DNA of 64,000 bases from Prochlorococcus sp. scB245a_519A13 (GTDB lineage: Bacteria > Cyanobacteriota > Cyanobacteriia > PCC-6307 > Cyanobiaceae). The DNA lies in assembly GCA_000634415.1 (NCBI GenBank), contig JFNH01000118.1, forward strand, positions 1-64,000. The letters are read 5' to 3'. The notes under the pieces were generated by a model. It made no database searches and was not told where the DNA came from. It saw only the letters and a list, made by a program, of their open reading frames with translations. Positions 1 to 64,000 of the stretch are shown here, piece after piece. A program made the translations under genes and the position numbers. Each line of letters starts with the position of its first letter. Position 1 is the first letter of the stretch.

Positions 1-251
1 ATATTAACTTTGAATGATGCTGTTGTTGTTGGAGAGAAACCTCCATCATAACTATCAACTAACCCTTCACCTCCTGCGAGTAAAGGACTCTTAGTTGATT
101 TATCATTATCAAAAGAGTTCGCAAAATCAATACTCTCTACGTCAGAGTAATTTGAAATATCATTGAGGTTAACCTCAGTAGCATTTGCAACTATAGGTGA
201 AAATAATCCTAAAGCAGCTGGAGCTACCAACAAACGTTGGAAAAGCTTCAT
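1..251 (-). CDS. outer-membrane porin, N-terminal part (cut by window edge)
   Basis: Only the first 83 codons are present. The start MKLFQRLLVAPAALGL begins a signal peptide that ends near ANA/TEVN, and the mature protein then runs through NDISNYSDVES. This is the usual beginning of the abundant Prochlorococcus porins. An AGGA-like ribosome site lies just upstream (GTGTGAGGACAC). The signal peptide is nearly the same as that of the porin encoded at 409-1545, so the two are tandem paralogues on the same strand, separated by a terminator. The barrel lies outside the window, so the class is inferred from the N-terminus and the neighbour. Confidence 0.8.
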   Translation of the reverse strand, partial: MKLFQRLLVAPAALGLFSPIVANATEVNLNDISNYSDVESIDFANSFDNDKSTKSPLLAGGEGLVDSYDGGFSPTTTASFKVN

Positions 252-350
252 TAAAGTGTCCTCACACAATTAAAGTAATTTTAAAATAGTTTAAAAAACT
301 ATCATTAACAAGTCACAGTAGACAAAAAAAAAGTTGTCTAAACAAAAAAA

Positions 351-371
351 AGACCTGCATTTAGCAGGTCT
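351..371 (-). terminator. intrinsic terminator of the second porin gene
   Basis: An 8-bp perfect stem (AGACCTGC / GCAGGTCT) with a 5-base loop is followed, on the minus strand, by a run of Ts. It lies about 40 bases beyond the stop of the porin at 409-1545 and before the next porin gene. Confidence 0.85.
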
Positions 372-408
372 TTTTAATGTGTGTAAGATTTCTAAATTAA
401 ATACGAAC

Positions 409-1545
409 TTAGAAGCTGAATGATGTCTTAACCATAACACCAGTTTGATCTGGAGTTCCAACTGTTGCTTGCTCCTTGACGTAAATAAGTGGAGTAATTG
501 TCATTCCATCATTTACAGGGTAAGAGTAATAAGCTTCATACATTAGCTCTTCTGTTTGGTTCTCGAGTTGACCACCAGATGTACCTAAAGCAGCACCTAG
601 TTCTCCTGGACCTACTTCTCCATTAACTCCAATGAAGTAGTTAATTGATTCGTCAGCAGTCACGGCATTAGCTCCGATATCACCGATTTCATAACCACCA
701 CTGATATTTAAACCGTTATCGAATGAATAGTAACCGTTTAATGCTGTGAATGTATTTTCGGTTGTAGCACTAGTTTCAATTGATCCATAAGTTAGAGAAA
801 GACCATATTGATCAGCTGTGTACGCTACGTTAGCACCGACTGCATCCATAGATTCTTTGGTCATGATGCCTGTTTCAGGACCTGCATAACCAATAGCAGC
901 AGTTATACCATTACCAAAGTCATAGCTTGCTCCAGCCATAGCTCCACCGTTAGTGATTCCAGCATTTACGTTGCCGCAATCATCCAATGTGTTAGATGGT
1001 CCACCATAAGCACAAGCTGTAGTGAATAGAGCGCTTCCGTCTGTGTTGTCACCAACGATTGCAGTCAAGCTATCGCCAACTGGGAAAGTGTAAGCAACAC
1101 CATCAACAGTTAAAGCATCAGCTGTATTGTTTAGGTCAAACTCAGCAAGTGGACTTGTTGAAGCACCAGCTGCGGTAGGACCGTTACCAGCGTCAAGAGA
1201 GATATCAAGTGAATCTTCACCAGTAAAACTTGTGTTTAGGTCGATCTGGAAACTGTATACAGCTTGTACATCCTCGTCTCCATCTGTTACGCCAGTTGAA
1301 ATACCTTTACCATCAAGGTAACCAATCGCAAAGTCAGTAGAGAATGATGCTGTTGTTGTTTCTGAGAAAGAACCAGCTTCAAAATTGTTAAGTCTTGCTT
1401 CTAAACCATCTACACGGCTGTTGGTAACAGCAAGTTCTTCAGCAGGGTTGAAGTCATTAATAGTAACTTCGTTTGCAGTAGCAGACAAAGGCGCAAGTAA
1501 GCCTAAAGTCGCAGGTGCTACTAGCAAGCTTTTGAAAAGCTTCAT
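409..1545 (-). CDS. outer-membrane porin (378 aa)
   Basis: A beta-barrel channel of the outer membrane. The start used here is the ATG at 1545, because the signal peptide MKLFKSLLVAPATLGLLAPL directly follows an AGGA ribosome site; longer readings add an unlikely 21-residue leader. After cleavage near TAN/EV there is a short coiled-coil stretch (VTNSRVDGLEARLNNFE), then alternating strands and Gly/Thr/Asp-rich loops, and a C-terminal strand ending in FSF, typical of barrels recognised by Bam. Cyanobacterial porins usually carry an N-terminal SLH domain; none is evident here and the protein is short for that family. Transport substrate cannot be told from sequence. Confidence 0.85.
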   Translation of the reverse strand: MKLFKSLLVAPATLGLLAPLSATANEVTINDFNPAEELAVTNSRVDGLEARLNNFEAGSFSETTTASFSTDFAIGYLDGKGISTGVTDGDEDVQAVYSFQIDLNTSFTGEDSLDISLDAGNGPTAAGASTSPLAEFDLNNTADALTVDGVAYTFPVGDSLTAIVGDNTDGSALFTTACAYGGPSNTLDDCGNVNAGITNGGAMAGASYDFGNGITAAIGYAGPETGIMTKESMDAVGANVAYTADQYGLSLTYGSIETSATTENTFTALNGYYSFDNGLNISGGYEIGDIGANAVTADESINYFIGVNGEVGPGELGAALGTSGGQLENQTEELMYEAYYSYPVNDGMTITPLIYVKEQATVGTPDQTGVMVKTSFSF

Positions 1546-1722
1546 AAATTTCCTCACACGAAATTTAAAGGACACTTTAAGATAGTGTATTTTGAGATAC
1601 AAAATCAAGTATTAGTGGATACATTTTGACTTATTTATGCCACTTTCTAAAGTTATACAGTCAGTTTATTTGTTATAAGTTTATTTATTTTTAATATTTA
1701 TCTAAATTTATAAGTTTCAAAT

Positions 1723-1887
1723 TTATAGTTTTTTGGAAATTTTGAAAGAAACTTTATCTGTTTTATATTTTTTCTTCTTTTTAGTGTCCACTGAATCTAC
1801 GTACCATCCGGAAGCTAACCTTGTGTCAATTTCCTCGTAACTTTCTTTTTGATTTAATTTACTTAGGGATTTTTTCTTATAATCCAT
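1723..1887 (-). CDS. small lysine-rich hypothetical protein (54 aa)
   Basis: The reading frame starts MDYKKKSLSKLNQKES and ends VSFKISKKL. It is very basic, has no membrane segment, and has a central motif TRLASGWYVDS. Amino-acid usage looks like a real soluble protein. No function is recognised. It stands alone between the porin gene and the + strand gene at 2115. Confidence 0.5.
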   Translation of the reverse strand: MDYKKKSLSKLNQKESYEEIDTRLASGWYVDSVDTKKKKKYKTDKVSFKISKKL

Positions 1888-2114
1888 AAATTTTCAACAT
1901 TTTTACTTTAATAAAAAAAATATAGCATCTAAAAATAATTTGAGCATCAAATTAATTAGGTTAAAAATTTAATAGGCTTTTGAAAATTATTTTCTTTTGA
2001 AGTTTTACTTTCATGAAATCTTTAGAAAAAAGAAAAAAAACTTTTATTTCCCTCAACGGAAAAAATAATTAGTTATATTTTTTTTAAATTTATACCTGAG
2101 GAGCACAAGGTCAA

Positions 2115-2219
2115 ATGACTCACCTTAATCTTATAGTAAATTCCTTACCTAGAGATTTACTAGAATTTGTTTTTTTTCTTGCAGTAGGTTTTACAGCAGG
2201 GTCAGTTGGAATCATTTAA
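2115..2219 (+). CDS. 34-residue single-helix membrane protein
   Basis: A strong ribosome site (GAGGAGC) lies 12-15 bases before the ATG. The protein starts MTHLNLIVNSLPRDLLEF, then has one hydrophobic helix (VFFLAVGFTAGSVGII) running to the last residue. Size and topology resemble the tiny subunits of photosystems, cytochrome b6f or NDH-1, but it does not match PetL, PetN, PetM, PsaM or the Psb peptides I can recall. Function is not assigned. Confidence 0.6.
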   Translation: MTHLNLIVNSLPRDLLEFVFFLAVGFTAGSVGII

Positions 2220-2336
2220 GTTAACTCAATTTCATCTCTAACTTTTTCGTCAAATTTAAACAAAGAATTACATAGTTTGTTAACTAAAATTGTAAGAAAT
2301 AATTAATCAATAGTCTAAATTTTACTTCTACTTAAT

Positions 2337-2849
2337 TTAAAGCGAAATTATTGACTTGACAGGAAAATCAACTTTTAATCTACCTTTCAATTTACTTAAT
2401 TCAATAACGGTTATTAAACCTAGAACTTCCTTCCTTTGATCTTGAAGCAACCTTGAAACGCAATTAACTGTCCCTCCTGTCGCTAACAAGTCATCTACGA
2501 TTACAAAAGAATTGAATTTTTTAAGGGCCTTGCTTTGTATTGAAAGAGAATTTTTTCCATACTCCAAATCATATTCTCTTGTTAATAGATGTCCTGGAAG
2601 CTTGCCAGGTTTTCGTGCAACTATCATTGGTTTAGATAATTCTAGAGCAACTGCAGAACCAAAAATAAATCCCCTAGCATCTATAGAAATTATTGCTTCA
2701 GCATTTTTTAAAAACTCATTTGAAGACATTTTTAAAATAATGTCCTTAAAAATATCTGGATATTGAAGAATTTCTAGAACGTCTTTAAAATCAATACCTT
2801 TTTTTGGAAAATCCTTATATGTGAGAATCAAATCTTCTAATTTTTTCAT
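2337..2849 (-). CDS. apt: adenine phosphoribosyltransferase
   Basis: Salvages adenine with PRPP to give AMP and pyrophosphate in the cytosol. The PRPP-binding signature is present (VIVDDLLATGGTV), as are the family's N-terminal DFPKKGIDFKD and ARGFIFG segments. The start is placed at the ATG at 2849 (MKKLEDLILTYKDFP), giving 170 residues, the normal length; an upstream in-frame ATG would only add seven odd residues. It is the last core-type gene before the tRNA-Pro island. Confidence 0.93.
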   Translation of the reverse strand: MKKLEDLILTYKDFPKKGIDFKDVLEILQYPDIFKDIILKMSSNEFLKNAEAIISIDARGFIFGSAVALELSKPMIVARKPGKLPGHLLTREYDLEYGKNSLSIQSKALKKFNSFVIVDDLLATGGTVNCVSRLLQDQRKEVLGLITVIELSKLKGRLKVDFPVKSIISL

Positions 2850-3132
2850 ACTTTTAATTCTCCAAAACAATTCAGATGGATATCCTTGTGGGATTCAATC
2901 TATATCATAGATATGTAGTAATTTAAAAAAATTTCAAAACCAACTTATTAGTAATGTAATTTCTAGGTTTGGATAAACTAATTCATATAATTAATCTTTT
3001 TTTTGAAAAAATATTAACTAATGTCATTTCTGACCTAAAACTTTTAGCGAGATTAGAAAAACTATAAAATATCGCTTTAAAGTTTCAATCAAGTTCAGGG
3101 ATGATTTCAGTCGCTACAAAGACTAATTTCGA

Positions 3133-3265
3133 TCGACAAAACACACATTTTTCTAGTGACAAAAAAGCGGCAAAAATCATTATTTAGCTTCAAAAGTGAT
3201 TTTTTATAAAAAATTTAGGAATTTGGTCTTTTATAGATGACTGTTATGAACTAAGATCTTATGAG
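3133..3265 (+). repeat. duplicated upstream region of tRNA-Pro, copy 1
   Basis: This stretch is a near copy of 5712-5845, the DNA directly before the intact tRNA-Pro (constant offset 2580 from about 3187 on; only a few substitutions). Both contain CAAAAGTGATTTTTTATAAA and CTGTTATGAACTAAGATC. It probably carries the tRNA promoter, so the partial tRNA that follows may still be transcribed. Confidence 0.85.
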
Positions 3266-3307
3266 CGGGGCGTGGCGCAGCTTGGTAGTGCGGGTGCTTT
3301 GGGAGCA
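3266..3307 (+). pseudogene. 5' half of tRNA-Pro(UGG), truncated
   Basis: Matches the first 42 bases of the intact tRNA at 5846 (acceptor 5' strand, D arm, anticodon stem and loop) with one change (C to T at 3289). Identity stops inside the 3' strand of the anticodon stem, after GGGAGCA, where the sequence changes to unrelated AT-rich DNA. The T arm and acceptor 3' strand are missing, so it cannot be a working tRNA. It marks the left edge of module A. Confidence 0.9.
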
Positions 3308-3412
3308 TACCTTTTTACTAACGAGAACTATTGCAATAACTGACTTTCTTACTTTTATTACAGAATAAAAAGCGAGGGAAAGCGACAAAACTTTATTAAC
3401 GCGCGTGTCATT

Positions 3413-3423
3413 AAAGCACCCGC
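3413..3423 (-). repeat. inverted copy of the tRNA anticodon-arm core
   Basis: AAAGCACCCGC is the exact reverse complement of GCGGGTGCTTT at 3290-3300 in the truncated tRNA, 112 bases away. The two could pair in an RNA, or the second could be a scar of recombination. Confidence 0.5.
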
Positions 3424-3585
3424 TTTATTAAAGATTTTTTTAAGTTTTATTAATACCTTTAAATTTCAAAAAGATTGATCTTGCCTTAGTAAAAGGCTCA
3501 GTTTTTCTTAAAATGTACACTTTTTCAAGGAATAACTAGACTTTTTTGAATAAAGAAACAATAATTAAAAAAAATTTTTATTTAA

Positions 3586-4698
3586 GTGAGATTTATTAAA
3601 GCATTAAGCCTAATCCCAATAGCTTTTGGTTCAGTTCTTTCTGTTTCTGCTAACGAATACAAGTTTGAGGAATTCAAATTTGATCAAGTAGAAAATAAGC
3701 AATATATGTATAAGCCAAAAGATAAATTGGATAAATACATAATTAAGGGGGCAACTTATTCAACTAAGTTTCTTCCATTAATGAATGATGGTGCAGAGGG
3801 TAGTGAATATACAAACCTTATGGCTAATGATTTTAAAAAATTATTAGTCGATGCTGGATTTGATTTAGCAAATGCAAATGCAAATGATTTGATACAAAAA
3901 ATCCCGTTTTTTGCTCAGACTTCTATAAACATATCGGGAGGAACAGACTCAGATACAATCTTCTCAATAAATAGTTTGATGAAGCTTGGGGAACTTGCAA
4001 AAGATGAAGAGGGAGATATCAAAACTCTTGCATTTTCTCAAGCTAGATTTGCTAATGCAACAAATTCAGACGGTTCAACAACAAACTTAGGTTTAGGAAT
4101 TAGACATCGTCCAAATGACATTTCAATGATAGGTGCCAATGCTTTTTGGGATTATAGAATGACAGATTATAGTGACGCCCATAGCAGGCTTGGATTAGGT
4201 GGAGAATATTTCTGGAAAGATTTTGAGTTTAGAAATAACTGGTACATGGCAATTACTGATGAAAAAGATATATCAATAAAGGGAGTTTCATATAAAGAAA
4301 GAGTTGTAGATGGATGGGATGTTGAATTGGGATACAGACTGCCTAATAATCCAGAGATAGCTTTTTTTGTAAGAGGTTTCAATTGGGACTATAAAAATAC
4401 TCAAGACAATTCAGGTTTAGAAGGGTCTGTTAGCTGGCAAGCCACCCCTCATGTAGGCCTAGAAGCATATGTCTCTAATGAGATTTCAGCCGCATCTACA
4501 ACCTTAAACACTTCTCTACCAGGAACAGATGAAACATTCTTTGGTTTAAGGATGAACATAACAGGAAATCCTGTGAAGTTTGAGGCAGCAAATTATAAGA
4601 AAAATATGATCACTCAAATGACACAACCGGTTAAACGTAAATATGATGTTCTATTAGAACGAAGTTCTGGAATTATTTTTCAGGTAAGAGGAGGATAA
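3586..4698 (+). CDS. inverse-autotransporter (intimin/invasin-type) beta-barrel protein
   Basis: GTG start; signal peptide of about 22 residues ending SVSA/NEY. Residues about 145-345 match the inverse-autotransporter barrel known from intimin and invasin: LGLGIRHRP, MIGANAFWDY, RLGLGGEYFWKDF, the YKERVVDGWDVELGYRLP segment, FFVRGFNWDY and the closing KRKYDVLLERS. In known members this barrel sits in the outer membrane and exports a C-terminal adhesin. Here only about 15 residues follow the last strand, so there is no passenger domain. About 100 residues before the barrel could act in the periplasm. The gene at 4742 encodes a second secreted protein 43 bases downstream, perhaps its partner. 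The barrel assignment is firm, the role is inferred. Confidence 0.85.
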   Translation: MRFIKALSLIPIAFGSVLSVSANEYKFEEFKFDQVENKQYMYKPKDKLDKYIIKGATYSTKFLPLMNDGAEGSEYTNLMANDFKKLLVDAGFDLANANANDLIQKIPFFAQTSINISGGTDSDTIFSINSLMKLGELAKDEEGDIKTLAFSQARFANATNSDGSTTNLGLGIRHRPNDISMIGANAFWDYRMTDYSDAHSRLGLGGEYFWKDFEFRNNWYMAITDEKDISIKGVSYKERVVDGWDVELGYRLPNNPEIAFFVRGFNWDYKNTQDNSGLEGSVSWQATPHVGLEAYVSNEISAASTTLNTSLPGTDETFFGLRMNITGNPVKFEAANYKKNMITQMTQPVKRKYDVLLERSSGIIFQVRGG

Positions 4699-4741
4699 AA
4701 TCGACTTAATTATTCAATCAAAAAAACTCTAATTTAAATCA

Positions 4742-5572
4742 ATGAATTCTAAAAATCTTTTCAATTTTCTTTTAACCACTGCAGTCAGCAGTACAGCGAT
4801 ATCTTTGGGTTCACTTTTATATACACCCGAGAAAGCGAATGCGGCTTGGGGAGGTATTCCAACTTGTCCCTCAAGCCCTAATGCAAATCCAATGAGTTCC
4901 GATTGTCTCCTTACACCTGAAGTAATGGAAATTACATTTTATGAATTGGGATTCTGCAAATCATCCGATCCCTTAGCAGGAGCAAATTTTGATAGAACTA
5001 ATTGTGAGAAAGTATGGGAATCGAGCACTGGACAAACCGCTGATCTAGCTGCTTTTTCTTATAAAGGTTTAGCTGGTTCTGGGACTTATAAGATTTCTGC
5101 AGGTACTTATCAATATGCTTACGTAGTTATTAGTAATGTAATGGGATTAAAAGGAAAGTCAGATTTTAACGGTCTAACTTATTTTACAACTGCTGATGGT
5201 AATGGAACAAACACTGCAGGAGATCCAGACATGAGTAGCTATGCAAAATATGATCTTGACATTGCACAGCTTAGTAACGGTTCTGGCTGTTGGGATTCTC
5301 CTGCTACTACTACTACAGGTTATGGAACTACGAAAGCATATTTGGCGAATAGTAGTCTAATTACTGCTGGCAATATGGCTGAATGTGATGCAGCAACAAG
5401 ATTTATTGGGAGCATTCAGTTAGAAACTCCAGTAACCATTAAATCAACCACCAAAACATATGGATTGACTTGGAATATTGAAGACAAAGGTTTATGGGTT
5501 GTAAAAGGTAGTGGAATTCATCCATCATCATTCGGTAGCGGTCCATTTTTACCAGTATTTTCATTTGAGTAA
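4742..5572 (+). CDS. secreted cysteine-containing protein of unknown function (276 aa)
   Basis: Starts MNSKNLFNFLLTT, with a hydrophobic signal segment and a likely cleavage after KANA/AWG (residue about 34). The mature part has about eight cysteines (TCPSS, DCLLTP, FCKSS, NCEKVW, GCWDS, ECDA) and many Ser/Thr/Gly residues, which fits an extracellular fold held by disulfides. It follows the inverse-autotransporter gene in the same direction with a 43-base gap, so the two are likely co-transcribed within the tRNA-bounded module. No enzyme motif is seen. It could be a surface-displayed ligand or adhesin. Confidence 0.75.
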   Translation: MNSKNLFNFLLTTAVSSTAISLGSLLYTPEKANAAWGGIPTCPSSPNANPMSSDCLLTPEVMEITFYELGFCKSSDPLAGANFDRTNCEKVWESSTGQTADLAAFSYKGLAGSGTYKISAGTYQYAYVVISNVMGLKGKSDFNGLTYFTTADGNGTNTAGDPDMSSYAKYDLDIAQLSNGSGCWDSPATTTTGYGTTKAYLANSSLITAGNMAECDAATRFIGSIQLETPVTIKSTTKTYGLTWNIEDKGLWVVKGSGIHPSSFGSGPFLPVFSFE

Positions 5573-5711
5573 ATTTAGTTTGAGCTTAAAAATGATTGAA
5601 TAATATCCTCAACTTGAAAATTTTTAGTAAAAAAAAAGAAATTTGAAAAATTAATTTTAGTTTTAACAAAAATCATCTCTAATTTTTGTCGCTAAAAAAG
5701 AATAAATTCAA

Positions 5712-5845
5712 GCGACAAAACACTAACTTCGAGAGTGACAAAATAGTGACGAAAAATCATTTTCTAGCCTCAAAAGTGATTTTTTATAAAATATTTAGCA
5801 ATTTGGTCTTTTATAGATGTCTGTTATGAACTAAGATCTTATGAG
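5712..5845 (+). repeat. upstream region of intact tRNA-Pro, copy 2
   Basis: Sister copy of 3133-3265. It ends directly at the first base of the intact tRNA gene and shares nearly all bases from CAAAAGTGATTTTT through CTTATGAG. Confidence 0.85.
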
Positions 5846-5919
5846 CGGGGCGTGGCGCAGCTTGGTAGCGCGGGTGCTTTGGGAGCACTAGGTCGCAGGT
5901 TCGAATCCTGTCGCCCCGA
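5846..5919 (+). tRNA. tRNA-Pro (anticodon UGG)
   Basis: Complete 74-base cloverleaf. The acceptor stem pairs CGGGGCG with CGCCCCG, with discriminator A. The D arm is GCGCAGCTTGGTAGCGC, the anticodon stem GGTGC/GCACT encloses TTTGGGA (anticodon TGG), and the T arm is CGCAGGTTCGAATCCTG. CCA is not encoded. This is the functional copy; partial copies lie at 3266, 7910 and 12789, so the gene has served as a repeated insertion point. Confidence 0.97.
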
Positions 5920-5971
5920 TCAGTTATAGCAGTAAGTCTCAGCTAATACCTAATTCACGCAAAATATTACT

Positions 5972-5991
5972 TCACGCAAAACTCACGCAAA
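5972..5991 (+). repeat. 20-bp direct repeat, left copy (module B)
   Basis: TCACGCAAAACTCACGCAAA is identical to 7804-7823. Each copy lies just inside a tRNA-Pro 3' end, so together they bracket the small genes of module B. The unit itself is a doubled TCACGCAAAA; another loose copy precedes it near 5955. Confidence 0.8.
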
Positions 5992-6065
5992 AGTTATTTT
6001 CTCCAGAATAATTGGCATAACTTTAAAATCTAGTATTTGGTTTTGACCGACTTAGCGTAACTTTC

Positions 6066-6087
6066 AAGGGGTTTTCTGTCGCCCCTT
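6066..6087 (+). terminator. intrinsic terminator after tRNA-Pro
   Basis: AAGGGG and CCCCTT pair across a 10-base loop and are followed by Ts on the + strand. It could end the tRNA-Pro transcript about 150 bases after the tRNA. It also lies directly after the stop of the minus-strand gene at 6090. Confidence 0.55.
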
Positions 6088-6089
6088 TT

Positions 6090-6374
6090 TTAGTCTAATC
6101 CTTGAATATGTTTGTTATGGAAAGTATCCCAAAAACCTTCCTTATTAGTTATTAGTTTATCTGGATCAACGTATGGGATCTTATCTCTGCAATTATCAAT
6201 TAAACCAAATTCACTCCCGTATCTTTCACCACGTCCAATCCATTTTTTTTCTGCTGTTTTATAAGAATATCTGCCGTCAAGATATCTATGGCAGATATCA
6301 TCTTTTGTAGGGAAAAACCACCAAATTCCAATAAGTCCTAAAATTGCTCCAGTAACAGTTACAATCCCTTTCAT
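6090..6374 (-). CDS. hypothetical protein with N-terminal membrane anchor (94 aa)
   Basis: Starts MKGIVTVTGAILGLIGIWWF, one hydrophobic helix that is an anchor or uncleaved signal, followed by a polar domain with two cysteines (DDICHRYLDGRYSY, IDNCRDKIPY). The start at 6374 avoids a long overlap with the gene upstream, whose stop is 4 bases away. It is the last of four closely packed minus-strand genes in module B. Family not recognised. Confidence 0.65.
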   Translation of the reverse strand: MKGIVTVTGAILGLIGIWWFFPTKDDICHRYLDGRYSYKTAEKKWIGRGERYGSEFGLIDNCRDKIPYVDPDKLITNKEGFWDTFHNKHIQGLD

Positions 6375-6378
6375 TTCT

Positions 6379-6621
6379 TTAAAAAGGATATTTATAATCT
6401 GGAATAAAATTTTTGCAGTAAAAAACAATTCGTGCAGACTCGTCGGTATAAAACTGAATTCCCTCATAGTTATTTTTTGTTAAACCTAATCTTTTAAATG
6501 CTTCTTTAGGACTAATTTCAAAAAAAACTTTTGCACAAGTGTCTTTTACCTTAAAAAGGCTATTCGCGTTTACGGGAATAGCCATAGCTAACAAAAGCGG
6601 TGCAAGTAGTAAGCGTTTCAT
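6379..6621 (-). CDS. small secreted protein (80 aa)
   Basis: The signal peptide MKRLLLAPLLLAMAIPVNA is followed by a roughly 60-residue mature part with two cysteines (DTCAKVF, VFYCKNF), which suggests a periplasmic disulfide protein. Starts directly after the stop of the 48-residue gene at 6622 and is probably translated with it. Function unknown. Confidence 0.75.
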   Translation of the reverse strand: MKRLLLAPLLLAMAIPVNANSLFKVKDTCAKVFFEISPKEAFKRLGLTKNNYEGIQFYTDESARIVFYCKNFIPDYKYPF

Positions 6622-6768
6622 TTATCCCATCCATTCCCAAAATCTGAAATTAAAAAAATTTTTACTTGGTTTATTTTTTTTTCTATTTAATTTTGCCTGT
6701 TTTTGTTGTTTAGATTTTTCGGGATCTTTTTTGTAATTATCCACAAATTCTTTGAAATCATCCTTCAT
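6622..6768 (-). CDS. small basic hypothetical protein (48 aa)
   Basis: Its ATG overlaps the TGA of the upstream gene (ATGA at 6765-6768) and its stop abuts the next start, so it is tightly coupled in the module B operon. The sequence begins MKDDFKEFVDNYKKDPEK, is lysine/glutamine rich, and ends in an aromatic patch FNFRFWEWMG. No known family. Confidence 0.6.
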   Translation of the reverse strand: MKDDFKEFVDNYKKDPEKSKQQKQAKLNRKKNKPSKNFFNFRFWEWMG

Positions 6769-7361
6769 AATTTTTCTCTTTTAAAGTTGTAGTAATGCAT
6801 CGTGGTTCCGTTTGCAGCTAAATCTTGATTAACTACGTGAGAAATCATTTCCCAACCATCATCTCCTAATTTGTTTAAGATTTCGGGCAATGATGGGACT
6901 TCTTTAGAGGAGAAATTATCAGACCAGCCTCTAATTCTTTCTCCATCAATATCAAGTAAATTTATCTCTTGGGTTATACCCCTTCCTTTGTAATCTAATC
7001 TTAAATGTTTATAGTCCCATCGCTTAATACCTTTTTCCTTAAGCGTATTGAGGAAGGCAGCTTCCTCTGCTTTTTTCTTTTCTATTAAGGCTTCTCTTTC
7101 CGCCTGAGCTTGTGCTTCAAGTTCTTCTTTTGGTATTACTGGTTTTGGCTTTGCGGCTTCTTTTGCTTGTGCTAATTTTTCTGGATCTTTTAATTGCTCT
7201 ACTCTTTCCATAGATATTCTGCTAACTACTTTCCCATTTGAATTTTTTAATTCAAAATTATTCCCTCTTTGTCCAGATTTATTCTCATCAGCTATTTCTT
7301 TGCTTGAAATCTCTTTTCTAATTAATGCTGCTTCAACAGCAGCTTCAAAATTACTCAACAT
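6765..7361 (-). CDS. coiled-coil protein with DUF4177-like C-terminus (198 aa)
   Basis: Residues about 50-110 form a charged, alanine-rich coiled coil (EELEAQAQAEREALIEKKK). Residues about 113-198 (KRWDYKHLRLDY, LNKLGDDGWEMISHV, MHYYNFKRE) follow the DUF4177 pattern, in which a small beta sheet ends in a GWE motif and a final FKR strand. There is no signal peptide, so the protein is probably cytosolic. It heads the three genes downstream on the minus strand. Biochemical role unknown. Confidence 0.75.
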   Translation of the reverse strand: MLSNFEAAVEAALIRKEISSKEIADENKSGQRGNNFELKNSNGKVVSRISMERVEQLKDPEKLAQAKEAAKPKPVIPKEELEAQAQAEREALIEKKKAEEAAFLNTLKEKGIKRWDYKHLRLDYKGRGITQEINLLDIDGERIRGWSDNFSSKEVPSLPEILNKLGDDGWEMISHVVNQDLAANGTTMHYYNFKREKL

Positions 7362-7476
7362 TTTTATATTTAAATTTATTTATCTTTTAGCATTAAAAAA
7401 TTCAGAATATATGAATTATTAAATTCTTTATATTGAAATCTTTTAGAAGATGCAATAAATCAACTTTCAATCTCAT

Positions 7477-7509
7477 TTAATGTAGCGGTGCAAGAAGTAA
7501 GAGCTTCAT
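7477..7509 (-). pseudogene. truncated signal-peptide gene remnant
   Basis: The short frame MKLLLLAPLH then stop has the same start as the secreted-protein gene at 6379 (MKRLLLAPLL). Its ATG overlaps the TAA of the gene at 7509-7751 by one base, a coupling arrangement seen in intact gene pairs. It looks like the stump of a secreted-protein gene that has lost its body. Confidence 0.5.
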
Positions 7510-7751
7510 TAATATCTTAAATTACATTTCTTGGCATAAGTTTTAAGTTCTGATTTGAGACTATTTGAAGTTTCACCATATGCTTCAGGCCAGTTTGCAG
7601 CTTGTATTGCTAATGTCACCATAGTGCATCCATCCATACCTAATTTAAATTGTTGATCAGCATTATTTAATGCATCTTTAACCATACTATTTGCGTTTAC
7701 AGAAGAAGGTAAAGATAAAGCAGCTAAAAACAGAATTAAAAATTTTTTCAA
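7509..7751 (-). CDS. small secreted protein (80 aa)
   Basis: TTG start; signal peptide KKFLILFLAALSLPSSVNA with likely cleavage before NSM. The mature part is about 60 residues with two cysteines (DGCTMVTLA, AKKCNLRY). A promoter-like element lies 25-44 bases upstream. First gene of the minus-strand set in module B. No known family. Confidence 0.7.
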   Translation of the reverse strand: MKKFLILFLAALSLPSSVNANSMVKDALNNADQQFKLGMDGCTMVTLAIQAANWPEAYGETSNSLKSELKTYAKKCNLRY

Positions 7752-7775
7752 AACAAAAAGTAGCTAATTACCCTT

Positions 7776-7795
7776 TATTTTAGATCGATTGTCAA
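7776..7795 (-). promoter_or_regulatory. shared promoter-like motif, site 1
   Basis: On the minus strand this reads TTGACAATCGATCTAAAATA, ending 25 bases before the start of the secreted-protein gene at 7751. Nearly the same 20 bases stand before three other minus-strand island genes (sites at 15478, 17575 and 18629). TAAAAT fits a -10 box; the TTGACA is too close to be a normal -35, so it may bind a regulator. Confidence 0.5.
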
Positions 7796-7803
7796 ATTAA
7801 ATC

Positions 7804-7823
7804 TCACGCAAAACTCACGCAAA
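7804..7823 (+). repeat. 20-bp direct repeat, right copy (module B)
   Basis: Identical to 5972-5991. It lies between the module B genes and the tRNA-Pro 3' fragment at 7910. Confidence 0.8.
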
Positions 7824-7909
7824 TCAAGGTTTAATAGTCCGAATTAGGCTACACTTACTTCTCTAAAAGTACTGATAGCAACATAAGTCTCAGTTATAGC
7901 TTCATTTTT

Positions 7910-7960
7910 GCGGGTTCTTTGGGAGCACTAGGTCGCAGGTTCGAATCCTGTCGCCCCGAT
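7910..7960 (+). repeat. tRNA-Pro 3' fragment (attachment-site-like), between modules B and C
   Basis: Matches the tRNA-Pro gene from the anticodon stem to the 3' end with one mismatch (T at 7916), and identity continues into the flank (TCAGTTATAGCA). The 5' half is missing. Such a displaced tRNA 3' end is the usual scar of an element that inserted into a tRNA gene and supplied a new 3' end. No recombinase gene is visible in the adjacent modules. Confidence 0.9.
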
Positions 7961-8010
7961 CAGTTATAGCAATGGATTACAAATATTCGAGTTAGTCTTA
8001 TATTGAGAAA

Positions 8011-8030
8011 GGAGCGCTAGGGTTATGTAC
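8011..8030 (+). repeat. short repeat containing GGAGCGCTAG and TATGTAC
   Basis: GGAGCGCTAGGGTTATGTAC resembles 12653-12672 (GGAGCGCTAGATGTATGTAC) at the other end of module C. AGCGCT is a palindrome, and the unit resembles the GGGAGCACTAGG core of the tRNA fragment. Confidence 0.5.
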
Positions 8031-8064
8031 TTTGTATATACTTGTGCCTTACTTTTACAGGAAA

Positions 8065-9192
8065 TTATTTATCCCATAGATGAATTGTCAAATCTTTGTT
8101 ATGAGTCAATTCATTAAATTTATCAATTTCAAGATTAGTGTTGTACATAATCATTGGCAATTCCATTTCATGTAATGAGCCATGGGCGCGATAACCTTCA
8201 TCTAAGGTTTCATATTCTTCATCTGCTTCTCCAAACATAGTATTTTTATCACCTTCGACAACCAAATCACCAATATGATGAATACTAGTTTTATATTTAT
8301 CAGCAATATACTTACTATCATAAACTTCATCAACTCCCTCAAGAGATTTTATGATATCTCTAACAGGCTCTTTATCTTCAGGATCCTTTAGCCATATCCA
8401 AGAGCACCCAGTATAGTTTTTGTGATGTTTTATATAGTAATCTCGCTCTGGAGACAATGCGAATAACAAAGGTATACCTCTGTTTTCACAGACTTTGGCT
8501 AAATTCCAACATCTAGTTTTTTTGTTCATACTATGGTCAGCTGTTAGAAGAATGGCTGCATCTGGAGCACATTCAGTTATCTCTCCAAGTCTTGCATCCA
8601 TTTTTTGAAGATGTAACTGTGAGCCTATTTCCTCAGGAGCCCATCTATGCATCGGATAATCAGTTATGTGCACATAAATTAAGTCGATAGATTTATCCTT
8701 TTTTAATAAATAAATTGCTGCATGCCAAAGCCAATCATTAACTTCAGAAGAATAAATATGAGCAGGTTCACCAATAGCTTCAACTAAATCTTTCGGTGGA
8801 TTTTCTGCAGTTATTGCGATATCAGCAGAATCTCCAAAAAGCTCAGTTGATTTCTTTTTGGAGCTTAAAACTGCTACCTTTTTGTTACGCTTTTTTCCTT
8901 TAATAAAAACCGAATCAACCTTTATTAGGTTTTTGTCATTCATGTACTCAGGAGTACCACTTTCGCGATTAAAATAAGAATTTGCAATGATTCCATGATC
9001 TTTAGGCCATGAACCGGTTGCGATGCCTACATTATTTACGTTCGTGACACTTGGATAACATCCTGATACTTTTTTAAATAACCCTTCTTTAATTAATTTA
9101 TTCTTTATTACGGGTAAATTAGTTCCTTCAAGATATGTTAGACCAAAACCATCTAACATCCCAATGACACATCTTTGATTTTCAACTAGCAT
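8065..9192 (-). CDS. phosphonoacetate hydrolase-like enzyme (alkaline phosphatase superfamily)
   Basis: The fold is that of the nucleotide pyrophosphatase/phosphodiesterase branch of the alkaline phosphatase superfamily. Expected metal and catalytic positions are visible: Asp14 (GMLDGFG), the nucleophile Thr50 (YPSVTNVNN), Asp/His in HITDYPMH, Asp-His in LTADHSM, and a late His in RAHGSLHEME. The segments around TNVNNVGIATG and DHGIIANSYF resemble PhnA-type phosphonoacetate hydrolases, which split the C-P bond of phosphonoacetate to acetate and phosphate. It is first or last in a unit with phnE, phnC and phnD, supporting a phosphonate substrate. No signal peptide, so it acts in the cytosol. 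The exact substrate is inferred. Confidence 0.75.
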   Translation of the reverse strand: MLVENQRCVIGMLDGFGLTYLEGTNLPVIKNKLIKEGLFKKVSGCYPSVTNVNNVGIATGSWPKDHGIIANSYFNRESGTPEYMNDKNLIKVDSVFIKGKKRNKKVAVLSSKKKSTELFGDSADIAITAENPPKDLVEAIGEPAHIYSSEVNDWLWHAAIYLLKKDKSIDLIYVHITDYPMHRWAPEEIGSQLHLQKMDARLGEITECAPDAAILLTADHSMNKKTRCWNLAKVCENRGIPLLFALSPERDYYIKHHKNYTGCSWIWLKDPEDKEPVRDIIKSLEGVDEVYDSKYIADKYKTSIHHIGDLVVEGDKNTMFGEADEEYETLDEGYRAHGSLHEMELPMIMYNTNLEIDKFNELTHNKDLTIHLWDK

Positions 9193-9256
9193 TTAAATTC
9201 TATTTTTTTTAAATTATTTTCCTTAGGTTAAATATGATTTAAGTAGAAATTAAGCT

Positions 9257-10057
9257 CTAATTATTAATATATTTGTTCCGAATATTCACACTTAATTGTT
9301 CAACAATAATTACAAGGATAAAAATTAAAATTAATATTGTGGATGCTTGATCATAATTAAACATTTCCATTGCAACTTTTAATTCAATACCAATTCCTCC
9401 TGCTCCAACTAATCCTAAAACTACAGATGAACGTACTGCTTTTTCAAGACTAAATAATGAAGTATTAATAAATGAAGGTAAGACTTCAGGGAGTACTGCA
9501 CAAAAAATTATTGCTATTTTTGAAATACCTATTGCCTCCAATGCTTTTTGAGGTTTTTTTTCAATCTCTTCCATGGCTTCTGCAAAGAAACGCCCAGAGA
9601 ATCCAATAGTATCAACAATTATGGTGAGGGTCCCAGCTGAGGTACCAAGTCCAATAGTCGCAACAAAGAAAATTGCCCAGATAAGATCTGGAATCGTTCT
9701 GAAAAATGCAATTAAGCCTCTAGAAATTTTATACAATTTTGGAATTGGACTTAGTTCTTTAGCCGCAAATATTGCCAAAGAAAATCCTCCCAATATTCCT
9801 ACAAATGTCCCTACAAATGCTATCTGTAAAGTCTCAAGAATCGATTTCAAAAGAGGGAAAATCCTTGAAAAATTTGGAGGTAGCATTTCACTAAGAAGAC
9901 GAATCATATATGGCACACCTTTTAACAACTCAAGAGGTGATAAACCAACTTGCTTACTAGACCAAATGAAAAACAATAGAACTAAAAGGTATGAGAAATA
10001 AACTAAATTATTTGTTTTATCCCATCTTGGAGGTAAATCTCTATAATTATTTTTCAT
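9257..10057 (-). CDS. phnE: phosphonate ABC transporter, permease
   Basis: Inner-membrane channel subunit for phosphonate uptake. Several hydrophobic helices are seen (LVYFSYLLVLLFFIW near residues 18-32, LQIAFVGTFVGILGGFSLA near 75-93, and others to the C-terminus). The coupling loop EALEAIGISKIAIIF near 165-180 is the EAA contact to the ATPase. Length of 266 residues is normal. It starts 2 bases after the phnC stop, so the two are co-translated. Confidence 0.88.
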   Translation of the reverse strand: MKNNYRDLPPRWDKTNNLVYFSYLLVLLFFIWSSKQVGLSPLELLKGVPYMIRLLSEMLPPNFSRIFPLLKSILETLQIAFVGTFVGILGGFSLAIFAAKELSPIPKLYKISRGLIAFFRTIPDLIWAIFFVATIGLGTSAGTLTIIVDTIGFSGRFFAEAMEEIEKKPQKALEAIGISKIAIIFCAVLPEVLPSFINTSLFSLEKAVRSSVVLGLVGAGGIGIELKVAMEMFNYDQASTILILIFILVIIVEQLSVNIRNKYINN

Positions 10058-10059
10058 TT

Positions 10060-10839
10060 TTATGCAGCATAAAATTCATCAACATCAAGTTCATTAAGTT
10101 CTTTAGATTTAATATTTATTTTGATTACTCCATCTTTCAAACCAATTACTCTATTTGCATAATGTTCAGCATGCTTTAGGTCGTGAGTTGTAAAAAATAG
10201 CGTAATTCCTTGCTTTAAAGTGAGATCTTTTAGAAGGTTCATAACTTCAATTCCAACCTTTGGATCTAGACTTGCGACAGGTTCATCAGCGATCATTAAC
10301 TTGGGTTTTTGCATTAGAGCACGTGCTATTGCTACCCTTTGAGATTCCCCTCCAGAAAGTGTATTAACGTTATTCTTTGCAAAATTTTTTAATCCAACTT
10401 GATCTAAACAATTCAGAGCCCTAGATCTAATTTCAGAGGGAGCAAATGCCTGATACCATAATCTAGGATTTGGGTGGGAATTTAAAGATCCATGAATAAC
10501 ATTACTTAAAACGCTCAACCTTGGTACTAAATTATGAGTCTGCCAAATAAAAGCAATATCTCGTCTATAAAACTTTAGTAAATTATTATTTTTCATATTC
10601 AAGCGTATCTGATTAGTATAAATTTCTCCTTTTTCAATATTTGTTAAACCTAAAAGACATTTGATTAAAGTAGATTTTCCACTACCATTAGATCCAATTA
10701 GTGCAACTGATTCTCCATAACTTACATTTAAATTTATTTCTCTTAAAACTTTTTTATTTTTATAAGACTTACTTAAATTAGTTACTTTTAATATTTCATG
10801 AGAATCTCTTAGAATAGATGATTTTGTAAACTTTTCCAT
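10060..10839 (-). CDS. phnC: phosphonate ABC transporter, ATP-binding protein
   Basis: Cytosolic ATPase that powers phosphonate import. It has Walker A (GSNGSGKST, near residue 48), the signature LSGGESQRVAIARAL, Walker B LMIADEPVASLD and the switch histidine in FFTTHDLKHAE. About 15 extra residues precede the usual domain start (LKVTNLSKSYKNKK). Lies between phnD and phnE in the standard order D-C-E. Confidence 0.92.
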   Translation of the reverse strand: MEKFTKSSILRDSHEILKVTNLSKSYKNKKVLREINLNVSYGESVALIGSNGSGKSTLIKCLLGLTNIEKGEIYTNQIRLNMKNNNLLKFYRRDIAFIWQTHNLVPRLSVLSNVIHGSLNSHPNPRLWYQAFAPSEIRSRALNCLDQVGLKNFAKNNVNTLSGGESQRVAIARALMQKPKLMIADEPVASLDPKVGIEVMNLLKDLTLKQGITLFFTTHDLKHAEHYANRVIGLKDGVIKINIKSKELNELDVDEFYAA

Positions 10840-10877
10840 GAGATTCTCTTGAAAAAAATAATAAAGAAATTTCTAAT

Positions 10878-11765
10878 CTACAAAAATTTATTAAATTTAT
10901 TTACTCCAATGGTTTTATACATTGATCGCACGTAATCATAATCGCTATCTTTTGTATTAGGTAAAAATTGCATTCCAGTAAATTTCTTATTATCTTCTCC
11001 AAGAAGTATTGCACTTATCATTTCATCAGAATTCTTAGACAGAGCACTTTTTATTTTATTCACGGATTTTTTATCTAAACCTTTTCTATAAAGCAAAATA
11101 TCATTAGGCAAATCTCGACTTCTAGCAATAACTTTAAATGCACCTGGTTGATACTGTTTATCAATTGATCTTAATTTCAAAAACTTATCATTGGTTGTAG
11201 CAAATGCAGCGACATCACCTCTTTTGAGTGCTTCCCAACCAACTTTAACGCTTGTATGAAAAGGCTTTATATCTCTTAAAGGATTTAGCCCTGCATCTTT
11301 CATAACTTGAAAAGGAGCCAAGTGCTTTGAGGTGGAGCCAACTGATCCCATTGCAACTTTTTTATTCTTAAGATCTTTTACATCTTGTATTGGACCATCA
11401 GCCATTACGACAATAGAATTAAAATAATCTGGTCTTGAAAACCCTACGAGAGTTTGGGCATCTGTCTTATTTTTAAAAATTACGTATTCTGCAGGGCCTG
11501 TTAAAACTAAATCAATCTTTTTATTTCTCATAGCTTCAACTGCAGCTGTTCTATTCGGAACAGGGTAAAACTCAATATTTAATCCAGTTTTTTCAATCAA
11601 TTTATCTCTGAAAGGACCAAACTCAGTTTGCAATTGTTCCATTCCTTCTAGGTCAGTAATTGCGAAATTAATAATTTCTTGTGCAATTGCAGAGACTGAC
11701 ATTGCTGAAGACGCTAGAATCCCTATAGCAAGGACTTTTGTTTTAGAAAAAAAACTCTTTAACAT
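10878..11765 (-). CDS. phnD: phosphonate-binding periplasmic protein
   Basis: Captures phosphonate (or phosphite) in the periplasm and hands it to PhnE/PhnC. The signal peptide ends near AIA/QEI (residue about 28). The family core follows: IEFYPVPNRTAAVEAMRNKK, LTGPAEYVIF, KKVAMGSVGSTSKHLAPF and GDVAAFATTN. The SVGSTSKH stretch forms the phosphonate-oxygen site in family structures. It is the first gene after the divergent promoter region shared with the PhnZ-like gene. PhnD proteins differ in ligand preference (phosphite, methylphosphonate, 2-aminoethylphosphonate), and sequence inspection does not settle which. Confidence 0.88.
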   Translation of the reverse strand: MLKSFFSKTKVLAIGILASSAMSVSAIAQEIINFAITDLEGMEQLQTEFGPFRDKLIEKTGLNIEFYPVPNRTAAVEAMRNKKIDLVLTGPAEYVIFKNKTDAQTLVGFSRPDYFNSIVVMADGPIQDVKDLKNKKVAMGSVGSTSKHLAPFQVMKDAGLNPLRDIKPFHTSVKVGWEALKRGDVAAFATTNDKFLKLRSIDKQYQPGAFKVIARSRDLPNDILLYRKGLDKKSVNKIKSALSKNSDEMISAILLGEDNKKFTGMQFLPNTKDSDYDYVRSMYKTIGVNKFNKFL

Positions 11766-11895
11766 TTTTTGAGTAGTTGATACCCAAAGAATAAAGAATA
11801 TTCATCTTTTAAAGTTATGTTTTTTTTAGAGGGAATTTAAAAAAAGTTTAAGTTCAGATTAATTTTTAAAAATACAAAAACTTTTTTTTTCATTT

Positions 11896-11914
11896 CTTAA
11901 TTACTTCTTAATTC
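11896..11914 (+). promoter_or_regulatory. Pho-box-like tandem repeat
   Basis: CTTAATTA CTT CTTAATTC: two 8-base units spaced by 3 bases match the cyanobacterial PhoB-site pattern (Py)TTAA(Py)(Py)(T/A) with 11-base period. The second unit misses only the last position. It lies in the 186-base gap between the divergent phnD and PhnZ-like genes, ending 37 bases before the latter, a fitting place for control by phosphate starvation. Confidence 0.5.
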
Positions 11915-11951
11915 AAATCAATTAATATCACTTTGTTTTTAATGAAATTAA

Positions 11952-12548
11952 GTGAAATACAAAACTATAAAAAATTTCAAAAACAAATTACAAGATTCTG
12001 ATAACGATGAATTTGCTGATTTATTATTTGATTTTATTAAGGAGGAAGGAAAAACTGCTTATGATGAATCTGTCTCTCAATTACAACATGCTCTCCAAAC
12101 AGCATCACTCGCTCGCACTGAAGATGGCAGAAGACATATAGTAATTGCTTCTTTATTGCATGATATAGGTCATCTTTTTATTGAAGAGAATGACGCAAAA
12201 AAAATAAAAGATCTTAACCATGAAATTATTGCTTCAAATTTTTTAAAAGATTTTTTCTCTGAAAAAATCACGGAAAGTATCCGCTTACACGTTGTCGCAA
12301 AAAGATATTTATGCTCAATCGATAATTCTTATTATGAGAGATTAGCTAAATCATCTAAAAAAAGCTTTGTGGTTCAAGGTGGAGCTTTAGAAAAAAAAGA
12401 GATTATTGAACTGGAAAATAATATCTACTTTAAAGACGCAATTCAATTAAGGAAATGGGACGATAGAGCCAAGGTTTCTCTAAAAGAAGTTGAAGAATTA
12501 GATACTTATAAAGAAATGATTGTTGCCGAAAGATTTGCTAATTATTAA
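11952..12548 (+). CDS. phnZ: PhnZ-like HD-domain di-iron oxygenase
   Basis: PhnZ cleaves alpha-hydroxyphosphonates with O2 at a mixed-valence di-iron site, releasing phosphate. Metal ligands of an HD oxygenase line up: His46 (QLQHALQ), His70-Asp71 (LLHDIGH), His74, His90 (DLNHEII), His113 (RLHVVAKRY) and a late Asp in KWDDRAK. The diagnostic stretch HVVAKRYL followed by SYYERLAKSS and VQGGAL closely follows PhnZ. Tyr37 and Glu39 lie where PhnZ has its substrate-gating Tyr and Glu, though the Tyr is one residue displaced. GTG start. It is divergent from phnD. Its usual partner PhnY, which makes the hydroxyphosphonate, is not in the window. Confidence 0.82.
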   Translation: MKYKTIKNFKNKLQDSDNDEFADLLFDFIKEEGKTAYDESVSQLQHALQTASLARTEDGRRHIVIASLLHDIGHLFIEENDAKKIKDLNHEIIASNFLKDFFSEKITESIRLHVVAKRYLCSIDNSYYERLAKSSKKSFVVQGGALEKKEIIELENNIYFKDAIQLRKWDDRAKVSLKEVEELDTYKEMIVAERFANY

Positions 12549-12622
12549 AAATATTGTTAATTGCACATTTTATAGATCGAATTTTCCAAAAAAACTGTCA
12601 AACCTAAGACCTAATTAACAGA

Positions 12623-12672
12623 GAGCACTATGTCGTAGAGGGGAGCGCTAAGGGGAGCGCTAGATGTATGTA
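12623..12672 (+). repeat. degenerate tRNA fragment and GGGGAGCGCTA repeats
   Basis: GAGCACTATGTCGTAG (12623-12638) differs at two of 16 bases from the tRNA-Pro stretch GAGCACTAGGTCGCAG. It is followed by AGGGGAGCGCTA twice in tandem, then GATGTATGTAC, which resembles the repeat at 8011. It looks like an older, decayed insertion scar before the clean tRNA fragment at 12789. Confidence 0.5.
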
Positions 12673-12788
12673 CAAACTAAATATAAGTACATAAATAGTT
12701 CAATATGCTGTCTCAAATCAGTTCCACTTACCTAGATATAATATAGTTATAGCTTCATTTTATTGGATATTCTCAAATGATCAAAGGA

Positions 12789-12834
12789 GTGCTTTGGGAG
12801 CACTAGGTCGCAGGTTCGAATCCTGTCGCCCCGA
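12789..12834 (+). repeat. tRNA-Pro 3' fragment (attachment-site-like), right end of module C
   Basis: Forty-six bases match the tRNA-Pro gene exactly, from GTGCTTTGGGAGCAC in the anticodon arm to the acceptor end CGCCCCGA. About 30-45 bases upstream, AGTTATAGCTTCATTTT repeats a sequence that precedes the fragment at 7910. It closes the phosphonate module. Confidence 0.9.
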
Positions 12835-13009
12835 CTCTTAAAAACCAAGTCATACTAGCGAGTTACCCAGACTCGTTTTTTAATGGGAAATTGACATCAC
12901 TCTCGTTATGTAAATTTGACGTAAATTTGAGATTTACTTAAAATTTCAGTTATCCAAAATTTATTTTTTGAAAGCCGATCTACAATAAGGTCAATTATCT
13001 ACTTTTTTA

Positions 13010-13388
13010 ATGTCAAGTACACAAGCTATAGAAAATTTAATTGATGGTTATGCAATCAGTGAAGATTCTTCTTTTCTAGTACCGAATGCAACTGAAGAAT
13101 TTTTTTGGATGTAATGCCAAGTGGAAAACCAATCTATGCGTAGGGGTTAGTTGGAATGTTTGATAGTAAAGACATAGTTGCAGAATCCTCAGAACTAATC
13201 AAAACCCACAAAATCGAAATTTACGGTAAATAGAATACTCAGTTTTCACTTTGAATGAAATCTTCAGTTACAAAGGGAATCAAAATAAAGATATTTCAAC
13301 TGACACTTACATATTTAAAAATGAAAACGGTACATGGAAATATGCCTGGATGCAAAGATCAAAAGGAACTACTGATATGAAAACTTAG
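13010..13388 (+). pseudogene. broken NTF2/SnoaL-like gene
   Basis: Starts MSSTQAIENLIDGYAISED and stops after 34 codons (FFWM then stop). Coding-like pieces continue in other frames: SSELIKTHKIEIYGK, then FTLNEIFSYKGNQNK and NENGTWKYAWMQRSKG to the end. At least two frame changes and several stops are needed to read through. The order and aromatic ending resemble NTF2-like small-ligand proteins. After it, an orphan C-terminal piece (GKLRLGYPKSIIPEE, ending at 13473) may belong to another decayed gene. Confidence 0.6.
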
Positions 13389-13477
13389 GAATAAAAAAGC
13401 TGAATACTTGCACCGCAGGTAAATTAAGGCTTGGTTATCCTAAATCAATAATCCCTGAAGAAATACCTTTTTAATTA

Positions 13478-13795
13478 ATGTTGCGACTTCTTCCGTTACC
13501 GATTTTTATTTGCATTTATCTATTCTCTTGGTGGAGATGTAAAAAAAATATTATCGCTAGTGATAAGCAACTACAACCTTGCATTAATTGGGCATATATA
13601 AAAAATTTACCGCTCCCACCAAAACCTTCTTTTGTCGAGTTTTATATTGTTTATGTCTCTTCTTTTTTTAAATTTCCCTTTGGGATAATCATTCAACAAC
13701 TACCTTTTGCGAAGAAAGTAAGATACTACGAAAGAGAAATGAAATTAATATTTGATAAATGGAATCTAGAAAAGATTAAAAAAATAATTAGCTAG
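13478..13795 (+). CDS. membrane-anchored hypothetical protein (105 aa)
   Basis: An N-terminal helix (LLPLPIFICIYLFSWW) is followed by a basic stretch, a proline-rich segment (LPLPPKPSF), a second hydrophobic stretch around 55-75 and a charged C-terminus (YEREMKLIFDKWNLEK). No family recognised. Ends 1 base before the convergent small gene at 13797. Confidence 0.55.
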   Translation: MLRLLPLPIFICIYLFSWWRCKKNIIASDKQLQPCINWAYIKNLPLPPKPSFVEFYIVYVSSFFKFPFGIIIQQLPFAKKVRYYEREMKLIFDKWNLEKIKKIIS

Positions 13796-13796
13796 T

Positions 13797-13910
13797 TCAT
13801 TGATATATCTGGAGTAAAAATATATAAATTCCTAATAATACAAATATTGCTACACCTACTCCTATAACTGTAGTGGGTTGATTATTCCAAAAATTAGTTA
13901 ACAATTCCAT
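13797..13910 (-). CDS. 37-residue one-helix membrane protein
   Basis: A short polar start (MELLTNFWNNQPTT) is followed by one helix (VIGVGVAIFVLLGIYIFLL). Composition and size match the many tiny membrane proteins of Prochlorococcus. It follows the small gene at 13923 by 12 bases in the same direction. Confidence 0.55.
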   Translation of the reverse strand: MELLTNFWNNQPTTVIGVGVAIFVLLGIYIFLLQIYQ

Positions 13911-13922
13911 TGATTGGGAAGT

Positions 13923-14048
13923 TTAAATTTTTTTAGCTCTATGAGCTCTATTCATGACTTTTCTTAAAATATTATTTTTAATTGATAAATCAGAAATACA
14001 ATAAAGAGTTAAAAACAAAACTACTTTTGCAAAAAATGAGATTTGCAT
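13923..14048 (-). CDS. 41-residue hypothetical protein
   Basis: Hydrophobic start MQISFFAKVVLFLTLYCIS, then a basic tail (NILRKVMNRAHRAKK). Likely one membrane helix with a positive cytosolic end. Probably co-transcribed with 13797-13910. Function unknown. Confidence 0.5.
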   Translation of the reverse strand: MQISFFAKVVLFLTLYCISDLSIKNNILRKVMNRAHRAKKI

Positions 14049-14234
14049 AATAAAAATAACTCTACAATCATAAAAGCAAATTTCATTAAAACTGCCAATT
14101 TTTTAGAAGACCTTATAGTGAGATTTTTAATAGTTGGATACGAAAGACTGAAAAAAAAATGCAACTAGCTCAACCGTCTTATCGTCCGGAGAAGCTACTA
14201 TTAGATATAAGATAGAGTTAGTAGAAAGAGACTT

Positions 14235-14385
14235 ATGAGGGAGTTGGAAGAAAATACTATCGAACAAATAAGAACTCTTCTTAATTTATTTAGAACAAAC
14301 AGATCTATTAAAAAACAAGGATATTCTAAGATGCTTAGATGTAATAGCAAGAGAGTATGGCGGAGAAGTAGTTGACAAAAATTAA
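14235..14385 (+). pseudogene. frameshifted small gene
   Basis: Reads MRELEENTIEQIRTLLNLF, after which the good coding continues one frame over as EQTDLLKNKDILRCLDVIAR, then EYGGEVVDKN and stop. A single-base indel near 14280-14290 explains this. The stop directly abuts the ATG of the next small gene. Just upstream, another short frame (MQLAQPSYRPEKLLLDIR at about 14159) may be a further remnant. Confidence 0.45.
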
Positions 14386-14569
14386 ATGGCAAATCCAGAT
14401 CAAAAAACAATATTGCTAGAACAAGCTTATGGCGAACTAAAGGCAATTTACACCAAGTTACAAGCCCAATCTGGAGACAGATATGTAAGTAAAAACTTTA
14501 CTTTGAGAACTTGGGAGGGTTTATGAAAAAGATATTGATGAGAACTATGACATAGATTGGGAAGTTTAA
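14386..14569 (+). pseudogene. small hypothetical gene with 3' frameshift
   Basis: Reads MANPDQKTILLEQAYGELKA as a 46-residue frame ending in LRTWEGL at 14526. One base further, coding resumes as YEKDIDENYDIDWEV and stop (14569). One extra T in the GGGTTTATG region would account for this. The last 17 bases (GATTGGGAAGTTTAAAT, 14555-14571) recur at 13912-13928, so a second copy of this 3' end lies nearby. The 46-residue version may still be made. Confidence 0.45.
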
Positions 14570-14684
14570 ATAAGTTTATTTGATATTCTTTTGCTATGAA
14601 TTAATTGAGGCCAAACCTCGTCAGCACACTCTACGTTTGCTGCAAGACATAAATTGATTCTATATAGTTGCGAATCGATTTAAT

Positions 14685-14719
14685 AACCCTTTCAGTAGTT
14701 GGAATTTCTGGAAGGGTTT
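14685..14719 (-). terminator. hairpin after the 51-residue gene
   Basis: AACCCTTTCAG and CTGGAAGGGTT pair with one mismatch around a 12-base loop. It begins 5 bases past the stop of the minus-strand gene at 14724. There is no strong T-run on that side, so it may be a weak terminator or a processing/stability hairpin. Confidence 0.45.
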
Positions 14720-14723
14720 CTTG

Positions 14724-14879
14724 TTACTGATATTTATTTAGTAATCGGTTATAAATTACCAGCAATACTATTACCCCAACTATTCCATAAATTGCATGGT
14801 ATGGGTCGTGGTGATTATGCCAAAGCTCCTTTAAAAATAACTTCAATACTTCATAGCTATTGCCCAATGAGAATAACAT
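14724..14879 (-). CDS. 51-residue histidine-containing one-helix membrane protein
   Basis: Starts MLFSLGNSYEVLKLFLKEL, then a striking HNHHDPYH cluster, then one helix (IYGIVGVIVLLVIYNRLL) and a short tail. The His cluster next to the membrane could bind a metal or cofactor, but this is only a possibility. A frame on the opposite strand (14699-14887) has poor composition and is rejected. Confidence 0.6.
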   Translation of the reverse strand: MLFSLGNSYEVLKLFLKELWHNHHDPYHAIYGIVGVIVLLVIYNRLLNKYQ

Positions 14880-14952
14880 CCATATGATTTTCTCTAATTA
14901 ATTTGCATAATTTCTTACAACTGTTAATTTTAGTGGGCTTCAACAAATTCAA

Positions 14953-15177
14953 ATGCAAGATCAAAAAATTGAAAAAATAGCAGCTGTTGCAGTAAACATA
15001 ACTAAGGTGCTGGTAATAATTTATTTAGGCTTCCTAGAAGTATTTAAAATTTTCAAATTACTTATAGAGAGTTTAAATACTGAATTTGATATTTCTCGAA
15101 AATGGGCTTCACAAAATTATTCAATTCTAAAAAAACGACTAGCGGAAGGAAAAGTAGCGGGTGCTATAGAAAACTAG
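14953..15177 (+). CDS. hypothetical membrane-associated protein (74 aa)
   Basis: A short acidic/basic head (MQDQKIEKI) is followed by a hydrophobic stretch (VLVIIYLGFLEVFKIFKLL) and a soluble tail ending RLAEGKVAGAIEN. No family recognised; composition supports a real gene. Confidence 0.55.
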   Translation: MQDQKIEKIAAVAVNITKVLVIIYLGFLEVFKIFKLLIESLNTEFDISRKWASQNYSILKKRLAEGKVAGAIEN

Positions 15178-15189
15178 TAAGCATTATAT

Positions 15190-15453
15190 TCACGCAACAA
15201 GTTTGATCGAATATACTGCATCCTTACAATTATTTTTTTTATCCCATTCCTTTGCGAAAGGAGATTGCATCTCTGCACCTAATTTTTCTAAGTCGGTACA
15301 GTACATTAATAAATGAGATTTGTGTTCATTCACTTTTACAAACTCATAATCAGTTACAAACTCTTTGCACATTTCTTCAAGAAATAATGTCGTTACATCA
15401 TTTTTAAATTCTTCAAATGTACAGCTAAAAGTTGAAATGATGAGAGTATTCAT
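15190..15453 (-). CDS. small hypothetical protein, ferredoxin-like fold suspected (87 aa)
   Basis: No signal peptide. The pattern of alternating strands and helices (TLIISTFSCTFEEFKNDV, YEFVKVNEHKSHLLMYCTD, DAVYSIKLV) resembles DUF3764 proteins such as the one at 27775. A promoter-like motif (15478-15497) lies 25-44 bases upstream. Function unknown. Confidence 0.65.
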   Translation of the reverse strand: MNTLIISTFSCTFEEFKNDVTTLFLEEMCKEFVTDYEFVKVNEHKSHLLMYCTDLEKLGAEMQSPFAKEWDKKNNCKDAVYSIKLVA

Positions 15454-15477
15454 TAAAAAAAGGAGCTAATTGCCCCT

Positions 15478-15497
15478 TATTTTAGATCGGCTGTCAA
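15478..15497 (-). promoter_or_regulatory. shared promoter-like motif, site 2
   Basis: On the minus strand TTGACAGCCGATCTAAAATA, differing from site 1 at two positions; the following leader (GGGCAATTAGCTCC) also resembles that of site 1. It ends 25 bases before the gene start at 15453, the same distance as at site 1. Confidence 0.5.
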
Positions 15498-15504
15498 TCT
15501 TGTT

Positions 15505-15777
15505 CTATGAGTAGACTTTGGCAACTATTGGACCAGCTTCTTCATCAGTAAATACAGGTGTGGTTTCCCAATTGAGAAATTCACCCCATTCAGCGGCATG
15601 TTGATATATTGCTTTTGGATCATCAGTCTTTAAAACTATCCAACCCTCTAAAGAACCAGGTGCGTGATATCTTCCAATCATCTCAACTCCAGGATAATCT
15701 CCCCCACCACCAAGAAATTTTTCTGCACCTTTTTGATGATATCCGGCCTTAAATGACCAATGCTGAACATAAAGCAT
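15505..15777 (-). CDS. DUF3303 family protein (90 aa)
   Basis: Begins MLYVQHWSFKAGYHQKGAEK, the usual start of DUF3303, followed by GRYHAPGSLEGWIVLKTDD, a conserved Trp patch (HAAEWGEFLNWET) and a C-terminal strand (PVFTDEEAG). Small cytosolic proteins with a ferredoxin-like (dimeric alpha-beta barrel) fold; function not established. A paralogue lies at 19819 and a broken copy at 15981. Confidence 0.8.
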   Translation of the reverse strand: MLYVQHWSFKAGYHQKGAEKFLGGGGDYPGVEMIGRYHAPGSLEGWIVLKTDDPKAIYQHAAEWGEFLNWETTPVFTDEEAGPIVAKVYS

Positions 15778-15845
15778 TTTATTTTTTAATTTTTATTGGC
15801 TTTCTATTACTAGCAAAAAAAATAATTACTGAAAATAAATAATTT

Positions 15846-15932
15846 TAATTGCCCATTTTTGAAGATCCATTAGTGAAACCATTAATTGAGAGTGCAGGCC
15901 ATATGAACGATTCAACTGTTATTTCAAGCTAA
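15846..15932 (+). pseudogene. C-terminal remnant of a DUF3764 gene
   Basis: Reads IFEDPLVKPLIESAGHMND then TVISS and stop, clearly like the end of the intact DUF3764 protein at 27775 (IFMNPETKPIVEASGHIYAG). Nothing of the N-terminal two thirds is present. Confidence 0.6.
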
Positions 15933-15980
15933 ATTTAATTGAAATTCAAACTAAAATAAGAGGAAATTAGCACCTTTTTT

Positions 15981-16261
15981 ATGCTGTTTCTAATTTCTTA
16001 TAAATTCACTGATGCAGGCGCCTAAAACAAGGGATCCAAAATTTTAAAAGAATGCTACAGCAAAGGAGGGTCACAAAATAGACCAGAGGGTTATGAAGTT
16101 AAATCTTGGTTTTCTTACCTCAACATGGCAATAGGTACTCTGTTGTAGATGCTGATTCTTTAGAAACTATTTGGAAACAGTGGAGTCCTTGGAGAGAATT
16201 ATTGGAATTCACTATTGAACCTTTTGCGGATTTAGATCAAACAGTAGCTTTATATTGTTAA
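15981..16261 (+). pseudogene. broken DUF3303 gene
   Basis: The start MLFLISYKFTDAGA runs into a stop; coding resumes as NRPEGYEVKSWFSYPQHG, then VVDADSLETIWKQWSPWREL and EFTIEPFADLDQTVALYC. The order of motifs is that of DUF3303 proteins at 15505 and 19819. At least one stop and one frameshift are present. Confidence 0.7.
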
Positions 16262-16401
16262 TATTGTAAAATAAACCACTTTTAACTTGTATAAAAATAT
16301 AAGACTTAGCGATTATGCCGCGATTCAAAAAATAATGCTTATTTAACCTATTTAACTTTTTTATTTTTTAATATATGAGAAATTAAACCTCTAAATAGTT
16401 T

Positions 16402-16656
16402 ATGAGTAAATTTAAAGATAACTTTTCAAGTGAAAGCTTTTACCCAGATAGTAATTATTATCTTGACCAAGATAATGCCCCTAAAGAGGACCCAATTATA
16501 GAAGATCAAAAATCTAATATAGGAGGAAGTTTTGAATGGCCAAATAACTATTGGTTTATTGCTGAAAGAACCAATGGAAGGCTTGCAATGATAGGTTTCA
16601 TGGCTGTCATTATTAACTACACCTTATTCGGATGGATAGCCTATCCAATCCTTTAA
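16402..16656 (+). CDS. hli: high-light-inducible protein with long N-terminus (84 aa)
   Basis: Single-helix chlorophyll-binding stress protein of the thylakoid. The C-terminal half has the generic motif AERTNGRLAMIGF with Glu and Asn/His-type pigment ligands, the helix continues to VIINYTLFGWIAYP. The first 48 residues are acidic and poorly structured, longer than in the hli genes at 35111-36173. Starts at the ATG at 16402. Confidence 0.9.
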   Translation: MSKFKDNFSSESFYPDSNYYLDQDNAPKEDPIIEDQKSNIGGSFEWPNNYWFIAERTNGRLAMIGFMAVIINYTLFGWIAYPIL

Positions 16657-16770
16657 ATGAGTAATTCTAATTTTGACAAAAATGGTTTAGATAAATTTGG
16701 AACACATTTGCTTTAATATGCTGCGTTTGTTGTAACTTTATTTGCTATACATTTTGACCATTTAACTTAA
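16657..16770 (+). pseudogene. frameshifted one-helix protein gene after hli
   Basis: Directly follows the hli stop (TAAATG). Reads MSNSNFDKNGLDKFGTHLL and stop; one frame over it continues YAAFVVTLFAIHFDHLT and stop. The join makes a sensible 36-residue membrane protein, so a one-base indel near 16710-16716 broke it, or the sequence has an error there. Confidence 0.55.
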
Positions 16771-16799
16771 ATTTCCCAATAACTTTTATTGCCTTTTGA

Positions 16800-17522
16800 T
16801 TATTCATATGTTTTTGAGGAGTTTTCGAGTAATCTTTTTAATTCCATGAGTTCCTCTTTACTAAGTTCTCTATATTTTCCTGTTGGCACGTCTAACTTAA
16901 TATTCATAATTCTTATACGCTTTAATGATAGTACTCTATATCCTAAGGCCTCACACATTCTTCTAATCTGACGATTAAGTCCCTGTGTGAGTATTATTTT
17001 AAAATTTCTTGGACCCAATTGTTTTACGAAACAATTTTTAGTTATTGTGTCTAATATTTCAACTCCATTACTCATATTTTTAATAAACTCGCTATTAATA
17101 GGACGATTAACTTTTACAATGTACTCTTTTTCATGATTATTTCTTGCTCTTAGTATTTTATTTACGATATCTCCATCATTAGTTAAGAAAATCAATCCCT
17201 CACTGAGCTTATCTAATCTTCCGATGGGGAAAATTCTTTTAGGGTATTTAATGAAATCTATGACATTATTAGGTTCTACTTTTCTATCTGTTGTACAAAC
17301 AATTCCTACAGGTTTATTAAAGGCTAAGTATATGTTTTTTTGTCTCTTTGATTTTTCTATTTTTTGACCTTTAACTTCAACTTGGTCACCATCCTCTACT
17401 TTAGTTCCAATTTCTGGAATTTTGCCATTAATGGTTACCTTTCCTTCTAGGATTAATCTATCTGCTTCTCTTCTAGAACAATAACCGACTTCACTTAAAT
17501 ATTTATTTATTCTGGTAGTCAT
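16800..17522 (-). CDS. rluF: 23S rRNA pseudouridine synthase, RluF-like
   Basis: Converts a uridine of large-subunit rRNA to pseudouridine. The N-terminal S4 RNA-binding domain (INKYLSEVGYCSRREADRLI, residues about 4-60) is followed by the RsuA-type catalytic domain with the active Asp in GRLDKLSEGLIFLTNDGD (near residue 103) and the LTQGLNRQIRRMCEALGY motif near 180, which best fits the RluF/RluB group. Length 240 is normal. A promoter-like motif lies about 50-70 bases upstream. The exact target base is inferred. Confidence 0.88.
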   Translation of the reverse strand: MTTRINKYLSEVGYCSRREADRLILEGKVTINGKIPEIGTKVEDGDQVEVKGQKIEKSKRQKNIYLAFNKPVGIVCTTDRKVEPNNVIDFIKYPKRIFPIGRLDKLSEGLIFLTNDGDIVNKILRARNNHEKEYIVKVNRPINSEFIKNMSNGVEILDTITKNCFVKQLGPRNFKIILTQGLNRQIRRMCEALGYRVLSLKRIRIMNIKLDVPTGKYRELSKEELMELKRLLENSSKTYE

Positions 17523-17574
17523 TTTGGATGTTTCACTTTATCTGCACTAAAAAAATAATTTACTAATATCCTAA

Positions 17575-17594
17575 TATTTTAGATCGGATGTCAA
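17575..17594 (-). promoter_or_regulatory. shared promoter-like motif, site 3
   Basis: On the minus strand TTGACATCCGATCTAAAATA, 53 bases before the pseudouridine synthase start. Differs from sites 1 and 2 only in the two bases after TTGACA and one beyond. Confidence 0.5.
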
Positions 17595-17671
17595 TTTTAG
17601 TTAATATTCTCATTATTGAATTTCAGATTATTTTTATCAGTAATTTGTAACGCACAGATCTAACTCTCTTT

Positions 17672-17917
17672 TTAATTCCAATTTTTTTCAATTTTCCTCC
17701 ATCCCTTAGAAAGTAATCTTTCATAAATTTCTCTAGCTAAATCTATCTCAACAGAAACTGTATTTGTCATTACTGGTGATTGATTTCCTAATCCTCCTAC
17801 TATTTTTCCAGTATCAATAAACATATATTCAAAAACTCCATCAATACTCTTATCGTTTTTCATAAATCTTTTAACTTCTGAACTATTTGAATTAATCAAC
17901 CAATAAGATTTATCCAT
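17672..17917 (-). CDS. DUF1651-like small protein (81 aa)
   Basis: The end REIYERLLSKGWRKIEKNW has the conserved helix and GW(R/K)+xxxxW pattern of DUF1651, a family known from picocyanobacteria with no known role. The N-terminal YWLINSNSSEV also fits. A relative is encoded at 32735. Confidence 0.65.
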   Translation of the reverse strand: MDKSYWLINSNSSEVKRFMKNDKSIDGVFEYMFIDTGKIVGGLGNQSPVMTNTVSVEIDLAREIYERLLSKGWRKIEKNWN

Positions 17918-17949
17918 TAATCTAACCTTGGAATTAGTAAACGTTCCAT

Positions 17950-18588
17950 TTAAAACAAACTAATTTGATCAGTTTCTTTTTTCTTTACATCCTCTACTAG
18001 CCAACCATCAGGGGACCAACTCATCATGATTGCAAATAATCCTCTTAATTCATCTGCATCTTTAACTTGCTCTGTCCATTGTTCCTCATATCCATTAGGA
18101 ACGATCACAGGCATGCGGTGATGTAAAGGTTTAATTAAATCATTTGGTTCAGTTGTTAAAACGCAGCAACTCTCAAGTTCTGCTCCATCTGGTGAAGTCC
18201 ACTTACTCCAAATTCCGCCCAACCAAAAAGTCTCATAATTAGATTTTCGAACACGATATTTTTTTTCAAAAAAACCGCTCGCAGGTATTAGGCACCTTTT
18301 ATGTTTCCAACTTCCACTAAATAATTTTTTTTCTTCTACGGTTTCTGATCTTGCATTAAATGGTCTTGGTCTCTCTTTATCAAATGGGTCTCTGGCCCAA
18401 GGAGAAATAAAGCCCCATGTCATAAAAGTAGTTTTAATTCTTCCTTCGTTTTTAATTACAAGAACAGGATCATTAGGCCTTATTAAACTTTGAGTATCAA
18501 ATTTAGAATCAAGTCCACTTGGATAGTCTTGTTTCAAAACCTTTGGCAACTTCTCAAATTTAGTTTTCAGCTCAAATCTTCCGCACAT
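17950..18588 (-). CDS. SRAP (YedK/HMCES-type) DNA-protein crosslink protein
   Basis: SRAP proteins bind abasic sites in single-stranded DNA by a covalent bond through Cys2 and shield them. Cys2 is exposed after Met removal (MCGRFELK), the Asn of PFNARSET lies near residue 77, the catalytic Glu in PASGFFEKK near 103, and the His in HHRMPVIV near 157. Length 212 is typical. A promoter-like motif lies 41 bases upstream. Confidence 0.9.
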   Translation of the reverse strand: MCGRFELKTKFEKLPKVLKQDYPSGLDSKFDTQSLIRPNDPVLVIKNEGRIKTTFMTWGFISPWARDPFDKERPRPFNARSETVEEKKLFSGSWKHKRCLIPASGFFEKKYRVRKSNYETFWLGGIWSKWTSPDGAELESCCVLTTEPNDLIKPLHHRMPVIVPNGYEEQWTEQVKDADELRGLFAIMMSWSPDGWLVEDVKKKETDQISLF

Positions 18589-18628
18589 TGATTTTTAAAA
18601 CTCACTTAAAAAAACAGTAAATTTACCT

Positions 18629-18648
18629 TATTTTAGATCTACTTTCAG
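18629..18648 (-). promoter_or_regulatory. shared promoter-like motif, site 4 (divergent)
   Basis: On the minus strand CTGAAAGTAGATCTAAAATA keeps the GATCTAAAATA half of sites 1-3 but not TTGACA. It ends 41 bases before the SRAP gene. Confidence 0.4.
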
Positions 18649-18767
18649 TTTTCTCAAAGCAAAAACAATTTTTTGATCTTAGAAAGTTTTTTATCCAAAT
18701 AATTAAAAGAAAATATAGATATTGAAAAGCTTCCTCAAATTTAATTTGAATGTTTCAAAATTGAGTT

Positions 18768-18914
18768 ATGACAGATCCAATTCTTTATTTATCTATGTTA
18801 TTGGGACTTGGAGGCGTTTATGTATTAATCTCCTTCTTCCATGATGATGATGATGGTGATGATGATGGAGAAAAATATATTTATAATCTCGAACAAACTT
18901 ATTTAGCAAGATAG
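18768..18914 (+). CDS. 48-residue one-helix protein with Asp-rich tail
   Basis: MTDPILYLSMLLGLGGVYVL forms one helix, followed by HDDDDGDDDGEK and a short end. The acidic run could bind cations. The aspartates are encoded by a GAT repeat, which may vary in length between strains. No known role. Confidence 0.6.
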   Translation: MTDPILYLSMLLGLGGVYVLISFFHDDDDGDDDGEKYIYNLEQTYLAR

Positions 18915-19162
18915 TTATTTGTTTATAAAAACAAATTTCCTTCAAAAAGTATCTTGAAAAAACAGGTTACAACTAAAATTGTTTTATAGTTGTGCCGGAA
19001 ATATTGTTTTTTTTACAAAAAACTACTTGAACATTATATTAATTTTTAAATTAGGTTGTTGGTCCTCTATCCGTATATGTTTGTGCCTTAAACCGTACAT
19101 TTTTTATTAGTCGATTGATAAGCATGCCTAGTTAGAACTTAATGGTAACGAAGATAAATTAA

Positions 19163-19348
19163 ATGCCTTCAACTCCGATAAAATCTTGTAATAAATATGT
19201 GTTGAGTTATAAAGATTCAACAAATAAGACACATGAAGTTGGCTTCTACGCTCGCGATGCATACGATTGCCTAATGCTTGCGAGAGAATTCAACACTTAC
19301 GTACACGACAACCCAGGATCTGTAGTCAGAATTCAACAAAAATATTGA
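19163..19348 (+). CDS. small conserved-looking protein (61 aa)
   Basis: The frame MPSTPIKSCNKYVLSYKDS to VVRIQQKY has a beta-strand-like pattern and balanced composition (EVGFYARDAYDCLMLAREF). Ends 11 bases before the next gene, whose ribosome site overlaps its stop. Function unknown. Confidence 0.65.
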   Translation: MPSTPIKSCNKYVLSYKDSTNKTHEVGFYARDAYDCLMLAREFNTYVHDNPGSVVRIQQKY

Positions 19349-19359
19349 GGAAATTAATT

Positions 19360-19524
19360 ATGAATTTAAAAAGATCACCAATCGCAATTCAAGACAAAAA
19401 TGAAAGAGATCTTGATAATGCAAAAGATTATCCAACAATTGCAGATTTAATGAGAGAACAGAAAGTTCCACAAGATTACACTAATACAGTTCACCGTCGG
19501 AGAGATTTAGACTCTCTCGGTTAG
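19360..19524 (+). CDS. 54-residue hypothetical protein
   Basis: The ATG at 19360 follows a GAGGAAA ribosome site, which decides it over an upstream in-frame start that overlaps the previous gene. The sequence is polar and charged (RSPIAIQDKNERDLDNAKDY, YTNTVHRRRDLDSLG). Probably co-transcribed with 19163-19348. Confidence 0.65.
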   Translation: MNLKRSPIAIQDKNERDLDNAKDYPTIADLMREQKVPQDYTNTVHRRRDLDSLG

Positions 19525-19590
19525 TTTAAGAGAATGGCTATCTACTAATTTTAAAATTTACGATTATGTTTAATGCGATTTGCGATTCAT

Positions 19591-19758
19591 TCATAAGATA
19601 ATATTTTCTTCCTCAAGTTTTTTTTTAAGCTCTATTGGCATATATGCAATATCTTTTTTTATTGCATTAATGGCATCTCTATACTTTTCAGGTTCAGCTA
19701 AGAGCATTTTTATTAAATTGTATTGACTTTCAATTTCTTCAGAAGAAAATTTTCCCAT
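19591..19758 (-). CDS. 55-residue helical protein
   Basis: Reads MGKFSSEEIESQYNLIKMLL, then AEPEKYRDAINAIKKDI, then ELKKKLEEENIIL. All-helical and charged, probably cytosolic. No known family. Confidence 0.55.
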   Translation of the reverse strand: MGKFSSEEIESQYNLIKMLLAEPEKYRDAINAIKKDIAYMPIELKKKLEEENIIL

Positions 19759-19818
19759 AAAAAATATGTACTACCCTTTTATATTAAATCAACAATTAAA
19801 CAAACAAAAGATTAACTA

Positions 19819-20130
19819 TTAGTTAGAGGCTGCTCCAATTTCTTTATGGACGGAAAGAAATTCTTTGTCCGTTAGAACTGGTGTAACTTCAATTTCTACG
19901 CCAAAATTATCGACCCATATACTACTCCATTTCCAAATGTTCTGATGGTTTGAAGATTCAACTATTGCCCAACCATTAGCTCCCTCAGGATTTACTACTC
20001 GATTAAGAACTTTAAACCCATCAAATTCATCACCTTCGCATCCTCCTTCTACAAAACCCGCAAAAGCTTCGGCCCCTTGCATATGACTTTCTTGATCTGG
20101 AAATTGCCAGTGAACGATGTAAGTTTGCAT
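19819..20130 (-). CDS. DUF3303 family protein (103 aa)
   Basis: MQTYIVHWQFPDQESHMQGA is the DUF3303 start; GANGWAIVESSNHQNIWKW and VTPVLTDKEF match the middle and end of the paralogue at 15505. Cytosolic; function unknown. Confidence 0.75.
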   Translation of the reverse strand: MQTYIVHWQFPDQESHMQGAEAFAGFVEGGCEGDEFDGFKVLNRVVNPEGANGWAIVESSNHQNIWKWSSIWVDNFGVEIEVTPVLTDKEFLSVHKEIGAASN

Positions 20131-20261
20131 GAATAAAATTATTTTTTTAATTATTAATTATCGAATTTAAAAATTAAATGAAAAGTCTTTAAACACTAAT
20201 TAAAAAGGGCTTAAGCCTAGAAGGAAAAATAGCAAAAAAAAAGACTCTTACGAGCCTAGGT

Positions 20262-20424
20262 GATGGGGACTCCTATAATGACAAATTAAACAGAAACAAA
20301 CAACCCCATCAATAGGTAATTTTAAATACTTACAAACACCATATGTAGTGCTAAGATTTAAAAAAGGTTGGGTGATGGGGATTATCCCGCTTTTTAATTT
20401 GGGCGAAGCTAACGCCCTTTTTTT
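20262..20424 (+). ncRNA. candidate small RNA with alternative hairpins and terminator
   Basis: GATGGGG occurs twice (20262-20268 and 20374-20380) and CCCCATC once between them (20304-20310), so CCCCATC can pair with either. The second GATGGGG also overlaps a small hairpin GGGA-TTA-TCCC followed by Ts. The stretch ends with a clear terminator (GGGCG/CGCCC plus T7, 20401-20424). No frame explains the region. It could be a small RNA or the leader of the damaged gene at 20425. Start of the RNA is unknown. Confidence 0.4.
20401..20424 (+). terminator. intrinsic terminator
   Basis: GGGCG AAGCTAA CGCCC followed by seven Ts. It stands directly before the ATG of the broken small gene at 20425. Confidence 0.75.
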
Positions 20425-20627
20425 ATGGAAAAATTTACTTTAATCAATAAAGCTAGATCGAGGATAAAAGTATTCGAACCTTTTGAAGATAGTTCTAAGA
20501 ACTCTTCTATGATTAATGCAATTTTAATCTCTTATGGTTGCGTTTTTAAGCGATCAAGCAAGCCAGTTATGAAAGCTCTAGGGTTGAATCTATAGAAGAA
20601 GCGAGAAAAGAATATAAAAAATGGTGA
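20425..20627 (+). pseudogene. frameshifted small gene
   Basis: Reads MEKFTLINKARSRIKVFEPF onward to KALGLNL and stop (20595). In another frame the coding continues VESIEEARKEYKKW and stop, the kind of ending seen in picocyanobacterial small proteins. A one-base change around 20580 would join them. The 56-residue form could still be expressed. Confidence 0.45.
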
Positions 20628-20700
20628 ATAGGTACTTTACCTTAAATTTGACATTATTAAATATTAATTGCTAGATAAGCTTCAGAATGGAAAATTAAAC

Positions 20701-20868
20701 ATGAAAAATGACATTTATTCGAATTTTAAAGATTCAGATGCTTTGGAAAGTTTTTTTGAATGTATAACTTCTTGTAGTATCAATAGTGAGGGAGTAGATT
20801 GCACTACAGCATGTTATGTAAAACATTTAGAACCAAACAATATTGATTACCCTTTAAAATTTTCATAA
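20701..20868 (+). CDS. small cysteine-rich protein (55 aa)
   Basis: Four cysteines in a regular pattern: FFECITSCSINSEGVDCTTACYVKH (quoted in parts: FECITSC, VDCTTAC). CxxxC pairs may bind a metal or form disulfides. Start at the ATG at 20701 (MKNDIYSNFKDSD). No signal peptide. Function unknown. Confidence 0.65.
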   Translation: MKNDIYSNFKDSDALESFFECITSCSINSEGVDCTTACYVKHLEPNNIDYPLKFS

Positions 20869-20901
20869 GCAAAGTTTATTGATAATTGTTATATTTCATT
20901 A

Positions 20902-21015
20902 ATGATATTCCCACCTCCTCAAGTTATTTTTGGACTATTGCTTTTATCTATAGCAGTAGTTCTCATCTGGGATATTAGATACAATCCTTTTGGAGAAGAC
21001 GAAGACGGAATTTAA
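20902..21015 (+). CDS. 37-residue one-helix membrane protein
   Basis: MIFPPPQVIFGLLLLSIAVV makes one helix, ending in the acidic tail NPFGEDEDGI. Its size and topology are like small photosynthetic subunits, but no match is recognised. Its stop is 3 bases from the stop of the convergent gene at 21019. Confidence 0.55.
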   Translation: MIFPPPQVIFGLLLLSIAVVLIWDIRYNPFGEDEDGI

Positions 21016-21018
21016 TCT

Positions 21019-21135
21019 TCAACTAGGAAGCTGATTTGTAGGTGGCGCGTGAAATTGCCGTTTCTTTCTTTTGAGTCTTTTGTAAACGACTAAAGAGCCT
21101 AATAATAACAATGTAATAGCTATTGAGTTAATCAT
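21019..21135 (-). CDS. 38-residue one-helix membrane protein
   Basis: MINSIAITLLLLGSLVVY forms a helix, followed by the basic run KRLKRKKR and a short proline-containing tail. Function unknown. Confidence 0.5.
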   Translation of the reverse strand: MINSIAITLLLLGSLVVYKRLKRKKRQFHAPPTNQLPS

Positions 21136-21313
21136 ATCAAGTAGTTTTATATATATAAAAACAAATATGTTCTAAATATCAATGACTAAATTTATTTTTC
21201 TAAAAAGTGGTTAATTATGGACTAATTTTTAATATTTAGCTTTTTCATTAAGTACCTAAAACAACCAAGAGAAAATGCTTATCTGACCAAAAGTCATTGC
21301 TATGCGATAAGAA

Positions 21314-21418
21314 TCACTTTTTCTTATTTCTCATTTGATATTGCAGAACAGCTTTTAGATGTTGTACTTCTTTTTCTAAAGTTACAATTCTTTTTTCTAG
21401 TTCTTCATTAGTTGCCAT
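21314..21418 (-). CDS. 34-residue coiled-coil peptide
   Basis: MATNEELEKRIVTLEKEVQH shows a heptad pattern of leucines and valines, ending in lysines. May form a short parallel coiled coil. Very small, so only moderately supported. Confidence 0.45.
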   Translation of the reverse strand: MATNEELEKRIVTLEKEVQHLKAVLQYQMRNKKK

Positions 21419-21562
21419 ATTTTATAAAAATAAATTCATTCATATTTATACTATTAAAAAACAACTTTTTACTCATAGTAAATGTCTAATAAGTAATAGA
21501 ACCTATTGATGTGCCTAATCTCTCTAGATAAATTATGCAGAGTATAAATTTAGGGGTAATTT

Positions 21563-21706
21563 ATGAGTGGAGATTATGAGACACTAGAAATAAATCAACC
21601 TAAAATTACATATCTTCAGAAAAGATCCGAAAATAATACCGAATGGTTAGATCAATTAATCAACCAAATTGAAGATATGAAAAACAATATATCAAAATCT
21701 GCTTAA
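21563..21706 (+). CDS. 47-residue hypothetical protein, first of a seven-gene run
   Basis: Polar protein (MSGDYETLEINQPKITYLQK, WLDQLINQIEDMKNN). Its TAA overlaps the next ATG by one base (TAATG), so it is translationally coupled to the rest of the run that ends at 23589. A GGGGTAAT stretch lies before the start. Confidence 0.6.
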   Translation: MSGDYETLEINQPKITYLQKRSENNTEWLDQLINQIEDMKNNISKSA

Positions 21707-21822
21707 TGACAGAAAAAGAGTTGAAGGAATTAGAGAAATTTGCAAAAGAAAATGGATACAATGACGAGCTAAAAGATATATATTTAAGGGAAGTTATTGA
21801 CAGAAATAAAGAATACGAATGA
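21706..21822 (+). CDS. 38-residue helical protein
   Basis: MTEKELKELEKFAKENGYND, then LREVIDRNKEYE. Highly charged and helical. The start overlaps the previous stop and its stop overlaps the next start (ATGA), typical of an operon. Confidence 0.55.
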   Translation: MTEKELKELEKFAKENGYNDELKDIYLREVIDRNKEYE

Positions 21823-22049
21823 GATCAAATTTTCGACCAAATATTAGATTAGCTACAAACATGCTTTTAGTTATCTGTACTTTTGCTATTGCTCTAAAGA
21901 TTGCTCCAATAGCAGCGGTATATCAGGAAAAAAATTTATGTATTAAATATTTGAAACATCAAATAGATCGAGACAAACTTATCAAAAGACTAAAAATAAT
22001 TAAACAAGCAAATCCATCTAGTATTTGTGACTCTATCCTCAAAAGTTAA
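21819..22049 (+). CDS. small membrane or secreted protein (76 aa)
   Basis: Basic head, one hydrophobic segment (TNMLLVICTFAIALKIAPIA) that could be a signal or anchor, then a polar domain with two cysteines (KNLCIKYL, SSICDSIL). It overlaps the preceding gene by 4 bases and is followed after 2 bases by the MauE-like gene. Confidence 0.65.
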   Translation: MRSNFRPNIRLATNMLLVICTFAIALKIAPIAAVYQEKNLCIKYLKHQIDRDKLIKRLKIIKQANPSSICDSILKS

Positions 22050-22051
22050 AA

Positions 22052-22504
22052 ATGAAGATTAAGTCATTTACTCCCTTAATTGCAGTCTTTGGTACTTCAT
22101 TTCTGATAACCATTTCATTGCTTAAAAGTTTCCAAATTTTTATGGGCATATCAATTTGTCTTTTAGCGATGCTCAAGCTTATGGATATTGAAGCTTTTGG
22201 AAAAAGTTATAAGAAATATGATTTAATATCTTCTAAATTTGATGGTTGGATATATATTTATCCTTTTTGCGAATTATTAATTGGAATAAGTTTTCTTAAA
22301 TCTTCTCCACCCTCTTTAATTATTTTTATTGCCCTAATTTTAGGTATTTCTGGAATGATTTCTGTATTTAAGGCTGTTTATTTGGATAAATTAAAATTAA
22401 ATTGTGCATGTATTGGTGGTTATGCAAAAACTCCTTTGGGAATTATTAGTTTTATCGAAAATCTTTTAATGGCAATTATGAGTGTCTTAATTTTAATTAA
22501 ATAG
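22052..22504 (+). CDS. MauE/DoxX-like redox membrane protein (150 aa)
   Basis: Four hydrophobic helices. The C-terminal part KLNCACIGGYAKTPLGIISF has the CxCxG motif and following segment of the MauE group, membrane proteins thought to help form disulfides or mature redox enzymes. It lies two bases after the preceding gene and upstream of a DUF411 protein with a Cys-rich metal site, so a role in copper or thiol handling is suggested by context. Confidence 0.7.
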   Translation: MKIKSFTPLIAVFGTSFLITISLLKSFQIFMGISICLLAMLKLMDIEAFGKSYKKYDLISSKFDGWIYIYPFCELLIGISFLKSSPPSLIIFIALILGISGMISVFKAVYLDKLKLNCACIGGYAKTPLGIISFIENLLMAIMSVLILIK

Positions 22505-22566
22505 CGTTTTAATAAATTTTCATTTATGGTTAATTAAAATATTAGAATTTAATCGTCGTAATTAGT

Positions 22567-23085
22567 ATGGCATTTAATAAAATATTTATGAAAAGAGGAT
22601 TTTTAAATTATCTAATCTTTTCTGGAATTCTTTTTACAAATATAATTAATCCAAATAGGAGTATTGCTTTAACTCAAGAAAATATAGATATCCCAAAAGT
22701 TATTTCTTACAGATCATCATCATGTAGTTGTTGCAAAAAATGGATAAATCATTTACGAGATAATGGATTAGAAGTTGTTGATAATATAGTTGAGGATGTT
22801 TCAGTAATTAAAAACCAATATCAAATTCCCAATAACCTGAGATCATGTCACTCTGCTCAAATAGCTAACTATACGATTGAAGGTCATATCCCGATTGAAT
22901 CAATCAACAAACTTTTTAGAGAAAAACCAAATATCAATGGGATAGCAGTTCCTGGCATGCCACTTGGCTCTCCAGGAATGGAAATGCATTCTCACGACTC
23001 GCACTCTCATGATTATGAGAACTACAAAGTAGTTTCATTTAATAAAACTGGCAAAACAAAAATATTTGATAAAATCTCTCCTTAA
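22567..23085 (+). CDS. DUF411 family metal-binding protein (172 aa)
   Basis: DUF411 proteins are periplasmic and linked to copper in other bacteria. An N-terminal hydrophobic signal is present (FLNYLIFSGILFTNII). The core has the double Cys motif SSSCSCCKKW near residue 52, then LRSCHSAQIANYTIEGHIP, then GIAVPGMPLGSPGME. A His/Asp/Ser-rich tail (HSHDSHSHDYEN) adds likely metal ligands. The ATG at 22567 is used, though ATG at 22588 would give a tighter signal peptide. Confidence 0.88.
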   Translation: MAFNKIFMKRGFLNYLIFSGILFTNIINPNRSIALTQENIDIPKVISYRSSSCSCCKKWINHLRDNGLEVVDNIVEDVSVIKNQYQIPNNLRSCHSAQIANYTIEGHIPIESINKLFREKPNINGIAVPGMPLGSPGMEMHSHDSHSHDYENYKVVSFNKTGKTKIFDKISP

Positions 23086-23106
23086 TACAAATACTTATTT
23101 GAAATA

Positions 23107-23328
23107 ATGCATATTTTTCTTAGAAATTTTAAATTTTTTAATTTTTTATTTTTCTTATCTCTAAATTTCAATAGTTATTCGCATGCACATATGAGGGGTA
23201 CATTTCTTTCTGAAGAGGACGCCGAAAATAGATCTTTAGAACTTGGTTGCGAAGGAATACATAAGAATCAAGATAAATGGATGCCATGCAAAAACGAAAA
23301 AGAATTACATATCTATTTGAGGAAATAG
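23107..23328 (+). CDS. DUF3721-like small secreted protein (73 aa)
   Basis: Hydrophobic signal-like start (MHIFLRNFKFFNFLFFL), then SHAHMRG and the family core: an AENRSLELGCEGIHK stretch, QDKWMPCKNEKE and a final YLRK. The two cysteines are separated by about 14 residues. The stop is directly followed by the ATG of the next gene. Metal or thiol handling is inferred from the neighbours. Confidence 0.75.
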   Translation: MHIFLRNFKFFNFLFFLSLNFNSYSHAHMRGTFLSEEDAENRSLELGCEGIHKNQDKWMPCKNEKELHIYLRK

Positions 23329-23589
23329 ATGAAAAAATTAAAAACAAATCAAAGAAAAATTCACAGAAAAATAACCGCAATTTCAGCAATCCCCTTACTA
23401 ATTACTATTGTATCTGGGACTATTTATAGTATTCTTCAGCCACTGGGAGTAGATGCTTTTTGGTTGATAAAATGGCATACAGGTAATTTTGGCATTATTA
23501 ATTTGCAACCTTTTTACTCGATATTTTTAGGTATAGCCTCAATAATCTCAATAATATCTGGCGTTAAACTATTAAAACAAAAATCTTAA
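23329..23589 (+). CDS. PepSY-associated-type membrane protein (86 aa)
   Basis: Basic start with a conserved-looking RKIHRKITAIS, then a helix (IPLLITIVSGTIYSIL) and a second helix (FLGIASIISIISGVKLL). The HR...SG pattern is that of PepSY-associated transmembrane proteins, often linked to iron or copper reduction. It begins at the base after the preceding stop. Last gene of the run. Confidence 0.65.
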   Translation: MKKLKTNQRKIHRKITAISAIPLLITIVSGTIYSILQPLGVDAFWLIKWHTGNFGIINLQPFYSIFLGIASIISIISGVKLLKQKS

Positions 23590-23617
23590 ATATTTTCTAA
23601 GCCAAGCCAAAATCTAA

Positions 23618-23817
23618 TTAATTAATACTATTTGCGCCCCCACTTACTAAGAAAATTATCGCTCCTATTGCCATTGTTGCTACACCCATATAAGGGTACT
23701 TCTTAATTCTTGATTTAGTAATTGGGAGCCATGAAAGGTATCTATCAGATTTATTTAATTCAATTTTTTTTGTCTAGGTGGTAATCCTAATTCTTCTCTT
23801 CTTTTAGCTTCGCCCAT
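23618..23817 (-). pseudogene. MGEAKRR-type membrane protein gene, frameshifted in an A-run
   Basis: Reads MGEAKRREELGLPPRQKK, then a stop; one base more in the run of eight As would continue as IELNKSDRYLSWLPITK and the helix GVATMAIGAIIFLVSG to a stop at 23618. The intact paralogue at 26022 has the same layout. Either a pseudogene, a sequencing error, or a gene read by polymerase/ribosome slippage on the A-run. Confidence 0.55.
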
Positions 23818-23923
23818 AATCTTAAATTTGTTTATGTATCAATATTAAAAATTATGTTCTACACCTGCGAGTTAACTTAATTTAAAACAGAGTTCCTTTA
23901 TTGATAAACAAATTATTTGAAAT

Positions 23924-24070
23924 TTATTTAGCCTTCTTTAAATATAGATTCTTTGTGTTTGCCTGATCTGATGTAAATAATAAAATTAATATAGTTCCAA
24001 CGAGAAATGAAAAAATCATTGTCAAACCAACAACTTCAACCATTTCACTGGGCAGATAATTTAGAAACAT
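23924..24070 (-). CDS. 48-residue one-helix membrane protein
   Basis: MFLNYLPSEMVEVVGLTMIF leads into a helix (IFSFLVGTILILLFT) and a polar tail (NTKNLYLKKAK). Unrecognised small membrane protein. Confidence 0.5.
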   Translation of the reverse strand: MFLNYLPSEMVEVVGLTMIFSFLVGTILILLFTSDQANTKNLYLKKAK

Positions 24071-24224
24071 AATCAATAGATCTCTTATTTTAAACTTAGC
24101 AATTGTATTTTTTATGTAAAGTAAGTATTCCTCCTTAAATTTCGATAAGAACTTTCTGTGACTTTTTAATCTTTATTTATTTTTATTTGCGGGATAAATC
24201 TAGTTCTAACAGATAAGAATTTTC

Positions 24225-24518
24225 TTACTGTGCTATTCCTATTTTCTTAAGCAATTTCAGATAAGGTAAGGCCCAATTACCAAAGGTAAAAGAGATTATC
24301 TTATTTTTTGTAGTTGGTAATAATGTTTTAGAACGTGTAGAGGCTAATTTAGAAAATAGCTTAATAGTCTCTGCTTCTAAATTATCCATATACAATTTTT
24401 TTTTTGGAACACCTCGATCTTTCTTTTGGGGCAAATAATTTTCTATAAACCATAAAACTTGATCTAAATTTGATTTATTAGGTGAAGTTTTAATTTGTTT
24501 ATTTTTCTTTTTAAACAT
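24225..24518 (-). CDS. hypothetical basic protein (97 aa)
   Basis: Lysine-rich start (MFKKKNKQIKTSPNKSN), then LDQVLWFIENYLPQKKDRGV and a more hydrophobic C-terminal half (FGNWALPYLKLLKKIG). No family recognised. An ordinary ribosome site (GAGGAAAG) precedes the ATG. Confidence 0.6.
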   Translation of the reverse strand: MFKKKNKQIKTSPNKSNLDQVLWFIENYLPQKKDRGVPKKKLYMDNLEAETIKLFSKLASTRSKTLLPTTKNKIISFTFGNWALPYLKLLKKIGIAQ

Positions 24519-24655
24519 ATTTACTTTCCTCTTAATTATTGAATTAAATTTGCCATTTATATAATTTAAATCAATAGTAAAAGTATCAATATTATGTTCT
24601 TTTTAATAATCGATAATCGAAAAATAAATATATAATTATGTTGTTTTAAAAAAAA

Positions 24656-24678
24656 AGAGAGGTATAAAACCCCCTCTT
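24656..24678 (-). terminator. intrinsic terminator
   Basis: AGAGG/CCTCT stem with a short loop; on the minus strand it is followed by a run of nine Ts. It lies about 25 bases past the stop of the gene at 24703. Confidence 0.6.
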
Positions 24679-24702
24679 AATTGATCAGTTTCAAAAAAGA
24701 AT

Positions 24703-24873
24703 TTAATTTTTTGAGTCTTTCAATTTCATTTCTTTTTGTGTATTCCTGATTCTTTCTTCAAAGACGGATCTTCTGTATGGAGTTACTTCTCCACTTTTAG
24801 TAGCCAAAATTTGGGCTTCATATAGCCTATTGGCTCTTTTGATTTTTTCTCTTATTTGTAAGAGGTTATTCAT
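24703..24873 (-). CDS. 56-residue basic helical protein
   Basis: MNNLLQIREKIKRANRLYEA, then a TPYRRS turn and a second helix (VFEERIRNTQKEMKLKD). Basic helical pattern; could bind nucleic acid but there is no proof. Followed by a terminator. Confidence 0.55.
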   Translation of the reverse strand: MNNLLQIREKIKRANRLYEAQILATKSGEVTPYRRSVFEERIRNTQKEMKLKDSKN

Positions 24874-25062
24874 GGTCTTTTGCAGTTAATGAGAATCCCG
24901 TTCCCTACTCCCATTTCATGCGTCCAGAGATATAAACTTGGATGAACGTAAATGAACAATAACATCTTAAAAAAAATTCTGCGAGAGTAATTTTTACTAA
25001 ATTTTTCTCAAAAAAATAAATATTGAATAAATAGTATAAATAAGGTTCTAATATTTCCTAAA

Positions 25063-25338
25063 TTAGGATAAGAAAATTGTTTGCGACCCATCATTATTAT
25101 CCTGAATCACTATTTTTTTATTAGGGAAAATATCTGATAATATTCTTTTCAAATTTGAATTATCTGAATGAATTATATTACTCATATTTTTTGAATTAAT
25201 TTTCCAATTTTCATCTACAAATAGTTCTTTATCATCGCCTTTTTCATTCTCCAGTGATGTCTTATTTAGAATCTTAAGTAACAGTTCTGAATCATAATCT
25301 TTAAATTCTTTAGGGCCCTCTTTAAAATTTTTAATCAT
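25063..25338 (-). CDS. hypothetical acidic protein (91 aa)
   Basis: Soluble, acidic and asparagine-rich (EFKDYDSELLLKILNKTSL, SNIIHSDNSNLKRILSDIF) ending in a short beta-like end (KIVIQDNNDGSQTIFLS). No known family and no close operon partner. Confidence 0.55.
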   Translation of the reverse strand: MIKNFKEGPKEFKDYDSELLLKILNKTSLENEKGDDKELFVDENWKINSKNMSNIIHSDNSNLKRILSDIFPNKKIVIQDNNDGSQTIFLS

Positions 25339-25563
25339 TATTTAGAAATCTAATGTTTCTAAATCTTGCATAAGAAATTTGAAGAATACAAGGTATTAAT
25401 TACCTAAAAATTTCTCTTAAGATAAAAAATCCAGATGCAATTAAAATAATTTTCTTTAGAAAATTTAATTCCAAAATAGCTAAAGAATGATATTTAAAAA
25501 GATTAATTAATCATTTACACCATTTATTTACTTGTTAGCTTGTAATTAAGGGAATCAGAAAAG

Positions 25564-25695
25564 ATGCCAAGAGTAATTAACAAAAAAATTAGACTTTTAA
25601 GATGGTTAAACTCAGGCATGATATTACCATTTATCATTATGGCTGCATCCTCATCAATCATTCTTTATGGTGTTTTATTTATCCTAATAAAATAG
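25564..25695 (+). CDS. 43-residue membrane protein
   Basis: Basic head MPRVINKKIRLLRWLNSG, then hydrophobic (MILPFIIMAASSSIILYGVL). One helix with positive-inside orientation. Its stop lies 10 bases from the stop of the convergent gene at 25705. Confidence 0.55.
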   Translation: MPRVINKKIRLLRWLNSGMILPFIIMAASSSIILYGVLFILIK

Positions 25696-25704
25696 TTTTT
25701 TAAT

Positions 25705-25839
25705 TTAAGCAGCTAAGTTTTCCTCAAATTTAGACTTAATTACTGCAGCTTTTTTTAATAAACTAACTACTTCTTTTCTTCCAACTGCATTATCAGCTTG
25801 ACGCATTATTTCATAATATTTTTTATTTATTTTCTTCAT
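25705..25839 (-). CDS. 44-residue helical protein with GRKE motif
   Basis: MKKINKKYYEIMRQADNAVG, then RKEVVSLLKKAAVIKSKF. Clear relative of the + strand gene at 33462 (KKYADLIVQANNSTGRKEAL). Two copies in the same accessory region support that it is a real family. Function unknown. Confidence 0.6.
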   Translation of the reverse strand: MKKINKKYYEIMRQADNAVGRKEVVSLLKKAAVIKSKFEENLAA

Positions 25840-26021
25840 AAATAGTTTTAATTTAATCTAAAATTACAACACCCTATGATGGTGTCAACTGTAAATAATT
25901 CTCATATATTATTTCTTTGATTATTTTTTGCACAATAAAAATTGCTCATCTATTATCCTTCAAGTTTTTTTAATTGATGATGCCAAAAAATCATAAATAT
26001 CAAAATTAATAATACTTTTAA

Positions 26022-26237
26022 TTAAGCTATATTGAAGGATTTGAAAACATAAAATAAACCTCCGATTAGGATCAATATTGCAGCTCCATAAAAAAGAAAA
26101 GGGATAACTGGATATTTATACAACGTAGAGCTTACTTTTTGTTGTATGGCTTTTTTATCAAGTTGAGGCAACTTTATATCTTCAGTTTTTTCTCTAGGCG
26201 GAATACCTAAATTTTTTCTTCTCTTTGCCTCTCCCAT
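26022..26237 (-). CDS. MGEAKRR-type membrane protein (71 aa)
   Basis: Begins MGEAKRRKNLGIPPREK, has a polar middle and one helix near the C-terminus (VIPFLFYGAAILILIGG). Intact paralogue of the frameshifted gene at 23618. It starts 2 bases after the stop of the gene at 26240. Function unknown. Confidence 0.65.
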   Translation of the reverse strand: MGEAKRRKNLGIPPREKTEDIKLPQLDKKAIQQKVSSTLYKYPVIPFLFYGAAILILIGGLFYVFKSFNIA

Positions 26238-26239
26238 AA

Positions 26240-26470
26240 TTAATACTTAGGTATTCCCATACATTTTAAATAATTGTTATCAGCTAAATCTAAAATTTGA
26301 TTCCATTCTTCATGAGATGTTTCCAAATTATTTTTAAAATCTTTTTCAAATTTAAGAATACACCTTTTTTCTATATTTTCTGGAGAATTATAATTTCTAA
26401 AAAAAGAAACACTCAAATACGATAATGATGAAAAAACTATAATTATTTTAGCAATCCTAAAATTATTCAT
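26240..26470 (-). CDS. small secreted or anchored protein (76 aa)
   Basis: An N-terminal hydrophobic stretch (AKIIIVFSSLSYLSVSFF) is followed by a polar domain with two cysteines (EKRCILKFEKDF, NYLKCMGIPKY). Likely periplasmic or membrane-anchored. Co-directional and nearly abutting 26022-26237. Confidence 0.6.
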   Translation of the reverse strand: MNNFRIAKIIIVFSSLSYLSVSFFRNYNSPENIEKRCILKFEKDFKNNLETSHEEWNQILDLADNNYLKCMGIPKY

Positions 26471-26552
26471 ACCTTAAATGATATTGCCTTATAAAAAAAT
26501 AAGGTACTTGTTGGTTTTATAATTAATTTAATCTATTAAAAACAATTATCAA

Positions 26553-26750
26553 ATGATAAATTCGGTGAATTTTAACCATTTGCCTATTCAGGATTTGGTT
26601 GTTTCAGGGTTAATAATCTTTATAATGTCGACGATTATTGCCAATATTTACGACCCATTATTAGGAATAACTTATGCATTTGGGAATATACTTACTCTTA
26701 CCTTTTTGAGCTGGTTATACAAAGAGACTTGGAGTGATCCAAGGAAATAA
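26553..26750 (+). CDS. two-helix membrane protein (65 aa)
   Basis: Helices at LVVSGLIIFIMSTIIANIY and YAFGNILTLTFLSWLY with a YDPLLGI turn, and a short charged tail ending SDPRK. No family recognised. Confidence 0.6.
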   Translation: MINSVNFNHLPIQDLVVSGLIIFIMSTIIANIYDPLLGITYAFGNILTLTFLSWLYKETWSDPRK

Positions 26751-26824
26751 ATCGAATAAAGAAAAAAGATAGATAAAAAAACTACTTCTGTATTTTTAAT
26801 TTCGAAGAATACTTTAAATTAACT

Positions 26825-26989
26825 ATGTACGTTGCAAGAAGAGAAAGTATCAAAAAAAATAATAAGCTTTCCAAGGTAGATTGGGGCATAACCATGAGTA
26901 GTACCAAAAATGATATATCTTTAGAGAAACGAATTCTGAAAAAAAATCAACCCTTTCATCATTTTTTATTCTCAAACTTAGAAATTTAA
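26825..26989 (+). CDS. possible 54-residue basic protein
   Basis: MYVARRESIKKNNKLSKVDW onward to the end PFHHFLFSNLEI. Rich in Lys, Asn and Ser, which is expected by chance in AT-rich DNA, so it may not be real. It fills an otherwise empty gap. Confidence 0.3.
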   Translation: MYVARRESIKKNNKLSKVDWGITMSSTKNDISLEKRILKKNQPFHHFLFSNLEI

Positions 26990-27024
26990 TTTATCTTATA
27001 AAATCTCTGAGAATTAGATTGATT

Positions 27025-27381
27025 TTAATTTGATAAATATTTTTCAGCCCTCCTAAAGGCTTTTACTGCTCCTTTATAATCAAGACTTTTTAATTTTTCC
27101 TCACTTTTTTGTTCCAGCATTTTTACTATTTGATTTCTCTTTATTTCATCAATTTTCAGCTTATGATCGAAAATAAGATCAAATTTTGAGGAATACAATC
27201 TAGATAATTCTTCTTTATATTTTTCAATAATTTTTTCATCACAAGATTTGGATTTTAAAATTGCATTAGCCTTTATTTTGTCATCTATTGCCCCTTTAAA
27301 ATTTTCTTGTTTAAATTTCTTCTCACTTGATCTAGTTAGCTTAATAATATTTCCCAATATCAATTCATTAGAATCTTTCAT
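27025..27381 (-). CDS. helical repeat-like hypothetical protein (118 aa)
   Basis: Two similar segments, KFKQENFKGAIDDKIKANAI near residue 23 and LKSLDYKGAVKAFRRAEKYL near residue 97, look like tetratricopeptide-type helices (YKGAVKAF...A). A charged helix lies between. No signal peptide. Could be a small protein-binding protein. Confidence 0.6.
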   Translation of the reverse strand: MKDSNELILGNIIKLTRSSEKKFKQENFKGAIDDKIKANAILKSKSCDEKIIEKYKEELSRLYSSKFDLIFDHKLKIDEIKRNQIVKMLEQKSEEKLKSLDYKGAVKAFRRAEKYLSN

Positions 27382-27460
27382 TTATTTATCTGAGCCTATG
27401 TTAATGCTATCAGAATAAAGAAAAACAACTTATTTTTTTAATACTCAAATAATTAAATAA

Positions 27461-27760
27461 TTAACCGATAACAAGTCCTTTTTCAAGAAGTAAATCGAAA
27501 ACCTCCACACTTTTCGTTTTCCCAAATTTGGGGGGCTTATGTAAATCTAATATTTCAGCAAGGCACATAATCCAATAAGTATCTTTTTTTAAATTTAGAC
27601 CTTCGCAAATATGAGTGGGAGCCGATTTAAAACAGCCAAAATCTGTTGATATATTAATGTTCATGATTTGAGTTTCAAGTTCCAGACTTAAAAGTTCTAT
27701 TTCTTGCTCAGAAAGGGATGTCCCAAAAGAATATGATTCAATTAAAAGTTGATAATTCAT
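27461..27760 (-). CDS. hypothetical protein, paralogue of 33712 (99 aa)
   Basis: The core APTHICEGLNLKKDTYWIMC, followed by LAEILDLHKPPKFGKTKSVE, aligns with the protein at 33712 (APKNICKKLGLDEKSCWQLC). The start is placed at ATG 27760 (MNYQLLIESYSFG); ATG 27787 would overlap the upstream gene by 13 bases. Function unknown. Confidence 0.6.
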   Translation of the reverse strand: MNYQLLIESYSFGTSLSEQEIELLSLELETQIMNINISTDFGCFKSAPTHICEGLNLKKDTYWIMCLAEILDLHKPPKFGKTKSVEVFDLLLEKGLVIG

Positions 27761-27774
27761 AAAAGATTTATTTT

Positions 27775-28056
27775 TCAAGAAATCCATCGAGTTATTTTTG
27801 TACCCGCATAAATATGCCCTGAAGCTTCAACAATAGGTTTTGTTTCAGGATTCATAAAAATATCGTATAGAACATTTTCTGGTCCTTGAAAAATTACAGT
27901 TGCCCTTTGAGGATCATCTAATGATTTACCAATATAAAATGTTTTAACTCCCATTTCTTTAAACATCGACTGCTGTTCCTCAGCATTCATATAAGATTCA
28001 TATTGCTCGAACGTATTACTTAGTTGAAAATCTAGAATAGTCGTTTCAATGGTCAT
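27775..28056 (-). CDS. DUF3764 family protein (93 aa)
   Basis: MTIETTILDFQLSNTFEQYE, then VKTFYIGKSLDDPQRATVIF and the ending IVEASGHIYAGTKITRW are the DUF3764 pattern, a small ferredoxin-like fold known from marine picocyanobacteria. The start at 28056 is chosen because residues upstream are not family-like. A remnant of a second copy lies at 15846. Confidence 0.7.
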   Translation of the reverse strand: MTIETTILDFQLSNTFEQYESYMNAEEQQSMFKEMGVKTFYIGKSLDDPQRATVIFQGPENVLYDIFMNPETKPIVEASGHIYAGTKITRWIS

Positions 28057-28196
28057 AGCAGTAATAAGATGTTTTTTAGATTTTAAATCTTTTTGCAAAA
28101 AAAAATAATTCAATAAAGATTAGTTTTTATTAAGCAATGTATTAACTAATTTTTATTTATGGGTTATAAATCAACTATAAAAAACAGATTTTAATT

Positions 28197-29540
28197 TTGG
28201 ACTCAAAAATTTCTCCAAGAGAACAATGGACTAGTAAGTTGGGATTCATTCTTGCAGCTGCTGGTAGCGCAGTAGGTCTTGGTAACCTTTGGGGTTTCGC
28301 CTACAGAGCCTCTCAAGGTGGAGGTGCTGCTTTTGTACTTTTATACATACTAATCGTTTTAATTGTATGCCTTCCAGTATTTGTTGCTGAAATGGCTTTA
28401 GGAAGAAACGCTACTGCCAGCACATTGCTTGCACCAGTAAAGTTAGCTGGAAAAAATTGGTATCCATTAGGAATTCTTTTCTTTATAGCTCCCTTGGGAA
28501 TAGCATCATATTATTCAGTCATAATGGGGTGGACCGCAGATACCTTGTTCCATTCATTATTTTTTGGATTACCAAAAAATTTAAGTGAAGCAGAAACTTT
28601 CTTTGGCTCAATTAGTAGTGGTAGCAGTGTTTTATTGGGGCACCTATTAAGTCTTGTTCTTACAGCCATAATAGTTTCATCAGGGATAAAAAAAGGAATC
28701 GAGAAGGTGACACGATTCTTTATGCCTATACTTTTTATAATTCTTCTATCGCTAGCAATATGGGCCATTTCACTTTCAGGAGCATGGGAAGGATACAAAA
28801 CATTTTTGTTTAAGTTTGACTTTGATGAATTGAGGAACCCTCAAACAATAAGAAATGCTTTTACACAAGCTTTCTTTTCTTTAAGTTTAGGAATTGGAGT
28901 TATGGTGACTTATGCTTCCTATTTGAATAAAAAGAGTAATCTTCCAAAACTAAGTGTTGGAGTTGCATCATTGGATACTTTGGTGGGTCTTATGGCAGGA
29001 CTTATTACCTTTCCTATTGTTTTAACATTTGGTTTAAGTGATGCTATTTCTGAATCAACAGTTGGTGCATTATTTATATCAATTCCTACGGGCCTTGGTT
29101 CATATGGAGCGGTTGGAAGAATTGTAGCTGTTGCATTTTTTGCACTAGCTTATATTGCAGCAATAACTTCCTCTGTTTCATTATTGGAAGTTCCAGTTTC
29201 CTCTTTAATGGATAAATTTGGTTTTAAAAGAGAAAAATCTGTTTGGCTGATAACTCTTTTCCTATTTTTAGCAGGCATTCCTTCTGCATTGAACTTAAAC
29301 ATTCTTGGAACTATTGATTCGATTTTTGGAGGTGTATTACTTATCTTTGGTGGATTCTTGGTTACTTTCTTTATGGGATGGGTAGTACCTGGAAAGTTTA
29401 ATGAAGAACTTAGTGATTCAAAAGTAGGCATCAAAACGACACGTTATTTGAAATTCATGACAAGGTGGGTTGCGCCCCCAATTATTGGTTTTGGACTATT
29501 TATTAGTGTGTTTGATTTGCTCAAAGGCTGGGTAAGTTAA
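28197..29540 (+). CDS. sodium-dependent neurotransmitter-symporter family (NSS) transporter
   Basis: Imports a small solute, often an amino acid, together with Na+. It shows the NSS signature EQWTSKLGFILAAAGSAVGL-GNLWGFAYRASQGGGAAF at residues about 8-46 with the unwound first helix that holds Na+ and substrate. About 11-12 hydrophobic helices over 447 residues match the bacterial members. TTG start (DSKISPREQW); no better start is near. Substrate not predictable here. It stands alone between a DUF3764 gene and a long gap before selO. Confidence 0.88.
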   Translation: MDSKISPREQWTSKLGFILAAAGSAVGLGNLWGFAYRASQGGGAAFVLLYILIVLIVCLPVFVAEMALGRNATASTLLAPVKLAGKNWYPLGILFFIAPLGIASYYSVIMGWTADTLFHSLFFGLPKNLSEAETFFGSISSGSSVLLGHLLSLVLTAIIVSSGIKKGIEKVTRFFMPILFIILLSLAIWAISLSGAWEGYKTFLFKFDFDELRNPQTIRNAFTQAFFSLSLGIGVMVTYASYLNKKSNLPKLSVGVASLDTLVGLMAGLITFPIVLTFGLSDAISESTVGALFISIPTGLGSYGAVGRIVAVAFFALAYIAAITSSVSLLEVPVSSLMDKFGFKREKSVWLITLFLFLAGIPSALNLNILGTIDSIFGGVLLIFGGFLVTFFMGWVVPGKFNEELSDSKVGIKTTRYLKFMTRWVAPPIIGFGLFISVFDLLKGWVS

Positions 29541-29945
29541 AAATATATTAAAATAATAATGTATAAAATTGAATTAATTTACTGCGATATAGTGCAAAAA
29601 TAGGGGGGGTAGGCACAAAGCTTTAAGCTATTAAATTTCTTATATGTTTATTGAGAATTTTGAGCAAAATAAAAAAAATTTAATCAAAAAAACAAGTATT
29701 ACCAATGACTTCTATTAAAGGCTAAATATTATGAAAATTTCCTTTTGAAATTTTTCAGAGGCAAAAAGTTTTTTCAAGATAATAAATATACTGCAGAACC
29801 TTTTTTTAATGAAGTATTAAATTTTAACTTCTATTTAATCTCAAACGTGTCGGCAAAAACCATCCCTAATAGAATCTATATAAAATACATTTAGATGTTT
29901 AATTTAAAGAAATTAGAACGCCTACAAGAATAGATAACAAATTTT
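29541..29945. other. 405-bp gap without a gene
   Basis: AT-rich DNA with no convincing frame on either strand. It contains a run of seven Gs (ATAGGGGGGGTAGG near 29601), unusual in this sequence. Probably contains the selO promoter. Confidence 0.4.
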
Positions 29946-31649
29946 ATGTCAACAAAATCTGATTCACTAAATGGAAAGCTTACAGAAAATTTTTCTGAAT
30001 TTTCTCAGCTATCTGACTATTCTTTTATAAATTCTCTTAAAGCAGATCCTCAATCAACAAAAGATGGAAATGATCATAAGCCGCGTTCAGTATATTCAGG
30101 TCATTACGTACCAGTTGTTCCAACCGCTATTCCAGAACCAGAATATATTTCCCATAGCAACAAACTTTTTAAAGAACTAAATCTTAGCTCAGATCTTACT
30201 AAAGACCAAAATTTTTGTCGTTTTTTCTCAGGGGATATTTCTGTTGCTAATTATCCAATGAGTCCTGTTGGTTGGGCAACCGGTTATGCATTATCAATTT
30301 ACGGGACTGAATATACCCAACAATGTCCTTTTGGAACTGGCAATGGTTATGGCGATGGCAGAGCAATTTCTGTTTTTGAAGGTTTATTCAATGGGAAAAG
30401 AATGGAAATGCAACTTAAAGGAGGAGGTCCAACTCCCTATTGTCGAGGAGCAGATGGTAGAGCTGTCTTGAGATCTAGCGTTCGAGAATTTCTCGCACAG
30501 GAATTAATGGATGCCTTGGGAGTCCCTACCTCAAGATCTTTAACACTTTATGTCTCACGTTCAGAAATAGTTAGAAGACCATGGTATTCCAAAGGGTCCA
30601 GGTATTTTGAGCCTGACATCATGATTGATAATCTAGCGGCAATTACTACGAGAGTCGCTCCATCTTTTTTACGTGTAGGCCAGATTGAACTTTTTGCAAG
30701 ACGAGTTCGTAATAATGCGCACGATGAGGCACTTAATGAACTAAAGATGATAGTCCAACATCTTATTGATAGAAATTATAAAGATGAAATTGAATATGAG
30801 ATTTCAATTGAAAGTAAGATAATAAAACTGGCTTCTTTATACAGATCAAGACTTATATCACTAATAGCCAACTGGATGCGAGTTGGTTATTGCCAGGGTA
30901 ACTTCAATAGTGATAATTGTGCTGCTGGTGGTTATACCTTGGATTATGGCCCCTTTGGATTCTGTGAATTATTTGATCCAAGATTTCAACCATGGACAGG
31001 TGGAGGTGAACATTTCTCATTTTTCAACCAACCTTCTGCTGCGGCAATCAACTTTAAAACATTCTGTTCCTCTCTTAGTCCGTTACTTTCAGAAAACAAA
31101 CAAGATCAAGAAAAGTTAGATCAAATCGAAAAGGATTTTTCAGAATTGATGAACAAAGAATTGAAGAAAATGTGGGCAAACAAGCTTGGTTTAGAACATT
31201 ACAACGAAAGTCTAATAAATGAATTTTTTAATCTCATGGTCATTTCAAAAGCAGACTATACAATTTTGTTCCGCAAACTCTCTGAAATACCTGATAACTT
31301 AGATTCTTTAAAAGACAGTTTCTATTTTCCAATTAATGATGAGCTCAATAATAAATGGGAAGTATGGCTTAAAAACTGGCAATCAATCTTGAAGAAAGAG
31401 GGAAATATTAAAGCGAAATCAGCATCAATGAAATCCCTTAATCCAGTCTATACTTGGCGCGAATGGATGGTCGTTCCCGCATATGAAGAAGCTGAAAAAG
31501 GAAATTACAAAAAAATAAAAGAGTTACAGGATGTCTTTAGCAATCCATATATAGAACAATCCTCAGAAATAGATCAAAAATATAATCGACTAAAGCCAAG
31601 CCAGTATTTTAACTATGGAGGAGTATCTCACTACAGCTGTTCTTCATAA
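29946..31649 (+). CDS. selO: protein adenylyltransferase SelO family (YdiU)
   Basis: SelO is a pseudokinase-fold enzyme that transfers AMP to Ser/Thr/Tyr of target proteins, tied to oxidative stress in E. coli. Present: YGDGRAISVFEG, the MQLKGGGPTPYCRGADGRAV stretch and LRSSVREFLAQELMDALG (residues about 138-195), the catalytic-region GNFNSDN (near 318) and LDYGPFGFCELFDPRFQPW. A cysteine near the C-terminus (HYSCSS) occupies the place where many SelO proteins have Cys or selenocysteine. Length 567 is in the normal range. Confidence 0.9.
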   Translation: MSTKSDSLNGKLTENFSEFSQLSDYSFINSLKADPQSTKDGNDHKPRSVYSGHYVPVVPTAIPEPEYISHSNKLFKELNLSSDLTKDQNFCRFFSGDISVANYPMSPVGWATGYALSIYGTEYTQQCPFGTGNGYGDGRAISVFEGLFNGKRMEMQLKGGGPTPYCRGADGRAVLRSSVREFLAQELMDALGVPTSRSLTLYVSRSEIVRRPWYSKGSRYFEPDIMIDNLAAITTRVAPSFLRVGQIELFARRVRNNAHDEALNELKMIVQHLIDRNYKDEIEYEISIESKIIKLASLYRSRLISLIANWMRVGYCQGNFNSDNCAAGGYTLDYGPFGFCELFDPRFQPWTGGGEHFSFFNQPSAAAINFKTFCSSLSPLLSENKQDQEKLDQIEKDFSELMNKELKKMWANKLGLEHYNESLINEFFNLMVISKADYTILFRKLSEIPDNLDSLKDSFYFPINDELNNKWEVWLKNWQSILKKEGNIKAKSASMKSLNPVYTWREWMVVPAYEEAEKGNYKKIKELQDVFSNPYIEQSSEIDQKYNRLKPSQYFNYGGVSHYSCSS

Positions 31650-31691
31650 AAGTTTAATACTCATACTGATAGAACAACTTTGAGAAAAATC

Positions 31692-32114
31692 TTATTTATT
31701 TATGGCCGTAGGCATTCCAACTACTGATACAACTCCCACGTGAAGTATGGCCGGCTTCTTCCCAACACTTTTCACATAGTGGGGGCCCCCATTATTACTC
31801 TCTATAAATGCATCACCTGCTTTAAAGAAATTAATTTCTTCACCCCTCACATGCTTTAATCTTCCTCTGGTGACATGAATCAACATTGGGGAAGGATGAG
31901 TATGAATTGGAGTTTTCAAGCCAACTGGAATTTTTACTTTTAAGAGTCTTAATTCAGGCTTACCCTCGAGATAATTAAAATTTTTACCACTTAGTCCTTT
32001 TGAACTTTGAATAATAGGTATAACTTCAATCTTTTCTTCTGCAAGAGAAGGTTTTGGTAAAGCTAAAGTCCCAATAAAAAGGAAGCAAACTGGAATAATT
32101 TTTTTTAATTTCAT
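31692..32114 (-). CDS. secreted cupin protein (140 aa)
   Basis: Signal peptide MKLKKIIPVCFLFIGTLALP ending near SLA/EEK. One cupin domain follows with the metal motif TPIHTHPSPMLIHVTRGRLK (His, His) and GGPHYVKSVGKKPAIL (second motif). It would act in the periplasm; substrate or catalysis is not known. The ATG at 32114 is preferred to one six codons upstream because it starts the signal peptide. Confidence 0.78.
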   Translation of the reverse strand: MKLKKIIPVCFLFIGTLALPKPSLAEEKIEVIPIIQSSKGLSGKNFNYLEGKPELRLLKVKIPVGLKTPIHTHPSPMLIHVTRGRLKHVRGEEINFFKAGDAFIESNNGGPHYVKSVGKKPAILHVGVVSVVGMPTAINK

Positions 32115-32167
32115 TAGATATTTGAGTTTCATTAATAATAGGTAGTTTGCAAAAATAATTAACTAAT

Positions 32168-32329
32168 TTATTTTTTATATAACTTTTCTAATTGCTTAAT
32201 TTCCTCTCTTAAATCCTTACCTCTATTATTTAATTTATTATTCTTAATAACTATTGGGATAATCCACCAGGCTTGAAGACCTAAAAAGATAAATACTAGG
32301 ATCAATAATTCAAAAGTACCAGGCTGCAT
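32168..32329 (-). CDS. 53-residue one-helix membrane protein
   Basis: MQPGTFELLILVFIFLGLQA leads the helix, then a basic and helical tail (NNRGKDLREEIKQLEKLYKK). Composition is like other cyanobacterial small membrane proteins with a cytosolic coiled tail. No assigned role. Confidence 0.6.
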   Translation of the reverse strand: MQPGTFELLILVFIFLGLQAWWIIPIVIKNNKLNNRGKDLREEIKQLEKLYKK

Positions 32330-32402
32330 TTGATAAATAACCCTTCTTTGTTAATAACATTATTCTAAAAGTTATAAAACATTCATGAGATATTAAATAT
32401 TT

Positions 32403-32585
32403 CTAGGCTGCCTCTAATTCAATGTTAAGTTCAATTCCCTTTGAAATGATTGCTTCTTTAAATTCAATAAGTTTGGAAATTATTCTTTGCTTCTCAGGTT
32501 CAGTTTTATGGATATCATCTACAACTTCCTGCATTGCAAGTGTTACTTTTTGTAGTTTGATTTCTAGATCTTCCCTGTAATTCAT
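32403..32585 (-). CDS. 60-residue helical protein
   Basis: MNYREDLEIKLQKVTLAMQE, then VVDDIHKTEPEKQRI and ISKLIEFKEAIIS. All-helical and acidic; no membrane segment. Unrecognised. Confidence 0.6.
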   Translation of the reverse strand: MNYREDLEIKLQKVTLAMQEVVDDIHKTEPEKQRIISKLIEFKEAIISKGIELNIELEAA

Positions 32586-32659
32586 AAACTTAAAGAAATT
32601 ATCTTATTTATTAAAAAACAAAAAATTTATTAGTAAATAAGTACTTAACCTTAAAAGGA

Positions 32660-32686
32660 TTGACAGCAAAACAAGGAGGATATAAT
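32660..32686 (+). promoter_or_regulatory. sigma-70-type promoter before the DUF1651-like gene
   Basis: TTGACA (32660-32665) and TATAAT (32681-32686) with 15 bases between, both perfect consensus boxes. The gene at 32735 starts 48 bases after the -10 box. Confidence 0.6.
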
Positions 32687-32734
32687 TTATAGTACAAACG
32701 TATCAATAATTAACCTGCCGATTAAAGGTAAAGT

Positions 32735-33004
32735 ATGGATCCTAAGTACTCATTTGGTTGTAGCACTAGCAAACCTAACGGATGCCTACTTAATCCCGAA
32801 GGCAGCAGAATTATCTTTTTCGAAGAATGCAAAAATTCTCCGAAACCTAATTTAAAAATTCATACTCATCTTTTCTACACAAATCACCTTGGAGAACCTG
32901 GAGGGTACAAATCCTCTGAAAAACTCAACATAGATTCAGCCTGGGAAAAGTGGCACGAACTACACCAAAAAGGGTGGACAGAAGTATCTCATAATTATGG
33001 ATAA
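32735..33004 (+). CDS. DUF1651-like protein (89 aa)
   Basis: MDPKYSFGCSTSKPNGCLLN begins a cysteine-containing part, then IIFFEECKNSPKPNLKIHTH, and the DUF1651-like end AWEKWHELHQKGWTEVSHNY. Three to four cysteines suggest metal or disulfide. A strong promoter lies upstream. Relative of 17672. Confidence 0.65.
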   Translation: MDPKYSFGCSTSKPNGCLLNPEGSRIIFFEECKNSPKPNLKIHTHLFYTNHLGEPGGYKSSEKLNIDSAWEKWHELHQKGWTEVSHNYG

Positions 33005-33461
33005 ATGATCCGGCCAAGAAAAAGCCTTTATGTTTTTATGAGCTTAAGAGTTTCCTAAAATATGGAATTCGGTGTTAAAAATAAATAATCAATATTTATT
33101 GACATTTGTATATGAGGAAACATTAAATTGTCTAAAATCTCATAAGAATAAAAGAATAAAAATTAATATGCAATATTATTTAAATGATAAAAAATTAAAT
33201 AAGATTGAAAAGCAAAAGGCGGAGAAAGATGATTGAAAATTTTCAATCCAATTCATGTATAACTATAAATTAAATCAGGGTTTGAAAACAATGTAATCGT
33301 AGATACCAACAGCTTTTTTATTAATTGATTATAAATTAAAAACACGAGTTAACCCGTTCCAATTTGTTGACTCTGAGGTTTTAACCGTTGACTCCTTATC
33401 TACTTCTAGTTGTGACTCGCTAGTTTCAAGATTCAAAAACGGTATTTATATATCTTTAATT
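33005..33461. other. 457-bp gap without a confident gene
   Basis: Mostly AT-rich. One weak + strand frame ends at 33235 (QYYLNDKKLNKIEKQKAEK) without a good start or ribosome site. Near 33350-33420 GTTGACTC occurs twice and GTGACTCG once, possibly protein-binding repeats. Confidence 0.35.
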
Positions 33462-33599
33462 ATGGAAAAAAAAATCGCAAAGAAATACGCCGATCTTATA
33501 GTCCAGGCTAATAATTCAACAGGCAGAAAAGAAGCTTTGTCATTGATTAAACAAGCCACAAAATTAAAAACCAAACTTGATCAATACGAAATGATGTAG
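33462..33599 (+). CDS. 45-residue helical protein with GRKE motif
   Basis: MEKKIAKKYADLIVQANNST, then GRKEALSLIKQATKLKTKL. Paralogue of the minus-strand gene at 25705. Cytosolic, basic and all-helical. Unknown role. Confidence 0.6.
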   Translation: MEKKIAKKYADLIVQANNSTGRKEALSLIKQATKLKTKLDQYEMM

Positions 33600-33711
33600 T
33601 CTCTTAAAATCTACAGGATATTCAAGATGAGGTAGAAACTAGTTCCTTTTTTTTTATCCTGCTATAAAAATACTAAGAGATTATTTAACTTATCTGCTTT
33701 AATAAAATATC

Positions 33712-34002
33712 GTGGAATTAACTGAGCTAATAAAGGATTACGTTGCTACAGAATTATTATCAAGTATTGAAATTGATTTTCTTGAAGGAGAATTATGGGA
33801 AACCACTCAACATATTGCAGAAATAAATACAGTTATCAAAGCTCCAAAAAATATATGCAAGAAATTGGGACTAGATGAAAAATCTTGCTGGCAATTATGT
33901 TGTGCAGCCGTTCTTGACTCCTCAAGACCATTAAAAAATGGACAAAAGAGAGTAGATGATTTTAAAAAATTAATTAATCGATATGAAATCAGCTACATAT
34001 AA
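33712..34002 (+). CDS. hypothetical protein, paralogue of 27461 (96 aa)
   Basis: GTG start (MELTELIKDYVATELL). The core TVIKAPKNICKKLGLDEKSC, then WQLCCAAVLDSSRPL, matches the protein at 27461. Four cysteines occur in KNICKK, KSCWQLCC. The next gene starts 12 bases later. Function unknown. Confidence 0.6.
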   Translation: MELTELIKDYVATELLSSIEIDFLEGELWETTQHIAEINTVIKAPKNICKKLGLDEKSCWQLCCAAVLDSSRPLKNGQKRVDDFKKLINRYEISYI

Positions 34003-34014
34003 ACTAAAGACTCA

Positions 34015-34311
34015 ATGATACGTTTACTTATTGCATCAATTCTTTTTTTTACTCCACTAGGAGGTTTTGCTGATGAAAAGCAAAGAGAAATTGAGAATGA
34101 AGCTATAAATCTTGTTATTAAAAAATATGGAAAAGGCTTAGAAAATAGATTAAAAGGAACGGGAGTAACTCCCAGTTATCGAAGTTGGTATGAAAATGAT
34201 TGTTTTGTAAGCATTGCAGCAGGTACATACCAAGAAGATACTTGGTCCGCAATGAAGTGGTTTAGCGTTAATGTCTGTTCTGAATCAGCTGAAATAATGG
34301 AAAGTGAATGA
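34015..34311 (+). CDS. small secreted protein (98 aa)
   Basis: Signal peptide MIRLLIASILFFTPLGGFA, then DEKQREIENEAINLVIKKYG and a region with two cysteines (ENDCFVSIAAG, VNVCSESAE). Likely periplasmic. Its stop overlaps the next ATG (ATGA), coupling it to the amidotransferase gene. Confidence 0.7.
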   Translation: MIRLLIASILFFTPLGGFADEKQREIENEAINLVIKKYGKGLENRLKGTGVTPSYRSWYENDCFVSIAAGTYQEDTWSAMKWFSVNVCSESAEIMESE

Positions 34312-35045
34312 AGGAAATAAGACGCCTATTAGTTTTGCAGCATTTAGAAATAGAGGGACCAGGTCTTTTTGAACAATTTGCTAAAGAAAGAGATTTAAAA
34401 ATAGAAATTATTCGTTTAGATAACAAAAATGCTCTGCCGCAAACAAAAAAAGGTGACTTAATTTTAATTATGGGTGGACCAATGGGAGTTAAAGATATTG
34501 GAAGCGAAAGATATCCATGGCTTAAGTTAGAAAGAGATTTTATAAAAAAAGAATTAGAACATGAGAGACCTATAATCGGTGTTTGCTTAGGTGCTCAGTT
34601 GCTTGCGAGTGCGGCTGGAGGAGATGTAGAAATTCTTAAATGTGGATCACCTCCAAAAGCATTACCAGAAATTGGATGGTCTCAAATTTTTATTAATAAA
34701 TCAAATAAAGACTTTAAAGCACTGTTTGAAGAACCTTTTCATGTACTACATTGGCATGGAGATAGGATTTTATTACCTGATAAAGCAGTACTCATTGCTA
34801 GTAGTGCGCGTTGTAAGGAACAGTTTTTTAGGATTGGTAATTTTGCTTACGGATTACAATTCCATATAGAGACGACGGGGAGAATGATAAATAACTGGAT
34901 TAAAGAAGATAAAGAGTTTGTCCTTAAGGGATTAGGCTCAAATGGTCAGGAAATTTTAAAAGAAGAGAATAAAAAATATATTGATAAAACTTTTTCAAAA
35001 AGAAAGCTTCTAATAAGTAAATTATTTGAATTATTAGATAATTAA
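34308..35045 (+). CDS. class I glutamine amidotransferase (GuaA-N-like)
   Basis: A stand-alone glutaminase-type domain related to the N-terminal half of GMP synthetase. It has the oxyanion segment MGGPMGVKD, nucleophile Cys93 (IIGVCLGAQLLA), and the His of GLQFHIETTG near residue 191; the acidic partner follows as Glu. Such proteins release ammonia from glutamine or gamma-glutamyl compounds. The true substrate is unknown. It overlaps the preceding secreted-protein gene by 4 bases. Confidence 0.82.
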   Translation: MKEIRRLLVLQHLEIEGPGLFEQFAKERDLKIEIIRLDNKNALPQTKKGDLILIMGGPMGVKDIGSERYPWLKLERDFIKKELEHERPIIGVCLGAQLLASAAGGDVEILKCGSPPKALPEIGWSQIFINKSNKDFKALFEEPFHVLHWHGDRILLPDKAVLIASSARCKEQFFRIGNFAYGLQFHIETTGRMINNWIKEDKEFVLKGLGSNGQEILKEENKKYIDKTFSKRKLLISKLFELLDN

Positions 35046-35067
35046 AAAGGTCATAATCCAGTAAAAA

Positions 35068-35085
35068 AGGGCTTGATAAAGCCCT
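35068..35085. terminator. bidirectional terminator
   Basis: AGGGCTT GATA AAGCCCT with As before and after, between the convergent amidotransferase (+) and hli (-) genes. Confidence 0.7.
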
Positions 35086-35110
35086 GAAAAAAATTTAAAA
35101 AGGATTTTTA

Positions 35111-35239
35111 CTAGAAAATACCTGGAAGAATTTGACCAGTAAAATAATAAGCTCCTACAAGAGCAAACATTCCAAGCATTGCGGCTTTACCATTGAGCTT
35201 TTCAGCTTTTTCGGTCATGATTTTTTTTGCGAATTCCAT
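35111..35239 (-). CDS. hli: high-light-inducible protein (42 aa)
   Basis: One-helix chlorophyll-binding stress protein. Motif AEKLNGKAAMLGMFA, then VGAYYFTGQILPGIF. Short N-terminus (MEFAKKIMTEK). Note Lys-Ala in place of the usual Arg-x in NGR. It is divergent from the three + strand hli genes and shares their C-terminal GQI(L/I)PG(I/F) ending. Confidence 0.92.
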   Translation of the reverse strand: MEFAKKIMTEKAEKLNGKAAMLGMFALVGAYYFTGQILPGIF

Positions 35240-35491
35240 AATAAAGTGAAATAGTTTATATCTAAAAACTAATTATTCAAATTTCAGAATGATGTAGTTT
35301 TTTCTACCAAATTGATATCTTTCTAAGGATTTAAAAATAAATATTTAAACAACAAATTGAACTCTCAATAGTTTTGAGCCAATATGTAAAGCGTAGCAAG
35401 CCGAAAAAACAACTATTTAAATATATATGTCACGGATCTGTAACAGTTATGTAGTAAATATCTTGAAAATAACTTAATTTCGGCTCAATAC

Positions 35492-35520
35492 TTTACATTT
35501 GTTAATAGTAGTGTTACATT
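35492..35520 (+). promoter_or_regulatory. candidate promoter of the hli cluster
   Basis: TTTACA (35492-35497), 17 bases, TACATT (35515-35520), ending 22 bases before the first hli start at 35543. Both boxes resemble -35 and -10 consensus. Confidence 0.4.
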
Positions 35521-35542
35521 AGTTAACAATTACACAACTTTA

Positions 35543-35749
35543 ATGACTAATTCAAACGTTACTACTGAATCAGGTGGCAGACAGAATATGTTTCCTACTG
35601 AGACACGTCCTTACATAGATGAGTCTGTTTCTTACGACAGCTACCCACAAAATGCCGAAAAAGTTAACGGTCGTTGGGCAATGATTGGCCTTGTTGCGTT
35701 AGTAGGTGCTTACGTTTCAACCGGACAAATTATTCCTGGCATTTTTTAA
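35543..35749 (+). CDS. hli: high-light-inducible protein (68 aa)
   Basis: A polar N-terminus (about 35 residues) is followed by the pigment-binding helix AEKVNGRWAMIGLVALVGAY and STGQIIPGIF. Its TAA overlaps the next ATG by one base (TAATG), so it is coupled to the following hli gene. Confidence 0.93.
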   Translation: MTNSNVTTESGGRQNMFPTETRPYIDESVSYDSYPQNAEKVNGRWAMIGLVALVGAYVSTGQIIPGIF

Positions 35750-36009
35750 TGAGTCCACTTTCAGGTTTCTTAGCCGTAATTGTATTCTTTACAGCCATCC
35801 TCGTTGCTTATTTAACTAAGCAATTTCAAAACGAAAATTTAAACTATTCATCTTCTAATCAAATGAAAAACACAAACACAAAAGTCAAAACAATCGAAAA
35901 AGAAAAAGTTGTTGCTGAAACTCTTAACGGCAGATTCGCAATGCTTGGATTAATTGCTGCTGTTGGAGCATACCTAACAACAGGTCAAATAATTCCTGGT
36001 TTCGTTTAA
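35749..36009 (+). CDS. hli: high-light-inducible protein with extra N-terminal helix (86 aa)
   Basis: The start at 35749 overlaps the previous stop. An N-terminal hydrophobic helix (LSGFLAVIVFFTAILVAYL) precedes a lysine-rich linker and the standard hli helix (AETLNGRFAMLGLIAAVGAY then TTGQIIPGF). Two predicted helices make it unlike the usual one-helix form; it may be a fusion of a small membrane protein and an Hli domain. Confidence 0.92.
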   Translation: MSPLSGFLAVIVFFTAILVAYLTKQFQNENLNYSSSNQMKNTNTKVKTIEKEKVVAETLNGRFAMLGLIAAVGAYLTTGQIIPGFV

Positions 36010-36044
36010 AAACCTACTATTTATCATTTCTACAAATCAAAAAA

Positions 36045-36173
36045 ATGGAAAATTCAAAGACAACTTATTGGCAAAACGCCGAGAGAACTAATGGAAGAAT
36101 GGCAATGATGGGCTTATTTGCATTAGTTGTAAATTATGGCTTATTCGGATGGATAATCCCAGGAATTTTTTAA
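36045..36173 (+). CDS. hli: high-light-inducible protein (42 aa)
   Basis: MENSKTTYWQNAERTNGRMA begins the Hli motif, then MMGLFALVVNYGLFGWIIPG. This NYGLFGW type resembles the one at 16402 rather than its neighbours with GAY-TGQ. One base separates its stop from the next ATG. Confidence 0.93.
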   Translation: MENSKTTYWQNAERTNGRMAMMGLFALVVNYGLFGWIIPGIF

Positions 36174-36174
36174 A

Positions 36175-36354
36175 ATGAATTTAGGCTTACTTTTTCTTAA
36201 AGTAAATACTTTGGGAGTAATAACTCTTTCTGAACTTGATTGGATAACTAACCATCAATCTGAATTTTCAAGGTTAGATATGGCTTTAGTTATTAAAATC
36301 GGCCGTCTTATGGATTCTGGAGTAGTGGAAATTGATAATAGATTGCCTGTTTAA
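36175..36354 (+). CDS. small protein following the hli cluster (59 aa)
   Basis: MNLGLLFLKVNTLGVITLSE, then LDWITNHQSEFSRLDMALVI and GRLMDSGVVEIDNRLPV. Soluble, with a helical DNA-binding-like pattern but no firm match. It starts 1 base after the hli stop and is followed by a strong terminator, so it belongs to the hli transcript. Confidence 0.7.
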   Translation: MNLGLLFLKVNTLGVITLSELDWITNHQSEFSRLDMALVIKIGRLMDSGVVEIDNRLPV

Positions 36355-36375
36355 TTTTTAAAAATGATCGTCATG

Positions 36376-36412
36376 AGTGTTTGTCAATAGGGATACTGAC
36401 AAACACTTTTTT
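36376..36412 (+). terminator. strong intrinsic terminator of the hli cluster
   Basis: Perfect 11-bp stem AGTGTTTGTCA / TGACAAACACT with a 10-base loop, then TTTTT. Confidence 0.9.
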
Positions 36413-36429
36413 ATGAGAAAAAATATTTG

Positions 36430-36468
36430 TAAAAAAAAGAGATTGTTTCTTAGCTAAAAACAATCTCT
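36430..36468 (-). terminator. intrinsic terminator for minus-strand genes
   Basis: Perfect stem AGAGATTGTTT / AAACAATCTCT; on the minus strand it is followed by eight Ts. It ends the run of small membrane proteins that starts at 37431. Confidence 0.85.
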
Positions 36469-36561
36469 CAATTACCTAATTCTTACATGAAAATTTCAAG
36501 TAAGCTTTCAGATCTTAACTGATTTGTTTTTATAGTAAATCCGTAAAAATGCTTTTGTAAT

Positions 36562-36777
36562 TTATCTTTTTAAACCACCTCTTTTTATCCAAAGGAACCA
36601 TGTAACCCAAATAGGAGGAAGGAACCTGATTAAAAAAGAAATTTTATACATATAAAATGGGGCATTTTCACTTTCAAATAAATTCATCAAAAAGGAAGAT
36701 ATAGTTACCCAAAGTAAAATTATTAATATATTTGCTCCCAACAAAGCGAACTTATTTTGTTTGAATATTTTTGGCAT
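36562..36777 (-). CDS. two-helix membrane protein (71 aa)
   Basis: Helices LLGANILIILLWVTISSFLM and FLIRFLPPIWVTWFLWI, ending in a basic tail (KRGGLKR). Unrecognised. Confidence 0.6.
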   Translation of the reverse strand: MPKIFKQNKFALLGANILIILLWVTISSFLMNLFESENAPFYMYKISFLIRFLPPIWVTWFLWIKRGGLKR

Positions 36778-36835
36778 AAAATAAATTTTTTATATTATTA
36801 ATTTTAAATAATCTCGGGAAATAAATTATACATTT

Positions 36836-37087
36836 TCAAAAAAACTTCAAATTTAAAATCCATATCCAAATAAAAAAAGTACTAAATTTCAATCCCTCTC
36901 CAAATAACAATCCAAAAGCTATGGGAGGAGAAAATATTAAAAAAAGAATAGAGAATAAACTAAATAACGCAAATGATCCTCTTAGAAAAAAATTCTTTCT
37001 TTTTGTTCTTCTTAGATTTTTTAAAGTATTCCACTCCCATTCGATAAACTTATAGAACTTTTCTGATAATAAAAAAAAATACTTCAT
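36836..37087 (-). CDS. membrane protein (83 aa)
   Basis: An aromatic N-terminal part (MKYFFLLSEKFYKFIEWEW) and basic linker (LRRTKRKN) are followed by two helices (FALFSLFSILFLIFSPPIAF, FFIWIWIL). No family recognised. Confidence 0.55.
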   Translation of the reverse strand: MKYFFLLSEKFYKFIEWEWNTLKNLRRTKRKNFFLRGSFALFSLFSILFLIFSPPIAFGLLFGEGLKFSTFFIWIWILNLKFF

Positions 37088-37140
37088 TAATATTATTAAT
37101 TTCTATCGGCTTTTCTTATTTATAAAATTAATTTCACCTG

Positions 37141-37431
37141 TTAGCAATAAACCTTATCCCCTTCTTCAGAAAGATAGTAAATTTTATTTTCTGAACTTAC
37201 GAAGAAAGTTAATCCCTTATATTGTGATCTTTTAAATTTATCTAATCTAAGTTTGTGTAAATCCCAATTATCAGTACTTATGTCAGGATTAAATTCTTGT
37301 TCTTTTAAGAAAGGTACATAAGTTGGACTAATTGTTGTTTTTTGGGATAACCCTCTATTTCGTTTTGAATAAAAAAGTAATAAAAATAAAAGTACAAAAA
37401 AAAGAATTAATAATATATTTGTCATTGTCAA
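37141..37431 (-). CDS. membrane-anchored hypothetical protein (96 aa)
   Basis: N-terminal helix (NILLILFFVLLFLLLFY), then a polar domain with WDLHKLRLDKFKRSQYKGLT and a beta-like end (YYLSEEGDKVYC). A start two codons later (ATG 37425) is equally good. Function unknown. Confidence 0.6.
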   Translation of the reverse strand: MTMTNILLILFFVLLFLLLFYSKRNRGLSQKTTISPTYVPFLKEQEFNPDISTDNWDLHKLRLDKFKRSQYKGLTFFVSSENKIYYLSEEGDKVYC

Positions 37432-37568
37432 TTTTTCTAATTTGAAAAAACTTTATTTGGAGAATCAAGAACTTTTCACAATAAATTTCTTAGTAAGTAA
37501 AAAATCCTATTTTTATATTCTTGTATTTTTGAATACTTATCAAGGGGTTACCTAAATCAGATTATAAA

Positions 37569-37730
37569 ATGAGTCACATTTTCAACATGACTCAAAATTC
37601 CATGAATACTCCTTATGCAAAAAGGGTAGCTGAAAAATTTAGAGAGGCTCAAAACTATTTAAAAACTAATGGTTTTAGTAGATCAACTAAACATTTACTA
37701 GAAGATATTGAAAATTCTGTTGAAAAATAA
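37569..37730 (+). CDS. 53-residue helical protein
   Basis: MSHIFNMTQNSMNTPYAKRV, then AEKFREAQNYLKTNGFS and a final helix. Its TAA overlaps the next ATG (TAATG). Soluble; unknown. Confidence 0.6.
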   Translation: MSHIFNMTQNSMNTPYAKRVAEKFREAQNYLKTNGFSRSTKHLLEDIENSVEK

Positions 37731-37888
37731 TGCCAATACCTCCTCACTTACCACAACTACAATATGGCTACGATGATGGCTTTACAACCATTGTTTTTGG
37801 GTTAATAGGAAGTTGCTTAGGATGTATCTTAATTTTATTAATTTCATTTTTTGAATTTAAATTCAAAAAGCAAAATAGTAAGCCTTAA
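37730..37888 (+). CDS. 52-residue one-helix membrane protein
   Basis: Proline-rich head (MPIPPHLPQLQYGYDDG), helix (IVFGLIGSCLGCILILLISF) with two cysteines, then a basic tail. Coupled to the upstream gene by a one-base overlap. It is the last accessory gene before ychF. Confidence 0.6.
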   Translation: MPIPPHLPQLQYGYDDGFTTIVFGLIGSCLGCILILLISFFEFKFKKQNSKP

Positions 37889-37896
37889 GAGACTTA

Positions 37897-38988
37897 CTAA
37901 ACGTTAAATAAGAACTCCATTACATCACCTTCGTTAACAATATATTCCTTACCTTCACTTCTTAAAAGACCTTTAGTTTTTGCATTGGCAATTGAACCTG
38001 AATCAATTAAATTTTGATACGAAATAGTCTGAGCTCTTATAAATCCTTTTTCAAAATCAGTATGAATTACTCCTGCTGCCTGTGGCGCAGTCATCCCATC
38101 TTTTATTGTCCAAGCTTTTGTCTCCTTTTCTCCGGTAGTGAAATAAGTTTTTAATCCCAATAATTTATATGTTGATCTAATTAATGAACTTAATCCCCCT
38201 TCTTCTACTCCTAAGCCAATAAGGTAGTCTTTTTTATCTTCTGGTTCTAACTCTATTAATTCAGATTCGACTTGCGCTGATATTTTTATACATTCTGTAT
38301 TTTCATTGCTTGCAAAACTCTGAACTGTTGATGAAAAATCATTACCTTCAGCTAAATCATTTTCATTTAAATTAGTTGCGTAAATAATTGGTTTAGCAGT
38401 AAGGAAGCCTAATTGCTTAATTATTAAATTTTCTTCTTCATTCAAAGATATTGATCTAACTGAAAGGCCTTTCTCTAGCTCTTCTTCAATTCTTTCTAGT
38501 AAGGTATCTTCTCTAGCTGCTTCTTTACTAGTTCTAACCTGTTTTTTAATTCTTTCTCTTCTTTTTTGGAGTTGAGATAAATCAGCTAAATTCAATTCCA
38601 GATTAATTATCTCAATGTCATCCAGGGGATCTACCTTTCCAGAAACATGAATTACATCACTATCTTCAAAGCACCTTACAACATGAACTATTGCATCAAC
38701 CTCCCTAATATTTGATAAAAATTTATTTCCCAAACCTTCGCCTTTACTAGCTCCTTTTACTAGTCCTGCGATATCTACAAATTCAATTTTTGTTGGGATA
38801 ATATTTTGGCTAGAACTTAAATTACCTAACTTTTGCAACCTTTGATCTGGGACTGAAACTATGCCTTTATTAGGTTCTATAGTACAAAAGGGAAAATTAG
38901 CTGCTTGGGCCTTAGCATTTTCTACAAGTGCATTAAATAGAGTTGATTTTCCAACATTTGGTAATCCAATAATACCTGCTTTTAACAT
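37897..38988 (-). CDS. ychF: ATPase YchF (Obg family)
   Basis: Obg-type P-loop protein that hydrolyses ATP and binds ribosomes; linked to redox stress. G1 GLPNVGKSTLFNAL (residues 7-20), G3 DIAGLVKGASKGEGLGNKFL and a G4-like NLNE near 205, which gives the ATP preference known for YchF. A coiled coil and a C-terminal TGS domain (KAWTIKDGMTAPQAAGVIHT) complete it. First gene of the conserved core block. Confidence 0.96.
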   Translation of the reverse strand: MLKAGIIGLPNVGKSTLFNALVENAKAQAANFPFCTIEPNKGIVSVPDQRLQKLGNLSSSQNIIPTKIEFVDIAGLVKGASKGEGLGNKFLSNIREVDAIVHVVRCFEDSDVIHVSGKVDPLDDIEIINLELNLADLSQLQKRRERIKKQVRTSKEAAREDTLLERIEEELEKGLSVRSISLNEEENLIIKQLGFLTAKPIIYATNLNENDLAEGNDFSSTVQSFASNENTECIKISAQVESELIELEPEDKKDYLIGLGVEEGGLSSLIRSTYKLLGLKTYFTTGEKETKAWTIKDGMTAPQAAGVIHTDFEKGFIRAQTISYQNLIDSGSIANAKTKGLLRSEGKEYIVNEGDVMEFLFNV

Positions 38989-39132
38989 TTGAAAAAACTT
39001 ATGGAAAAATTATCAAGAAAACATCTTCTAGTAATATAGTATTTACTTAACCAATCTTGGATAAGTTAATTATAATCGACTTGATTATTTATTTAGTTCC
39101 TAAATATTCTCTAATTCTGCTTTTAAAAAGAA

Positions 39133-40194
39133 ATGTTTGATTTAATAAAAAAAAATATAAATCTAAGAAGTGGAATTATATTGCTTTCTCTAGCTATATT
39201 TTTCGTTTTTATAACCAATTCCTTCAAGAAAAATAAATCAAAAGATATTTCTGATTTTGTAGTTCAAGTCGAAAAAGGAATCCTCTCAGATTCAATTAAT
39301 ACTAGTGGTGAAGTAAAAGCAATAAGGACAAGCAACATTGGGCCTCGGAAGCAAGGCGTAATAAAAGAAATCAAAGTAGATGAGGGCGATCTTGTAAAAA
39401 AAGATCAGGTTTTAGCTTCTCTTGATGATGAAGATTTTATCTATAAAATTGAAGAACTTGAATTAAATGTAGAAAAACAAAAATCTGAATTTTTAAGAAG
39501 GGAATATTTATATCAAGAAGGCGCAGTAAGTAAAGAAGACTATGAAAGTTATAAAAATAACTACAACGTTAGTAGCGCAAAACTTAATGATGCAAAAGCT
39601 GAAAAAAGTTTCTATCTAATTAAAGCTCCTTATGGAGGAAAGATAACTGCAAAATATGCTGAGATAGGATCTTATGTCACACCAAGTACAAACTTAAGTT
39701 CAGACCCTAAAACCAAAAACTTTATTTTTGAACTATCAGAGGGCCTAGAAATTGTTGCTAAAGTTCCTGAGAGTGACATTGGCAGAATAAAAATAGGTCA
39801 AGAAGCCTCAGTAAGAATTGAGGCTTATCCCTCAAAAAAATATAGTGCCATAGTTAAAAAAATAGCTACAAGAGCTGTAAAAGATAATAATGTAACCTCA
39901 TTCGAAGTAACTTTAAATTTTAAAGATATTTCTGAAGAAATTAAAATTGGAATGACTGCAGATCTTGAATTTAGAGTCGAAGGTAATGAAGAAAAAATCT
40001 TAGTACCAACAGTTTCTATTGTCACTGAAAAAGGTGAAAAAGGAATTTTGAAAGTTGATAAAAATAATTCTCCCAAATTTGAAAAAATCGAAATTGGTAT
40101 TAGTAGTGGAAATAAAACTTCAGTAATTGATGGATTAGAACCTGGAGAACAAATCTTTATTGATATTCCACCTTGGGCTAAGAAGAGAAAATGA
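39133..40194 (+). CDS. HlyD-like periplasmic adaptor of an efflux system
   Basis: Membrane-fusion protein that bridges an inner-membrane pump and the periplasm. N-terminal anchor (IILLSLAIFFVFITN), a lipoyl-like half (GVIKEIKVDEGDLVKKDQVL near 75), a helical hairpin (about 100-145), the second half (YLIKAPYGGKITAKYAEIG), then a beta-barrel part. No pump gene lies next to it. It overlaps polA by 4 bases (ATGA). Confidence 0.85.
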   Translation: MFDLIKKNINLRSGIILLSLAIFFVFITNSFKKNKSKDISDFVVQVEKGILSDSINTSGEVKAIRTSNIGPRKQGVIKEIKVDEGDLVKKDQVLASLDDEDFIYKIEELELNVEKQKSEFLRREYLYQEGAVSKEDYESYKNNYNVSSAKLNDAKAEKSFYLIKAPYGGKITAKYAEIGSYVTPSTNLSSDPKTKNFIFELSEGLEIVAKVPESDIGRIKIGQEASVRIEAYPSKKYSAIVKKIATRAVKDNNVTSFEVTLNFKDISEEIKIGMTADLEFRVEGNEEKILVPTVSIVTEKGEKGILKVDKNNSPKFEKIEIGISSGNKTSVIDGLEPGEQIFIDIPPWAKKRK

Positions 40195-43121
40195 GTTTAA
40201 AATCTGAAAACTCTAAAAAACCAATTTTACTTTTAGTCGATGGCCACTCACTTGCTTTTAGAAGCTTCTATGCATTTAGCAAAGGGATTGATGGAGGTTT
40301 AACTACCAAAGAGGGATTTCCAACAAGTGTCACTTATGGATTTCTAAAAAGCCTTCTGGATAATTGTAAAAATATTAGTCCTGAGGGTGTTTGTATTACG
40401 TTTGATACCGAAAAACCTACTTTCAGACATGAATTAGATCCAAATTATAAGGCCAATAGAGATGTAGCACCAGATGTTTTTTTTCAGGATATTGAACAAC
40501 TAGAAATCATTTTAGAAGAAAGCCTTAATTTACCAATTTTTAAATCTCCAGGATACGAAGCAGATGATCTCCTAGGCACAATTGCAAATGATGCTTCTTC
40601 TAAAGGATGGTGCGTGAATATTCTTTCTGGAGATAGGGACTTATTTCAATTAGTAGATGATCAAAAAGATATTTATGTACTTTATATGGGTGGTGGTCCA
40701 TATGCGAAAAGTGGAAATCCAACTCTTATGAATGAAAATGGAGTAAAAGAAAAATTAGGTGTTGCGCCAGAAAGAGTAGTTGATCTCAAAGCCCTAACCG
40801 GGGATAGTTCTGATAATATTCCAGGTATTAAAGGAGTAGGTCCAAAAACTGCAATTAATCTACTAAAAGAGAACGATACGCTTGATGGAATCTATCAGGC
40901 TTTGGACAAGATTCAGCAGAACAACGATAAGAAATATAAAGGATTCATCAAAGGTTCAGTTATAGAAAAGCTCAGAAACGATAAACATAATGCTTTTCTT
41001 TCTAGAGATTTAGCAAAAATAAATACTGAGGTGCCTTTAATTTTAAGTAACGGTTATGAATTAAAAAATATAAATCAAGAACTACTTTCAGAGTCACTGA
41101 AAAAATTAGAACTATCAACACTACTTAGACAAATTGATATTTTCGATTCAACTTTCAGCAAAGGTGGTTTTGACAAAAATAATGTAGCTAAAGAGGAGGA
41201 GAAGGCACCAAAAATCGCAGGCAATAATGAATTAGAAAATAGTGAAAATAAAATCCCTAAAATCAAAGTAACTGTTGTAGATGATTTTGAATTACTTGAT
41301 AAATTAATTCAAAGATTAGACAAGACCAATCAAATAGTTTCTTTAGATACAGAGACAAATAGTTTAAATCCAATCGATGCGGAACTTGTTGGGATAGGGC
41401 TATGCCTTGGAGAAGAAACTGATGATTTATTTTATATACCTCTTGGTCATCAAACCAAAAAAGAGACCCCAAATCAATTATCGATTGAAGATGTTTTCTC
41501 AAAACTAAGAACTTGGATAGAAGATCCAAAAAAAGAAAAGGCTCTCCAAAATTCTAAATTTGACAGGCAAATATTTTTTAATCATGGACTTGATCTTAAA
41601 GGCGTAACCTTTGACACCTTATTAGCAGACTATCTTCTAAATAATCAGGAGAAGCATGGTTTAGGTGAAATTAGTTTTAGATTATTTGGATTTAAACCTC
41701 CTTCATTTAAGGAAACAGTTGGGAAAAATAAAGACTTTTCATTTGTTGATATTGATGAAGCTAGTATTTACTGCGGTTATGATGTATTTCTAACTTTTAA
41801 GATTGTCAAAATTTTTAAAGAAAGATTTTCAACAGAAAAAAATGAATTAATCAAATTGTTCGAAGAAATCGAGCTGCCCTTAGAGCCGGTATTGTCTCAA
41901 ATGGAAATGAATGGAATAACCATTGACATCCCTTATTTAGATAAACTCTCAAAAGAACTAAAAAGTACCTTAGGAGATATTGAAAGTAAAGTTTATGAAT
42001 TAGCAGAGGAGACTTTTAACCTATCTTCACCAAAACAACTGGGTGAGATCTTGTTTGAAAAATTAAATTTGGATAAGAAAAAATCACGGAAAACAAAAAC
42101 AGGATGGAGTACAGATGCAGTAGTTCTTGAAAGATTAGTCGACGAACATGAAATAATCCAACATTTAATAAAACACAGAACTCTAAGCAAATTACTTAGC
42201 ACCTATATTGATGCTCTTCCAAATCTTATAAACGAAAAGACAGGGAGAGTTCATACAAACTTTAATCAAGCTGCTACAGCAACTGGGAGACTAAGTAGTA
42301 GCAATCCTAATCTTCAAAATATCCCGATTAGGACTGAATTTAGTAGGAGAATCAGAAAAGCATTCTTGCCTGAAAAAAATTGGAAACTTTTATCAGCTGA
42401 TTATTCTCAGATCGAATTAAGAATACTCGCACACTTAGCGGATGAAGAAATACTAATAAATGCATTTAATAAGAATGATGACATTCATTCTTTGACTGCA
42501 AGATTAATTTTTGAGAAAGAAGAAATTTCTTCTGATGAGAGGAGAGTCGGGAAAACAATAAATTTCGGAGTTATCTATGGTATGGGAATTAAAAAGTTTG
42601 CACGTTCTACAGGAGTAAGTACTCCAGAAGCAAAAGAATTCCTAATAAAGTACAAAGAAAGATATTCAAAAATTTTCAAATTTCTTGAACTTCAAGAAAG
42701 GCTTGCCTTATCAAAAGGTTATGTAAAAACAATTTTTGGTAGAAAGAGAGAATTTAAGTTTGATAAAAATGGACTTGGAAGACTAATAGGAAAAAATCCT
42801 TACGAAATTGACTTGCAATCCGCAAGAAGAGCTGGCATGGAAGCACAGTCACTAAGAGCCGCAGCCAATGCCCCAATTCAGGGTTCAAGTGCAGATATTA
42901 TTAAAATTGCAATGGTTCAACTAAATAAAAAATTCATAGAAATGAATCTTCCAGCAAAAATGCTTTTACAAGTACATGATGAATTATTGTTTGAAGTTGA
43001 ACCAGATTCTTTGGAAATTACGACGAAATTAGTAAAGAAGACTATGGAAGATTGTGTAAAATTAAATGTGCCTCTTTTAGTTGATATTGGAATTGGAGAC
43101 AATTGGATGGAGACAAAATAA
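40191..43121 (+). CDS. polA: DNA polymerase I
   Basis: Repairs DNA and removes primers. Residues about 12-300: 5' nuclease (LLVDGHSLAFRSFYAF, YEADDLLGTIA, LTGDSSDNIPGIKGVGPKTA). Residues about 365-550: 3'-5' exonuclease with an intact DTET (VSLDTETNSL) and NSKFDRQIF, so proofreading looks active. Residues about 600-976: polymerase with SADYSQIELRILAH (motif A), RRVGKTINFGVIYGMG (motif B) and LLQVHDELLFEV (motif C). 976 residues is normal for cyanobacteria. Confidence 0.97.
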   Translation: MSLKSENSKKPILLLVDGHSLAFRSFYAFSKGIDGGLTTKEGFPTSVTYGFLKSLLDNCKNISPEGVCITFDTEKPTFRHELDPNYKANRDVAPDVFFQDIEQLEIILEESLNLPIFKSPGYEADDLLGTIANDASSKGWCVNILSGDRDLFQLVDDQKDIYVLYMGGGPYAKSGNPTLMNENGVKEKLGVAPERVVDLKALTGDSSDNIPGIKGVGPKTAINLLKENDTLDGIYQALDKIQQNNDKKYKGFIKGSVIEKLRNDKHNAFLSRDLAKINTEVPLILSNGYELKNINQELLSESLKKLELSTLLRQIDIFDSTFSKGGFDKNNVAKEEEKAPKIAGNNELENSENKIPKIKVTVVDDFELLDKLIQRLDKTNQIVSLDTETNSLNPIDAELVGIGLCLGEETDDLFYIPLGHQTKKETPNQLSIEDVFSKLRTWIEDPKKEKALQNSKFDRQIFFNHGLDLKGVTFDTLLADYLLNNQEKHGLGEISFRLFGFKPPSFKETVGKNKDFSFVDIDEASIYCGYDVFLTFKIVKIFKERFSTEKNELIKLFEEIELPLEPVLSQMEMNGITIDIPYLDKLSKELKSTLGDIESKVYELAEETFNLSSPKQLGEILFEKLNLDKKKSRKTKTGWSTDAVVLERLVDEHEIIQHLIKHRTLSKLLSTYIDALPNLINEKTGRVHTNFNQAATATGRLSSSNPNLQNIPIRTEFSRRIRKAFLPEKNWKLLSADYSQIELRILAHLADEEILINAFNKNDDIHSLTARLIFEKEEISSDERRVGKTINFGVIYGMGIKKFARSTGVSTPEAKEFLIKYKERYSKIFKFLELQERLALSKGYVKTIFGRKREFKFDKNGLGRLIGKNPYEIDLQSARRAGMEAQSLRAAANAPIQGSSADIIKIAMVQLNKKFIEMNLPAKMLLQVHDELLFEVEPDSLEITTKLVKKTMEDCVKLNVPLLVDIGIGDNWMETK

Positions 43122-43145
43122 ACCTTATGAAATACTTATTTTAAG

Positions 43146-44615
43146 ATGATCAAACTTTTTAATACTTTAAGCAAAAAAGTTGAGGTTTTTAAGCCTATTG
43201 ATGATGAAGTAAAAATTTATTGTTGTGGGGTAACTGTTTATGATTTATGTCATCTTGGTCATGCCAGAAGTTATATCGCTTGGGATGTATTGAGAAGATT
43301 TTTAATTTACAGTGATTTCAAAGTGAAGTATGTTCAAAATTTTACAGATATTGATGACAAGATCTTAAAAAGAGCGAAAGAAGAAAGCAGTTCAATGAAG
43401 GAAGTATCTGAGAAGAATATCATTGAATTTCATAAAGATATGGATTCTTTAGGGATAATGCGTCCGGATAGCATGCCAAGAGCAACGAATCATATATGCA
43501 ATATCTGCTCCTTCATAACAATCCTTGAGGACAAAGGTTATGCATACTCTAAGGATGGAGACGTTTATTATTCTGTTTTCAAAAATAAAAATTATGGAAA
43601 GCTAAGTAATCAAAATTTACAAGAACAAAATATCAATCAGCAAGGAAGAATGGTTAATGAGGAAAATAGTAAAAAACTTAATCCGCAAGATTTTGCGCTA
43701 TGGAAAAAAGCCAAAGATGATGAACCATTTTTTGATTCGCCATGGGGTAAAGGTAGACCAGGATGGCATATTGAATGTTCGGCGATGGTTAAAGATGAAT
43801 TAGGAGATACTATCGATATCCATTTAGGTGGTTCTGATTTGATTTTTCCACATCATGAGAATGAAATCGCCCAATCAGAAGCAGCTAATGGCAAGAAGCT
43901 AGCGAACTATTGGTTACACAATGGGATGGTCAATGTAAATGGACAAAAGATGAGTAAATCCCTTAAAAATTTTAAAACTATCAGAGAGCTAATTAAGTCA
44001 GGTATAAGCCCTATGACTTTGCGATATTTTGTTATGACTGTGAACTATAGAAAACCACTTGATTTTACTGAAGAAGCTTTAAGGAGTGCTTCAGAAGCTT
44101 GGAAAAATATTAATGTAGCCCTTTCTTTTATGGATCTTACAAAAGGTGTTTTTAGATCTATTGATAAAGATGAATCTATCGAAGAAGGATATAAAGAGAA
44201 AATAAGTTTTGAATTATCCCAAAAAAAGCTTAAATTTTCTGAGGCTCTGGGAAATGACCTCAATACAGCAGGTGCTATTGCAATTATTTACGATTTAGCG
44301 AAACCATTAAAAAACTTTTTAAACCAATTTCAAAGGGTTGAAGGTTTTAAAATAGACCTAAATCAAAAATTCTTTCTACTTGAAAATTTCAAAACTCTTG
44401 TAAAGTTGACTGAGGTACTTGGTCTTAAAAAAGAATTTTTAGTAAAAGAAAGTAAAATAACAGAAGGAGAAATATCATCTCTTATTAATGAAAGATTGAA
44501 AGCAAAAATGGAAAAGAATTATACGAAGGCCGATGAAATAAGAAATTTGTTAAAAGAAAAAGGTATTGAACTTATTGATCAATCAAAGGAAGTAACAAAA
44601 TGGATAAGGGTCTAA
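43146..44615 (+). CDS. cysS: cysteinyl-tRNA synthetase
   Basis: Charges tRNA-Cys. Zn-site Cys and HIGH-type signature in YCCGVTVYDLCHLGHARSY (residues 27-45), further Zn ligands in GWHIECSAM and FPHHENEIAQSE, and the KMSKS loop (GQKMSKSLKNF near 268). The C-terminal helical domain is complete (489 residues). Starts 24 bases after polA. Confidence 0.97.
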   Translation: MIKLFNTLSKKVEVFKPIDDEVKIYCCGVTVYDLCHLGHARSYIAWDVLRRFLIYSDFKVKYVQNFTDIDDKILKRAKEESSSMKEVSEKNIIEFHKDMDSLGIMRPDSMPRATNHICNICSFITILEDKGYAYSKDGDVYYSVFKNKNYGKLSNQNLQEQNINQQGRMVNEENSKKLNPQDFALWKKAKDDEPFFDSPWGKGRPGWHIECSAMVKDELGDTIDIHLGGSDLIFPHHENEIAQSEAANGKKLANYWLHNGMVNVNGQKMSKSLKNFKTIRELIKSGISPMTLRYFVMTVNYRKPLDFTEEALRSASEAWKNINVALSFMDLTKGVFRSIDKDESIEEGYKEKISFELSQKKLKFSEALGNDLNTAGAIAIIYDLAKPLKNFLNQFQRVEGFKIDLNQKFFLLENFKTLVKLTEVLGLKKEFLVKESKITEGEISSLINERLKAKMEKNYTKADEIRNLLKEKGIELIDQSKEVTKWIRV

Positions 44616-44697
44616 ATTTTAAGAAAAAAACCAATTTGAAATTTTTGTTTTTTAAATACACCTTTAAATGGGAAGATATTAGAAATATCAGAGAAAT

Positions 44698-45927
44698 TTG
44701 AAATACATTACTGTGCTCGGTTCTACTGGTTCAATAGGGACTCAAACTCTCGAAATAGCTAGTGAGCAGCCTGAAAAGTTTAAAGCCGTAGCTCTTTCTG
44801 CAGGAAGAAATATTAATTTATTAACTGAACAAGTTAAAACACATAAACCAGAGGTAGTGGCAATTGAGGATGAAAGTCTTATAGAAGATTTAAAAGATAA
44901 TATTAATAACTTAGATTTAGATGATGCCCCCTTGGTTTTAGGTGGAAAGCAGGGGATTAACGCAGTTGCAGCATGGGATAAGGCAGATACTGTGGTAACA
45001 GGGATAGTAGGCTGTGCAGGCTTAATTCCAACAATGTCAGCAATTAATGCGGGGAAAAATATTGCACTTGCTAACAAAGAAACTTTAATTGCGGCAGGAC
45101 CAATTGTTATTCCTGCATTAAAGAAAAATAATAGTAGGCTTTTACCTGCTGATTCAGAACACTCTGCTATCTTTCAATGTTTACAAGGATTACCTAATTA
45201 TGAAAATGCAGATTTTTCAACAGGAGAGATGCCTAAAGGTTTAAAAGCCATACACTTAACAGCTTCTGGTGGTGCTTTCAGAGATTGGGCAGTTGAGGAT
45301 TTAAAGCATGTCACAGTGGAAGATGCGACTTCACATCCTAATTGGGATATGGGAAAAAAAATAACTGTAGATTCTGCAACTCTTATGAATAAAGGATTAG
45401 AAGTTATAGAAGCTCATTATTTATTTGGGACCTCTTACGAAAATATCCAAATAGTTATCCACCCTCAAAGTATTATTCATTCAATGATTGAGATGGAAGA
45501 TTCTTCAGTATTAGCTCAATTAGGTTGGCCAGATATGAAACTACCCATTTTATATGCGATGAGTTGGCCTGAAAGATTTAAAACAAATTGGAAAAGATTA
45601 AACCTAAGTGAAATTGGTAAATTAACTTTTAAAGAGCCAGACGAGTTTAAATATCCATGCATGGGACTTGCCTATGCTGCAGGAAAATCTTCTGGGACTA
45701 TGCCTGCAGTCTTAAATGCTTCTAATGAAATGGCTGTTGAACAATTCCTCAAAGAAAAAATTTCTTTTCAAGAAATTCCAACATTCATAAGTAAAGCTTG
45801 TGAATCACATATGAAGAATTTGAATTTGAGTCCCGAATTGGAGGATATTCTTGAAGTAGACAATTGGGCTAGACTTTTTGTTAAGCAAGAAATTAAAAAA
45901 GGGAAAAAATACGTAAGTATTGGATAA
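44698..45927 (+). CDS. dxr: 1-deoxy-D-xylulose 5-phosphate reductoisomerase
   Basis: First committed step of the MEP isoprenoid pathway, giving MEP with NADPH; supplies carotenoid and phytol precursors. NADPH loop [17 protein letters not shown] at the start, metal/substrate regions [25 protein letters not shown] and ASGGAFRDW, and [12 protein letters not shown] near the end. TTG start (KYITVLG); no upstream alternative fits. Confidence 0.96.
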
Positions 45928-45929
45928 AA

Positions 45930-46271
45930 GTGAATATAAAAAAACATCTTCTACTATGCGCAACACCCACAAAACAGAAATGCTTTAAAGGCAATGAAGG
46001 TCAAAAAACATGGGAATGTCTGAAAAACACTTTAAAAAAATTTGAGAATGATCCCTCTACAAAAAACGTTCATATACTAAGATCAAAAGCTGACTGTTTG
46101 AGGGTATGTAAGAACGGCCCAATTCTTCTTATTTGGCCTGATGGTATTTGGTATGAGAAAGTTTCTCCAGAAAAAATTTCTGAAATTTTTACCTCACATA
46201 TTATTAACGGTAAGCCAATAGAAAAATGGATTTTCAAAAAAACACCATTTTTAAATAGTCCTAGATACTAA
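45930..46271 (+). CDS. thioredoxin-like [2Fe-2S] ferredoxin (113 aa)
   Basis: Short NuoE/thioredoxin-like ferredoxin. Four cysteines expected for the cluster: LLCATPTKQKC at 10 and 20, and KADCLRVCKNGPIL near 55-60. GTG start, 2 bases after dxr. Electron partner unknown. Confidence 0.83.
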   Translation: MNIKKHLLLCATPTKQKCFKGNEGQKTWECLKNTLKKFENDPSTKNVHILRSKADCLRVCKNGPILLIWPDGIWYEKVSPEKISEIFTSHIINGKPIEKWIFKKTPFLNSPRY

Positions 46272-47349
46272 TAAACCAGTTCTTTACGACTTCGTCTGAC
46301 CAGCAGCCATTAATTGAATGAAAACCATTATGACCTCCTTTTTCAGTTATAAAAATAGTGAATTTATCAATAGATTCTTTTCTTAAATTCAAAGTATCCC
46401 TATATGGAACCCAGGGATCATCCTTGGCATGAATAAAAAGCATTGGAGGTAATTTTTTTATTGAGTTTTGGATTCTAAATAATGGAGAAGCTTTAATATA
46501 ATAATCCTCTAAAGAATTAAATCCCCAACTAGGAGCTGTAAATTTCTGATCAAATTCTCTTATACTTTTTAAATTTCTAATTTTTATTCTTAATTTCTCG
46601 TTATAAAGGAGTTTGCCTTCATCACTAAATCCCTCCCATAACTGATTTTTTAAGCGGTGAAGTAACCATTTTTGGTAGATAGAATTTCTAGGTTTTTCAA
46701 TACAGAGACTGCATGAAGATAAATCTAAAGGGGTACTCACACAGGCAAGGCCATCTAAAAGTTTTTCTCCTTTGTTTTCATCGTAATCTAGGCAGGCATT
46801 TAAAAGAATTGTTCCGCCTAAAGATAATCCAACTCCGTAAATTGGAAGATTATTATTCCTTTTCATAAGATCTTTGAACTCTAAATTAATCAATTTTTTA
46901 AAATAATTAATTGCTGAAATAACATCACTGGAGCATCTAGCACAATAATTTCCTTTAGCTAAATATCTCGCTGATCCTGATCCTCTTAGATTTAATTTAA
47001 GAACTCCAAAACCATTATTTGCTAATTTCCTAGATATTCTTCTTAAACCAAACCGTTTAGTTGAGCCCCCTAAACCATGTGTAACGAATACAAAACCCCT
47101 AAGTGAGTCTAAGTTTTCAGGTAATTCTAAAAAGCCTAAAAGATAATCACTTTCAAATTTTTTAGAAAGAATTTTATTAATCGGAAAGAATATTTTTTTA
47201 TTTTTTTTTGATTTACCAAAATCAATAACAAAAGTATCTCTCAAAGTTTGTAAGTCGCCACCTATCCAAGGTAAGACTTCTCGAAATGGCTTATTTTTTA
47301 CGTAATCTGAAAAACTAAAAGATATAGTATTACTTCTCCCCAACTCCAA
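46261..47349 (-). CDS. alpha/beta hydrolase, YheT-type (362 aa)
   Basis: The YheT group start (PWIGGDLQTLRDTF), oxyanion segment FVFVTHGLGGSTK, the nucleophile elbow YGVGLSLGGTILLN (Ser near 172), the acid in HAKDDPWVPY and the catalytic His in EKGGHNGFHS. Probably an esterase of unknown substrate in the cytosol. The start overlaps pntB by 20 bases and its 3' end overlaps the convergent ferredoxin gene by 11. Confidence 0.85.
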   Translation of the reverse strand: MELGRSNTISFSFSDYVKNKPFREVLPWIGGDLQTLRDTFVIDFGKSKKNKKIFFPINKILSKKFESDYLLGFLELPENLDSLRGFVFVTHGLGGSTKRFGLRRISRKLANNGFGVLKLNLRGSGSARYLAKGNYCARCSSDVISAINYFKKLINLEFKDLMKRNNNLPIYGVGLSLGGTILLNACLDYDENKGEKLLDGLACVSTPLDLSSCSLCIEKPRNSIYQKWLLHRLKNQLWEGFSDEGKLLYNEKLRIKIRNLKSIREFDQKFTAPSWGFNSLEDYYIKASPLFRIQNSIKKLPPMLFIHAKDDPWVPYRDTLNLRKESIDKFTIFITEKGGHNGFHSINGCWSDEVVKNWFISI

Positions 47350-48769
47350 GATCCTTTAATTCTCCAATCAAATCATTCAGTACCTTTTTTGCATCACCAA
47401 AGACCATTGAGGTATTTGGCAGATCAAATAAATCATTTTTTATTCCGGAGTAACCTGCACTCATACCACGTTTAATTACAAATACTGTTCTTGCTTCCTG
47501 CACATCAAGAACTGGCATGCCATATAAAGGAGAAGAGCTATCATTTTTAGCTTGAGGATTAACCACATCATTCGCTCCTAAAACTAAAACAACATCCGTT
47601 GCTGGAAAATCAGGATTTACAACGTCCATCTCTTTAAGTTGTTCGTAAGGAACATCTGCTTCTGCTAAAAGTACATTCATATGTCCAGGCATCCTCCCTG
47701 CTACAGGATGAATTGCGTAAACAACTTCAATACCATTTTGCTCTAGTTTTTTTGTCACTTCCCTTAAAGTATGTTGAGCTTGAGCTACTGCTAGACCATA
47801 ACCAGGAACAATAATTACCTTATTGGCTGCCTCTAAAGTCAATGCGCATTCTTCAACACTGCAAGAAGTTATATTTGTATATTCTCCTGAACCAGAAGAG
47901 GCTGTACTTTGTGCCGATAAAGATCCTCCAAAAAGAACTGAGACCAATGATCTATTCATCCCCTTACACATTACTTGAGTAAGTATTAAACCTGCCGCTC
48001 CAACCATTGCGCCTGCTACTATCAAAAGCTGACTATCTACAACGAAACCTGCTGCTGCTGCTGCAATCCCTGAATAGCTATTTAATAAAGATATAACGAC
48101 TGGCATATCAGCTCCACCAATTGGCAAAGTAACTCCAATACCTAATAAAGAAGAAACTATAACTAAAAGCCAAATAGAACTTGTATTGCCGTTTATCAAA
48201 TCAAAAAAGGCTATCAAGGATGCAACTGCAAAAACAATATTTACAAAATGTCTAACTTTGCTCTGAGTCCATCCTGGAGTTGACAACCAACCCTGTAACT
48301 TTGCCATCGCCACAATTGAACCTGTGAAAGTTATGGCACCAACAAATATAGAGACAGATATTGAAACTTCGTTAATCAGTGACTTAAAAAAATCAAGATT
48401 TTCTACACTATTAGAAATAGGGAAAATAGCTACTCCTAAGGCCACCAAAAGCGATGACATTCCTCCACAACCATTGAACAATGCCACTGTTTCAGGCATG
48501 GAGGTCATAGGTACTTTTTTTGCAAGAATTGCTCCGAATAAACTACCTATTATTGATCCAATTATTATCCAAATCCAAGACTGAATAGCAATTCCAGAAG
48601 TGCCTAAATAATAAGAAAGCAATCCTACTACTGATAGCGACATTGCAAATGCAGCTAATCTATTGGCATCCCTCGCTGATTTTACTTTTGACAATCCTTT
48701 TATTCCCAAAGCCAGTAAAAGTACTGCTAGAAGGTCAATAACGAATTTAATGATTACAGGTAGATTCAT
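47330..48769 (-). CDS. pntB: NAD(P) transhydrogenase subunit beta
   Basis: Couples proton flow to hydride transfer between NADH and NADP+. Nine or so helices in the first 270 residues, with GCGGMSSLLVALG and PIGGADMPVVISLLNSYSG, then the NADP-binding domain III (VPGYGLAVAQAQH, HPVAGRMPGHMNVLLAEAD, VLGANDVVNPQA, KRGMSAGYSGI). 479 residues, typical. Follows the two pntA genes. Confidence 0.96.
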   Translation of the reverse strand: MNLPVIIKFVIDLLAVLLLALGIKGLSKVKSARDANRLAAFAMSLSVVGLLSYYLGTSGIAIQSWIWIIIGSIIGSLFGAILAKKVPMTSMPETVALFNGCGGMSSLLVALGVAIFPISNSVENLDFFKSLINEVSISVSIFVGAITFTGSIVAMAKLQGWLSTPGWTQSKVRHFVNIVFAVASLIAFFDLINGNTSSIWLLVIVSSLLGIGVTLPIGGADMPVVISLLNSYSGIAAAAAGFVVDSQLLIVAGAMVGAAGLILTQVMCKGMNRSLVSVLFGGSLSAQSTASSGSGEYTNITSCSVEECALTLEAANKVIIVPGYGLAVAQAQHTLREVTKKLEQNGIEVVYAIHPVAGRMPGHMNVLLAEADVPYEQLKEMDVVNPDFPATDVVLVLGANDVVNPQAKNDSSSPLYGMPVLDVQEARTVFVIKRGMSAGYSGIKNDLFDLPNTSMVFGDAKKVLNDLIGELKDLGVGEK

Positions 48770-48777
48770 TTTTAAAA

Positions 48778-49071
48778 TTACTTCTTATTTGATGGTTTAC
48801 GACTAAACATTGCGAGCATTCGATCAGTTACAAAGAAACCGCCTACAACGTTGAAAAGAGCAAATCCAAGAGAAACTGAACCAATGATTAAAAGTGGTAC
48901 GTTACCTTCTGCTTTTACAATTAAAGTCAAGGCTGCGAGCATTGTTATTCCCGAAATTGCATTTGCTCCACTCATTAGAGGTGTGTGAAGAGTAGGAGGA
49001 ACTTTTCCAATTAACTCGAGGCCTAATAAACTACCAAGTAAAAGAACCCAAAGAAGACTTATAAAAGACAT
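48778..49071 (-). CDS. pntA2: NAD(P) transhydrogenase subunit alpha, membrane part
   Basis: Contains only the small membrane domain of PntA: LLGLELIGKVPPTLHTPLMS, GANAISGITMLAALTLIVKA and a third helix with ITDRMLAMF-like VTDRMLAMFSRK at the end. In many bacteria PntA is one chain; here it is a separate 97-residue protein between pntA1 and pntB (gaps of 8 and 12 bases). Confidence 0.94.
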   Translation of the reverse strand: MSFISLLWVLLLGSLLGLELIGKVPPTLHTPLMSGANAISGITMLAALTLIVKAEGNVPLLIIGSVSLGFALFNVVGGFFVTDRMLAMFSRKPSNKK

Positions 49072-49083
49072 AATTTTAAAACC

Positions 49084-50214
49084 TCAATTTTCAAAAACTT
49101 TATTTTGAAGAACAACTCCTTCATCGCTTAATAAACATCCAGAAATGAGTTCATCCTCTTTATCTAATTTAATTAGACCATCTTTTATAAATGGTGTAAT
49201 CAAAGATGTTAAGTTCTTAGCATAAAGTGAACTTGCATCATAAGGAACTGATGAGGGTAATTCCCCCGCTCCTATAAGTTTTACCCCATCTTTGATAATA
49301 GTTTCATTTGATTTTGTTCCTTCGCAGTTCCCTCCCTGAGAAACTGCTAAATCAATAACTACTGCTCCAGGCCTCATTTTTTTAATCATGGGTGAGTCAA
49401 TTAAAACAGGGGCCTTTTTACCTAGAACCTGGGCAGTACATATAGCAACATCAGCTTCAGATAAATATTTAGTTAAAGTTGCCTTCTGTTTTGAGAGGAA
49501 TTCGGGTGTTACAGCTTTTGCATAACCTCCTGCCTCTCCTGGCTTTTCCTCAACTTCAGGAAGTTCTATAAATCTTGCTCCGAGGGACTCTACTTGTTCT
49601 TTAACAGCAGGTCTAATATCAGATACAAATACTATTGCTCCAAGTCTTTTTGCTGTCGCTACTGCCTGTAATCCTGCAACGCCTCCACCAAGAACCACTA
49701 CTTTGGCAGGTTGGACTGTTCCAGCTGCAGTCATAAGCATTGGAAAATATCTATCTAACTCACTCGCAGCCAAAAGAACTGCTTTATATCCAGCAATATT
49801 GGCTTGTGAAGAAAGAACATCAGAAGATTGAGCTCTACTAATCCTAGGAAGCAACTCTAGTGATAAAGCTGAAATCTTATTACTATTTATAATCCTTAGA
49901 AGCTCCTTATTACCATATGGGTTAAGAAGACCGAGAAGAACAGCGCCCTTCTTTAACTTAGTTAAATTATCCTCTGATGGAGTTTGAACACAAAATATTA
50001 AGTCTGCTTCACCCCAAATTTTTTGATCTAAGTTGTTTATTATTGTTCCGCCCGATTCTTCATATGATAAGTCACTAAATCCTGATAATTTCCCTGCTGA
50101 ACTTTCAATATAAACATCACATCCAAGGCTTTTTAATTTCTTTACCGCTTCTGGTGTAGCTGAAACTCTCCTTTCACCAGAGCTTGTTTCGGAAGGAATA
50201 AGTATCTTTGTCAA
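49084..50214 (-). CDS. pntA1: NAD(P) transhydrogenase subunit alpha, NAD-binding part
   Basis: Soluble domain I that binds NAD(H). Start MTKILIPSETSSGERRVSAT, then the Rossmann motif VVVLGGGVAGLQAVATAKRL near 175 and the mobile loop region EEKPGEAGGYAKAVTPEF. Ends after the domain (376 residues). First gene of the pnt operon. Confidence 0.95.
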   Translation of the reverse strand: MTKILIPSETSSGERRVSATPEAVKKLKSLGCDVYIESSAGKLSGFSDLSYEESGGTIINNLDQKIWGEADLIFCVQTPSEDNLTKLKKGAVLLGLLNPYGNKELLRIINSNKISALSLELLPRISRAQSSDVLSSQANIAGYKAVLLAASELDRYFPMLMTAAGTVQPAKVVVLGGGVAGLQAVATAKRLGAIVFVSDIRPAVKEQVESLGARFIELPEVEEKPGEAGGYAKAVTPEFLSKQKATLTKYLSEADVAICTAQVLGKKAPVLIDSPMIKKMRPGAVVIDLAVSQGGNCEGTKSNETIIKDGVKLIGAGELPSSVPYDASSLYAKNLTSLITPFIKDGLIKLDKEDELISGCLLSDEGVVLQNKVFEN

Positions 50215-50341
50215 TTTATTTATTTTTTTAACATACTAAATATAAATTGCAGAAAGTCAAAAGTCTTGGATTTTTGTTAAAAATATATTTTCTTTTCTAT
50301 AAAAAATAGCTATCTAGAATATATAAGTACTAAATAATCCA

Positions 50342-50920
50342 ATGAGTATAAAAGCAATCGAATGTCCTGATGGAGTGTGCCACAGTCATCATGGTGGTCA
50401 TGCTGTTCCAAGGCAAGCTATGCAGAAAAATCTAGAAAAGCATGGTAAAGACTGGTGCGAGAAATTAGCAGAGAGAATTTATGAAATGTCAGTTGATACT
50501 TATTCACAGACAGTCATGCCCAGTCTCCACTCGGCAGGTTGGCAAAGAAGACATTTAGATTGGGAATTTAAGCTGGCAGAAAATGATTCTGAACCTGATG
50601 AAGCTCTTGTTGAAGGAATTATTAATGCTACAGAAAGCTTTCTAAGGAGTAGTGAGGTTCATCGATTATTTATTCAGGAATTAGTTCAGGGCACATTCGA
50701 GGAAGCAAATGATAAAAAAATAATTTCTAAAGCAATTAAATCTATAATTGAAGAAGAAATTGTTATTTCACTAAGAGAAAAGAAAGAAACTCTTTTAAAG
50801 AAAATATCCGCAAAATTAATATCAGAAGAAAAAGTTAGCGAGGAACTTGCAATAAATTCAGCTAAAGAGGGTTTTGAGGAAGTTGAAAGGCTACTTGCAA
50901 ACCACAGTGAGGCAGTCTAA
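50342..50920 (+). CDS. conserved cyanobacterial hypothetical protein (192 aa)
   Basis: Begins with a Cys/His cluster (ECPDGVCHSHHGGHAVPRQ) that may bind metal, followed by a long, mainly helical, charged part (SLHSAGWQRRHLDWEFKLA and others). No signal peptide. The divergent gap to pntA1 is 127 bases. I do not recognise a function. Confidence 0.75.
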   Translation: MSIKAIECPDGVCHSHHGGHAVPRQAMQKNLEKHGKDWCEKLAERIYEMSVDTYSQTVMPSLHSAGWQRRHLDWEFKLAENDSEPDEALVEGIINATESFLRSSEVHRLFIQELVQGTFEEANDKKIISKAIKSIIEEEIVISLREKKETLLKKISAKLISEEKVSEELAINSAKEGFEEVERLLANHSEAV

Positions 50921-51074
50921 CTCTATTTCTTTATATTTGCTTTATAATTGACCAAAAAATTGGCTCAAATATAAATTAAAGATTAAATTATTGTTTGGAA
51001 GTACAAAGTTGTAACTTATTAGACAATACATAGGTTCTCTGGTGTGTTTATCTATATACAACTTAAATCTTCGA

Positions 51075-51299
51075 ATGGACAATTTCATTAGAAAAAGGAT
51101 CGACATAGCGACCTGTTGGGCAACCAATAGAATTTCTGCAATGGACACTTTAGAAAGGTATGAAGACAGTTATGCAATCGCAGAAGAATTTAGAGAGTGG
51201 ATATTACATATTGGAGAAAAGAACGAAAATTTAAAAGATTCTGTTTTAAACTTCCCAAAGGAATTAAAAAAGTTATTAGATCAAAAAGTCAACGATTGA
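51075..51299 (+). CDS. small helical protein (74 aa)
   Basis: Start at the ATG at 51075 (MDNFIRKRIDIATCWATNRI) gives a compact all-helical chain with EDSYAIAEEFREWILHIGEK. An in-frame start at 51042 would add an unlikely hydrophobic piece. Function unknown. Confidence 0.6.
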   Translation: MDNFIRKRIDIATCWATNRISAMDTLERYEDSYAIAEEFREWILHIGEKNENLKDSVLNFPKELKKLLDQKVND

Positions 51300-51378
51300 G
51301 TAATAAATCTATCGAGTGAAATCCGCCCTACATTATTTGGGTTAGTTTACTATTATTAATATTGAAATTAGTAAATAA

Positions 51379-52755
51379 ATGGAGAATAAAGAGAACACTT
51401 CGAATGTAGAAAATGTTGTAATTATTGGTTCAGGTCCTGCAGGATATACAGCTGCAATTTACGCAGCAAGAGCAAATCTTCAACCATTGCTTGTTACAGG
51501 ATTTAATTCTGGTGGAATTCCTGGTGGCCAATTAATGACTACAACATTTGTTGAAAATTATCCAGGTTTTCCAGATGGTGTACTTGGTCCTGAATTAATG
51601 GATCTAATGAAAGCTCAAGCCGAAAGATGGGGCACTAATTTATACGAAAGTGATGTTGTCTCAATAAATACTGATTCACATCCCTTTGAATTAAAAACTT
51701 TAGAAGGCACTATAAAATCTAACTCAATTATTATTGCAACTGGAGCAAGTGCAAATAGATTAGGCGTGACAAATGAAGATAAATTCTGGAGTAAAGGAAT
51801 AAGTGCTTGTGCAATATGTGATGGAGCGACCCCACAATTTAGAGGTGAAGAATTAGCTGTTATTGGAGGGGGCGACTCTGCATGTGAAGAAGCAGCATAT
51901 CTCACAAAGTATGGAAGCAAAGTGCATTTGATTGTTAGATCAGAAAAATTAAGGGCTAGCGCAGCAATGGTAGATAGAGTAAAAGCTAATCCAAAGATAG
52001 AAATTCATTGGAACACAAAAGTTAATAAAGCAGATGGCTCTGAATGGCTTGAGAAAATAGAAACTATTCACTCTCTAGAAGGTAAAGGGGAAATCAATAT
52101 AAAAGGTCTTTTTTACGCGATAGGGCACACACCAAATACGAAATTCTTAGGCAACAAAATTGATTTAGATAATAAAGGATATATTGCTTGCAAATCAGGA
52201 AGGCCAGAAACATCCATTGAAGGCATCTTCGCAGCAGGTGACGTTGTAGATTCTGAGTGGAGACAAGGAGTTACCGCTGCAGGAACTGGGTGCATGGCAG
52301 CATTAGCTACCGAAAGGTGGCTAGCCGAGAATAACTTAGCAAAAACTATAGTCAGAGAAACACCAGAACCAGAAAAAAAACTTAATTCATCAGATTTTAA
52401 TGAAGAAGAAGTTAATGAAGATACTTTCGATTCAAATTCTGAATGGCAAAAAGGCAGTTATGCATTAAGGAAACTTTATCACGAGAGTAAAAAACCTATC
52501 TTAGTAATTTTTAGTTCTCCAAGTTGCGGCCCATGTCATGTTTTAAAACCTCAGTTAAAAAGGGTAATTAAAGAACTTGATGGTGCAGTTCTTGGCGTTG
52601 AAATAGATATTGATAAAGATCAAGATATTGCAAAACAAGCTGGTATTAATGGCACACCAACAGTTCAACTTTTTAAAGAAAAATTATTAAAAAAACAATG
52701 GCAAGGTGTTAAACAAAGAAGTGAGTTTAAAGAAGCGATAAAAAATATTATCTAA
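51379..52755 (+). CDS. ntrC-type: NADPH-thioredoxin reductase/thioredoxin fusion (NTRC)
   Basis: Uses NADPH to reduce 2-Cys peroxiredoxins and other targets, as in chloroplast NTRC. FAD site IIGSGPAGYTAAIYAARANL (residues 15-34), redox pair CAICDG near 143, NADPH site VIGGGDSACEEA and FAGDV-like IFAAGDVVDSEWRQ. After a linker (about 325-355), a thioredoxin domain with active site SCGPCHVLK near 388. 458 residues; full fusion, not a split pair. Not related to the nitrogen regulator of similar name. Confidence 0.95.
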   Translation: MENKENTSNVENVVIIGSGPAGYTAAIYAARANLQPLLVTGFNSGGIPGGQLMTTTFVENYPGFPDGVLGPELMDLMKAQAERWGTNLYESDVVSINTDSHPFELKTLEGTIKSNSIIIATGASANRLGVTNEDKFWSKGISACAICDGATPQFRGEELAVIGGGDSACEEAAYLTKYGSKVHLIVRSEKLRASAAMVDRVKANPKIEIHWNTKVNKADGSEWLEKIETIHSLEGKGEINIKGLFYAIGHTPNTKFLGNKIDLDNKGYIACKSGRPETSIEGIFAAGDVVDSEWRQGVTAAGTGCMAALATERWLAENNLAKTIVRETPEPEKKLNSSDFNEEEVNEDTFDSNSEWQKGSYALRKLYHESKKPILVIFSSPSCGPCHVLKPQLKRVIKELDGAVLGVEIDIDKDQDIAKQAGINGTPTVQLFKEKLLKKQWQGVKQRSEFKEAIKNII

Positions 52756-52764
52756 AGTAACTTT

Positions 52765-53031
52765 TTATTTATTATTTCTCTTGGGATTATTTTTATTAGT
52801 AGTAGGTCTGGCATTGCCTGCATTCCTCTCTCTATAAGTTATCCTCCCTCTAGAGAGATCATAAGGACTTATCTCAACTAACACTTTGTCTCCAGCTAAT
52901 AATTTAATTCTAAATTTAGTCAATTTACCTGCAGCTCTACATAAACATTGATGTCCTTCAGGTTGTTCTAAGGTAACCAAATAAAATCCATTCCCCTGCT
53001 CTTTTTCTATTACACCTGAAGTTTCAATCAT
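52765..53031 (-). CDS. infA: translation initiation factor IF-1
   Basis: Single OB-fold protein that binds the A site of the 30S subunit. Present: IETSGVIEKEQGNGFYLVTL, LCRAAGKLTKFRIKLLAGDK and VEISPYDLSRGRITYRER. The basic tail past residue 68 (NARPTTNKNNPKRNNK) makes it longer (88 residues) than E. coli IF-1. Convergent to NTRC. It lies outside a ribosomal-protein cluster, so it may be one of two copies. Confidence 0.85.
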   Translation of the reverse strand: MIETSGVIEKEQGNGFYLVTLEQPEGHQCLCRAAGKLTKFRIKLLAGDKVLVEISPYDLSRGRITYRERNAGNARPTTNKNNPKRNNK

Positions 53032-53123
53032 TAATTAATCTTTTACTAAGTACATATTATCAGAAAAAGATTGGCCAAAATTGATTTAAAAAAAATTAAA
53101 TACGTAAAAATATGCAATTCAAT

Positions 53124-53336
53124 TCAAATTGAAAATTTAATTTCATTAATTATTTGAAGTTGTCCATAGTAAAAATTTGCTTTCGCAATTTTTTCAGAAT
53201 CTTCTAATTGATCAAAAAAAACAAACCCAAGGCTTTCCCATAATGAAGATCCGCAGACATTATTCAATTCATTTTTTGCTTCTTTTGCAAAATTATCTAG
53301 TTTTCTTTCAAGGTTTTTAGACTTAGAAACAGACAT
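53124..53336 (-). CDS. small hypothetical protein (70 aa)
   Basis: Helical and charged (MSVSKSKNLERKLDNFAKEA) with a later ESLGFVFFDQLEDSEKIA part and a C-terminal beta-like end. Composition supports coding. No family recognised. Confidence 0.6.
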   Translation of the reverse strand: MSVSKSKNLERKLDNFAKEAKNELNNVCGSSLWESLGFVFFDQLEDSEKIAKANFYYGQLQIINEIKFSI

Positions 53337-53392
53337 AGGTCAATACTATTTAATATAGTACAAATATACTATCTAATTCTAAAATTGCAATA

Positions 53393-54355
53393 TTAAAAAG
53401 GTAATCTCTTTTTTTCTTCAATATTAAGATCTGCTTCCATTTCCCTTAATCTTTTAAGTATTTGTTGATAATACTCCTTTATATAGCTCTCTAGTGAGGT
53501 CATATCTTCTTTTTTAACTTCCAATATTTCGTAAGTTTTGCTCATGTCAGCATCTAATGATTCACCACTACTAGTTACTTCAGCAAAAGCCAATCGCTCA
53601 GCAACATTAAGAGAATCTTGGAAAAAGGAAACTACTTTTTGAGTGACGCTAATAAGGAAGGGGGAAACTCTAAAAATTTTCGCCTTTTTTTCACTAAATT
53701 TTTCACATAAAGATATAACTTCATTTGAATCCCATGCTTTGGGACCTACTAATGGCAATGATGTTCTGTGAGTTTTTGGATTATTTACAGCTGCTACAAC
53801 AACTTTTGCCATATCTTGTGTATTCATATAAGCAATTTTAGTTGGAGTCCCACTCATCCACACTGCTTGACTATCCAAGATTGGGATTGCAAATTGACCA
53901 ATAACTCCTTGCATAAAAGCTGCACATTTGAAGATTGTATAGTCTAAATCAGATTTTTCAAGAAGTTTTTCAGTACAAAATTTAATATCCATTAAAGGAA
54001 CATTTCTAAACTTTTCTGTTAGGAGGATAGAAAGGAATATTACCCTTTTTACGTTTAAAGATTCGCAAGCATTGAATAGGTTAAGTTTTCCATCCCAATC
54101 AATTTCATAAATACTTTTAGGATCATCTGGCCTACTAGTCGCTGCATCAACAACTACTTCAATATCTTGTAATGCATATTCGATATCAGAAGAATTTAAT
54201 AAATTACCTTTTGTTAGCTCACAACCCCATTCTTGTAGAAAGGAAGCTTTTCTTGGATTTCTTACAAAGCATCTTACTTCATGTCCCTCTTCTATAGCTT
54301 GCTTTGCTATTTGTCTACCAAGTGTCCCTGTTGCTCCTACTAAAAGAATCTTCAT
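53393..54355 (-). CDS. ycf39: photosystem II assembly factor Ycf39
   Basis: NmrA-like atypical short-chain dehydrogenase that, with Hli proteins, helps insert chlorophyll into newly made D1. The NAD(P) motif MKILLVGATGTLGRQIAKQA starts the chain; then VRNPRKASFLQEWGCELTKG, VVDAATSRPDDP, CTEKLLEKSDLDYTIFKCAA and the C-terminal helices. 320 residues, normal. The five hli genes in the window are possible partners. Confidence 0.92.
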   Translation of the reverse strand: MKILLVGATGTLGRQIAKQAIEEGHEVRCFVRNPRKASFLQEWGCELTKGNLLNSSDIEYALQDIEVVVDAATSRPDDPKSIYEIDWDGKLNLFNACESLNVKRVIFLSILLTEKFRNVPLMDIKFCTEKLLEKSDLDYTIFKCAAFMQGVIGQFAIPILDSQAVWMSGTPTKIAYMNTQDMAKVVVAAVNNPKTHRTSLPLVGPKAWDSNEVISLCEKFSEKKAKIFRVSPFLISVTQKVVSFFQDSLNVAERLAFAEVTSSGESLDADMSKTYEILEVKKEDMTSLESYIKEYYQQILKRLREMEADLNIEEKKRLPF

Positions 54356-54412
54356 ACTTAAGATTTACTTAACTTTAAGACCATAACTCAAATTGTGATG
54401 TATCCGTGAGAA

Positions 54413-54511
54413 TCAGTCTCCCTGAAACTTTAATAACAAAGCGCCCCCAACTAATCCTATTGGTATCAGTATCCAAAAAACTGCTGCAATACTAAAAATT
54501 TCTTTAGCCAT
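54413..54511 (-). CDS. petM: cytochrome b6f subunit PetM
   Basis: A 32-residue single-helix subunit: [20 protein letters not shown], then [12 protein letters not shown]. This matches the PetM of marine picocyanobacteria (conserved LLLK-QG ending). Too short for many gene finders. The start lies 76 bases before the divergent hydrolase gene. Confidence 0.9.
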
Positions 54512-54604
54512 AGTAAAATTGAATGATTACTATAATTTACATTCAAAATACATTTATTTGTTAAAAATGTAGATAATTCAAATATCTTGAAAATTTTTGA
54601 ATAT

Positions 54605-55546
54605 ATGAATAATAATTTAAAAAAAAATATAAACATTCCTAATTACTGGAATTGGAATGGTTTTAAAATTTGTTGGAGTGTTACAGGCGAAGAAAATGAG
54701 ATTCCAATTATCTTTCTCCATGGATTTGGAGCAAGTCGAAAACATTGGAGAAACAATTTAGAGTATTTTGCGAAAAAGAATTTTGCCTCTTATTCTTTGG
54801 ATTTAATAGGATTTGGGGATTCAGATCAACCTGGGATTAGACAAATTGGAAAATTAAATAATGAGATTTGGTGTGATCAAGTGAAAGACTTTATTGCACA
54901 GATAATAAGACCAAAGAATTCTGGGAAAGTAATTCTTATTGGCAATTCCCTTGGATCACTAGTTGCTTTAACATGTGCTGTTTCATTAGAGGATCAGATT
55001 GCAACAGTTATTGCATCGCCTTTGCCAGATCAAATTCAAGAAGATAAAAAGTCCATAACAAAAAAATCATCATTTAAGAAATTTCAAGATAGATTCATAA
55101 CAATATTTTTTTTGTTTTTCCCTTTGGAGATTATTTTATTTTTAATAACTAAATTAGGGGTTATTAAATTGGGACTAAATTCTGCCTATTTTAAAAAAGA
55201 TAATATTGATCGCGAACTAATAGATTTGGTAACAAAACCTGTTTTAAGGAGAAGTTCAGCTAGATCATTAAGAGCAATGTGTATTGGAATGTCTTCTAGA
55301 GATGAAAAATTTAAAGCTTCTTACCTTTTGAGAAAACTTAGCGCCTCAAAAAAAGTTCCTTTTTTATTAATTTGGGGCGAAAAAGATAATTTCATACCTT
55401 TGTTTGTTGGTAAAAAGATTGCAAATTTCCATAGATGGGTAAAATTAAAAATAGTATCCAATTCAGGGCATTGTATCCATGATGAAGACCCTTCAGTATT
55501 CAATAGAATTTCTTATGAATGGATTAGAGATTTAAAAACCTTTTAA
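54605..55546 (+). CDS. alpha/beta hydrolase (313 aa)
   Basis: Serine hydrolase fold: oxyanion HGFGASRKHWRNNL (near 40), GFGDSDQPG, nucleophile elbow LIGNSLGSLVALT (Ser near 115), acid in WGEKDNFIP and His in NSGHCIHDEDP. Resembles plant/cyanobacterial hydrolases such as pheophytinase-like proteins, but the substrate cannot be told. The ATG at 54605 is used; a TTG six codons before is possible. Four bases separate it from ilvH. Confidence 0.82.
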   Translation: MNNNLKKNINIPNYWNWNGFKICWSVTGEENEIPIIFLHGFGASRKHWRNNLEYFAKKNFASYSLDLIGFGDSDQPGIRQIGKLNNEIWCDQVKDFIAQIIRPKNSGKVILIGNSLGSLVALTCAVSLEDQIATVIASPLPDQIQEDKKSITKKSSFKKFQDRFITIFFLFFPLEIILFLITKLGVIKLGLNSAYFKKDNIDRELIDLVTKPVLRRSSARSLRAMCIGMSSRDEKFKASYLLRKLSASKKVPFLLIWGEKDNFIPLFVGKKIANFHRWVKLKIVSNSGHCIHDEDPSVFNRISYEWIRDLKTF

Positions 55547-55549
55547 AAT

Positions 55550-56074
55550 ATGAAACATACATTATCAGTTCTTGTAGAAGATGAATCTGGAGCCTTGAGT
55601 AGAATCTCAGGTCTCTTCGCTAGAAGGGGATTCAACATAGATAGCCTTGCAGTAGGACCTGCAGAATCCAAAGGGATTTCAAGGTTAACAATGGTAGTAG
55701 AAGGTGATGATGAAACTCTTCAACAAATGACTAAGCAACTTAATAAGTTATTTAATGTTCTGGGAGTCGTAGATTTTACTAATCTCGCGGCTGTTGAAAG
55801 GGAATTGATGTTACTAAAAGTTTCATCGAAAGAAGATACTAGGAGCAATATCCTTGATATAGTTCAGATTTTCCGTGCAAAAGTTGTTGACGTATCAGAT
55901 ATGGCCTTAACTCTCGAGGTGGTTGGAGATCCTGGGAAGTTAGTTGCTCTAGAAAAATTACTTGAGCCATACGGCATCCTTGAAATAGCGAGGACTGGTA
56001 AGGTAGCTCTTAAACGCTCTTCAGGAGTTAATACAGAAATGTTGAAAATAAATAAATATTCTCTAGAAATTTAA
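55550..56074 (+). CDS. ilvH: acetolactate synthase, small (regulatory) subunit
   Basis: Regulates branched-chain amino acid synthesis by valine feedback. N-terminal ACT domain ([37 protein letters not shown]) and the C-terminal domain ([37 protein letters not shown]). 174 residues, normal. Confidence 0.96.
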
Positions 56075-56682
56075 TTAGATACCTTGACTGCCTCGATGTA
56101 GTCTTCTTTTTTGATTTTTTCGAGTACGTCTATTCCTTTAATAATCTTTCCAAAAATTGAATATCTACCATCTAGTTCTGGGATCTTAGTCGTTACAAAA
56201 AAAAATTCAGTAGATGAAGACTTATTCTTACCTCTTTTAACCATAGCGATTGATCCACTCTCAAAAGTATTAACTAAATTCAATGTTTCACTAGGATTTT
56301 TTATTTGATAGTTGTATCTTGGTTTTATTTCTTCTTTGAATTTTATTTCTAAAGGTATTGTTGGACTTGTCTTATTCAGGTTTTGTTTTCGTGCTATATA
56401 AGATTTATTTTCTGGATTAACGCCTCCATGTATAAACCTTATTTGGGGATAATTTATTATTTTATAAAATTTTTTATTGTCATAAATATTATTGTCTATG
56501 TTTTCCAGAAAATTTGATACTGTTACTGGGTTATCTTTACCAAATAATTTAACCTCAAAATCACCTTTTGAAGTTTTAAAATTAACTATTTTATCACTTT
56601 GAATACAACTAAATTTAAGTTTTTGGCAGTAATAATTTGAATCAATCTTACTTTTATAACTACAAGCTTGAACCAAAAACAA
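56071..56682 (-). CDS. cyclophilin-type peptidyl-prolyl isomerase, probably lipoprotein
   Basis: Speeds cis-trans change at proline. The cyclophilin core is [50 protein letters not shown] and [14 protein letters not shown]. The catalytic Arg of IRF-HGG is present. The TTG at 56682 gives only MFLVQAC before the cysteine; coding-like hydrophobic residues ([14 protein letters not shown]) continue upstream to the ycf4 stop, so the true start may be a rare codon overlapping it, yielding a full lipoprotein signal with lipobox VQAC. The last base overlaps the end of ilvH. Confidence 0.82.
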
Positions 56683-56723
56683 AACCTGTATAAAAGATAA
56701 TGTTTTTAAAAAATATTTTTTTT

Positions 56724-57281
56724 TTATTTTAGGCCCTCCAAATTAACATCTAAAAATTTAGCTAGACGAGCTCCTTCTTCTTCAACCTGAAGCAGTGGTT
56801 TAAGTTCACCTGCTCCGCTTAAAGGGAGAGGTTTTTTTCTACCTTTTAGTACTAAAGCAATTCTTCTTCTAGGATTAAATCCCTCACTTATATCCAACTT
56901 AACAGATTTAATTTCATCAAAATTTAATTTAACTTCAACATCTTTAAATAATCCCTTTCTTTTTATTTCTACAGATTTTGAGGATTTATCAAAATAATTA
57001 CTTCCTGAACCAAAGTTTATGTAAACCAAATACCACAAGTAAAAGTTTAATAAATTAGCAATTACTCCGTATGCTCCCATTATTATTCCTTGAGGGATAA
57101 ATAACAAAGTTGAAGGATTTCCTAAAGGTAATAAATCCCTTCCTGTGTAGCTAGATATAGAGGCCAAAAGAAAACCTATACCTCCTATAGTCAGCATTCC
57201 TCCAATAATATAATTTGAAATTTTTCTTGATCCACCAATTTTTTGTTCGATCTTATCGAATGACGTGAGGTCTGAATTCAT
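56724..57281 (-). CDS. ycf4: photosystem I assembly protein Ycf4
   Basis: Thylakoid protein that aids photosystem I assembly. Two N-terminal helices (SNYIIGGMLTIGGIGFLLAS, IPQGIIMGAYGVIANLLNFY), then a soluble part with YLVYINFGSGSNYFDKSS, RRRIALVLKGRKKPLPLS and the C-terminal EEGARLAKFLDV. 185 residues, normal. Divergent from psbD. Confidence 0.95.
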   Translation of the reverse strand: MNSDLTSFDKIEQKIGGSRKISNYIIGGMLTIGGIGFLLASISSYTGRDLLPLGNPSTLLFIPQGIIMGAYGVIANLLNFYLWYLVYINFGSGSNYFDKSSKSVEIKRKGLFKDVEVKLNFDEIKSVKLDISEGFNPRRRIALVLKGRKKPLPLSGAGELKPLLQVEEEGARLAKFLDVNLEGLK

Positions 57282-57463
57282 TTCTATCTTTTTTTAGAGC
57301 CTAATTCAGATAATTTAACAAACTAAGGGAGTATTCTTACCTAATTTTTAATAAAAAAGTCAGGAAAGCTTTACAAGGCATTTCAGATATACAGATATTT
57401 CCCCACATTACTCTCAATCTTTGTTACAGTCACTGCGTATCCCGAAGCTAAAAACGATTTCTC

Positions 57464-58540
57464 ATGACGATCGCAGTTGGTAGCGCCCCACAAAGAGGAT
57501 GGTTTGATGTCCTCGATGATTGGTTGAAGCGCGACCGCTTTGTATTTATTGGTTGGTCTGGACTACTTCTACTTCCTTGTGCATATCTTGCTATAGGTGG
57601 TTGGTTTGTCGGAACAACATTTGTTACCTCTTGGTACACACACGGAGTTGCAAGTTCATACCTTGAAGGTTGTAACTTTTTAACAGCAGCTGTAAGCACC
57701 CCTGGTGATGCCATGGGACACAGTCTTCTATTTTTATGGGGTCCTGAAGCCCAAGGTAGTTTCGTAAGATGGCTACAACTTGGTGGACTTTGGAACTTCG
57801 TTGCATTACATGGAGTATTTGGCCTAATCGGTTTTATGCTTCGTCAGTTTGAAATTGCTGGCCTTGTTGGAATTAGACCATACAACGCTTTAGCATTCTC
57901 AGCAGTAATTGCAGTATTCACAAGTATTTTCCTTATTTATCCTTTAGGACAGCATAGTTGGTTCTTCGCACCTTCATTCGGTGTTGCAGCAATCTTCCGT
58001 TACATTCTGTTCATTCAAGGTTTTCACAATATTACTTTAAATCCATTCCATATGATGGGTGTTGCTGGAATTCTTGGTGGTGCTCTACTTTGCGCTATCC
58101 ATGGAGCTACAGTACAAAATACTTTGTATGAAGATACAAGTATTTACACAGATGGTAAGGTTCAAAGTTCAACATTTAGAGCTTTTGACCCAACTCAAGA
58201 AGAAGAAACCTATTCAATGATTACAGCGAATAGATTCTGGAGTCAAATCTTCGGTATTGCTTTCTCAAACAAGCGTTTCTTACATTTCTTGATGCTGTTT
58301 GTACCTGTTATGGGTATGTGGACATCTTCAATTGGTATTGTAGGCTTAGCACTAAACTTAAGAGCTTATGATTTCGTAAGCCAAGAAATCCGTGCAGCAG
58401 AAGACCCAGAATTTGAAACTTTCTATACAAAAAATATACTTTTGAACGAAGGTATGCGAGCATGGATGTCTTCTGTGGATCAACCACACGAAAACTTTGT
58501 ATTCCCTGAGGAGGTTCTTCCACGTGGAAACGCCCTTTAA
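57464..58540 (+). CDS. psbD: photosystem II reaction-centre protein D2
   Basis: Binds P680 chlorophylls, pheophytin, QA and non-heme iron with D1. Full 358-residue chain: [20 protein letters not shown] start, [60 protein letters not shown], the QA-side region and [14 protein letters not shown] at the end. Four to five helices. Start ATG at 57464. It overlaps psbC by 17 bases, the standard cyanobacterial arrangement. Confidence 0.98.
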
Positions 58541-59906
58541 TAATTTATTAAGAGCTCCAAACCAAAGTATTGAGGAAACTGGCTATGCCTGGTATGTAGG
58601 TAACGCTAGATTAATCAACTTATCTGGACGTTTATTAGGAGCTCACATTGCTCACTCTGGACTAATAGTCTTTTGGGCGGGAGCAATGATGCTCTTTGAG
58701 GTTAATCATTTTACTTTTGATAAACCAATGTGGGAGCAAGGTTTAATCTGTATGCCACACGTTGCAATGTTTGGCTATGGAATAGGCCCAGGTGGTGAAG
58801 TTACTGATATCATGCCTTTCTTCCAAGCAGGCGTGGTTCACTTGATAGCTTCAGCTGTACTTGGTTTTGGTGGTATTTACCATTCATTAGCAGGTCCAGA
58901 AAAACTTGAGGAAGATTTTCCATTTTTCTCAACCGATTGGAGAGATAAAAATCAAATGACAAATATCCTCGGATATCATTTGATTGTTCTAGGTGTAGGT
59001 GCACTAGCATGGTCAGTAAACTGGTGTTTTATTGGTGGTGCATATGACACATGGGCACCAGGTGGTGGTGAAGTCAGACTTGTAAACCCAACATTAGATC
59101 CAAGAGTTATTCTTGGTTATCTATTCAGATCACCATGGGGAGGAGCTGGTTCAATAATCGGCGTTAACTCCATCGAAGATATTGTTGGTGGACATGTTTA
59201 CGTGGGTATTACTGCAATTATTGGAGGAATATTCCATATCTTTACCAAACCTTTTGGATGGGCAAGAAGAGCTTTTATCTGGAATGGTGAAGGACTATTA
59301 AGTTACGCCCTTGGAGGAATTTGTGTAGCAAGTTTTATTGCTTCAACGTTCATCTGGTTTAACAACACTGCTTACCCTTCAGAGTTCTACGGCCCAACAA
59401 ATGCTGAAGCTTCACAGGCTCAAAGCTTTACTTTCCTAGTGAGAGACCAAAGAATTGGAGCTAACGTAGGTTCAACAATGGGACCAACAGGTCTAGGTAA
59501 GTATCTCATGAGATCTCCTACTGGTGAAATTATATTTGGTGGTGAAACAATGAGATTTTGGGATTTCAGAGGGCCATGGTTAGAGCCTCTAAGAGGACCT
59601 AATGGATTGAGCCTTGAGAAAATCCAAAATGATATTCAGCCTTGGCAGGTAAGAAGAGCAGCTGAATATATGACTCATGCTCCAAACGCTTCTATCAACT
59701 CTGTTGGTGGAATCATTACAGAGCCTAATGCTGTTAACTTCGTTAATTTAAGACAATGGTTAGCTGCAGCTCAATTCTTCCTAGGATGGTTTACATTCAT
59801 TGGTCATCTTTGGCATGCTGGACGTGCTAGAGCAGCCGCTGCTGGTTTCGAAAAAGGAATCGACAGAAAGAGTGAACCAGCTCTAGAAATGCCTGATTTA
59901 GATTAA
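58524..59906 (+). CDS. psbC: photosystem II antenna protein CP43
   Basis: Inner antenna of photosystem II; its big loop also touches the Mn cluster. The start is the GTG at 58524 ([14 protein letters not shown]), preceded by a strong GAGGAGG site inside psbD; a farther ATG in frame lacks such support. [20 protein letters not shown], the loop with [14 protein letters not shown] (Arg that helps water oxidation), and six helices are seen. 460 residues. Confidence 0.97.
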
Positions 59907-59925
59907 TTTCTATTTCAACTAAAAA

Positions 59926-59950
59926 AGCCCTATCTTCGGATAGGGTTTTT
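59926..59950 (+). terminator. intrinsic terminator of psbD-psbC
   Basis: AACCCTATC-type stem: CCCTATC TTCG GATAGGG with a stable TTCG loop, then nine Ts. Starts about 20 bases after the psbC stop. Confidence 0.93.
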
Positions 59951-59965
59951 TTTTGCTCAATTTTA

Positions 59966-60577
59966 TTATCTATATAAATTTTCTCTAAGCCATGGCAAAC
60001 TTAATCCCATTACATTACTGAAGCAGCCCTCTATTTTTTCTATATATTTACCGCCTATACCTTCCAAGGCAAATCCTCCAGCGCAGTATAAAGGTTCATT
60101 CGTATCTACATAACTCTTGATTTCCCAATCTTCCAAATTAGAAAAATAAACTTTTGAACTTACTGTTTTTTTAATGGTTGCATTGATTTTAAAAGTATTG
60201 GAAGTTGAATCAAAATTTCCGATTATTAGAGTATGACCAGTGTGTAAAAATCCAAATTCTCCAGACATTTTTTTCCATCTAATAAAGGCTTCCTCTTTAT
60301 TAAATGGTTTTCCATAAGCTTCTCCTTTAAATTCAAAAATTGAATCGCATCCAAGTATTTCCAAAGGACCATAATTAAATTCTTCGGGCAATGATATGTT
60401 TTGAATATTTTCAGATAAACTATTAGCCTTTTGAAAAGATAATTCCAAAGCTAAATTAAATATATTCTTTTCTTGAATAGTAGTTTCATCAAAATCACTT
60501 GATATTTGGATAAATTCAATTTGACAATTTTCTAGTAATTTCTTTCTAGATTGAGAAGCAGAGGCTAGAATTAACAC
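59966..60577 (-). CDS. maf: Maf family nucleotide pyrophosphatase
   Basis: Removes pyrophosphate from modified or canonical nucleotides. N-terminal [17 protein letters not shown] (Maf SxSxRR/K motif), [24 protein letters not shown] and the E-x-Y region ([20 protein letters not shown]). GTG start at 60577. Convergent with psbC. Confidence 0.92.
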
Positions 60578-60643
60578 AAATTTTTAACCAAATTATAATT
60601 CAATTTAATAATTAATAAATTTTAAAATTAATATAAATTACTA

Positions 60644-62173
60644 ATGGAGTTAGAAGCAAAACCAGATGAAATAAGGAAACCAATAATGGTCTTAGGTACT
60701 TCCAGTGGAGCAGGGAAATCATTAACAGTTACTGCTATTTGCAGGATTCTTAAGAATTTAGGAGAAGAACCAATACCTTTTAAAGGACAAAATATGAGTA
60801 ACAATGCTTGGGTGGACTGGGAAGGTGGAGAGATGGCATATTCACAAGCACTTCAAGCTTTTGCTTGTGGTATTAATCCCTCTGCAGAGATGAATCCCAT
60901 TTTATTAAAGCCACAAGGAAACTCAATAAGCGAGGTGATTCACCTTGGCAAAAGCATAGGGACCACAACCGCACAAAATTACTATAAAGATTGGTTTATT
61001 CCAGGCTGGGAAGTAATTAAAAAAAGTTTAAAGTCTATTTACGCACGGAATCCAAATTGCCGTTTAATTATAGAAGGGGCTGGAAGTCCTGTAGAGATGA
61101 ATTTGATTCATAGAGATCTGACTAATTTAAGAGTTGCTAAATATTTAAATGCAAATTGCATTTTGGTTACTGATATTGAAAGGGGAGGCGTATTTGCACA
61201 AATAATTGGTACGCTTCAATTAATGAAGCCTGAAGAAAAGAAACTTATTAAGGGAATTATTATAAATAGATTCAGAGGAGACCTTTCATTATTTGAAGAT
61301 GGGGAAAAATGGATAGAGAATAAAACTCAAATCCCTGTTATTGGAATTATTCCATGGTTAAAAGATTCATTTCCTCCAGAGGATTCTTTAGATTTAATAG
61401 AAAAAAAACCTCTTTCTAAAAATCCTGAAATCAAAGTTGGAATTATAAAATTACCATCTATTAGTAACTTCTCGGATTTTGATCCACTAGAAAATGAAGA
61501 AACAATCTTAATTGAATGGATTAGAAAATCACAAAACCTAAGTAAGTATGACTTCATTATTCTGCCTGGCAGTAAACAAACGATTAAAGATCAAATATTT
61601 CTTAAAAATTCTGGCTTATCTCAGGATATAAAAGACTATTCAAATAACAAAGGAAATATTATTGGCATATGTGGTGGTTTACAAATGTTAGGGACTACAC
61701 TTGAAGATCCTTATTTTAGAGAAGGTTCCAAAAATTATTCTGAACAAAAAATTAAAGGTATTGGATTATTACCATTAAAAACGACTTTCTTTAAAAAAAA
61801 ATTAACACGTCAAATCAACTCTAAATCTATGTGGCCATGCCAATCAGAAATTAATGGGTTTGAAATTCATAATGGCAAGACTGAATTGGACAAAACTCAA
61901 AACTACCTTAATATTAAGCCTATCTTTAAGGATACAGATCTTGGATGGTATGCAGAAAATAAAGAAGGTGGAACTATTGCAGGTACATACATTCACGGGA
62001 TCTTTGAAAATGATAATTGGAGAGATGAATATATAAACTTAATAAGGAAAAGCAAAAATTTACCAATATTTAATAAAAAATCAATATCTTATAAAAATAA
62101 GAGAGAATCCATTATTAATAATCTTGCTAATGAATTCGATAAACATTTAAATCTCAAATCATTTTTAAGTTGA
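60644..62173 (+). CDS. cobQ: cobyric acid synthase
   Basis: Amidates four carboxylates of adenosyl-cobyrinic diamide in (pseudo)cobalamin biosynthesis. N-terminal P-loop-like VLGTSSGAGKSLTVTAICRI and KGQNMSNNAWVDWEGGEMAY; C-terminal glutaminase with IIGICGGLQMLGTTL (Cys near 345) and the final TYIHGIFEND His. 509 residues, normal. Overlaps the ferredoxin gene by 4 bases. Confidence 0.96.
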   Translation: MELEAKPDEIRKPIMVLGTSSGAGKSLTVTAICRILKNLGEEPIPFKGQNMSNNAWVDWEGGEMAYSQALQAFACGINPSAEMNPILLKPQGNSISEVIHLGKSIGTTTAQNYYKDWFIPGWEVIKKSLKSIYARNPNCRLIIEGAGSPVEMNLIHRDLTNLRVAKYLNANCILVTDIERGGVFAQIIGTLQLMKPEEKKLIKGIIINRFRGDLSLFEDGEKWIENKTQIPVIGIIPWLKDSFPPEDSLDLIEKKPLSKNPEIKVGIIKLPSISNFSDFDPLENEETILIEWIRKSQNLSKYDFIILPGSKQTIKDQIFLKNSGLSQDIKDYSNNKGNIIGICGGLQMLGTTLEDPYFREGSKNYSEQKIKGIGLLPLKTTFFKKKLTRQINSKSMWPCQSEINGFEIHNGKTELDKTQNYLNIKPIFKDTDLGWYAENKEGGTIAGTYIHGIFENDNWRDEYINLIRKSKNLPIFNKKSISYKNKRESIINNLANEFDKHLNLKSFLS

Positions 62174-62421
62174 AAGAAAGAAACATAAAAATTATATGGT
62201 CAAATAATAATGAAACATTTGTTTCTGAAGGAGATGATTGGTTCTCTTCTGCTGAAAAAGCAGGTTTAGAGATACCGACTGGCTGTCTTACAGGAAGTTG
62301 TGGAGCCTGTGAAATTGATGTAAATGGTGAAACAGTTAGGGCTTGTATCAGTGAAATTAAAAATAATAAAAAAAGTCTATTAAAAGTTTCTCTTACTACA
62401 GATCCTTTTTGGGAGGAATGA
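62170..62421 (+). CDS. [2Fe-2S] ferredoxin (83 aa)
   Basis: Plant-type fold with cluster cysteines in PTGCLTGSCGACEIDVNGE and a fourth in VRACISE. Spacing CxxxxCxxC and a last Cys is that of petF-like proteins, though short. TTG start inside the cobQ end. It could donate electrons to an assembly or reductive step linked to cobalamin; that is inference. Confidence 0.85.
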   Translation: MKERNIKIIWSNNNETFVSEGDDWFSSAEKAGLEIPTGCLTGSCGACEIDVNGETVRACISEIKNNKKSLLKVSLTTDPFWEE

Positions 62422-62548
62422 TTTTTTTGTTTCTTTAACTTGAGTAATTAAAATCCAATTCTAAATTTCTTTTCTTGGGGGAGTTATCCAAAATTATATT
62501 TACTCTAATATTAAAACTTTTCCCAGACAGAATCAAAGTTGGAAAGCT

Positions 62549-64000
62549 TTATTTTGGGGTACCAAAACGCCAAACAAGACTAACATCCAAGGTATTTGCG
62601 TCAAGATTCCCTTCTTTAGAAATCACTTTTCCCATGCCAGTTTGAAGGCTGAAGTCGTCATTTAGATTGAACTCTATTCCAATACTAGGTTTGTATATTA
62701 AGGCGCTACCGCTATCGACGCCTCCTCCCCCTCCAGCACCTATTAGCATTTCTCCATAAAGCTGCCAATTCTTCCATCTAGGTCCGAGAACGCCTACCCC
62801 CCAGTGCCCCTCTGAATAGCCACCCGCTCCTCCTTCATACGCACTTAATCCTTGTCCAGTAAGGTACCACCAATCTCCGGCCATCCAGTCAAGTTTACCT
62901 CCCAACAGTTGCATATCGCGTGGGGAGCTATTCTTACGTTGTGCATCAAAATACCATTGGTATGCGGGGCGAAAACGCCATTTATTAATTTGTATAAGGT
63001 CTGTTTCCGTTAAGGGTGCTCCTTTTTGATCCCGAGCATAATTTTGCATTACATATGCCAAATTAAACCCTACATATGGGGTGTCAAAATTGCCATCTGG
63101 GGCGGTGAGATAACCGCCGTCAACAATCATATTTAGATTAGGAAAGAGTTGGTATTCCAAACCTAGATTTGCTCGAGCAACAAATCCCCCGCCCGTTTTC
63201 ACGTCTCCGCCTCCGGCACCGCCAATGGTTAAAGCCGGGAGGATGGCCAGACGATCGTCTTTGGTTAGTGGCAAGCGATAGCCTATCCCTCCTAAAAGTT
63301 CGGCGTACCCGCCTACACCACCTGTCATAGCACCGGCAGTTTCAAAGGTGGCAAACCAGTTTCTATCAAGAAAATAAGAATAATCTACACCGACTATCTC
63401 AATTGAATCATTAAGAGATCTACCGGAGTTTGTTTTGCTGTGGCTGGAAGGATAATAAGCTCGAACACGAGCAGCTAGGTGCGATCGATGGAGGCTCACA
63501 TTGTTTAAGTCGGCTCCGAAGTAATCAGCATCAGTCAGTCCATCAATTTTCCAATTGAGTGACGGTGCGGTGAAAGGAATATCCAGTGAAAGAGCTATTG
63601 CATCGCTAAAAATATCTCCATTTGGGAAGTCTACGTAGGAATAATTTAGCCCCAGCGAGCTCCAGCTAAAGTCGTACTTGAGACCGATATGGGGCCGGAT
63701 CATTAATCCTCCTCCTTGCGCCGCGGCACCGCCACCCCCAGCGCCTACGTAGCCTCCGGCATCGAGAATCCAATTATCAAATAATCGATGTTCCATACCC
63801 AAGGTGTAGCCACCAGTAAAGAACCCCCCACGACGTCCAGTTGCAGCACCGTATAGATTTATACCGCCGTAAAGCCAGGAGTTAAGTCGTTCGTAAGCCC
63901 CTATACTGTACAAACCCATGAACTCGCCAGAATCTGGCATTTTGATTTCTTCAAATGAAAAACGCAACATTCGATTGCGCCAAAGTGAAGACTCAATCTT
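62549..64000 (-). CDS. glycine-rich outer-membrane beta-barrel protein, open at the right edge
   Basis: Long minus-strand frame still open at base 64000 (10 more codons upstream of the ATG at 63970), so the true start and signal peptide lie outside. The sequence has about three repeats of a strand-Gly loop-strand unit (VGAGGGGAAAQGGG near residue 77, GGAGGGDVKTGGG near 258, IGAGGGGGVDSG near 420), each followed by a Tyr/Asn strand such as IGLKYDF or LGLEYQLFP, and ends VSLVWRFGTPK, as in outer-membrane barrels. The DNA is much richer in G+C than the rest of the window, which suggests recent transfer from another lineage. No known function. Confidence 0.8.
   Translation of the reverse strand, partial: KIESSLWRNRMLRFSFEEIKMPDSGEFMGLYSIGAYERLNSWLYGGINLYGAATGRRGGFFTGGYTLGMEHRLFDNWILDAGGYVGAGGGGAAAQGGGLMIRPHIGLKYDFSWSSLGLNYSYVDFPNGDIFSDAIALSLDIPFTAPSLNWKIDGLTDADYFGADLNNVSLHRSHLAARVRAYYPSSHSKTNSGRSLNDSIEIVGVDYSYFLDRNWFATFETAGAMTGGVGGYAELLGGIGYRLPLTKDDRLAILPALTIGGAGGGDVKTGGGFVARANLGLEYQLFPNLNMIVDGGYLTAPDGNFDTPYVGFNLAYVMQNYARDQKGAPLTETDLIQINKWRFRPAYQWYFDAQRKNSSPRDMQLLGGKLDWMAGDWWYLTGQGLSAYEGGAGGYSEGHWGVGVLGPRWKNWQLYGEMLIGAGGGGGVDSGSALIYKPSIGIEFNLNDDFSLQTGMGKVISKEGNLDANTLDVSLVWRFGTPK

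Follow-up and report, generated by a model that had tools for sequence, protein, structure and literature searches.

The window, by which we mean the whole 64,000-nucleotide (64-kb) stretch of Prochlorococcus DNA analysed in this study, belongs to an assembly (G000) that is 67% complete, and it contains a phosphonate cassette in which phnZ, on the forward strand, is divergent from phnD, phnC, phnE and a hydrolase gene on the reverse strand. All five are genuine, intact genes. The open reading frames and family searches agree on PhnD, PhnC, PhnE, a PhnZ-like HD oxygenase and a C-P hydrolase of the alkaline phosphatase superfamily, the same set that an earlier note, made from the sequence, had placed here. 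The features of the region are the following:

5846-5919, forward strand: tRNA-Pro (UGG), the presumed integration site (ARAGORN, Rfam)
5932-7909: adjacent second module, also flanked by tRNA-Pro repeats, with two ORFs (ORF list, repeat comparison)
7910-7971, forward strand: left border of the cassette module, directly repeating the 3' end of tRNA-Pro and the next 12 nt (62 nt, 98% identical to 5870-5931)
7972-8056: conserved module end A, recurring in other Prochlorococcus genomes 12 nt past the tRNA repeat
8065-9192, reverse strand: PhnA-family (alkaline phosphatase superfamily) C-P hydrolase, 375 aa (PF01663, TIGR02335, phmmer to PhnA structures)
9257-10057, reverse strand: PhnE permease, 266 aa (TIGR01097, 268.7 bits, above cut-off)
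10060-10839, reverse strand: PhnC ATPase, 259 aa (TIGR02315, 253 bits, cut-off 266.1)
10878-11765, reverse strand: PhnD substrate-binding protein, 295 aa (PF12974 above cut-off, alignments)
11766-11951: divergent promoter region, holding two Pho-box-like triple repeats that read in opposite directions (weak; 2 sites at 21/24)
11952-12548, forward strand: PhnZ HD-domain oxygenase of the hydroxymethylphosphonate (HMP) type, 198 aa (NF052439 versus TmpB scores, identity to PhnZ of ptxABDC-phnYZ)
12549-12784: conserved module end B, recurring in other Prochlorococcus genomes adjoining a tRNA repeat
12785-12846, forward strand: right border, again directly repeating the 3' end of tRNA-Pro (46 nt exact)

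All five frames are open in the three carriers found (3/3), except that one contig (locus L055) stops within phnZ. Comparison with the L055 counterparts gave dN 0.032 and dS 0.236 for the hydrolase and dN 0.004 and dS 0.112 for PhnZ; dN/dS lies far under 1 for both, and the cassette genes are under purifying selection. A decaying, functionless relic, which might be suspected because the match to the hydrolase in two other genomes (G087 and G099) is limited to its last 70 codons, is scarcely credible in view of these open frames and ratios.

In the transporter, PhnD reached 93.6 bits with TIGR03431 (cut-off 261.1). Its alignment, on which R72 and the other pocket assignments rest, showed STS at 144-146, H170, Y114 and D222, with R72 in place of a ligand-contact Tyr, D222 in place of the phosphite-capping Tyr and Thr in place of the AEP-contacting Glu; ligand residues of PhnD relatives are described in the available part of PMC5700983. 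The same phnD-phnC-phnE-hydrolase order was found in two Verrucomicrobia of one family, where no PhnZ adjoins and the counterparts are 57-60% (PhnD), 48-50% (PhnC), 58-60% (PhnE) and 54-56% (hydrolase) identical; no PhnZ was found in one of the genomes compared (G199). Since the Verrucomicrobia keep this order without an adjoining PhnZ, the core looks like a self-contained unit for import and cleavage.

The hydrolase matches Phosphodiest (PF01663) above cut-off and scores 145.3 bits with the PhnA equivalog model TIGR02335, under its cut-off of 407.55 (a relative at L056 scores 166.5 bits). By phmmer it hits the PhnA structures 3szy and 1ei6 with E values of 5e-31 to 7e-31, ENPPs following far behind at 1e-5. 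In the alignment, it keeps the PhnA catalytic and metal residues D14, T50, D178, H182, D219, H220 and H337, taken as the Thr nucleophile and the metal ligands, and also K112 and K114 (K-x-K), which we take to be the two aci-carboxylate-stabilising lysines of PhnA. Two lysines of PhnA that stabilise the aci-carboxylate leaving group are described in the available part of a review (PMC10574752). The nucleophile Thr, the metal ligands and both lysines are kept in 23 of the 24 aligned hydrolase rows, the exception (L126) being without K114 and H337.

The hydrolase forms its own clade and is approximately 27-30% identical to the listed PhnA records from bacterial plasmids. The closest full-length relatives found outside the genus are those of the two Verrucomicrobia, and no relative was confirmed in viruses among 27 and 55 candidate stretches from two IMG/VR scans or matched in 50,697 phage records. 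Bacterial PhnA has an FS(S/A)E loop that is missing from the clade, and at position 250 the clade carries Arg, against Thr in 19 of the 20 other rows and Lys in L126, so the substrate may differ from that of PhnA. As the score is also well under the equivalog cut-off, the name phosphonoacetate hydrolase is still a prediction. AlphaFold models of the hydrolase were too poor for use (mean pLDDT 41.4 with one sequence and 51.0 with three).

Based on the lost loop and the change from Thr to Arg at 250, it is possible, but doubtful, that the substrate is a different, larger carboxylated phosphonate instead of phosphonoacetate. The AENPP motif, the short loop and Cys228, which are common to the hydrolase and a haloarchaeal clade, point the same way; in each of the two loci examined, out of the five haloarchaeal records listed, that clade has a PEP-mutase-family protein, an iron alcohol dehydrogenase and a TPP enzyme nearby. 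However, support for placing the hydrolase with the haloarchaeal rows is weak (88/67, long branches flagged), and the lysines and catalytic residues are the same as in PhnA. The retention of K112 and K114 also argues against a phosphonate mono- or diesterase, similar to nucleotide pyrophosphatases, that would supply PhnZ with HMP released from an ester, the two enzymes acting in sequence. The superfamily (PF01663) is the same, and polysaccharide esters of MPn and HMPn are discussed as a marine pool in the available part of PMC6581173, but the nearest solved relatives are PhnA rather than ENPPs and no PhnZ adjoins the Verrucomicrobia units, which leaves such an esterase very improbable.

Regarding PhnZ, the score with the HMP-dioxygenase model NF052439 (184.0 bits, under the equivalog threshold of 300) is higher than that with the TmpB model (128.1), whereas the PhnZ on another contig of the assembly (C205) shows the opposite pattern (129.3 versus 176.5). 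With TIGR03276 the cassette PhnZ reached 187.1 bits (cut-off 214.6), and it is 83-85% identical to the PhnZ of seven loci of the ptxABDC-phnYZ type. The presumed HD metal ligands and substrate-binding Lys and Arg are present when aligned with 6npa, 4mlm and six other homologues (loci L004, L006, L009 and L010 being left out). The closest solved structure is TmpB (9e-24), followed by PhnZ 4mlm (5e-22), and the HMP-type PhnZ of Gimesia accepts (R)-HAEP too, according to the available part of the review PMC10574752; for these two reasons, HMP as the substrate is not certain.

The earlier note had stressed that PhnZ and the PhnA-family hydrolase are paired with no PhnY, PhnW or PhnX beside them, and this pairing proved to be real, being present in 3 of the 266 genus genomes searched. 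PhnY adjoins PhnZ in none of the three cassette loci and in all 17 of the other PhnZ loci of this type compared. In the 64 kb, tblastn (E 1e-4, PhnY query from Prochlorococcus) gave no match to PhnY, a PhnX-like HAD or an HpnW-type FAD oxidase. The whole G000 assembly, 67% complete, gave no match to the PhyH profile, its matches to the PhnW family are under cut-off and away from the window's contig, and neither PhnW nor phosphonoacetaldehyde dehydrogenase was found above cut-off in the carriers G000, G197 and G198. The claim of a missing PhnX holds beside the cassette but not for the organism: a PhnX-like HAD gene, under its cut-off, lies with the second PhnZ on contig C205, and the AG-915-K06 carrier has a PhnX-like gene as well. 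An organism without any PhnX-like gene was rejected on this ground.

Likewise, no PhnY was found in the window, G000 or G198, but one of the three carriers (G197, cassette 99% identical) has a phnY elsewhere, so the refuting condition that the earlier note had set applies in part: PhnY, a second intact PhnZ and ptxABDC lie on another of its contigs as a ptxABDC-phnYZ cluster. These data, together with the incompleteness of G000, speak for the explanation that PhnY acts in trans for a surplus PhnZ in the cassette; carriers would normally have ptxABDC-phnYZ, missed in G000 through its incompleteness, and the cassette would add the hydrolase route only. Against this, G198 (1.4 Mb) has no PhyH match and just two PhnZ, which share a contig, and no PhyH match was found in G000 either, so we consider it somewhat unlikely. 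Supply by PhnY in trans is compatible with our main reading of the hydrolase. The supposed dependence of PhnZ on PhnY is likewise softened, as an HMP-type PhnZ could do without PhnY in a cell that takes up HMP directly. MIT9301, which grows on HMPn according to the available part of PMC6581173, has PhnY as well. Direct import of the substrates, which the earlier note had suggested, is the best reading.

The cassette fills one module between the tRNA-Pro 3'-end repeats, a tRNA-bounded nature that the earlier note had passed over. Its DNA is 97-99% identical among the three genomes while the flanks differ, and window synteny with G087 stops at 12789. The third carrier (locus L054) has it within a tRNA-Gly repeat pair of 54 nt, as part of a 9.3-kb element that bears an integrase-like gene; this gene scores 22.7, under the Pfam cut-off of 27.1, and an integrase match was found in L176 too. 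Profile searches of Pfam and PHROGs found no integrase in the proteins that the two modules of the window encode, and the two ORFs of the neighbouring module (6090-6467 and 6765-7361) matched nothing in either, the latter giving Sp36 under cut-off. The G+C content of the cassette equals that of the window (31% versus 32%), so composition gives no sign of transfer. With repeats, different sites and, in one carrier, an integrase-like gene observed, the cassette looks mobile, and its movement may be presumed.

Phosphate control of both cassette promoters is possible. The phnD-phnZ gap holds two Pho-box-like sites, each 21/24, and 2 of 1000 dinucleotide shuffles reached two sites, by a triple-repeat score that is lax and was chosen after the region was seen; the regions upstream of ptxA, phnY and phnS2 scored at most 20/24. 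A strict two-repeat Pho box occurs in 32 of 177 loci and once in the window, at 29823, but not in the phnD-phnZ gap or in L054, L055 and L135-L137.

Taken together, it is somewhat probable that the cassette is mobile and serves to scavenge phosphorus through two C-P-cleaving enzymes that work independently, its core importing and cleaving a carboxylated phosphonate and its PhnZ taking HMP. Judging from the order of the genes, the residues and the counterparts in Verrucomicrobia, PhnD-PhnC-PhnE would import a small phosphonate with a carboxyl group, most likely phosphonoacetate, which the hydrolase would split into phosphate and acetate by the Thr/two-zinc mechanism, for which PhnW and the dehydrogenase would be unneeded. 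The divergently transcribed PhnZ, as an added unit, would oxidise HMP to formate and phosphate. HMP may be imported by the transporter of the cassette or another phosphonate transporter, or alternatively made by the PhnY of a separate ptxABDC-phnYZ cluster in cells having one. Elements of the tycheposon kind, which integrate at tRNA genes, would spread the cassette as their cargo. A bolder proposal, which we regard as conceivable and on the doubtful side, is that the clade represents a new C-P hydrolase branch with a dedicated importer for a carboxylated phosphonate other than phosphonoacetate, one without a known catabolic route, which was transferred between Verrucomicrobia and Prochlorococcus and joined with PhnZ as a mobile two-substrate cassette.

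If the main reading is true, the cassette adds a second, hydrolytic C-P route to Prochlorococcus phosphonate use and is a testable case of nutrient cargo at different tRNA sites. Phosphonoacetate (or a relative) and free HMP would then be predicted as real phosphorus sources in the phosphate-poor surface ocean; to our knowledge, phosphonoacetate has been little measured in seawater. The co-occurrence of phnZ with phnA or phnX is as such already known, since the available part of PMC9381506 reports it at 30-50%. In the literature covered in part, phosphonate breakdown in Prochlorococcus is attributed to ptxABDC-phnYZ, and no description of a PhnA-family gene in this genus was found there, including PMC4057765, PMC9381506 and PMC10574752, with supplements and most subscription papers outside the coverage.

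Among known systems, PhnA (TIGR02335; 3szy, 1ei6) shares the sequence family, the catalytic Thr, the metal ligands and K-x-K with the cassette hydrolase, which differs in its low equivalog score, the missing loop, Arg250 and its linkage to PhnDCE. A PhnA-type gene with its own putative transporters is not unprecedented, as the phnA cluster of P. fluorescens 23F has three putative transporter genes (available part of PMC10574752). Unlike the cassette, the bacterial plasmid PhnA has PhnW and the dehydrogenase in the same locus in all three annotated loci. Tycheposons, integrative elements described at seven tRNA sites in Prochlorococcus, resemble it in the tRNA 3'-end repeats, the nutrient cargo and the integrase-like gene beside the tRNA at L054, whereas the window shows cargo modules only, with no integrase found. 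The aminoethylphosphonate-type cassette with HpnW, PhnX-like and PhnS2T2U2 proteins (C205, L034) is found in the same assembly and also has PhnZ adjoining a phosphonate transporter, but its PhnZ is TmpB-like by score, its transporter is of another class and it has an FAD oxidase and a PhnX-like HAD. The methylphosphonate cluster ptxABDC-phnYZ, as in MIT9301, shares with the cassette a highly similar PhnZ and an adjoining phosphonate-type ABC transporter, while the cassette is without phnY and ptxD, has another PhnDCE (24-37% identical) and carries the hydrolase in addition.

Gene calls and family searches confirmed the five cassette genes and their families as the earlier note had read them, namely a hydrolase, PhnE, PhnC and PhnD on the reverse strand and a divergent phnZ (8065-12548). 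PhnE exceeded its curated equivalog cut-off; PhnC (253 bits, cut-off 266.1), PhnZ (187.1 against 214.6, TIGR03276), PhnD (93.6 against 261.1, TIGR03431) and the hydrolase (145.3 against 407.55) were below theirs. The best named match of the hydrolase was Prochlorococcus sp. scB243_498I20. Rfam identified the cyanobacterial RNAs IsrR, Yfr13 and Yfr19 in the window; together with the hydrolase match they mark the source as a Prochlorococcus. A Glutamine-II riboswitch lies at 24889-24951 (reverse strand).

In phmmer searches, the hydrolase matched PhnA structures at E 5e-31 to 2e-30, and no ENPP scored better than 1e-5. Of 24 aligned rows, 23 keep K112/K114 together with the catalytic and metal positions; the exception is the most distant row, L126, which is without K114 and H337. 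The window protein, the AG-915-K06 cassette locus (L055) and the loci of two Verrucomicrobia relatives (L056, L112) formed a clade with support of 100/100; two haloarchaeal plasmid sequences joined it with support of just 88/67, and the tree program flags long branches at this grouping and odd letter make-up in the two Prochlorococcus rows. In the alignment, the clade is missing the FS(S/A)E loop present in bacterial PhnA, carries R250 where 19 of the 20 remaining rows have Thr, and has Cys228, an AENPP motif and the short loop in common with the haloarchaeal sequences. The hydrolase clade is PhnA-like and uncharacterised, and its chemistry is predicted.

The hydrolase matched 122 plasmid records, and the loci of seven were inspected. 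PhnW and the dehydrogenase share a locus with PhnA in all three annotated bacterial records, two further bacterial records being without annotation. On both haloarchaeal plasmids opened (L067, L068), the surroundings of the PhnA-like gene include a PEP-mutase-family protein, an iron alcohol dehydrogenase, a TPP enzyme and MmgE/PrpD, possibly a so far unrecognised phosphonate pathway. For more distant Verrucomicrobia homologues, 12 loci from 11 genomes were compared, and in six of them blastp placed an HpnW-type FAD oxidase next to the hydrolase.

The earlier note had seen no PhnY, PhnW or PhnX to supply the two enzymes. The lack of PhnW held: none of the three Prochlorococcus carriers, including the window's own assembly (1.15 Mb, 222 contigs, 67% complete), has one over cut-off. 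The lack of PhnY held by PhyH profile in this assembly and in AG-915-K06, but not in scB243_498I20, where one of two PhyH matches is the phnY of ptxABDC-phnYZ, the methylphosphonate cluster. The lack of PhnX is qualified by a PhnX-like HAD protein on another contig of the window's assembly, C205, which scores 151.9 of the 218.9 bits needed for its cut-off. C205 also carries PhnS2, PhnT2, PhnU2 and HpnW, each over cut-off, and a TmpB-like PhnZ; in AG-915-K06, the PhnS2/T2/U2-HpnW-PhnX-like-PhnZ set is on the same contig as the cassette. PhnW passes its cut-off in one of the two Verrucomicrobia genomes, G199, where it lies on a contig other than that of the unit, but not in the other, G385; phosphonoacetaldehyde dehydrogenase was over cut-off in none of the five genomes. 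Within the limits of partly incomplete genomes, import of the hydrolase substrate is more likely than its synthesis.

Concerning the transporter, PMC5700983 gives the Te_PtxB pocket as Y55, Y100, S130-S132 and H160 with Y208 as the cap, and lists D205, T14 and E177 as the cap for E. coli PhnD. The aligned equivalents in the window PhnD are R72, Y114, S144-T145-S146, H170 and D222, with Thr in place of E177, and R72 is conserved in all four aligned clade members. Judged from these residues, the pocket speaks against binding of phosphite, methylphosphonate or aminoethylphosphonate, and would fit a ligand carrying additional negative charge.

On the cassette PhnZ, the hydroxymethylphosphonate (HMP) dioxygenase model outscored the TmpB model (184.0 against 128.1 bits), the reverse of the C205 PhnZ (129.3 and 176.5); the closest solved structure of the cassette PhnZ is nonetheless TmpB, 6npa. 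It shares 83-85% protein identity with PhnZ of seven ptx-type loci and 88% DNA identity over a span (11946-12577) that barely exceeds the ORF. PhnY is immediately upstream of PhnZ in all 17 other loci of this type examined (L138-L154) and in none of the three cassette loci (L135-L137), so the cassette PhnZ stands without its customary PhnY. PhnY also adjoins the 18th listed copy (L111, on contig C45 of scB243_498I20). At L111 (1678-2070), a stop interrupts an aminoethylphosphonate-type PhnZ, and the adjacent HpnW frame is open. MIT9301 grows on HMPn and on methylphosphonate (PMC6581173), and Gimesia PhnZ takes HMP and (R)-HAEP (PMC10574752).

The cassette was found in 3 of 266 Prochlorococcus genomes (the window's own, scB243_498I20 and AG-915-K06), scoring being limited to at most two candidates per genome, and a contig scan with the single hydrolase protein, which reaches close relatives only, confirmed no more than three loci. 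Among 197 relatives, the window's own genome aside, the hydrolase matched in G087 and G099, confined to its last 70 codons, and in no other. In the phylum of L056, 63 of 387 genomes had some match at E 0.001, with 55-56% identity in just two, both in one family (11 genomes searched). Their units run phnD-phnC-phnE-hydrolase, followed by a methyltransferase gene; neither locus contains PhnZ, and none was found in G199 as a whole.

The cassette occupies the whole module between two tRNA-Pro repeats:
5846-5919, tRNA-Pro, its 3' part duplicated at two sites downstream
7910-7971, tRNA-Pro 3' repeat, left border of the module
7972-8056, module end A, seen again in other genomes
12549-12784, module end B, seen again in other genomes
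12785-12846, tRNA-Pro 3' repeat, right border of the module

Of 13 regions selected for matches to these ends, ten (L165-L172, L175, L176) have A and B in the same orientation, a tRNA-Pro repeat on each side and different cargo, the A match being short in L169, L175 and L176; L173, L174 and L177 show parts of the pattern only. The L176 module, about 9.6 kb between repeats, contains a primase-polymerase gene as well as two integrase matches (8e-6, 3e-29). Synteny between G087 and the window holds down to 12789 and is lost past that point. More broadly, numerous small modules of cargo genes in Prochlorococcus, conserved at their ends, are bounded by tRNA-Pro repeats (window 5846-12846; L165-L176), and several uncharacterised cargo ORFs have an MKRLL-like, signal-peptide-looking start. 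Directly ahead of the tRNA-Pro, at 3586-4698, lies an inverse-autotransporter beta-domain protein, seemingly unexpected in Prochlorococcus.

In scB243_498I20 (L054), the cassette is within a 9.3-kb element bordered by a 54-nt tRNA-Gly repeat (93% identical); the putative integrase adjoining the tRNA matches PHROG at 3e-14 and is below the Pfam cut-off (22.7 against 27.1). End B is shortened to 92 nt there. A tRNA-Pro repeat also lies inside this element (L054:601-10001), which would fit capture of a tRNA-Pro module by it. No module ends were found in L055, where the contig end cuts one side.

Compared with L055, dN and dS are 0.032 and 0.236 for the hydrolase and 0.004 and 0.112 for PhnZ; phnC, phnD and phnE carry 3, 11 and 5 base differences, respectively. 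Silent divergence along L055:1-4478 is a mosaic, far higher in the hydrolase (0.24) and PhnZ (0.11) than in phnD/phnC/phnE (about 0.02), which suggests recombination inside the cassette. Since its G+C resembles that of the window, composition gives neither direction nor age of any transfer. A lax score, picked post hoc, gives two Pho-box-like sites in the phnD-phnZ gap (at least two in 2 of 1000 shuffles); a stricter pattern gives none there.

According to PMC10872708, which cites the source paper, tycheposons are elements that carry cargo, have a tyrosine recombinase and sit at one of seven tRNAs. The present cassette is a real variant of known phosphonate catabolism, apparently mobile, with its chemistry predicted.
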